DNA of 32,404 nt, from positions 1 to 32,404 of the forward strand of contig LBYH01000012.1 in NCBI GenBank assembly GCA_000996035.1. Reading direction: 5' to 3'. Origin of the DNA: Parcubacteria group bacterium GW2011_GWA2_40_143 (GTDB taxonomy: Bacteria; Patescibacteriota; Minisyncoccia; UBA9983). A program made the position numbers and the translations under genes. The notes below the pieces were generated by a model, which saw nothing but the letters and a program-made list of their open reading frames with translations, was not told where the DNA came from and made no database searches. This document shows, one piece after another, positions 1 to 32,404 of the stretch (position 1 is the stretch's first letter; every line of letters begins with the position of its first letter).

Positions 1-145
1 TGCATAAAACCTTGCCCAACATTTCTTGAGCAACTCTTAAAGTATTTCTGTTGAAAAAACTTTCCGGCAACCTTTTTTTGTTGCTTTTTGGCATTTATTA
101 TTTTAAAATAATAAAAGATTATCAGTTAATTTTCAATGCAAAAAT

Positions 146-529
146 ATGAACAATGCAAAAATTATCAAATTGATTTTAAAAATAGCGGTAGCCGGAGAAT
201 TTATCGGCCACGGCGTTTTCGCGCTTCAAGGCAAAAAAACATGGATTGACTGGATTGGTCAGCTCACAGGCGCGGATGCCGGCACGGCAACAATAATGTT
301 AACGATTGTCGGATTGCTAGACTTATTGATCGCCCTGCTTGTTTTAATACGACCTATTCGTTTAGTCATATTATGGGCCGCTTTTTGGGGTTTTTGGACG
401 GCGCTTATCCGCCCTCTTGTCGGAGAACCGATTTGGGACTTTATTGAACGCTGGGCAAACTGGGGAGCTCCGTTAGCATTACTTCTTTTAATCGGATGGC
501 CGAAAAATTGGAAGGAGTGGTTTAGATAA
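146..529 (+). CDS. Small multi-TM membrane protein (DoxX-like)
   Basis: 127 aa ORF, several hydrophobic helices, N-terminal GEFIGHGVFAL pattern similar to DoxX-like proteins; TAA stop. Confidence 0.6.
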   Translation: MNNAKIIKLILKIAVAGEFIGHGVFALQGKKTWIDWIGQLTGADAGTATIMLTIVGLLDLLIALLVLIRPIRLVILWAAFWGFWTALIRPLVGEPIWDFIERWANWGAPLALLLLIGWPKNWKEWFR

Positions 530-634
530 AATTTTTGCTGGGAATATTTGTCTTAATAATGGGGTACCTGGCGGATTTTGTCCGAAATACATTCGAACTT
601 TGTTTAATACACACCGCCAAGTTACAAAAACAAC

Positions 635-976
635 ATGATAAATTTTGATGATTTTCAAAAAATAGAAATAAAGGTTGGTGGAATTTTGTCGGCCGAGAAA
701 GTGGAGGGCTCTGAGAAGCTTCTTAAGCTCTCCGTTGATTTCGGAGAAGAAATACCGAGACAAGTTGTTTCCGGAATAGCCAAAACATTCACCACACCTG
801 AAATTCTTATCGGCAAACAATTTATCTTTATTACCAACCTTGAACCGAGAAAGATTATGGGATTGGAAAGCCAGGCGATGATTCTTGCCACTCATAAAAA
901 ATTTAAAGATGGCAGTGAAGAAATAGTCTTAACGAAACCCGCAAAAAAAGTTTTAAACGGAAGCCGATTGGGATAA
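635..976 (+). CDS. tRNA-binding domain protein (MetRS C-terminal/CsaA-like OB fold)
   Basis: IEIKVGGILSAEKVEGSEKLLKLSVDFGEE...RQVVSGIAKTF...NLEPRKIMGLESQAMILA matches the tRNA_bind domain pattern. Confidence 0.85.
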   Translation: MINFDDFQKIEIKVGGILSAEKVEGSEKLLKLSVDFGEEIPRQVVSGIAKTFTTPEILIGKQFIFITNLEPRKIMGLESQAMILATHKKFKDGSEEIVLTKPAKKVLNGSRLG

Positions 977-979
977 TCC

Positions 980-2209
980 ATGAATATCCTTGCCATAGAA
1001 ACATCGTGCGACGAAACAAGCGTTGCCATGCTTAAAGCAAAAGGAGGATTAAAAAATCCGTCTTTTGATGTTTTATCCAATATCGTTCTGTCTCAAGTTA
1101 AACTCCATGCCGAGTGGGGCGGCGTTGTGCCGAATTTGGCCAAAAGAGAACACCAAGCAAATCTAATCCCCGTTCTAAAAAAGGCATTGGAAAAATCAGG
1201 TTTTTATAACGAAAAACAAAAAATGAAAAATGAAAAACTGCAACCCGAAATTTTAAATTCTGTTTTAGAAAGAGAGCCGGAACTTTTAGAACAATTCTTG
1301 AAATTTATCCCAACAATTAAACCGCCGAGGATTGACGCTATCGCCGTAACGATTGGTCCCGGTTTGGAACCGGCGCTTTGGGTGGGCATAAACTTCGCCA
1401 AAGCCCTATCGCTGGTCTGGAACAAACCAATGGTGGCGGTTAATCACATGGAAGGACATATCGTCGCTTCGCTCCTAAAGGAAAAAATGAAAATGAAAAA
1501 TGAAAAAGTAGGATTTCCGGCAATTGCTTTATTGGTCTCAGGCGGACATACGGAATTAGCGCTTATTAAAAATTGGGGAGATTATAAAATTATCGGCGAA
1601 ACAAGAGATGATGCTGTTGGTGAATGTTTTGATAAATGCGCCAGAATGTTGGGTCTCCCTTACCCGGGCGGGCCGCAGATAGCCAGACAAGCGGAGAATT
1701 ACAAAAAATATCCCCTCACCTTCCGCATGGGCGGCTGGACAAGACGAGAAATGGAAAAAGAAGCATTTAATTTGAAGCTTCCCCGACCGATGATTGATTC
1801 CAAGGATTATGACTTTAGTTTTTCCGGACTTAAAACCGCCGTCTTATACATGCTAAAAGATATGAAAGAAAGACATGTAAACATCGGCGATTTTACACCC
1901 ATGATATGCAACGAAATCCAGCAATCGGCAGTGGACGTGCTTGTTTTAAAAACCATCAAAGCCGCCAAGGAATTCGGCGCAAAGTCCATCATCCTCGGCG
2001 GCGGCGTGGCGGCGAACAAAGAACTCCGCGCGCAAATAAAAAAGGCTGTCGCTCGCGAATTCGCTAAAACTACAGCCTTATATTTGCCCTCCACCAAACT
2101 TACTACCGACAATGCCGCCATGATTGGCGCGGCAGGGTATCTGCACGCGACAAATGGCGATTTTGCCAAGCCGGAAAAAATGGCGGCAAAAGGAAATTTG
2201 TTGCTTTAA
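980..2209 (+). CDS. tsaD: tRNA N6-adenosine threonylcarbamoyltransferase TsaD
   Basis: ILAIETSCDETSVAML, GGVVPNLAKREH, VNHMEGHIVASL, LLVSGGHTEL, LGGGVAANKELR; contains extra low-complexity segments. Confidence 0.96.
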   Translation: MNILAIETSCDETSVAMLKAKGGLKNPSFDVLSNIVLSQVKLHAEWGGVVPNLAKREHQANLIPVLKKALEKSGFYNEKQKMKNEKLQPEILNSVLEREPELLEQFLKFIPTIKPPRIDAIAVTIGPGLEPALWVGINFAKALSLVWNKPMVAVNHMEGHIVASLLKEKMKMKNEKVGFPAIALLVSGGHTELALIKNWGDYKIIGETRDDAVGECFDKCARMLGLPYPGGPQIARQAENYKKYPLTFRMGGWTRREMEKEAFNLKLPRPMIDSKDYDFSFSGLKTAVLYMLKDMKERHVNIGDFTPMICNEIQQSAVDVLVLKTIKAAKEFGAKSIILGGGVAANKELRAQIKKAVAREFAKTTALYLPSTKLTTDNAAMIGAAGYLHATNGDFAKPEKMAAKGNLLL

Positions 2210-2239
2210 TTAACCATGTCTTTCTGCTAAAATAGTACC

Positions 2240-4405
2240 ATGAACGATGAGAAACTGAATCAAATAAACGAAAAATTATTGAAGCCTTACAATCCTAAAG
2301 AAACGGAGGGAAGAATTTATAAATCATGGGAAGAAAGCGGATATTTCAATCCGGATAAATTGCCCGAAAGACACAAGGAACCCTTCACCATCATCATGCC
2401 TCCTCCAAACGCCAATGGCTCGCTTCATGCCGGCCACGCCGTTTTTGTAACTATTGAAGACCTAATGATTCGCTACAAGCGAATGCGCGGTTATAAAACT
2501 CTCTGGCTCCCCGGCGCCGATCACGCCGGCTTTGAGACGCAAGTGGTATATGAGAAAAAACTTGAGAAAGAAGGACGCTCCAGATTTAAAATGGAGAGAC
2601 AAGAAATCTACGACGAGATAATGGCCTTTACTCTCGCCAATAAAAAGCACATGGAAAACCAGCTCCGCGAGCTTGGCGCTTCCTGCGATTGGAGCAGAGA
2701 AAAATTCACTCTTGATAAAGATATTATAGAAACAGTTTACGCCACCTTTAAAAAGCTTGATAAAGACGATCTGCTCTACAGAGGCAAGAGAATCATCAAC
2801 TGGTGCGCCAAGCATCAGACTTCCCTCTCTGAACTTGAAACTAACGCAAAAGATCAGACCGACAAGCTTTACTATATAAAGTATGGTCCGATCACTATTG
2901 CCACATCAAGACCGGAAACAATATTTGGCGACACAGCCATCGCCGTAAATCCTCACGACAAGAGGTACTCGCAATATATAGGCGAAGAAATTGAACTGGG
3001 TAAATTAAGCGAGTTTATAGGCAAAAGCAAACTCAAAGTAATAGCTGATGAGTACGTGGAAAAAGATTTCGGCACCGGCGCTCTTAAAGTAACTCCGGCG
3101 CACGATCCAAACGACTTTGAACTGGGCAAAAAGCATAATCTGGAAACCGTTGAGGTGATAGACAAGTACGGCAAACTTAACGAGAAAACCGGCAAATACG
3201 CCGGCATGAAGGCGGAAGAAGCCAGAAAAGTAGTGGTTCAGGATTTGGAAGAAGCCAGTTTGCTTGCAAAGATGGAAAACTTTAGCCATGCCGTAAAGGT
3301 TTGCTATAAATGCGAAAAGACCATTGAGCCAATGATTATGCCGCAATGGTTTGTAAGAATAACTCCTCTGGCCAAGAAAGCCATAGAAGCGGTTGCGAGC
3401 GGAGAAATAAAATTCGTTTCAAAAAATTTTGAAAAAATATTTTTCCACTGGATGAAAAATATCCAAGATTGGAACATCTCCAGACAAATCGCGTGGGGCA
3501 TACCGATACCGGCCAAAATTTGCGACAATTGCGGAGAAGGCTTTGTAGACACGGAAGATGTTATTAAAAAGTGTCCAAAGTGCGGCGGCGCCGTTTATAA
3601 AGATACGGACACTTTTGACACATGGTTCTCTTCCGGCCAATGGCCGTTTGCCACACTTGGCTATCCGGATGGAAAAGATTTTAAAGAATTTTACCCCACC
3701 AACATGATGGAAACAGGCTCTGACATACTCTCTTTCTGGGTGGCCAGAATGATTATGTTTGGCCTTTATATAACCGGCAAACCACCCTTTAAAACAATAT
3801 ATCTGCATGGGCTGGTGAGAGACGCCGAGAAAAAGAAGATGAGCAAGAGCAAGGGCAATGTGATAAGCCCGATAGAGATGACGGCCAAGTACGGCACGGA
3901 CGCCTTGCGCATGGCGCTTATTGTAGGCAATACTCCGGGCAGCGACATGGCATTGGCGGAAGACAAAATCAAGGGATATAAACATTTCGCCAATAAACTT
4001 TGGAATATCACCCGCTTCACTCTCTCCGCCGCGAGCAACTTTGATCCGAGCGCAAGAATAGATATTGCGGAGCAAGACAAAGCGACCTTATTGGAACTTA
4101 ACAGTAAAATAGAATATATTACCAAAGACATAGAAGAATATCGTTTCTACATGGCCGGAGAAAAATTATATCACTATATTTGGCATAATTTCGCCGACAT
4201 AATAATAGAAGAATCCAAAAAAAGATTGGCCGGCAAAGACAGCCAAGACAAAGATTCGGCGATATGGACACTCCTTGAAATACTGAAAAAAAGTGTAATC
4301 GTTTTGCATCCGTTTATGCCATTTATTACGGAGGAAATTTGGTCTATGCTTCCAAACAATAACGGAGAAAAAATGTTAATTATAGAAAAATGGCCGAACA
4401 AATAA
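2240..4405 (+). CDS. valS: Valyl-tRNA synthetase, short form
   Basis: PPPNANGSLHAGHA (HIGH-type), TSRPETIFGDTAIAVNP (CP1 editing domain present), KKMSKSKGNVISP; 721 aa, ends shortly after the anticodon-binding domain. Confidence 0.95.
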   Translation: MNDEKLNQINEKLLKPYNPKETEGRIYKSWEESGYFNPDKLPERHKEPFTIIMPPPNANGSLHAGHAVFVTIEDLMIRYKRMRGYKTLWLPGADHAGFETQVVYEKKLEKEGRSRFKMERQEIYDEIMAFTLANKKHMENQLRELGASCDWSREKFTLDKDIIETVYATFKKLDKDDLLYRGKRIINWCAKHQTSLSELETNAKDQTDKLYYIKYGPITIATSRPETIFGDTAIAVNPHDKRYSQYIGEEIELGKLSEFIGKSKLKVIADEYVEKDFGTGALKVTPAHDPNDFELGKKHNLETVEVIDKYGKLNEKTGKYAGMKAEEARKVVVQDLEEASLLAKMENFSHAVKVCYKCEKTIEPMIMPQWFVRITPLAKKAIEAVASGEIKFVSKNFEKIFFHWMKNIQDWNISRQIAWGIPIPAKICDNCGEGFVDTEDVIKKCPKCGGAVYKDTDTFDTWFSSGQWPFATLGYPDGKDFKEFYPTNMMETGSDILSFWVARMIMFGLYITGKPPFKTIYLHGLVRDAEKKKMSKSKGNVISPIEMTAKYGTDALRMALIVGNTPGSDMALAEDKIKGYKHFANKLWNITRFTLSAASNFDPSARIDIAEQDKATLLELNSKIEYITKDIEEYRFYMAGEKLYHYIWHNFADIIIEESKKRLAGKDSQDKDSAIWTLLEILKKSVIVLHPFMPFITEEIWSMLPNNNGEKMLIIEKWPNK

Positions 4406-5082
4406 CAACCGCGAATTTCTTTTACTCGCTTCTCGGAGGATTTATTCCTTCTGTCTTCTGGCTTTGGTTTTGGCTTAAAGAAGACAAGAAAAGGCCAGAG
4501 CCGAAAAAAGCCATCATCTTTACTTTTTTGGCCGGCATGGCAGCCGTGCCGGCGGCTATCGGCGCGGAATACGTGGTGTCTGTTTACGTAGCGGCTTCAA
4601 GTTTCGTTATTCTCCTTATTTGGGCTTTTATAGAAGAGATCTTAAAATTCTTTGCCGCCCATAAAACCGCCTTGTCAAAAAAATATTATGATGAGCCGAT
4701 AGACGCCATCGTATACATGATAACAGCCGCTCTCGGCTTCGCCAGCTTGGAGAATACGCTTTTTATCATTAAGTCGCTATCCGGTGGCGAGATCTTTGAC
4801 GGCATAGACACGAGTGGCATCAGGTTTATTGGTGCCACGTTATTGCATGTGGCCACTTCCGCCATTGTCGGCGCCAGCATCGCCTTTTCTTTTTTTCATA
4901 AAAATAGAAGGCTTATCAATTTATTTTTCGGTATTTTGGTAGCCGGCACTTTGCACTTCTTGTTTAATTATTTTATAATATTGTCAGGAGGGCAGAATAT
5001 TTTAAAAATCTTTATGCCTCTCTGGATTGTGATTATAATTCTCATTTTCGTTTTTGAAAAAATTAAAAGGATTAAAAAATAA
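4390..5082 (+). CDS. PrsW-family intramembrane metalloprotease-like protein
   Basis: multi-TM, FIEEILKFFAA and LGFASLENTLFI motifs, late HFLFNYF; overlaps the valS 3' end by 16 nt. Confidence 0.85.
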   Translation: MAEQITTANFFYSLLGGFIPSVFWLWFWLKEDKKRPEPKKAIIFTFLAGMAAVPAAIGAEYVVSVYVAASSFVILLIWAFIEEILKFFAAHKTALSKKYYDEPIDAIVYMITAALGFASLENTLFIIKSLSGGEIFDGIDTSGIRFIGATLLHVATSAIVGASIAFSFFHKNRRLINLFFGILVAGTLHFLFNYFIILSGGQNILKIFMPLWIVIIILIFVFEKIKRIKK

Positions 5083-5092
5083 TTTTTAAACT

Positions 5093-5593
5093 ATGACAAA
5101 AGACAAAAGATCATTTTTTGAAAGATTAACCGGCGCTCCCATAAGTGGCGAGGAAGAAAGCGAAGGAATAAATAGCAATTATGAAGAAGAAACTTCGGAA
5201 GAGTGGGAAAGCAGTCCCGCTAAAGAAATAAATCTCTATGACGAGTCTGGTTCTGATACGGAAGACGGCGAGCTGGCCATGGATGTGGCGCAAACAGACA
5301 ATGAGATTATCGTGCAAACCATTGTTGCCGGCGTTAAACCAGACAATATTGATATTTCCATCACTCCAAACAATCTTACAATAAGAGGTTCACGAGAAGA
5401 GAGCAAAAAAATCAAAGAGGGAGATTATATCCAACAAGAATTATACTGGGGATCTTTCAGCCGAAGTATTTCTCTTCCGCAAGAAGTTAGCCCAGATGAT
5501 TCCGAGGCAATCACCAAAAACGGCGTTCTCACCATTAAGATGCCTTTAGCCAATAAAACAAAAGCCCATAAATTAAAAGTGAGGGAAGGATAA
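5093..5593 (+). CDS. Hsp20/alpha-crystallin family small heat-shock protein
   Basis: C-terminal ACD: DVAQTDNEIIVQTIVAGVKPDNIDISITPNNLTIRGSRE...LPQEVSPDDSEAITKNGVLTIKMP. Confidence 0.9.
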   Translation: MTKDKRSFFERLTGAPISGEEESEGINSNYEEETSEEWESSPAKEINLYDESGSDTEDGELAMDVAQTDNEIIVQTIVAGVKPDNIDISITPNNLTIRGSREESKKIKEGDYIQQELYWGSFSRSISLPQEVSPDDSEAITKNGVLTIKMPLANKTKAHKLKVREG

Positions 5594-5645
5594 AATTATA
5601 AAAATATAGTCGCCCGAAGCTTTGCTTTGTTCTCCTTATTTTTTA

Positions 5646-5717
5646 TGCCGGAGGTGAGAATCGGACTCACGACCCCTTCTTTTTCAGAGAAGTGCTCTAC
5701 CACTGAGCTACTCCGGC
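5646..5717 (-). tRNA. tRNA-Phe (GAA)
   Basis: minus-strand GCCGGAGTAGCTCAGTGGTAGAGCACTTCTCTGAAAAAGAAGGGGTCGTGAGTCCGATTCTCACCTCCGGCA; cloverleaf, loop CTGAAAA. Confidence 0.95.
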
Positions 5718-5731
5718 GGATTGAATATTTT

Positions 5732-6025
5732 CTAATTTGAAAGATCTTTTATTCTGTCAATGAGATTAAGAGGCAAAGTTTCGCCCACGTCGCCTATTTT
5801 CCCCACGCCGGTGGAAATGCTTTCCGCCGCGCCAATCATCTTCTCAATATACGGCTGGATGTAAACATAAGCGCCATAAGACAAGCCTATGATAACCACC
5901 CATTTTACAACCCAAAAAACAGTTCCAAAAATTCTTGCTCTGTTCATCTTTCTGAGCATTTTATTGTTCTCTTGAGACAGCTCAAGATTCTCTCTTAGAA
6001 GTTTTTTGATCTCGCTCTCATTCAT
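5732..6025 (-). CDS. Small membrane-anchored protein of unknown function
   Basis: 97 aa ORF with one clear TM helix (VFWVVKWVVIIGLSYGAYVYI) and N-terminal coiled-coil-like segment. Confidence 0.65.
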   Translation of the reverse strand: MNESEIKKLLRENLELSQENNKMLRKMNRARIFGTVFWVVKWVVIIGLSYGAYVYIQPYIEKMIGAAESISTGVGKIGDVGETLPLNLIDRIKDLSN

Positions 6026-6070
6026 TTTCCACTTGAAACTATAACAGAAAATACGCTCAAATACAAGGAT

Positions 6071-8269
6071 TTAAGGATTTCTGCCGGCTTTAATTTCGTT
6101 TACGTAATACTCTCCTTGCTCTTTGAAGCTTGGATTTATTTCTATGGATTTTTCTATCTCGGCAATAGCCAACTGTCTTTGGTTAGCTTGCAGATACGCA
6201 GCCGCCAGCCTCAAACGATGCTGGATATTGTTCGGTTCTTTTTCTATAAATAGATTAAGGATTGAAACAACTTTGGTGAAATTATTTTTAGAAGCATAAG
6301 CTTTCAAGAAACGCTCATCGGCTTTTACGGTGCCGCCGTAATCAGCCATCAGTTCTTCGGCAAGCTTTTCATTACCGGCAAAGATCGACGCCACGGCATA
6401 GATAGTTCTGGCTTCACCAAACGTCTCATCAAGCTCAAAGGCTGTTTTAAGAATTTGCAAGCCGTTCACGTAATCATTCCTGCTTATATACAAACCTCCA
6501 AGTTCAAAATAGATCTGCTGTTTATCTGGAGAAAGAGCCATGGCTTCTTTAAGAGTTTTCTCCGCCTCATCATACATGCCTGTTTTGTTGTAAAACATGC
6601 CAAGAAAAAGAAGCTCTCTTATATCGTTCGGGTATTCTTCATTTTGTTTTTTAAGCTCATCTACGGTATATGAGATCATTTCGCTTCGGATCTCCGGCTT
6701 TACGCTCGGAGAATCTTTGGTGCTTAACACAAAACTGGTCATATGTTCTCTTGCTTCAAGACTGCCGAAAGAATTATGAGAAATGGCTTTTTGGAATTTT
6801 CTGAAAGATCCTTCGGCATCGCCGGCAGAAGAGGCTCTCATGGCGTATATGATATTTTTTGAAGCCATAATGCCGGGTATATTCAAATAATAAATGGAAA
6901 AAATAGCAAGTCCCGTTATGCCGGCAACCATGTACATTTTCTTGTAAACATCGTCCGCGGACAAAATCTTTGACTCCGGCGAATGAACAACAACCGAAGG
7001 GCCTTCAACGCGGCGGTAATGGATATAAGCCAAAAAAGTGAAAAATAAAATAAGGCTTATGAGATTATCAAACACAAACAAATTGTGCGTGAAGTACGCC
7101 GCGAACATCGCGGTCAATATGGCAGAATCATAAACTGAAAATCTCGTCTTGTTTCTCCTTGACCAAAGATAATACACGGCGAAAAAGAATAATCCAAGAT
7201 AGGAAACCAGACCAATAACACCGCCGGTTACAAGCCTGTCAAAGAATACGTTATGCGCTCTGTCAAACCACGGTTCTTGTCTGTACAAGCTCGGCTCGTA
7301 ATATTTGTTGAAGACGAGATTAAAATTTTCCGGCCCCCAACCAAGAACAGGCTTCTCCATAAAACCTTCCCAACTCATTTTCCAAATAGTCAATCTGGAT
7401 TCCGTTGTTCTCTCTTTTAGAGATATGCCGGAAAACCTGTTGAGCACAGGGCTGCTTGTTACAAATGATGTATTTTTAATGGCTAAAAAACCGCCGATTA
7501 AAATCATGACAGCCAACGCAAATCCTCCGGCAGCCATCTTAACCTTCTTGCGTTCGGCAAAAATAGCGATAAGCACTGAAGCTAAAAATAAACCGCCAAT
7601 TACACCCAAGATGGCTCCTCTGGTGGCTGTGTAATATAAAACAATAGTTTGCAAAGCAATAATGGGAGCATAAATCCAAATGGAACTTCTTTTGTTTTTA
7701 CTCCTAACAAAGAACAACAAGGCGGTAAAAAGACCGAAAGCCATATAAATGGCCATATAAGAAGCATTGCCCAAAGAAGCATCCAGGCGATCCCCTTGGT
7801 GAGTTTTAAGCCTGCCAAAGAGCTGTAAAAGACCATAGAGACCGACAATCACGTTTACTCCGAGATTAGTTTTGAGTAACCAGTCCCAAGCTTTTTCTGT
7901 TTTCAAGAAACTGATTAAAACCGTAAAATAAGCAAATAGGTGCAAGAATGTGATAAGACCCTCCATCCTCTCGTAGTTTGACCAAAAGCTTCTGTAAAAA
8001 TTGGCGCCGAAAACGGAAGAAAGAGCCATACCTAGAGTAAAAAATACTAATGTTAAAAAAATCCAAGTTTTTTTCGGTCTATATCTTGGCTCAAAGATAG
8101 CAACTATTGCCCACAAGGCGACGGTTATTTCTATAATTATTCTAAAAAGAAAATTTTTCCCGGTTATAAATGGGAAAAACATAGTGCCTGAAACCACTAA
8201 GGCCAAAAAAGGGATAATAAAAATACCCAGATAAGCTAGATACTTAAGCGCCTGAATACTTTTCTGCAT
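6071..8269 (-). CDS. O-antigen ligase/polymerase (Wzy/WaaL-like) with C-terminal TPR repeats
   Basis: about 12 TM helices, TATRGAILGVIGG and GWGPENFNLVFNKYYEP loop typical of Wzy_C, C-terminal TPRs (YDEAEKTLKEAMALSPDKQQIYFELG). Confidence 0.88.
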   Translation of the reverse strand: MQKSIQALKYLAYLGIFIIPFLALVVSGTMFFPFITGKNFLFRIIIEITVALWAIVAIFEPRYRPKKTWIFLTLVFFTLGMALSSVFGANFYRSFWSNYERMEGLITFLHLFAYFTVLISFLKTEKAWDWLLKTNLGVNVIVGLYGLLQLFGRLKTHQGDRLDASLGNASYMAIYMAFGLFTALLFFVRSKNKRSSIWIYAPIIALQTIVLYYTATRGAILGVIGGLFLASVLIAIFAERKKVKMAAGGFALAVMILIGGFLAIKNTSFVTSSPVLNRFSGISLKERTTESRLTIWKMSWEGFMEKPVLGWGPENFNLVFNKYYEPSLYRQEPWFDRAHNVFFDRLVTGGVIGLVSYLGLFFFAVYYLWSRRNKTRFSVYDSAILTAMFAAYFTHNLFVFDNLISLILFFTFLAYIHYRRVEGPSVVVHSPESKILSADDVYKKMYMVAGITGLAIFSIYYLNIPGIMASKNIIYAMRASSAGDAEGSFRKFQKAISHNSFGSLEAREHMTSFVLSTKDSPSVKPEIRSEMISYTVDELKKQNEEYPNDIRELLFLGMFYNKTGMYDEAEKTLKEAMALSPDKQQIYFELGGLYISRNDYVNGLQILKTAFELDETFGEARTIYAVASIFAGNEKLAEELMADYGGTVKADERFLKAYASKNNFTKVVSILNLFIEKEPNNIQHRLRLAAAYLQANQRQLAIAEIEKSIEINPSFKEQGEYYVNEIKAGRNP

Positions 8270-8294
8270 ATGTCATATATGCTAGCATATCAAT

Positions 8295-9578
8295 ATGATT
8301 AAAACAAACCGATCTATAAAAACCATCCTTTTTGTAGGGGATGTACTACTTCTTTATTGGAGTCTTTTGGTAACTTTAAGTTTAAGGTATTGGAGTTTCC
8401 CCGGCTCTGTTTTGTGGGAAAATCACAAATGGCCGTTCTTCTTCGTGAACGCCTTATGGATACTTATATTTTATATAGCCGGCCTGTATGACCTTGGCAA
8501 AATAACGCCTAATTCCAAAATTTTGCATATCTTTAAAACCATGCTGGTCGCGGCCGGCGTGGCCGTTTTAATGTTCTATTTTGTGCCAAACTTTAATATC
8601 ACACCCAAGACTAATCTCTTAATAGACGCCGTAATCGCGTCCATAACCATATGGCTATGGAGAAAAGCCATTAAAAAATTCATTCTAAAAAGTTCAAAGA
8701 TTAAAATATTTTTTATCGGAGAAACAAAAGAAGTCTCGGAGTTTGCCGATTTTGTAAAAGACAATCCGCAATTCGGTTATAAGGTTTTAGACAGCGCTTC
8801 TCACACTGATGTAATAGTAACTCCGGCCCACGCCAGACAAAACAGCGAAATAATCACAACGCTTTACGATATGATTCTCAAAGGCAAAACTATCGTTGAT
8901 TTTGATAGATTTTACGAATCCATTACCGGCAAAATTCCGGTTTCCACCATAAACAAAGTATGGTTTTTGGAAAACTTGATAGAGATAAACAAGCAAAAAT
9001 TTGAAATAATCAAAAGATGGCTTGATGTTACGCTGGCTATAATTTTATTTATCCCCTATTCAATTATTTTACCTTTTGTGGCAACCTTGATAAAATTAAC
9101 CAGTAAAGGCGACATCTTCTATAAACAAAAAAGAATCGGCAAAAATAATAAGACTTTTGAAATAATCAAATTCAGAACAATGTTCAACAACGCCGAAAAA
9201 AACGGCGCTGTCTGGGCGGATAAAAATGACAAACGCATAACTTTCTTTGGCAACATTCTGAGAAAAACCAGAATTGATGAACTACCGCAACTTTGGAATG
9301 TGTTAAAGGGAGAATTATCTTTTATCGGACCGAGGCCGGAGAGGCCGGAGTTTATAAAAGACTTAACGGAAAAAATACCGCATTATTCCATGAGGCATTT
9401 GGTAAAACCCGGTCTTTCCGGTTGGGCTCAAGTTAATTATCCCTACGGAGCCTCGGTGGATGATGCCAACAAAAAATTGCAATACGATCTCTATTATGTA
9501 AAAAATCGCTCTTTCGCGTTAGAACTCTCTATCGCTCTTAAGACAATTCTTACTCTGCTTAAAAGAGAAGGACGATAA
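8295..9578 (+). CDS. Bacterial sugar transferase (undecaprenyl-phosphate sugar phosphotransferase, WcaJ/WbaP type)
   Basis: KRWLDVTLAIILFIPYSIILP, IFYKQKRIGKNNKTFEIIKFRTM, RKTRIDELPQLWNVLKGELSFIGPRPERPEF, PGLSGWAQVNYPYG. Confidence 0.93.
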   Translation: MIKTNRSIKTILFVGDVLLLYWSLLVTLSLRYWSFPGSVLWENHKWPFFFVNALWILIFYIAGLYDLGKITPNSKILHIFKTMLVAAGVAVLMFYFVPNFNITPKTNLLIDAVIASITIWLWRKAIKKFILKSSKIKIFFIGETKEVSEFADFVKDNPQFGYKVLDSASHTDVIVTPAHARQNSEIITTLYDMILKGKTIVDFDRFYESITGKIPVSTINKVWFLENLIEINKQKFEIIKRWLDVTLAIILFIPYSIILPFVATLIKLTSKGDIFYKQKRIGKNNKTFEIIKFRTMFNNAEKNGAVWADKNDKRITFFGNILRKTRIDELPQLWNVLKGELSFIGPRPERPEFIKDLTEKIPHYSMRHLVKPGLSGWAQVNYPYGASVDDANKKLQYDLYYVKNRSFALELSIALKTILTLLKREGR

Positions 9579-9579
9579 A

Positions 9580-10821
9580 TTATATTACTCCCCCGCCAAT
9601 CATTTCTCCTTCATCGTATATAACCAAAGATTGACCTGAAGTTATGGCCCGCTGTGTTTGAGAAAATATAATTTTATATCCGCCATCAACAAGTTTATCT
9701 ATTTTCTCAATCCGGCATTCTTGGAGCGGCTGACGGTATCTCGCGCGAGCTTGATATTTCCTGCTAAAATCCGGCTCAGTGCCATTGATCCAGTTTACGT
9801 TCTCTATCGCAAGCTCCTTTTTCTCAAACTTTTTTTCTTCTTTCTCTTCAGCCACAATCAAAATATTTTTTTCAATATTTTTATCCACCACGTAGTAAGG
9901 CCCTCCTCCACCACCGCCGAAACCGAAACCATGACGCTGTCCGATGGTATAAAACATTATCCCATTATGCTCTCCTATCACCACTCCGCTTGTTGTTAAA
10001 ATATTCCCCTTTTTTGGCTTTATATGTTTTTCTAAAAACTTCTCCATATTAAACTCGCCGATAAAGCAGACTCCTTGACTCTCGTCTTTTGAAGCTGTGG
10101 GCAAGGCGTTTTCTTCGGCGATTTTTCTCACTTCGCTCTTAAGCAAATTGCCCAACGGGAAAAGAGAATATTTAAGCTGGTTTTGAGTTAAAGTCCAGAG
10201 GAAATAAGATTGGTCTTTATTAATATCTTTAGAAATTTTCAATTTACAATTTTCAATTTTCAATGAATTTTCAATTCCTAAATTTTCAATATAGTTGGTG
10301 TTATTTGATAATTGGAAATTGATAATTGGAAATTCCGGCTCCCGCCGGACGTAGTGTCCAGTAGCGATAAAATCAGCGCCCATTTCAATGGCCTTCTTTA
10401 AGAAAATACCGAACTTTATTTTTTGATTGCACATTATATCCGGATTCGGCGTCCTGCCGGATTTATATTCTCTTATCATGTAATCCACCACTTCTTTTTT
10501 GTATTCCTTTTCCGCGTCTACGGTTATAAACGGTATGCCAAGTTTGGCGCACACTCTCATGGCGTCTCGCCTGTCTCCTCGCCATGAACAAGCCATACCT
10601 GGCGGATACCAGCCCTTTATAAAAGCACCGACAAGCTCATACTTGCCGCTCTTTTGCAAAAGCAATGCGGCCACAGAGCTATCCACTCCGCCCGACATGG
10701 CTACGAAAACCTTTGGTTTTATTGGTTTATTTTTTTTTGATTCTTCACCTCCAATGTCAAGGTTCAACCTTGACATTGGGTTACTTCCAACTGTTTTTAG
10801 CATACCAAATTTATATAACAA
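9580..10821 (-). CDS. mnmA: tRNA-specific 2-thiouridylase MnmA (start uncertain; may begin downstream of the N-terminal palindrome)
   Basis: VFVAMSGGVDSSVAALLL, GRTPNPDIMCNQKIKFG, ATGHYVRR, DQSYFLWTL, SQGVCFIGE, GQRHGFGFGG. Confidence 0.94.
   Translation of the reverse strand: MLYKFGMLKTVGSNPMSRLNLDIGGEESKKNKPIKPKVFVAMSGGVDSSVAALLLQKSGKYELVGAFIKGWYPPGMACSWRGDRRDAMRVCAKLGIPFITVDAEKEYKKEVVDYMIREYKSGRTPNPDIMCNQKIKFGIFLKKAIEMGADFIATGHYVRREPEFPIINFQLSNNTNYIENLGIENSLKIENCKLKISKDINKDQSYFLWTLTQNQLKYSLFPLGNLLKSEVRKIAEENALPTASKDESQGVCFIGEFNMEKFLEKHIKPKKGNILTTSGVVIGEHNGIMFYTIGQRHGFGFGGGGGGPYYVVDKNIEKNILIVAEEKEEKKFEKKELAIENVNWINGTEPDFSRKYQARARYRQPLQECRIEKIDKLVDGGYKIIFSQTQRAITSGQSLVIYDEGEMIGGGVI
10307..10334. 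repeat. Tandem 14-mer repeat within mnmA
   Basis: GATAATTGGAAATT x2 exact; adjacent heptad-like TTGAAAA repeats at about 10233-10290. Confidence 0.85.
10751..10779. repeat. Perfect 14+1+14 palindrome at the mnmA 5' end
   Basis: CCAATGTCAAGGTT C AACCTTGACATTGG. Confidence 0.85.
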
Positions 10822-11094
10822 AAAAACACCTAGCGCAACTTTTGTTTAACGGCCGGTGTCCAACATTTTGCCAAGTACTCATCACAAGGCTGCGAGCCAT
10901 AAATAGTATTAGAGGAGAGAGTTTTAAAAATCTCAACCACCAATGACTCAACAGCCTTGTAGCGACTACTTTAATCTCACTTTGAACCCGCTATTTTGTT
11001 TTTTGAAATAACTGAAATAACGAGCTCAAAAAAGATGCGTGGAAATACTTTTTTGTTTATTGCCCAAGGAAGCAATAACTGGTATGCTTGTGTT

Positions 11095-11499
11095 ATGAGT
11101 AATAATGAAGAAATACGGAAATTATCCAACTACTGGCGGGAATTGTCCGATTATGACATGAAAACCGCCGAGCATATGCTGCAAACCAAACGATACCCTT
11201 ACTGTCTCTTTATGTGTCATCTTGCCGTTGAGAAAATCCTTAAAGCAATAATCGTCTCAGGAAGCGGAAAACATGCTCCTTACTCGCATAATCTAGTTGA
11301 GCTGGCAAAAAATTCCAAACTGGACTTTGATGAAAAACAGAAAGACTTGCTGGCTGATCTTACTGAATTCAATTTGGAAGCAAGATATCCGGAATGGCAG
11401 AAAGACTTCTATAAAAAAGCAACCAAGAGTTACACAATCAAATACATCGACGATTCAATTAAAATTCACAAATGGCTAAAAAAACATCTGCAAAAATAA
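11095..11499 (+). CDS. HEPN domain protein (PF05168-like)
   Basis: internal ATG at 11095; MKTAEHMLQTKRYPYCLFMCHLAVEKILKAIIV...HNLVELAKNS...TEFNLEARYPEW typical of HEPN partners of minimal nucleotidyltransferases. Confidence 0.87.
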   Translation: MSNNEEIRKLSNYWRELSDYDMKTAEHMLQTKRYPYCLFMCHLAVEKILKAIIVSGSGKHAPYSHNLVELAKNSKLDFDEKQKDLLADLTEFNLEARYPEWQKDFYKKATKSYTIKYIDDSIKIHKWLKKHLQK

Positions 11500-11801
11500 A
11501 TAAAACTATCAAAGATTACATTGACGTGATAAGACAAGACATGCCTGTCTCAAAGGTGGTGCTTTTCGGTTCTCACGCCAAAGGCAAGGCAAAACAAGGA
11601 AGCGACATAGACATCGCCATTGTTTCCGACAAATTCGGCAAGAATCCCAGAAAAGAAGGGCAATATCTTTTCAGAAAACTATGGAAGGTTAAAAACTCTG
11701 CCATAGATCCTGTAGGATATTCTCCTAAAGACTTTAACTCCTCCAACCCCTCTCCTCTTCTTCACGAAATCCGCAAACACGGCAAAGAAGTAAAAGTCTA
11801 A
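11472..11801 (+). CDS. Minimal nucleotidyltransferase (MNT) domain protein
   Basis: VVLFGSHAKGKAKQGSDIDIAIVSD (GSx8-10DxD); start overlaps the HEPN gene end by 28 nt. Confidence 0.88.
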   Translation: MAKKTSAKINKTIKDYIDVIRQDMPVSKVVLFGSHAKGKAKQGSDIDIAIVSDKFGKNPRKEGQYLFRKLWKVKNSAIDPVGYSPKDFNSSNPSPLLHEIRKHGKEVKV

Positions 11802-11813
11802 TTTTGCCATAAT

Positions 11814-12791
11814 TTAGCGCAAATATCTAAATTTATTCGCCTTATGACCTTCAAAATCCGCGGCATAATGCATATTGCCATCAAGATCCGAGAGATAGAA
11901 AAGATAATCCGTCTTTTCCGGATACACGGCCGCCAATATGGCATCCATGCCAGGATTGGAAATGGGGCCTTTTGGCAATCCCTTGTATTTATAAGTGTTA
12001 TAGGGAGAATCCGTTTTAAGATCATCCAGTGTAACTTCAAAGGTATTTTTGCCTATTATATATGGAAAGACGGCATCCACTTGAAGAAGCATTCCTCTCT
12101 CTATTCTTTCCCACAAGATACCGGAGATGATTCTTCTGGTTTGCGCCGTTCTGGCTTCTTCTTCCAGAAGCGAAGCCATAATAACTATCTCTTCAAGCGT
12201 CCGGCCTTTTTTCTCAATGGTTTGTTTGAGCACATCCGTTATCTTTGAGTCAAAATTATTTTTCATCTCTTTTATCACCTGATCCGGCTCTATGTTCGGC
12301 AGAAAAAAATATGTGTCCGGAAAAAGATAACCCTCATGCTCTTTGGCTTTTTCCGCGAATTCTTCTTTTTTAAAAGCATCAATCTTTGACCCAAGAATAA
12401 GAGATATTTCGTAAGCGGTGTTTCCTTCCGGCACGGTAATCTTTACCGGCGATATGCCGAAATCCGCTTTTATAATTCTCTCGGCTATCACCAAAACATT
12501 TTTCGCTTCTTCAAAAAAATAATCGCCAAATTTAGCGCCGGAGCGTCCTCCCAGCACGTAAACCGCCGCTTTAAAAGCTTGCTTTGATTTTATAACACCC
12601 TTTTCTTCCAGCAATTCCGCCACCTTGCTTAGAGAGAGGCCGCTATCCACCCTCACCACTCTGCCAGCCGGAAAATCTACTGGCGCGCTCCAAAAATACG
12701 CGTTGATAACATACGGCAGGTATAGAAAGAAAAAGACGACAATCAATCCAATAAATAAAAAAAGCTTTTTTTTGATATATTTTTTTATCAT
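11814..12791 (-). CDS. mltG: Endolytic murein transglycosylase MltG (YceG-like)
   Basis: N-terminal TM, LEGYLFPDTYF-like HEGYLFPDTYFF, IMASLLEEEARTAQTRRIISGILWERIERGMLLQVDA, SPYNTYKYKGLPKGPISNPGMDAILAAVYP. Confidence 0.93.
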   Translation of the reverse strand: MIKKYIKKKLFLFIGLIVVFFFLYLPYVINAYFWSAPVDFPAGRVVRVDSGLSLSKVAELLEEKGVIKSKQAFKAAVYVLGGRSGAKFGDYFFEEAKNVLVIAERIIKADFGISPVKITVPEGNTAYEISLILGSKIDAFKKEEFAEKAKEHEGYLFPDTYFFLPNIEPDQVIKEMKNNFDSKITDVLKQTIEKKGRTLEEIVIMASLLEEEARTAQTRRIISGILWERIERGMLLQVDAVFPYIIGKNTFEVTLDDLKTDSPYNTYKYKGLPKGPISNPGMDAILAAVYPEKTDYLFYLSDLDGNMHYAADFEGHKANKFRYLR

Positions 12792-12795
12792 AAAG

Positions 12796-13980
12796 CTATA
12801 CTGGCAAACCGGGCGGCGGTTCGCCCTTCTTGGCCTCTATTCTGCTGAAAGTCGGCGTCTCCGCCACACTGCCGGGGAGATGGAAAATAGTGGCAAGTTC
12901 TTCAGTATTGAGCACGAAAGTGGGATAGATATAAGGCAAGTAAAAATAGGATCTCTTTCTGTAAGCGTCCAACATTTTTTTCTTCTTGGCGGCCACCCTT
13001 TTTTCCACGAAAAAATAATTGACATCAGTAACTCTTGTCGGCTTAAAACCATTCAGATTCATTGAGTTGTATTGATTCATGGAGCCGATCATTGAGGCAA
13101 CGTTTATCTTATCAAACAAATTCGGTCTGGCAAGATAGATTGTCCTCATGCCCACGTCAAATCCGTATTTGGACACATTCTTCTCTATTGCCTCGGCTAT
13201 CTTTCTCTCTCCGGGCGAGACGCTAAAGGAACTGAAATCTGTCTCGCCTTCCTTTTCCTTGGGACGCTCCTCTCTCTTCATAAGTTTGTCCACCAATTCC
13301 CTGCCGGAATCTTTCCATTCCGTTGTAGTAGTTCTTATGAGAATCTGATACCAAACTTGTTCGCCCTTCTTGAGTGAACCAAGAAATTCAAGAAACGAGG
13401 TCATTGGGTCAATCTTCTGTTCTTCTTTAGTTGCCATTTCATGCAAGCCGTAATCAACGTAAGTTTTTATCGGAAAAGGATCCGGCGCGACAAGCTTAAA
13501 TTCGGTGCCGTACATTTTCCACTCTTTATCCAATCCTTTGTCAAAAAATTCTTTCACATAATCATCCGCCTCTGCCACCTCAACATCCGGATAGTGAGAA
13601 TATATCTGTTGCTCCACCATTTTTTTGAAAAATTTTTGCGTTCTTATGAAAAATCTTATTTCACCCCCATCTCCCAATATCTCTAAGCTGAACCACTGCC
13701 TCACAAACCCGTCCCAATACTTCTCCTTCAAGTTCGGATTTTTCGCGTGATAGAAAACATTTATCACGCTCTCCATGGCCTGCGGACTTTTATAAATCTC
13801 TCTTGGAAGTTTTATTTCCAACATAACCCAGTTAAGACTGCCTAGAAAACTCAGTCTTACGTAATATTTCCATAACCGCCAAAAGAAGAAGAGGAGCAAC
13901 GCCGGCAACCATAAAAACCATGCATCAAACACAACGCCGGGAAATTCGGCATAGATATTCTTAATGTTTATTTGCGGCAT
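12796..13980 (-). CDS. Conserved CPR-type membrane-anchored protein of unknown function
   Basis: 394 aa ORF, N-terminal TM (FLWLPALLLFFFWRLWKYYV) then a large soluble domain; resembles proteins I associate with CPR type IV secretion/pilus ATPase loci, not verified. Confidence 0.6.
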   Translation of the reverse strand: MPQINIKNIYAEFPGVVFDAWFLWLPALLLFFFWRLWKYYVRLSFLGSLNWVMLEIKLPREIYKSPQAMESVINVFYHAKNPNLKEKYWDGFVRQWFSLEILGDGGEIRFFIRTQKFFKKMVEQQIYSHYPDVEVAEADDYVKEFFDKGLDKEWKMYGTEFKLVAPDPFPIKTYVDYGLHEMATKEEQKIDPMTSFLEFLGSLKKGEQVWYQILIRTTTTEWKDSGRELVDKLMKREERPKEKEGETDFSSFSVSPGERKIAEAIEKNVSKYGFDVGMRTIYLARPNLFDKINVASMIGSMNQYNSMNLNGFKPTRVTDVNYFFVEKRVAAKKKKMLDAYRKRSYFYLPYIYPTFVLNTEELATIFHLPGSVAETPTFSRIEAKKGEPPPGLPV

Positions 13981-13991
13981 AATGAGCAGTT

Positions 13992-15032
13992 TTAAGAAAC
14001 TATATATTTACCGTCTTTATTTCTTTTAAAGTGGCTGCGGTTTTGCAAATTCACTAAAATAGTATTTTCTTTTACGTATCTCTCTTTTAGAACTCTTTTT
14101 ATAACGTCCTCTTTAGTGATCGGTCCGCTGTCTTTCAAGATGCTTTTTATCACTTCTCTGACGGTACCATAATTATACCCCCAATCTCCCAGCGCGTACA
14201 AACCCCTACCCACCAAAACGAATCTTTTGTCTTTTATGAGTTCGTTATGCACGGTGGCCGGATGCGCCTCGCGAGAGAAATATGACTTTATTTTACCGGA
14301 AACTTCCTGGAAATGCATGGGGGTGCCTTCTTTTCTAAGCACCAGAAAAGCCAAATCTCTTACGCCTCTCGGCTTTATATTGGCGGACATCCTGTGCCCC
14401 CATTCGCCAAGCGCGTTTGAACCCACCACTTTAGAGAGACTCAACCATGACCTTAGAGTATTCTCATCAATCTTCACGCCTATTGTTTTTTCGCCTTTGT
14501 TTCTCAAGAATTCAAGTATTTCGTTTTCCGTCATGAGTTTCTCTTCATCAAACTCTCCATGCAAAACTCTCAACAAATTATGCACTTTCTCCGCCTCAGT
14601 TTCGTCTATCGTCCATCTATGATGGAATTCTTCATCCTCCTTCATTTTAGTGAAGTCATCTCCCAGAGACAACAGAAAATAAATATGATTTTTTTCTTCA
14701 TTTTTACCGGCCAAATGTTCAAGAATATCATGTTCCGCCACAATCTTGCCTTTACCTCTCAGATGGCTTGTCAGTTCGGCAAACACACTGTCATAGCTTT
14801 CGTATACCGGATTATTTTTGATCAAGTCAAAAGAAAAGTTTATTATCTGCCTTATTCTCTCTCTGGTAATGCCATATTTATCGCCTATGGCCTCAAGCGT
14901 TTTGCTTTCATTGCCGGCAAGACCAAATCTTTGAATCAAAATATCGGCCGTCCTGTCTTTAAGACAGGAAATGAGCTGCTTTGTAACCTTATTTGGTTTA
15001 AATGTGAGTATTGGCATTATTTTCCGGCACAA
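13992..15032 (-). CDS. Sigma-70 region 4-like HTH protein with C-terminal HARE-HTH domain
   Basis: TLEAIGDKYGITRERIRQIINFSFD (sigma region 4.2-type HTH); PMHFQEVSGKIKSYFSREAHPATVHNELIKDKRFVLVGRGLYALGDWGY (HARE-HTH/RpoE-delta-like). Start probably 15017 (MPILTF). Confidence 0.8.
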   Translation of the reverse strand: MCRKIMPILTFKPNKVTKQLISCLKDRTADILIQRFGLAGNESKTLEAIGDKYGITRERIRQIINFSFDLIKNNPVYESYDSVFAELTSHLRGKGKIVAEHDILEHLAGKNEEKNHIYFLLSLGDDFTKMKEDEEFHHRWTIDETEAEKVHNLLRVLHGEFDEEKLMTENEILEFLRNKGEKTIGVKIDENTLRSWLSLSKVVGSNALGEWGHRMSANIKPRGVRDLAFLVLRKEGTPMHFQEVSGKIKSYFSREAHPATVHNELIKDKRFVLVGRGLYALGDWGYNYGTVREVIKSILKDSGPITKEDVIKRVLKERYVKENTILVNLQNRSHFKRNKDGKYIVS

Positions 15033-16953
15033 TGTTTACTAATTTGTTTTTTATAAAAATAAACTTTTTTATACCCTTGTCTACTATCCACTTTTTAACA
15101 TTTTCTCTTTTTAATGTCAATACCTTGATTTCTTCTTCGTCCAAATCGGCTTCCGCTTCCATGAGATCTCTCACTTTGCCGTCAATCTGTATGACTATTT
15201 TTACGGTACTGTCTTTCAGTTTTCTTTCATCATATTTCGGCCATTCTTCTTCATGAATTGAACCTTTATTGCCTAAAACTTCTTGCCATATTTCCTCAGA
15301 CATGTGCGGCGCGAAGGGAGCTAATAATTTAATTATCAATTTCCAATCATCAATTTCCAATTCCGGATCCTTTTCCATTTCATTGGTCAATATCATCAAA
15401 GCCGAAATAGCCGTGTTAAATTTGAAACTCTCAATACTTTCCGTAACTTTCTTGACGGTTTTATGGATAAGTTGTTCCAATTTTAAGTTTTTGGTTGCAG
15501 TTTTTAATTTTGAGTTTTGAGTTTTGAGTTTTTTTTGCATTACCCAAATTTTATCTAAAAACCTCTTCACTCCGATAATATTTTTCGTATTCCACGGTAT
15601 TGTCTGCTCAAAAGGACCCATAAACATTTCATACATTCTTAAGGTGTCCGCTCCCCATTCTTTTATGATGTCGTCCGGATTGATGACGTTGCCCCACCTC
15701 TTGCTCATCTTTCTGCCGTCTTCCGCCATTATAAGGCCGACATTGAAGAGTTTGGCAAAAGGCTCACCGCCGCTTACAATGCCGATGTCATTTAAAAACT
15801 TATGCCAAAAGCGAGCGTAAATAAGATGTCTCGTGGCGTGTTCCGCCCCGCCCACGTACACATCCACGGGCATCCAAAAATCTAATGCTGTCTTAATGGT
15901 TTCGTCATTTAAATATTTTTTATTTTTTAGTTTTAATTTTTTAATTCCGAGCGCGTAAGCGAGGTAGTACCAAGAAGAGCCTGCCCATTGGGGCATGGTG
16001 TTGGTTTCTCTTTTGCCTTTGCCGCCACACTTTGGGCATTTTGTATTTACCCACTTGTCTATGGCGGCAAGAGGTGACTCGCCCGTGCCGGTCGGCTCGT
16101 AAGACTTTACTTGCGGCAACTCCACCGGCAAATCTTCTTCCGGTACCGGCACTACGCCGCAAGCATCACAATGAATAAGCGGGATTGGCTCACCCCAATA
16201 TCTTTGACGGGAGAATACCCAGTCTTTTAGTTTGTATGTTATCGCCTTCTTCCCTTTTGCTTTTTTAATGGCTTCATTTTTACCAATCCAATTTCTTTGC
16301 GATTCTTTTATATACTCCGGCCAATCAAGCTCATCAAGATCGTTTAGCAGCCTGTCGGCATAATCGGTAATTTTGAGCACCCATTGTCTCATTGGCTTTT
16401 GCTCTATCTTGGTTTCGCATCTCTCGCACTTGTCACCATCCAAATCTTCGTTGGCCAGTCCGGTCTTGCAAGAAGGGCACCAGTTTATCGGCTCGTAAGA
16501 TTCGTAAGCCAAGCCATTTTTATACATCTGCAGAAAAATCCATTGCGTCCATCTATAATATTCCGGATCGGTGGTGTTTATCTCCCTGCTCCAATCATAA
16601 TCAAAACCAATCTGCTCAAGTTGATCTTTAAACCTCTTGATATTTTTATCGGTCGCGATTTTCGGATGTATCTTGTTTTTAATGGCGTAGTTCTCCGCCG
16701 GCAAACCGAAGGCGTCCCAGCCCATCGGATGGAGTACATTAAAATCATTCATTCTTTTAAAACGAGAATAAATATCCGTGGCAATATATCCTTTTACGTG
16801 CCCCACGTGCAAACCCTCTCCGGACGGGTACGGAAACATATCAAGCGCATAGTATTTGGGTTTTTTAGAATTATCCTGAGTTTTATATATTCCCTCTTTT
16901 TCCCAGTGCTTTCGCCACTTCTTTTCCGCTTTTTTGTGATCGTATTTTTTCAT
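14998..16953 (-). CDS. leuS: Leucyl-tRNA synthetase lacking the CP1 editing domain
   Basis: MFPYPSGEGLHVGHVKGY, LHPMGWDAFGLPAENYA, RQRYWGEPIPLIHC, TMPQWAGSSWYYLAY, GRKMSKRWGNVINP; RNWIGKNEAIKKAKGKKAITYKLKDWVFSRQRYWG joins catalytic halves without CP1. Confidence 0.96.
   Translation of the reverse strand: MKKYDHKKAEKKWRKHWEKEGIYKTQDNSKKPKYYALDMFPYPSGEGLHVGHVKGYIATDIYSRFKRMNDFNVLHPMGWDAFGLPAENYAIKNKIHPKIATDKNIKRFKDQLEQIGFDYDWSREINTTDPEYYRWTQWIFLQMYKNGLAYESYEPINWCPSCKTGLANEDLDGDKCERCETKIEQKPMRQWVLKITDYADRLLNDLDELDWPEYIKESQRNWIGKNEAIKKAKGKKAITYKLKDWVFSRQRYWGEPIPLIHCDACGVVPVPEEDLPVELPQVKSYEPTGTGESPLAAIDKWVNTKCPKCGGKGKRETNTMPQWAGSSWYYLAYALGIKKLKLKNKKYLNDETIKTALDFWMPVDVYVGGAEHATRHLIYARFWHKFLNDIGIVSGGEPFAKLFNVGLIMAEDGRKMSKRWGNVINPDDIIKEWGADTLRMYEMFMGPFEQTIPWNTKNIIGVKRFLDKIWVMQKKLKTQNSKLKTATKNLKLEQLIHKTVKKVTESIESFKFNTAISALMILTNEMEKDPELEIDDWKLIIKLLAPFAPHMSEEIWQEVLGNKGSIHEEEWPKYDERKLKDSTVKIVIQIDGKVRDLMEAEADLDEEEIKVLTLKRENVKKWIVDKGIKKFIFIKNKLVNIVPENNANTHI
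15331..15358. repeat. Tandem 14-mer repeat within leuS
   Basis: AATTATCAATTTCC AATCATCAATTTCC, circularly the same unit as the mnmA repeat. Confidence 0.85.
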
Positions 16954-16977
16954 AGGATACTAAAACAATACCACGAA

Positions 16978-17011
16978 AAAGACTTTTCCGCCAGCTGGCG
17001 GAAAAGTCTTT
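16978..17011 (-). terminator. Perfect 34-bp palindrome, probable intrinsic terminator downstream of the 17042..17599 gene
   Basis: AAAGACTTTTCCGCCAGCTGGCGGAAAAGTCTTT; on the minus strand the stem runs into a T tract. Confidence 0.7.
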
Positions 17012-17041
17012 CAAATCTTACTCTTGCTGAATTTAGTGTTT

Positions 17042-17599
17042 CTACTCCCCCTTAAATTTTTTCACGGCTATATAGATAAGCACGGCCAAGGCTATGCCAA
17101 GCACGATAAATCGTAAGTAGTCATCCATCTCTGACCAGAATCTTATAGTACCTATTATTACCGAGAGAAGACCGCCATAAATAAAAGATACGGACAAAGA
17201 CCCTATTGTGGATATCACCAATCCGGCAACAAGAAACGCCACGCCGAAACTCACCAAGACAATGAAAACATTGCGCTGATAAATTTCTCGCGCGTCTTCG
17301 TATTGCTTCCTGCAAGTATAATCAATATCACACCAACCGGCCGGCTCTTGCTGTATCCCCGTAACGATCGGCTGCGTGATTTCTCTGGTTTTTATCATTG
17401 ACTGATTGGCCGTCCAAGCGCCGCCTCCGGCTTCACAAATCTCTTGAGTATCATACACCTGAGACCATCTTCCTTCCAGACAAAAATCTGTATAATCTGG
17501 CGCATCGTAGAAAGTGGCGATACCGAAATTTATAAAAAGATTAAGTACAATAATAATCCCCAAAATAATCCCTATTTTTTTAAAATTTATCAATTTCAT
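17042..17599 (-). CDS. Membrane protein of unknown function
   Basis: 185 aa ORF, one N-terminal and three C-terminal TM helices, TAG stop, spaced like a real gene. Confidence 0.7.
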   Translation of the reverse strand: MKLINFKKIGIILGIIIVLNLFINFGIATFYDAPDYTDFCLEGRWSQVYDTQEICEAGGGAWTANQSMIKTREITQPIVTGIQQEPAGWCDIDYTCRKQYEDAREIYQRNVFIVLVSFGVAFLVAGLVISTIGSLSVSFIYGGLLSVIIGTIRFWSEMDDYLRFIVLGIALAVLIYIAVKKFKGE

Positions 17600-17609
17600 A
17601 ATGATAATA

Positions 17610-18650
17610 TCATACTCTAAATTCTATCACATCGCCGTCTTTTACTATGTATTCTTTGCCTTCAGTGCGGACGAGGCCTTTTTCGCGAGCTTTGGCGTAG
17701 GAACCGGTATCAAGCAAATCTTGCCAACCTATCACATCCGCTCTGATGAATTTTTCTCTGAAGTCGGTATGGATAGCCACTCCTGCTTCCGGCGCGGTGG
17801 AATTTTGTTTTATTGTCCAAGCTCTTGTCTCGTCTTCTCCGGTAGTAAAAAAATTCATGAGTCCGAGGAGTTTATAAGCTTCCACTATCAGATTATTTAT
17901 TTTACTCTCCACACCAAGCTCTTTTTTATCTTCCGCGCTCATGTCCGCCATGTCTTCTTCCGTTTTAATATCCAGCGCCACGTAATTTTTATTTTTAAGA
18001 TCATCCTGCACGCTATCTCCCTCCAGCATATTATACACATACAAAATCGGCTTCAAAGAGAGAAGGTGCATGTCTTTTACCAAAAGCGTTTCCTCTTCAC
18101 TTAAGCCGCAATCGCGAGCCAGCTTGCCGGCCTCCAGTCCGCTCTTAACCCTACCCGCAATTTCCAATTTTTTAACCGCTTCTTTGTTGCCTGTTTTCGC
18201 CTCCCTTTCCAAACCGGCGACTCTTTTGGTGGCTGTTTCAAGATCAGCGAGAATAAGTTCTGTCTCAATCACTCCGATATCATTTTGCGGATTAACTTCA
18301 TTATGCACGTGAATTATTTTGTCGTTTTTAAACACCCTCACCACTTGCGCGATAGCGTCTACCTCGCGAATATTGGCAAGAAATTTATTACCCAAACCTT
18401 CCCCTTCAGAAGCGCCTTTGACGAGTCCGGCGATATCCACAAACTCCACCACCGCCGGCACCACTTTTTTGGACTTGGAAAATTCCGCCAACTTTTTCAC
18501 TCTTTCGTCCGGCACCTCCACCACGCCCACGCTCGGATCAATAGTGCAGAAAGGATAATTGGCGATATCCACCTGCTTTTTGGTAAGCACCTTAAAAAGC
18601 GTGGACTTCCCCACGTTTGGCAAACCGACAATTCCGATAGATAAACTCAT
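17610..18650 (-). CDS. ychF: Ribosome-associated ATPase YchF
   Basis: [63 protein letters not shown]-terminal TGS-like [20 protein letters not shown] stop. Confidence 0.96.
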
Positions 18651-18720
18651 GCGCTAAACTCTAGCATTTTTTAAGAAAAAAGAAAGATTCCTGACGCTTT
18701 TTTTAGAATTTAATAAAATT

Positions 18721-19392
18721 TTAAGGCCTATTTTGCAAAAGATTATGTTGATTTTTATATATAATTAATATTAAAATTACAGCTAAAAATAAAACTAAAA
18801 GTTTTATAAAAAAAATTACATATCGTTCCTCAAGTAAAATAATCATCAAGTTTATTGCTATAAACAAAAACTTACCCTCGGTTGGCCCTATTTTAAAGTA
18901 CGCTATTTTAAATCTATTTGTTATGGCAAGGTATAAAAAAGAATTTGTCATGAAACTGCAGGACACCACAAGAGACGAGGCTAAAAGATATCCATTAAAA
19001 GAAGATAGAACTAAAGAATATCCTATGATTATCGCTATCAAAAAAAAATAATCCAGTATGTGGTCTATATAAAAATTCCAATATTTTTTAATATTTTTTT
19101 CTCTTTTTTCAATTTCTATATCAAGAGCATCTGTTAGGCAATGAAAAATTATCACCACCGAACTAGCCAAAAGCCATAGATAATTATATTGTGCCAAAAA
19201 ACTAAATATTATTATTAACAAACTCCAAAGTATTGTAATTAGCGTTAGATGAGACGATTTTATAAAACGAGGTACTATTAATGAAATTTTCTCCAGAAAT
19301 AATTTTTCATAATTCGCAAAAAAAGAATGTTGAATTTTTTCAAATTTAATAAGATTGTTTTTGTTTTCAGAATTTAAAGAATGCATGCTCAA
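18721..19392 (-). CDS. CDP-alcohol phosphatidyltransferase-like membrane protein (degenerate motif)
   Basis: TM protein with DALD-x(n)-WNFYIDHILDYF: four Asp of the D-x2-D...D-x3-D motif are present but the usual Gly/AR residues are replaced. Confidence 0.6.
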   Translation of the reverse strand: MSMHSLNSENKNNLIKFEKIQHSFFANYEKLFLEKISLIVPRFIKSSHLTLITILWSLLIIIFSFLAQYNYLWLLASSVVIIFHCLTDALDIEIEKREKNIKKYWNFYIDHILDYFFLIAIIIGYSLVLSSFNGYLLASSLVVSCSFMTNSFLYLAITNRFKIAYFKIGPTEGKFLFIAINLMIILLEERYVIFFIKLLVLFLAVILILIIYKNQHNLLQNRP

Positions 19393-20403
19393 GTTCGGCT
19401 AATATTTTTGGAAAAATTACTTAAAATTTGTTGATATAAAAATATATGCTGGAGATAAATTTTTTCCCATGAGTATTTTTTAGATTCTTGGATGCCTTTT
19501 TTCACCATTTTATTATACTCTTTCTTGTTAATATTTAATTTACCCCATACTTGTTCAAAATCATCAACCAAAAAACCGGTCTTTCCATCCTCTATTATCT
19601 CTCCAGCTGATGTATTTTTATGGGCAATGACGGGAGTTCCACAGGCGAGAGACTCGAGCACAACATTGCCAAATGTATCTGTCTTGCTTGGAAAAACAAA
19701 GAAATCAGCCGATGAATACCAGTATGATAAATCTTCCTGCGTTTGCCTGGGAATAAAAACGGATGTCTTAAATGTCTTTTTAATTCTATTAAGATAACTT
19801 CCCGATCCCACGAAAACAAATTGAATTTTTTTAGAATATATTTTTTGCATATGTTCTTCTGCAAAATACTTTATGGTTTATTGCTCTCTTGATTATATGA
19901 AATCTTTTATTGCGGAGGAATTTTTCTAAATTTTTAGCGCAATGCTCAGTGGGAGCGATAATATCTTTTATGCCACAGTAAAATATTTTTATATATATTT
20001 TAATTATTTTTTCAATGATTATATTTGAGACTACCCTTGCGTAAGCGTCAATGTTGGTATGATGATGGACTACAATTGGTATTTTTCTTTTCCATGCCAA
20101 ATACCTGCCAACTAATCCCATTGTCCCTGGTCCTGAAATTTGGATTATATCAACATTATTAAGCAATTTATCTACTTCCGAAATATTGGGGAAATTCAAA
20201 TAAAAATCAAAATAAGGAAGCTTAATTCCCCATTTTCTTTTTACGGTTATCTTAGAATTGTTTTCGCAATAATCCAAATCGCAATTTATAATGGTAAGTT
20301 TATTATTATCTAACTTGCCAAAATGGGGTATTATACCTTCAAAGTATGATAAAATTCCGTCAAAACTATTGAATGAGTTTTCAGTAAAAATTGCTACGTG
20401 CAT
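19389..20403 (-). pseudogene. GT4 family glycosyltransferase, frameshifted and internally shortened
   Basis: ORF 20403-19831 is the N-domain (VDIIQISGPGTMGLVGRYLAWKRKIPIVVHHHTN); ORF 19850-19389 is the C-domain (FVFVGSGSYLNRIKKTF...DTFGNVVLESLACGTPVIA); one extra T at the overlap separates them. Confidence 0.8.
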
Positions 20404-20408
20404 AGAGA

Positions 20409-21410
20409 TTATCCTTTTAATTCGTTTAATATAGCCCTGCTAATTGGTATGAGAGATTTCAAGCCGTTATAATAAACGCTTGATTCGCGTTCGCCTATTT
20501 TTCTGCATTTATCACATTTTTTGGGGCTGAATTTTAAAGACTTTAGGTTATTAATATTGCCGTAGCACTCATCGCTCATCTGACATCTCCATATATTATT
20601 ATTCCAGTCAATATAAAAGAACTTATATCCGGCTCTACAAAAAAATCTTGCCGGTTCTCCTTTTAAGAATCTTATAACCTCACTTAATCCTTCATATGAA
20701 TTAAAAATTCTATATTTTTTTTTCAGTTTTATAAGCTCTTCCGCTATTGGTATCAGTTCGTCATTGGTAAAATGCAAAATTTTCGAATCACTACCTATCT
20801 CGTAGGAAGATTTTGTTGATTTGGTCGGCAATTGAAACGTTGCCTCCTTAAATCCTATTTCAAAAATAAATGACAGTATTTTTTCAATTTCCATGTAATT
20901 ATGCCGAGTAATCGCTGTACTTGACACGGTCTTAATTTGATACTTATTCAGAATCTTTAGATTTTCTATCGTATGCTCTAGAAGATTCGGTATTCCTCTT
21001 ATTTTGTTCATAATATTGGCATCATAATGGTCAATCGATATTCCGACAGAATTTATCCCCGATATCTTGAGCTTTTTTATAACCTCTTCATTTAATGCTT
21101 TCCCATTGGTCACAATACTAACATGCATTTTTTTAGACTTGGCATATTTTATAATCTCATAAATATCTGGATGCAAGAGTGGCTCTCCTCCTCCAAGCAT
21201 TAGGCCAAAAACTCCTATCTTATTAAGTTGATCAATTGCAAACTCGGCATCTTTAAGCGCAGGAAAGGTTTTTTCTTTCGTTGCCCAGATAGAGCAATGC
21301 TCGCATCTTGCATTACACATGTTGGTTAAAGCGTATATTGCAAAAGAGCGTTTTTTAATCAATTCCGGAGCTAGCGACAGAAGCTTTAATTTATCCATAA
21401 TAGTGCTCAT
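20409..21410 (-). CDS. Radical SAM protein with C-terminal Cys cluster
   Basis: TNMCNARCEHCSIW (CxxxCxxC), MLGGGEPLLHPD, SIVTNG, C-terminal CQMSDE...KKCDKCRKIGE. Confidence 0.9.
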   Translation of the reverse strand: MSTIMDKLKLLSLAPELIKKRSFAIYALTNMCNARCEHCSIWATKEKTFPALKDAEFAIDQLNKIGVFGLMLGGGEPLLHPDIYEIIKYAKSKKMHVSIVTNGKALNEEVIKKLKISGINSVGISIDHYDANIMNKIRGIPNLLEHTIENLKILNKYQIKTVSSTAITRHNYMEIEKILSFIFEIGFKEATFQLPTKSTKSSYEIGSDSKILHFTNDELIPIAEELIKLKKKYRIFNSYEGLSEVIRFLKGEPARFFCRAGYKFFYIDWNNNIWRCQMSDECYGNINNLKSLKFSPKKCDKCRKIGERESSVYYNGLKSLIPISRAILNELKG

Positions 21411-21660
21411 GTGGTTTTATTTGTGTATTTAATTATAATTCTTCTTTTGTTTGTATTATCTGTATTGATTTAGCTCAAGTTTTACAACTTTTATATCTTA
21501 AATTTTATCGCCTTGCCGTCTTTAAATTACCCGGCCATTCTTTCATTAACTTTATCGTATGCGATTTTTCGTTTTTTCGCAAATAATGCCACGGCACTCA
21601 CGTAAGCTTGTTCTACATTGGATGTCTAACAGTATCATAACCAAAGAAAGGTTCCTGATC

Positions 21661-22407
21661 AAATCAAAGGATCAAAGGGGTCAGGTACCTTTGATTTGCC
21701 TCCCCCTCTTTCGTATAGTTGCTTTTAACCCATACCTGTCGATCATCGCAACACTCCACGCATCAGATCCAAACGGCTTCCCTCTGTCTACCGAATACCG
21801 TATCATTTCTTCTTCCTTTTCATTCATCGGCATATTCACAAAGGTAAGATAATTCTTTGGTGTTTCAATCGGCCACACGGCAAGCAGTTTTTGTTTCTTA
21901 AGGTTTCCTGATAGTTGTCTTGATAGACTTGAGAAATTCCAGTTTTCTACTTTTCTCACCAATTTTGCCCGCAAAGGATTTCTTTCCACATAACGAATTA
22001 CGGCAAGAAGATGCTTGTCCCCTTGAATTAAAAAAGATTTATATCGTCCTTGATACAAGTGCCCCGTACCGATCGTTCCATTTTTTGTGTGCCAGCGCTG
22101 TGTATGCGTGAGAGTGAGCCACTGCATAAATTTCTGCAGATCATTATCTTTAAATGTTTGTAGTACCAAATGAAAATGATTTGGCATTAAGCAATAGGCG
22201 AGAATCCCTACCCCGAACTTTTCTTGCGCTTCTTCAAGAATTAACTCGAAAAGTTCATAATCTTCCTCTGTAAAAAAAATGGGTAGTCGTGCATTTGCAC
22301 GATTGATCACATGATAAATTTCTCCACCGACATCAATGCGAGGTATTCGTGGCATTGTTGTATTGTATCTTAGAATAATCCAAAATCAAAGGTACCTGAC
22401 CCCTTTA
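21661..22407 (-). mobile_element. IS200/IS605-related REP-associated Y1 transposase (RAYT) unit
   Basis: perfect 24-bp inverted ends 21674-21697 (AAAGGGGTCAGGTACCTTTGATTT) and 22384-22407; left side also forms a hairpin AAATCAAAGG (21661-21670)/CCTTTGATTT (21688-21697). Confidence 0.85.
21681..22355 (-). CDS. REP-associated tyrosine transposase (Y1_Tnp)
   Basis: MPRIPRIDVGGEIYHVINRAN, LMPNHFHLVLQT (HUH), GHLYQGRYKSFLI, YVERNPLRAKLV. Confidence 0.93.
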   Translation of the reverse strand: MPRIPRIDVGGEIYHVINRANARLPIFFTEEDYELFELILEEAQEKFGVGILAYCLMPNHFHLVLQTFKDNDLQKFMQWLTLTHTQRWHTKNGTIGTGHLYQGRYKSFLIQGDKHLLAVIRYVERNPLRAKLVRKVENWNFSSLSRQLSGNLKKQKLLAVWPIETPKNYLTFVNMPMNEKEEEMIRYSVDRGKPFGSDAWSVAMIDRYGLKATIRKRGRQIKGT

Positions 22408-22419
22408 ACCAAGAATAAA

Positions 22420-22550
22420 TCGAAAATTACATTGAAAAAATCTACGATTTTTGCTATGCTTGCTTTGAATCAAAAAGAATGAATGGGGAATGGTTTGATC
22501 TAAACTCCGCTGACTTAAAAGCATTTAAGCGGTGGAAGAAAATCGTCTAA
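22420..22550 (+). pseudogene. C-terminal remnant of a GIY-YIG/T5orf172-like nuclease
   Basis: reads ENYIEKIYDFCYACFESKRMNGEWFDLNSADLKAFKRWKKIV*; no start, abuts the RAYT right end. Confidence 0.5.
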
Positions 22551-22557
22551 TAAATTT

Positions 22558-22857
22558 ATGGCAAAAAGAAAAGAACCAGAAAAAATAGAAGCAAATCTGT
22601 CATACCAACAAATGGAGACGGCTATTCAGAAAATTGATAGAAGAATAGCCGACCTTGAAAGTTTTGATGTTGATTCTGTGACAGACGCTTCGGAGACGGA
22701 CGAACAAAAAGGATTCATGATGATGTTCGCCGGAGCTGTTGCCGGTTTAAGAAATCCGCGTGCTCACAAAATTATTAAGGATGACCCTGAAATGGCACTG
22801 GAATTTATTGCTTTTGTTAGCTTGCTCGCAAAGTTAGTAGATAAGAGTTCAAAATAA
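22558..22857 (+). CDS. Short protein resembling the TIGR02391/Ymh C-terminal region (HEPN-like, RX4H)
   Basis: QKGFMMMFAGAVAGLRNPRAHKIIKDDPEMALEFIAFVSLLAKLVD. Confidence 0.65.
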   Translation: MAKRKEPEKIEANLSYQQMETAIQKIDRRIADLESFDVDSVTDASETDEQKGFMMMFAGAVAGLRNPRAHKIIKDDPEMALEFIAFVSLLAKLVDKSSK

Positions 22858-22859
22858 TT

Positions 22860-23369
22860 ATGGCAAAATACGAGGCAACAACAAAAGATAACAAATGTAT
22901 TTTCTGTGAAATTTCCGCTGGAAATATCAAAACAGCAGGGCTGTTCTGGGAGGATGAAGAATTTATGGCTTGGCTCGCCATTGATCCAAATACAAAAGGT
23001 TTTTCGTGTGTCATTCCAAATCAACATTTTGGAAGCGATGTTTTGAAAATGCCAGACGATGTCTTACAAAGATTTATTATCGCTTCCAAAAAAGTTGCAA
23101 GTATACTGGAAAATTATTTTGACGATGTTGGACGAGTTGGATTGATGATGGAAGGAACTGGAATTGACCACGCACATATTAAACTTGTTCCGCTTCACGG
23201 AACAGAAAACTTGAAGAAAGGTATTTGGAAGCAAGTTTTGAGTGGAAAAGAATTTTGGTTTGATAAATACGAGGGTTGGATTTCTTCGGGAAGTGGACCA
23301 ATGGCTGACCCCGAAGAATTGAAAAAACTTGCTTCTGACATTCGACAACATTATGGAAATAAAAAATAA
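22860..23369 (+). CDS. HIT family protein
   Basis: NKCIFCEISAGNIKTAGLFWEDEEFMAWLAIDPNTKGFSCVIPNQHF...HAHIKLVPLHG (HIT motif). Confidence 0.9.
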   Translation: MAKYEATTKDNKCIFCEISAGNIKTAGLFWEDEEFMAWLAIDPNTKGFSCVIPNQHFGSDVLKMPDDVLQRFIIASKKVASILENYFDDVGRVGLMMEGTGIDHAHIKLVPLHGTENLKKGIWKQVLSGKEFWFDKYEGWISSGSGPMADPEELKKLASDIRQHYGNKK

Positions 23370-23511
23370 AATTATCAAACTTGGTCTTAATTCTGAAAAT
23401 GCGGTTGTTATCGGTTCAGGTATTTTGAACGCTCTAAATCTTCGAGAAAGCAAAGATATTGACGATGTGAAGTTAATGGAACAATATCTTTCTGGTCTAA
23501 AAAATAATTAG
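23353..23511 (+). pseudogene. Short ORF resembling an internally deleted nucleotidyltransferase-like gene
   Basis: ENAVVIGSGILNALNLRESKDID followed directly by DVKLMEQYLSGLKNN; body of the domain missing. Confidence 0.35.
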
Positions 23512-23567
23512 CCGCCGATTTTTTCAAAAAAGAAAGCCGAAGATCATTAATTTATTAAACCAAAAAT

Positions 23568-23726
23568 ATGGAAAAATTAAGAAATGCCACCCTTGTATTT
23601 TTGATAAAAAAATCTCAAGGTGAAATAACCGATATTTGTCTCGCAATGAAAAAGCGTGGTTTTGGCATGAATAGGTGGAATAGAGTTGGCGGAAATAAAA
23701 AAGTAAACATTGTTAACGAGCTATAA
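23568..23726 (+). pseudogene. N-terminal remnant of an MTH1-like Nudix hydrolase
   Basis: MEKLRNATLVFLIKKSQGEITDICLAMKKRGFGMNRWNRVGGNKK* resembles MTH1-type N-terminus (RWNGVGGK) and stops before the Nudix box. Confidence 0.6.
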
Positions 23727-23905
23727 AAATGAACGAGAAAAATTTTAAGAATAATAAATTTAAGATTGGGAAGATGGAAATATGCCGCGGCTGTGCCAAC
23801 TCTTTTCGGAATCGGAATAAGTCCTTTGGCTCAGCTGGCTTTAACCGGAATAATTTCTCTCATTTTTATAAAAAAATCAGATAACAAAATTCAGGATAAT
23901 AACAC

Positions 23906-24901
23906 CTACAGGAATGGCTGAAAATCGGAAGTAAATTTAACTTCAAACTCCTCCGTTTTGAAGATCTTTCCGTCACGAAGAATTATTTTTAACGCGCGTC
24001 CACGCCTTGTATCCTCGGAAAAATTTTGGTCAAAAACAAAATTCCCCAAGCTGTAAGCGATATAACCACCGTTATATTCTTCAACTTCCTGAACAACGTG
24101 AGGATGATGACCAATTATAATATCAGCGCCGGCATCAATCAAAGCGTGAGCAATCGCTTGCTCTCTCGGACGAGACACTGTTTCATATTCTTCTCCCCAA
24201 TGCCACAAAAGAATAACCACATCCGCTTGATCGCGAGCGATAGAAATAAATTTTTTAATATTTTCAAGCGTGGGCGCACTCACGCCGTCTTGCGTCTCGG
24301 TTGCCCATAAGGATTGCGGATACAAATCGGTGTAAGCGAGAAAGGCGATTTTAACGCCGCGGATTTCAATAACGCGCGGAGCGTTGGCTTCTTCAAAGTT
24401 ATGGCCGGCGCCGACTGCCGCAATTCCGACATCATTCAAAATGCCGATAGTGTCTGACAAAGCCACGCGTCCCCAATCAAAAATATGGTTATTGGCTATT
24501 GAAAGAACATCAAAACCGGAATACAAAAGACCTTCGGCTGCTTGAGGATCGGCTCGAAAAGAATAAATGCTTCCTTGATTGACACCCCGTGAAGAAATCG
24601 GTCCTTCAAGATTTCCTATGGTTAAATCCGCGCTTCTTAAAAAATCAGCCATTTCCAAAAAAGGATATCTCCAATCATTATTTCTCGCCATAATGTCTCC
24701 TATCGTCCTTGAAAGCATAATATCACCGACAAAAAGAAGATTTATTTCTGAATTTTCCTTATCCAATAAATTATTTTCCGGTTTTATCTCGGCAACGTAG
24801 ACGTACCGCCCCTCCGTTTTTGATAAAAATAGATATAAACCCGCGATGGCCGACGCGAACAGAATTATGGCGACAAATACTTTAGGACTAAAAAACCTCA
24901 T
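23906..24901 (-). CDS. CapA/PgsA family metallophosphatase-like protein
   Basis: LLFVGDIMLSRTIGDIM, DLTIGNLEGPISSRG, SIANNHIFDWG, LLWHWGEEYE, DIIIGHHPHVVQEVEEYNGGYIAYSLGNFVFDQ. Confidence 0.93.
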   Translation of the reverse strand: MRFFSPKVFVAIILFASAIAGLYLFLSKTEGRYVYVAEIKPENNLLDKENSEINLLFVGDIMLSRTIGDIMARNNDWRYPFLEMADFLRSADLTIGNLEGPISSRGVNQGSIYSFRADPQAAEGLLYSGFDVLSIANNHIFDWGRVALSDTIGILNDVGIAAVGAGHNFEEANAPRVIEIRGVKIAFLAYTDLYPQSLWATETQDGVSAPTLENIKKFISIARDQADVVILLWHWGEEYETVSRPREQAIAHALIDAGADIIIGHHPHVVQEVEEYNGGYIAYSLGNFVFDQNFSEDTRRGRALKIILRDGKIFKTEEFEVKFTSDFQPFL

Positions 24902-24925
24902 CTAATTATGATTAGCGATGCCGCG

Positions 24926-25900
24926 TTAAATCAACTTCCCCATCGCCATGGTTATTAGGTGATCCAACAACTCACCATAGGAGGAACCTACCGCGTTCAT
25001 CGCTTTGGGTAAAAGCGATTCTGAAGTAAGTCCGGGAAGCGTGTTTATTTCCAATATATAAATACCGTTTTTGGAAATTATAAAATCGCTGCGAGAATAA
25101 TGTCTCGCACCAATGGCATCGTGAGCCAGTCTCGCCATTTTCTCTATTTCTCTCTTTTCTGTCAAACTAAAATTGGCCGGTATAATTTCCTGCGCTTGAC
25201 CGCCATATTTAGACTCATTATCAAAGAAGCTGTGCCCGACAGCCGGCTTAATCTCTACCACCGGCAAAGCGTACACCGTCTCTCCCCGAAAATTATCTAT
25301 CACGCCGCAAGTAGCTTCTTTGCCCCATATATATTCTTCTACCATAATTCTCTCTCCGCCCGATGGAGAGAGAATCGTCTCAAGATTGTCCACAAGCGAA
25401 GAAAAGTCTTTGATGATAAAAACCCCCACCGAAGAGCCACCGTTTACAACTTTCACAACCCACGGCGGGCTGATAGCGCCAAAAATCATTTTGCCGGCCT
25501 GTTCGGCACTTAAGCCGGAATCCAGAAGGATACCGCGCGGCGTTTTAAGCCCGACTTTTTTGAAAGCCTCTTTGGCCATTTGCTTGTTCATGCCCATGGC
25601 GGAGGCCAAAGCGCCCGAACCGGTATAAAGCACACTGTGGTGTTCCATAATACTCTGCACTTTGCCATCTTCGCCAAAGTAACCATGCAAGGCGTTAAAG
25701 ACAACATCCACGTTGCGAAAAACTTTTTCCGGATAAGCGTATCTTCCGTCCATATTCCACTCTCCGTTTTTCTCTATGAAAATATCATGACCGAAATACT
25801 TTTTCGGCAGATTGGCCAACACGGCTTCGCCGGTCTTAAGAGAAACTTCGTGCTCGCTTGAAGGACCGCCCCTTAGTACCCCAACTCTAATTAAGCTCAT
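24926..25900 (-). CDS. ddl: D-alanine--D-alanine ligase
   Basis: VGVLRGGPSSEHEVSLKTG, FNALHGYFGEDGKVQ, VVKVVNGGSSVGVFI, ILEINTLPGLTSESLLPK. Confidence 0.94.
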   Translation of the reverse strand: MSLIRVGVLRGGPSSEHEVSLKTGEAVLANLPKKYFGHDIFIEKNGEWNMDGRYAYPEKVFRNVDVVFNALHGYFGEDGKVQSIMEHHSVLYTGSGALASAMGMNKQMAKEAFKKVGLKTPRGILLDSGLSAEQAGKMIFGAISPPWVVKVVNGGSSVGVFIIKDFSSLVDNLETILSPSGGERIMVEEYIWGKEATCGVIDNFRGETVYALPVVEIKPAVGHSFFDNESKYGGQAQEIIPANFSLTEKREIEKMARLAHDAIGARHYSRSDFIISKNGIYILEINTLPGLTSESLLPKAMNAVGSSYGELLDHLITMAMGKLI

Positions 25901-25919
25901 ATCTTTATAATATCAAATT

Positions 25920-26618
25920 CTATCTGTTTTTAACAGGAAAGAGTTTGGCGAGCCACAGCGCCAGATCATCCATGAAGGACGGCTCCTCGGAAAAGATAGT
26001 GGTGCCGTGTCCGGCGTTTTGGAAAGTTTTTATTTCTTTATTTTTTGTTTTTATAATTTTGTGAAGCTTGAAAGTCGTCTCAGTGGAGTAGCCGTCGTTT
26101 GCCCCGCCGGCAACAAGAAAAATATTTTGATCAGGCTTGATGAGCTTGGCGTATTTTTCCGTTTCCACGCCCCGATAATTCAAGCCCGGCGAAAGAAGTA
26201 TGGCTGTTTTAATTTCCGGATATTCAGCTATAAACTGAAGAGCCAGATTGGCGCCTATGGAAGCGCCAACAAGAATTATGTTGGACAGGCTCACTCCCCT
26301 GTCTTCAAGAAATTGCATGGCTCCGCCTATATCATAAACACTCGCTTGATGTTGCTCATCTGAAAATGTTTTATAACCATCCGGTCCGCCGCCGGACTCA
26401 CCATGCCCTCTCATATCTATGGCAAGCGTTTCAAAACCGGCATGATGCAGTTTTTTGGCAAAATCCTTCCAGCTTTCTTTTGTAGCCGGCATCATGTGCA
26501 AAAACAAAACAGACGGAATATCTTTTTTATCTTCCTTTTTTCTGTCAAACTGCGCGCAATAATGACCGACTATTTCCATGCCATCATTTGTGGCAAATTT
26601 TATTCTGATTGGCTCCAT
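25920..26618 (-). CDS. Alpha/beta hydrolase
   Basis: IDMRGHGESGG, LVGASIGANLALQF (GxSxG), C-terminal NAGHGT. Confidence 0.9.
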   Translation of the reverse strand: MEPIRIKFATNDGMEIVGHYCAQFDRKKEDKKDIPSVLFLHMMPATKESWKDFAKKLHHAGFETLAIDMRGHGESGGGPDGYKTFSDEQHQASVYDIGGAMQFLEDRGVSLSNIILVGASIGANLALQFIAEYPEIKTAILLSPGLNYRGVETEKYAKLIKPDQNIFLVAGGANDGYSTETTFKLHKIIKTKNKEIKTFQNAGHGTTIFSEEPSFMDDLALWLAKLFPVKNR

Positions 26619-26752
26619 GTATATTACTAACTTAACAAATAACGCCTAAAATACAAAATCCCCCGTTTGGCAGGAGATTTTGTATGGACATTTGTGTTGG
26701 AGTAATTGTCTGCCCCGTATGAATAAAAGACAGACAAACGCTCACTTAAAAA

Positions 26753-26781
26753 AGTATAGCATATTTTTATAAAAATCGCAA
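26753..26781 (-). promoter_or_regulatory. Sigma-70-type promoter reading leftward
   Basis: minus strand TTGCGA (26781-26776), 17-nt spacer, TATACT (26758-26753). Confidence 0.65.
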
Positions 26782-26804
26782 ATTTCACGATGGCAAAAAT
26801 AATT

Positions 26805-27011
26805 TTATAACTTTTTAATCTCATCAAGATTCTTGTCCGGCAAATATAGCACCAATAGACCGGCGATGATGCCGCCAAAAGCCGTCCACAAATGATTACC
26901 TCCTAAAAACAAACTATCCACGCCATCAAGCAAATACCATACGCCTCGCCAGATTAAAACCAGGCCAATTACAGTGGATAAGCTTTGAGCAAAATATTTA
27001 ACGATTTTCAT
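26805..27011 (-). CDS. Small two-TM membrane protein
   Basis: 68 aa, hydrophobic helices, starts just downstream of tRNA-Ala on the minus strand. Confidence 0.6.
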   Translation of the reverse strand: MKIVKYFAQSLSTVIGLVLIWRGVWYLLDGVDSLFLGGNHLWTAFGGIIAGLLVLYLPDKNLDEIKKL

Positions 27012-27012
27012 G

Positions 27013-27083
27013 TGGACCTATGGGGAATCGAACCCCAACTTCATCCATGCCATGGATGCGTAATACCGTTTTACTATAGGCCC
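27013..27083 (-). tRNA. tRNA-Ala (GGC)
   Basis: minus strand GGGCCTATAGTAAAACGGTATTACGCATCCATGGCATGGATGAAGTTGGGGTTCGATTCCCCATAGGTCCA; loop ATGGCAT; G3:U70 present. Confidence 0.92.
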
Positions 27084-27149
27084 TTCAATATAGGGAATAA
27101 TAACAGAATCCGGTCTTTTTTCAAGGCATTGCATAACCCCACTCGTTTT

Positions 27150-27221
27150 TGCTCTCGGTAGGAATCGGACCTACATCTATCCCTTAGGACGGGACTGTTC
27201 TATCCATTGAACTACGAGAGC
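27150..27221 (-). tRNA. tRNA-Arg (CCU)
   Basis: minus strand GCTCTCGTAGTTCAATGGATAGAACAGTCCCGTCCTAAGGGATAGATGTAGGTCCGATTCCTACCGAGAGCA; loop GTCCTAA. Confidence 0.92.
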
Positions 27222-27229
27222 GCAAAGTC

Positions 27230-27262
27230 AAACCCCGCCTCGCTGCAAGCGGGGCGGGGTTT
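27230..27262 (-). terminator. GC-rich hairpin downstream of the glutaredoxin gene
   Basis: AAACCCCGCC / GGCGGGGTTT stem between the glutaredoxin stop and tRNA-Arg. Confidence 0.6.
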
Positions 27263-27270
27263 AATGAAGC

Positions 27271-27504
27271 TTATATCCCCAAAAGAGATGAGAGCTTGTC
27301 TTTGTCAAAGCCGACCATCATTTCCCCGTCTACTTCTATCACGGGTACGGCCATCTGGCCGGTTTTCTTTACCACTTCTTCCCTCTTTTCCATATCTACG
27401 GAAAGATCGTAATCGGTAAACTCAATACCCTTTTCTGTTAAAAATTCCTTGGCCATCTTGCAATATACGCAAGTAGGCGTGGAATAAATTATTACATTCT
27501 TCAT
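27271..27504 (-). CDS. Glutaredoxin family protein (NrdH/Grx-like)
   Basis: IIYSTPTCVYCKMAKEFLTEKGIEF (CxxC), AVPVIEVDGEMMVGFDKDKL. Confidence 0.92.
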   Translation of the reverse strand: MKNVIIYSTPTCVYCKMAKEFLTEKGIEFTDYDLSVDMEKREEVVKKTGQMAVPVIEVDGEMMVGFDKDKLSSLLGI

Positions 27505-27556
27505 AATATTGTCATATTAGCACCATTTAACGCATCTTTCAACACCGGTTTCGCAT

Positions 27557-27616
27557 TCTATCATCTAAAATGACACCGAAAGGATATCGGATCTATCATA
27601 TAAAAAGACACCGAAA
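27557..27616. repeat. Two imperfect 25-bp direct repeats at 35-bp spacing (candidate transposase binding sites)
   Basis: TCTATCATCTAAAATGACACCGAAA (27557-27581) and TCTATCATATAAAAAGACACCGAAA (27592-27616). Confidence 0.7.
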
Positions 27617-27669
27617 TTTTTTCAAAAATGATAGGGTTTAAGCATTAAAAGCTTAATTAAACACCTATC

Positions 27670-27980
27670 ATGATGAACAAAGAGGCTAAACAACAATATA
27701 TGCAAACATTAAGAGAAAAATATCTAAAAGGTTCAAAAAAAGGAGAAAACAGAAATTTTAAATGAATATTGCCGCAACACCGGTGAAGATCGTAAATATT
27801 CATTTAAGAAATTCAGATACAAAGTTAAATTAAAAAAACCAGAAGAAAGAAAACGAAGAAAAGAATATTACGACGGCCAAGTCAGAGCGGTTTTAGCGGA
27901 AATCTGGGAAATATGACAAAGCTAAAACACCATATCGAAGATTAATGGGTTGTTCATATGTTTCAGAAGAATTGAAGATT
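27670..27980 (+). pseudogene. Frameshifted N-terminal remnant of an IS transposase/integrase
   Basis: MMNKEAKQQYMQTLREKYLKGSKKG / EKTEILNEYCRNTGEDRKYSFKKFRYKVKLKKPEERKRRKEYYDGQVRAVLAEIWE / YDKAKTPYRRLMGCSYVSEEL across different frames. Confidence 0.65.
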
Positions 27981-27983
27981 GTT

Positions 27984-28172
27984 GGATTTAATACTCGTTT
28001 CTTCTTCCAACTCTCTTGCTGCGGCACCTGCAAGTGATTCACCTATTTCAAAGTGACCTCATGGCAAACACCAAGTTCCATATTCAGTCTTTCCAATACG
28101 TTTCCCTAGTAAAATTTTTCCATCTTTGATTACAAATATATTCACTCCAATTTTTGGATAAGCTTTTTCCAT
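27984..28172 (-). pseudogene. Truncated Nudix hydrolase with in-frame TGA
   Basis: MEKAYPKIGVNIFVIKDGKILLGKRIGKTEYGTWCLP*GHFEIGESLAGAAARELEEETSIKSNN; Nudix box intact apart from TGA at 28061-28059. Confidence 0.8.
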
Positions 28173-28195
28173 GGAAATATTGTATCAGAATTTTC

Positions 28196-28287
28196 CTAAA
28201 TCTTAAATTCAATCACATCGCCGTCTTGAACAATATATTCTTTCCCTTCTGTTCACGTCAAACCTTTTTCGCGGGCTTTGCCATACG
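28196..28287 (-). pseudogene. C-terminal ychF fragment with in-frame TGA
   Basis: [30 protein letters not shown] versus intact Ych[31 protein letters not shown] at 17610; TGA at 28255-28253. Confidence 0.85.
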
Positions 28288-28292
28288 ATCTG

Positions 28293-28360
28293 GGGGACAA
28301 AGACAAAGGGGTTAGGAGCCTTTTTGGGGTCTCCCCCTCCCTCGCAATGTATAAAAAAAG
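28293..28360 (-). mobile_element. Remnant of a second RAYT-type element end
   Basis: GGGGTTAGGAGCCTTTTTGGGGTCTCCCCCTCCCTCGCAAT aligns with the left end of the 21.7-kb RAYT, GGGGTCAGGTACCTTTGATTTGCCTCCCCCTCTTTCGTAT; minus frame reads RGRGRPQKGS*. Confidence 0.6.
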
Positions 28361-28380
28361 AAAAGTAGTATAATACTTAC

Positions 28381-29196
28381 ATGCATATTGGAGCTCATGT
28401 GTCTATAGCGGGTGGGGTGGAAAACGCGCCAGAGAGAGCCAAGGCCATTGGCGCCGAAGTGATACAAATTTTTACTCGTTCGCCTCAAGGTGGCAAAGTG
28501 CCGCCCATTACACCGGAGGTGGTCAAAAAATTTAAAGCCAATTGCGAGAAATTTGGCATTAAAGATACTTACGTCCACGCGCCGTATTTTATAAACTTTG
28601 CCTCGTCCAATAATCGCATCAAGTACGGCTCAATAAGCTCAGTGAGGCAAGAGCTGGATCGCGCTTCTCTGCTCGGCGCCAAATATGTGATGACTCATCT
28701 CGGCTCAACCAAAGATCTGGGCGAAAAAGAAGCGATCAAGCAAACTATAGAAGGTCTTAAAAAAGTTTTTGACGGCTACAAGAGCTCCGCCAAACTGCTC
28801 ATAGAAAACAGCGCCGGCAGTGGCAGCATCATCGGCTCCGATTTTTCTCAAATAAACAAAATTCTAAAAGCGGCGCCTTCGCCTCACCTTGCCGGTATTT
28901 GCCTAGACACTCAACACAGCTTTGCCTCCGGCTACGATTGGAAAAATAACTTTGGAAAAACCATAGAAAAAATTGAAAAAGAGATAGGCCTTAAAAAAAT
29001 TAAACTCATCCACGCCAATGACAGCAAAACGGAACTTGACTCAAAAAAGGACAGACACGCTCACATCGGCGAGGGGTTGATTGGCATTGAAGCTTTTAAA
29101 AAACTCGTGGCTGTAGCCGCAGAAATAAACGCCGATATGCTATGTGAAACGCCTCATCCAGGAGTGATAGCCGACATTGAGGTTCTAAAAAATTAA
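28381..29196 (+). CDS. nfo: Deoxyribonuclease IV (endonuclease IV)
   Basis: IGAHVSIAGGVENAPERAKAIGAEVIQIFTRSP, YVHAPYFINFAS, GICLDTQHSFASGYD, LIHANDSK, HIGEGLIG, ETPHPG. Confidence 0.94.
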   Translation: MHIGAHVSIAGGVENAPERAKAIGAEVIQIFTRSPQGGKVPPITPEVVKKFKANCEKFGIKDTYVHAPYFINFASSNNRIKYGSISSVRQELDRASLLGAKYVMTHLGSTKDLGEKEAIKQTIEGLKKVFDGYKSSAKLLIENSAGSGSIIGSDFSQINKILKAAPSPHLAGICLDTQHSFASGYDWKNNFGKTIEKIEKEIGLKKIKLIHANDSKTELDSKKDRHAHIGEGLIGIEAFKKLVAVAAEINADMLCETPHPGVIADIEVLKN

Positions 29197-30473
29197 GAGG
29201 CTAAAGATTTTTTTTCAATAACAGTATTTGCGACAGGCAAAGTGAAATAAAACACCGAGCCCGGCCCGTCTTCTCTCGGCTGAAAACCCGCATCACCACC
29301 ATGTCTTTTGATGATATTTTTAACTATAAAAAGGCCCAGACCGGAACCTTCCGTGTGCGCCTCCTTGGCTTTCTTATCTCTGAAGAATTTAGTAAAGAGA
29401 GAAGAAACGGCCTCAGGCGAAACTCCCATACCGCTGTCTTTAACCACAAATTTTATAAATTCTCCGGCTTTTTCCAAATACAAATCTATCTTGCCTTTTA
29501 CCGGTGTATATTTTATGGAGTTTGTAAGGTAATTGGCCACAGCGGCGCCTATTCTGCTCTTATCGCCTCTTACAATATAATTAGAGTCAGCGGGAGAGTG
29601 ATAAGTTACCTTAATCTCTTTTAAATCACTTTCTTCTTTAGCGGATGCCGCCATTTGAGTCACAAGTTCACTCATGTCTAAATCTTCCATCTTATAACCG
29701 AACAGACCTTCTTCTATGTCCGTAATGTCCAGCAAATCAGAAGTGAGCTTCACCAACTTGTCGGCATTGTTTATTATGTTATTTAAATTTTTTTCCTGCT
29801 TTTCTTTATTGGCGTCTTTGCCTATAATCTCGCCGGCCGCCCATTTTATATTAGTAAGAGGAGTAAGAAATTTATGGGACATAATGGTAACATATTCTGT
29901 TTTCATTTTATCCAAATATTTTACGCGGCTTACGTCTCGGATAATTTTAAGGATTTCACCCTTCTCCTCGTTTAGAGTTACTTTGATGATAAGATAATAA
30001 AGTTCCTGACCGGTCTCGTTTACAAAAGAATATTCCATCTCTTCCTTTTCCTTCATCTCTTTTTTCAAAACATTAGCCAAAAAAGAATTTTTGGCCGCTA
30101 TTTTAAAAGCGCCGTCGCCTTTCAAATCTTTTTCCGTAACACCGATAAAATTTTCCGCGGCGCTGTTTACCGATAGCACTCGGCCATCTTTATCATGCAC
30201 CACCAATCCTTCTATCATATTTTCTACGATTTCTTTTTGGCGTCTTTCAAGCACCAATCCTTCTTCTTCTTTCTCAGAAATGCGGTTTAAAAACAAAACA
30301 GAAAATTTGGTGAATACGATAATCACCACCGCGATAAGTGGTATTATTATAAAAAGTATATAAGCGAAAAAAGAAAAATTACCGGGATAAAGAGAAGACA
30401 GCGCCGCGTTTAAAAACGCGAGCGCCGCCACTCCCCCTATAACCCCTAAAATCTTTTTTTTGTTCATCCTCAT
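29193..30473 (-). CDS. PAS-containing sensor histidine kinase
   Basis: two N-terminal TM helices, PAS (MIEGLVVHDKDGRVLSVNSAAENFIG), H-box EYVTIMSHKFLTPLTNIKW, ATPase GSGLGLFIVKNIIKRHGG. Confidence 0.93.
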   Translation of the reverse strand: MRMNKKKILGVIGGVAALAFLNAALSSLYPGNFSFFAYILFIIIPLIAVVIIVFTKFSVLFLNRISEKEEEGLVLERRQKEIVENMIEGLVVHDKDGRVLSVNSAAENFIGVTEKDLKGDGAFKIAAKNSFLANVLKKEMKEKEEMEYSFVNETGQELYYLIIKVTLNEEKGEILKIIRDVSRVKYLDKMKTEYVTIMSHKFLTPLTNIKWAAGEIIGKDANKEKQEKNLNNIINNADKLVKLTSDLLDITDIEEGLFGYKMEDLDMSELVTQMAASAKEESDLKEIKVTYHSPADSNYIVRGDKSRIGAAVANYLTNSIKYTPVKGKIDLYLEKAGEFIKFVVKDSGMGVSPEAVSSLFTKFFRDKKAKEAHTEGSGLGLFIVKNIIKRHGGDAGFQPREDGPGSVFYFTLPVANTVIEKKSLAS

Positions 30474-30483
30474 CTTTTCTATC

Positions 30484-30918
30484 CTACATAGATAAGCTTC
30501 TTCTGGCTGAAGCTAGTTTGTACAAACCAAGTATCACCAAGATAAAGCCAAGCCCCACACCGAAAGCGTGCGCGATGGAAGATCCGGCCGCGCCCAATAT
30601 GGAGGGAAATGATTCCACTCCGGTGTACATCCAGACGAGCAAATGAGAATCACCTATGCCATAAAACAGGACTCCCCACGCGATAAAATAGAAACCTCTC
30701 TGGAAAGGAGTGCCTTTGTAAATTCTTGACACAAGGTAAGCGATGATTGCTGTCATCACCAGGAGAGTTATCTCCACCACCAAGGTTACAAACACCTCGG
30801 CGATGCCTTTAATCTCAAGCATGCTTCCTATTTTCTGATAAGAAAGCATCACAGGGAACACCAAAATGATATCAATTATTATAATCAAGGCTATAAGCCA
30901 CTTAAAATTTTTTGACAT
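30484..30918 (-). CDS. Four-TM membrane protein of unknown function in the two-component operon
   Basis: 144 aa ORF, 1 nt from the response regulator gene and about 10 nt from the kinase gene. Confidence 0.75.
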   Translation of the reverse strand: MSKNFKWLIALIIIIDIILVFPVMLSYQKIGSMLEIKGIAEVFVTLVVEITLLVMTAIIAYLVSRIYKGTPFQRGFYFIAWGVLFYGIGDSHLLVWMYTGVESFPSILGAAGSSIAHAFGVGLGFILVILGLYKLASARRSLSM

Positions 30919-30919
30919 G

Positions 30920-31318
30920 TTATTTTTTGTTTGAATCGTCTTCTTGATTGCTTATATATTTCCGGACCTTTTTCACTATATCTTCCGGAGTGCTGTAGGC
31001 CTTTACGATGTAATCCTTCGCTCCAAGAAGCATGGCGTTATCTATGCTTGTTTTGTCGTAAAGATTGGAAAGCATCACCACCGGCACCGGCTTAGCCGGA
31101 CCATGATCTCGTATCTCTCTTAAAACGCCGATTCCGTCCATCCCTGGCAAAACAATATCCAAGAGAACAAGGTCGTAATTACCTTCTCTGGCCTTTTGAA
31201 GTCCGGTCTCGCCATCGGAAGCCGCTTCAATATCATATTCGTCTTTATTAAACTTATCAGACAAAACGCTCAGCAGAAAAGAGTCGTCTTCCACTATAAG
31301 TATTTTTTTCTTTGCCAT
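30920..31318 (-). CDS. Single-domain response regulator (CheY-like receiver)
   Basis: KKILIVEDDSFLLSVL, YDLVLLDIVLPGMDGIGVL, VVMLSN, AKDYIVKAYSTPEDIV; no output domain. Confidence 0.93.
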   Translation of the reverse strand: MAKKKILIVEDDSFLLSVLSDKFNKDEYDIEAASDGETGLQKAREGNYDLVLLDIVLPGMDGIGVLREIRDHGPAKPVPVVMLSNLYDKTSIDNAMLLGAKDYIVKAYSTPEDIVKKVRKYISNQEDDSNKK

Positions 31319-31526
31319 AAATAATCTTTCAAAAATAACGATTCTTAATTAACCACTAATAATCAAACGTTTCATCGACCGGTACAAACCGAAACAATCT
31401 TTACTTTCTTTTTATATTCTATCAAAGCCAAATGAGCATGGCAATCAAAACCGTGGAAATGATAGCGGCCACATCTTTTCCTAACCATTGATTTTAGAGC
31501 TTTTTTGTGTTAAAAATAAACAACAA

Positions 31527-31602
31527 GGGCCTTTAGCTCATCTGGTAGAGCGCCTCATTTGCAATGAGGAGGTAAGCGGTTCGAGTCCGCTAAGGTCCAC
31601 CA
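31527..31602 (+). tRNA. tRNA-Ala (UGC) with encoded CCA
   Basis: GGGCCTTTAGCTCATCTGGTAGAGCGCCTCATTTGCAATGAGGAGGTAAGCGGTTCGAGTCCGCTAAGGTCCACCA; loop TTTGCAA; G3:U70. Confidence 0.96.
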
Positions 31603-31764
31603 AACGAAACATTGTCGGAATTAAGAAAGCGGAGCGATTTGGCGGGGGGGGGGAATGCGGGCGGGTTTCGGAATTACCCAAAAAAATTTTGAATCGCCAT
31701 AACTCATAAGTATCATTATAGTGCAACATTTACCTATAATGCAACAAGTGCTAAAATGTAGATA

Positions 31765-31977
31765 ATGGATATGACAGAAATATCGCCAAAACTTGGACTA
31801 AATCTCAAGCGCATTAGAACAAAGAAAAAAAAGTCGCAAGGAGATATTGCACGTGCCTTAGAGGTTCACAGAGCGTATGTGAGTGGTATAGAAAACGGCA
31901 AACGCAATCCTACTCTTGCGACAATAGAGAATTTGGCTAATGCACTTGGTGTAACAGCTAGTGAGCTTTTGAAATAA
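31765..31977 (+). CDS. XRE-family HTH regulator
   Basis: LGLNLKRIRTKKKKSQGDIARALEVHRAYVSGIENGKRNPTLATIENLANALGVTASELL. Confidence 0.93.
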   Translation: MDMTEISPKLGLNLKRIRTKKKKSQGDIARALEVHRAYVSGIENGKRNPTLATIENLANALGVTASELLK

Positions 31978-31981
31978 ATTT

Positions 31982-32404
31982 ATGAAAGGCAAAGTGACAA
32001 TCGTAATAGGCGGACAGTTTGGTTCAGAGGCAAAAGGCAAAGTAATTTCATTTCTTGCCGATGAATTTGATCTTGCCGTAAGAACTGGGTCACCGAATGC
32101 GGGACATACGGTTTTTAAGGACGCGAATATTTATCGTCTACAACAAATTCCTGCGACTTTTGTAAATAAAAAATGCGTTCTCTATATCGGTGCAGGTGCA
32201 CTCATCAACCCCGATATTTTAAGAAGAGAGGTTGAGCGCACTAATACAAAAGAACGCCTTTTTATTGATCCACAAGCTGGAATCATTGAGGAAAAACATC
32301 TTTTGCAAGAAGGCGAGCTTGTTCAAAAAATCGGAAGCACAGGAAAAGGTTGTGGTGCGGCACTTGCTGATAGAATCTGGCGAAAAGATTTCAAGCTCGC
32401 AAAA
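31982..32404 (+). CDS. Divergent adenylosuccinate synthetase-like protein, truncated by the window edge
   Basis: VTIVIGGQFGSEAKGKVISFL...RTGSPNAGHTVF...IGAGALINPDIL...IGSTGKGCGAALADRIWR matches PurA architecture. Confidence 0.85.
   Translation, partial: MKGKVTIVIGGQFGSEAKGKVISFLADEFDLAVRTGSPNAGHTVFKDANIYRLQQIPATFVNKKCVLYIGAGALINPDILRREVERTNTKERLFIDPQAGIIEEKHLLQEGELVQKIGSTGKGCGAALADRIWRKDFKLAK

What the first reader, a model, noticed from the sequence alone, without database searches (positions are those of the whole stretch)
31982..32404. Adenylosuccinate-synthetase-like gene with a GSEAKGK nucleotide-binding motif
The N-terminus reads VIGGQFGSEAKGKV where canonical PurA has WGDEGKGK. The Asp of GDE, the catalytic base in E. 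coli PurA (Asp13), is Ser here, while the NAGHT histidine region and STGKG loop are retained. I recall that Asp-to-Ser changes at this position are reported for PurZ-type enzymes that make 2-aminoadenine precursors in Z-genome phages; this needs verification. A substrate switch (dGMP or another nucleotide), a phage-derived origin, or a non-purine role are all possible. The gene continues past the window edge.
Basis: partly seen in the sequence, partly recalled or inferred. Interest (0 to 1): 0.62.

Follow-up and report, generated by a model that had tools for sequence, protein, structure and literature searches.

The report
PurZ-like gene in a dwarf bacterium
A tiny Patescibacteria genome carries the start of a gene for an enzyme resembling the one certain viruses use to replace adenine in their DNA with 2-aminoadenine, and it sits alone on an ordinary chromosome that lacks the partner enzyme (PurB) needed to finish the job.

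Summary
Window 31982-32404 (+) is the first 141 codons of an adenylosuccinate-synthetase-family gene, cut by the end of its contig, with Ser15 in place of the catalytic Asp (GGQFGSEAKGK). Two close homologues (L003, intact, 79% identical; L002, 84%, one in-frame stop) supply the missing part. They carry every fixed Ser-type feature: Ser15, Arg216, PIRV and the one-residue-longer AG-x-SGP loop. In a maximum-likelihood tree all Asp-type PurA separate from all Ser-type rows at 100/100. So the gene belongs to the Ser-type (PurZ/PurZ0) branch, but to its own deep lineage rather than inside any sampled phage clade. In L002 and L003 the base-reading residue of the nucleotide donor is Asn, as in ATP-using phiVC8 PurZ, whereas 67 of 70 other Ser-type rows keep Asp. 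All four carrier genomes are Patescibacteria and lack purB. No Z-cluster gene flanks any copy, and two of the four copies are broken. Two copies lie just downstream of a tRNA gene. Best reading: a laterally moving, lone PurZ-like enzyme predicted to join Asp to (d)GMP. Substrate and role are untested. By-product: a dNMP kinase-PurZ fusion cassette on rhizobial plasmids inside defence islands.

The parts
31982..32404 (+). 5' part (141 codons) of a Ser-type, PurZ-like adenylosuccinate synthetase gene; runs off the contig end
32009..32041 (+). GGQFGSEAKGK nucleotide-binding loop; Ser15 codon TCA at 32024-32026 replaces catalytic Asp13 of E. coli PurA
32096..32110 (+). NAGHT motif (residues 39-43)
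32333..32350 (+). GSTGKG loop (residues 118-123)
31765..31977 (+). 70-aa Cro/C1-type (XRE, HTH_3) regulator ending 4 nt before the PurZ-like ATG, probably co-transcribed
   Evidence: HTH_3 E 5.8e-17
31527..31602 (+). tRNA-Ala (TGC), directly upstream of the XRE/PurZ-like pair; possible insertion site
   Evidence: its 3' end occurs once only in the genome

Best explanation
The window holds the start of a chromosomal gene for a short-form, Ser-type PurA-superfamily enzyme that most likely works like phage PurZ: it would phosphorylate O6 of a guanine nucleotide (dGMP or GMP) with a nucleoside triphosphate, probably ATP, and displace the phosphate with aspartate to give N6-succino-2-amino-(deoxy)adenylate. 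It behaves as a laterally transferred single gene drawn from the phage/plasmid pool of Ser-type enzymes, kept for a while under purifying selection and then lost. Because the cell lacks PurB, the product is either a dead end that drains (d)GMP or is finished by a lyase from elsewhere (phage, element or host cell). Shown: family, Ser substitution, Ser-type signature in close homologues, absence of purB and of Z-cluster neighbours, decay of two copies. Inferred: substrate, ATP preference, lateral origin, cellular role.
For: Ser15 and motifs. Full-length homologues L003/L002 share the fixed Ser-type differences Arg216, Ile220 and the loop insertion at 224. The tree splits Ser- from Asp-type at 100/100 and makes L002+L003 one lineage (100/99 in the smaller tree). 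Donor column: S-2L Q308 and phiVC8 N297 (numbering verified), which PMC8342488 ties to adenine reading, align with Asn285 of L003/L002; Asp in 67 of 70 other Ser-type rows. AlphaFold model of L003 (pLDDT 92) matches PurA 5k7x, PurZ0 7vf6 and dGMP-bound PurZ 6fm1. No Lyase_1 (PF00206) in the carrier genomes, positive in 14 of 14 controls. Silent sites near saturation while dN is 0.09-0.20. Patchy: no copy in ten same-family genomes nor in other members of two other carriers' families. L004 broken, L002 with a stop.
Against: The window itself ends before residues 216, 220, 224 and 285; these rest on homologues 79-84% identical. NCBIfam's PurZ model is not reached by L003 (254.8, cut-off 300), while its archaeal PurA model is (380.1, cut-off 368). 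Sequence and fold scores are nearest to archaeal PurA. The AU test does not reject the carriers branching with Asp-type PurA (p 0.15). No Z-cluster neighbour. A lone PurZ without PurB makes no obvious sense for Z-DNA synthesis.
Confidence: 0.6

Rival explanations
1. An ordinary IMP-using adenylosuccinate synthetase of the archaeal short type acquired by Patescibacteria, with a harmless Asp-to-Ser change.
For: NCBIfam PRK04293 cut-off passed by L003; closest solved structure is Pyrococcus PurA; branching with Asp-type not rejected (p 0.15).
Against: Ser at the catalytic base together with Arg216, Ile220 and the extra loop residue, all absent from 20 of 20 Asp-type sequences; 100/100 split; no purB to use adenylosuccinate.
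Confidence: 0.15
2. The gene belongs to a phage or integrative element inserted next to tRNA-Ala, whose remaining genes lie beyond the contig end; it serves Z-DNA synthesis of that element.
For: Window copy directly follows tRNA-Ala + XRE regulator; the L004 remnant starts about 12 nt after a tRNA-Gly; 282 viral contigs encode Ser-type relatives, most of the best 80 next to Pol I and dUTPase/DutZ genes.
Against: L002 (next to gyrB), L003 and L004 have flanks on both sides without phage or Z genes; no second copy of the tRNA 3' end in the genome; nearest viral relative only 47%; a purB-free host could not complete dZMP unless the element brought its own lyase.
Confidence: 0.3
3. A cellular anti-phage device: the enzyme drains dGMP or seeds abnormal nucleotides during infection, with the XRE protein as repressor.
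For: XRE gene 4 nt upstream; patchy distribution; related Ser-type enzymes on rhizobial plasmids lie among SIR2, AbiE, Gabija-like and RelA/SpoT genes; lack of PurB leaves only a draining function inside the cell.
Against: No XRE gene was seen beside L002, L003 or L004; the Patescibacteria genes do not cluster with the rhizobial ones in the tree; PADLOC gives no hit for L003.
Confidence: 0.15
4. A transferred gene without function in the cell, caught in the act of decay.
For: L002 stop codon, L004 insertion plus internal deletion; sporadic occurrence.
Against: Intact L003; amino-acid changes far rarer than silent ones between window, L002 and L003; the visible 141 codons are open.
Confidence: 0.2

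Closest known systems
Phage PurZ (phiVC8 6FM1, S-2L 7ODX; N6-succino-2-amino-2'-deoxyadenylate synthase)
   Same: Ser for Asp13, R-x-x-PIRV loop with insertion, Asn/Gln at the donor base position (in L002/L003), short form without the bacterial insert
   Different: On a Patescibacteria chromosome, no DatZ/MazZ/DpoZ neighbours, no purB in the host, 28-35% identity, below the NCBIfam PurZ cut-off
Phage PurZ0 (Gordonia phage Archimedes 7VF6; Arthrobacter phages)
   Same: GGQFGSEAKG, PIRVAGNSGP, nearest characterised Ser-type enzyme by sequence (about 36-41%)
   Different: PurZ0 keeps Asp at the donor base position, L002/L003 have Asn; no dutZ/dmtZ/DUF5664 nearby
Archaeal PurA (Pyrococcus horikoshii 5K7X; Altiarchaeota L005/L006)
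   Same: Length about 336-340 aa, best overall score and fold (TM 0.93)
   Different: Asp13 present, KxxPTRVG without the extra residue, uses IMP and GTP
Rhizobial plasmid dNMP-kinase-PurZ fusions (L028, L031-L037)
   Same: Bacterial, Ser-type, about 40% identical to L003
   Different: N-terminal kinase domain, DUF7002 and HD-phosphatase neighbours, defence-island setting, Asp at donor position

Membership tests
PurZ | Ser in place of catalytic Asp13 | tested here: met
   Window Ser15; also L002, L003
PurZ | PurZ-type loop (Arg, PIRV, extra residue before SGP) | tested here: inconclusive
   Met in L002/L003; window copy ends before it
PurZ | Adenine-reading Asn/Gln at donor site | tested here: inconclusive
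   Asn285 in L002/L003; window copy ends before it
PurZ | Score above the NCBIfam NF038379 cut-off (300) | tested here: not met
   L003 254.8; characterised phage PurZ/PurZ0 types score 345-397; several Ser-type viral copies also fall short
PurZ | dGMP + Asp + ATP activity | not testable with these tools
   needs enzyme assay
PurZ | Z-cluster context (DatZ, MazZ, DutZ, DpoZ) | tested here: not met
   No such neighbours around L002, L003, L004 or in the visible window; a DatZ query found nothing in the four genomes but had no positive control
PurZ0 | Asp at the donor base position (archaeal-PurA-like GTP pocket) | tested here: not met
   Asn in L002/L003; Asp in L030 and L041; window copy ends before it
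Canonical PurA | Catalytic Asp13 | tested here: not met
   Ser15
Canonical PurA | NCBIfam archaeal PurA model PRK04293 (cut-off 368) | tested here: met
   L003 380.1; window fragment too short to judge
Canonical PurA | Works with PurB in AMP synthesis | tested here: not met
   No PF00206 lyase in any carrier genome; 14 of 14 controls positive

The most novel reading that the evidence does not exclude
Some Patescibacteria use a chromosomal, ATP-dependent PurZ-like enzyme, in the absence of PurB, as a deliberate (d)GMP sink or as one half of a 2-aminoadenine pathway shared with a phage, element or host cell: a cellular use of Z-nucleotide chemistry.
Probability: 0.12. Interest if true: 0.78.

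Novelty: new variant of a known kind. Interest (0 to 1): 0.5.

Why it matters
PurZ-type enzymes are described from phages that replace adenine by 2-aminoadenine, plus a few unplaced archaeal sequences. A Ser-type copy on bacterial chromosomes, with the ATP-type donor residue and without PurB, bears on how PurZ arose from archaeal PurA and on whether cells ever use this chemistry. The wider Ser-type family seen here (282 viral contigs, a deep Patescibacteria lineage, kinase fusions in plasmid defence islands) widens the set in which that question can be tested by simple enzyme assays.

Tried and rejected
A second contig holding the rest of the gene: none. A repeated tRNA-Ala 3' end marking an integrated element: only one copy. 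Close viral relatives: two single-sequence scans found none, the alignment scan only relatives of 47% or less. A toyocamycin-type role: the Rhizobium copy with that context (L027) has Asp13 and groups with PurA. One clade of all Asn/Gln-donor enzymes: neither supported nor rejected (AU p 0.198), so one or two Asp-to-Asn changes remain open. Caution: the viral rows were fetched with patterns that include GSE, so their uniform Ser15 is partly by selection; the differences at 216, 220 and 224 are not. The paper that first described PurZ0 is not held; its GTP use is from memory, and one sentence of PMC12884076 states the ATP/GTP preferences the other way round from its own introduction.

Full report
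Observation. The ORF at 31982-32404 (+) begins MKGKVTIVIGGQFGSEAKGKV and stays open to the window edge. The window is the whole of contig C12 of a 729-kb, 24-contig genome scored 100% complete; the edge is an assembly break and no other contig holds the remainder. The ORF matches PHROG_1211 at 1e-37, archaeal PurA structures at 9e-27 and the PurZ0 structure 7VF6 at 4e-23. Four nucleotides upstream lies a 70-aa Cro/C1-type regulator, and before it a tRNA-Ala. Further upstream are ordinary genes: a two-component pair, an AP-endonuclease-type protein, a glutaredoxin.

Relatives. One scan of about 85,000 species genomes returned three Patescibacteria copies: L002 (84% identity), L003 (79%) and L004 (69%); two Altiarchaeota proteins at 47-48% and one cyanobacterial protein at 36% were ordinary Asp-type PurA. 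L003 is intact (336 aa). L002 has one TAA at codon 54 and is otherwise open. L004 is a remnant: it starts about 12 nt after a tRNA-Gly, is interrupted by inserted sequence soon after the nucleotide-binding loop, and lacks most of the rest before a recognisable C-terminus. Ten other genomes of the window genome's family have no copy, nor do other members of the families of L002 and L004. Between the window, L002 and L003 silent sites are near saturation while dN is 0.09 to 0.20, so the gene was long under purifying selection.

Family. In an alignment of 20 Asp-type and 70 other Ser-type sequences, four features are fixed or nearly fixed: position 15 (D versus S), 216 (K versus R), 220 (T/S versus I) and an extra residue at 224. 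L002 and L003 have the Ser-type state at all four; the window copy shows the first and ends before the others. The viral rows were retrieved with a pattern containing GSE, so their Ser15 is partly a selection effect, but the other three features are not. The tree separates all Ser-type from all Asp-type rows at 100/100 and shows L002+L003 as one well supported lineage of uncertain depth within the Ser-type side. A smaller tree agrees, and two alternative placements cannot be rejected: with Asp-type PurA (AU p 0.15) and with the Asn/Gln-donor phage enzymes (p 0.198). NCBIfam would name L003 an archaeal-type adenylosuccinate synthetase (380.1 versus cut-off 368) and not PurZ (254.8 versus 300); phiVC8, S-2L and two PurZ0-type phage enzymes reach 345-397 on the PurZ model, while several Ser-type viral proteins also fall short. 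I therefore call it PurZ-like and do not file it as PurZ, PurZ0 or PurA.

Active site. PMC8342488 reports that in S-2L PurZ Ser23 stands next to the 2-amino group of dGMP and that Gln308 (Asn297 in phiVC8) conflicts with a guanine donor. Numbering on the phage sequences confirms these residues. The aligned residue is Asn285 in L003 and L002, and Asp in 67 of 70 other Ser-type rows; the three exceptions are phiVC8, S-2L and Bacillus phage vB_BpsS-140. The prediction is a guanine-nucleotide acceptor and ATP as donor. An AlphaFold model of L003 (pLDDT 92, pTM 0.92) superposes on 5K7X (TM 0.93), 7VF6 (0.89) and dGMP/ATP-bound 6FM1 (0.86); the fold alone does not decide substrate.

Context and role. 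The best viral relatives mostly sit beside Pol I and dUTPase/DutZ genes, as in described Z-phages (PMC12884076). None of the Patescibacteria copies does. None of the carrier genomes has any PF00206 lyase, though 14 of 14 control genomes do, so the succino-product could not be converted to 2-aminoadenylate inside these cells by a known route. A lone enzyme, patchily present, twice next to a tRNA and twice broken, points to lateral transfer with transient benefit. A (d)GMP-draining function, a shared pathway with an element or host, or simple relic status are all open.

By-product. Eight alphaproteobacterial plasmids carry a Ser-type enzyme fused to a dNMP-kinase-like domain; in the annotated records it is followed by a DUF7002 gene, with an HD deoxynucleotidase-like gene and an unassigned protein of about 455 aa nearby. 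Several sit among defence genes. A Sinorhizobium medicae version pairs PurZ-like with a dCTP-deaminase/dUTPase-like gene next to BilD. The cassette also occurs in contig L108 beside a serine recombinase and genes that look like a type I restriction system. I found no description of it in the papers searched.

Noticed in passing
L028, L031-L037 (for example L032:7862-12172): Rhizobial and Methylobacterium plasmids carry a dNMP-kinase-PurZ fusion (Ser-type); in the annotated records it is followed by a DUF7002 gene, with an HD deoxynucleotidase-like gene and an unassigned protein of about 455 aa nearby. Several sit in defence islands (SIR2, AbiE, Gabija-like, RelA/SpoT). Candidate bacterial Z-nucleotide or defence system.
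   Followed up: partly
L038:6296-10937: Sinorhizobium medicae plasmid: PurZ-like (GGQFGSEGKGK) + dCTP-deaminase/dUTPase-like ORF + HD phosphatase-like gene, next to a BilD protein (PADLOC E 1e-165).
   Followed up: partly
L027:7366-15712: Rhizobium leguminosarum plasmid cluster folE-purA'-purB-queE-IMPDH-nitrile hydratase-queC-HAD-phosphoribosyltransferase-queD, resembling toyocamycin/sangivamycin biosynthesis (resemblance from memory).
   Followed up: no
L044-L123: IMG/VR holds at least 282 contigs with Ser-type PurZ-like genes (best 80 fetched), mostly next to Pol I and dUTPase genes: a wider Z-type phage set than the named phage records.
   Followed up: partly
L108:1648-12893: Kinase-PurZ + DUF7002 pair beside a serine recombinase and probable type I restriction genes in a contig listed as viral but looking like a cellular genomic island.
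   Followed up: partly
L003:6238-8499: Large-form PurL (phosphoribosylformylglycinamidine synthase) ORF at the end of an 8.5-kb Taylorbacteria contig, unexpected for this group; possible transfer or chimeric contig.
   Followed up: no
L029:9962-11083: Bacillus phage vB_BpsS-140 has a Ser-type enzyme with Asn at the donor position but neither NCBIfam PurZ nor PurA cut-off met; a sibling case worth assaying.
   Followed up: no
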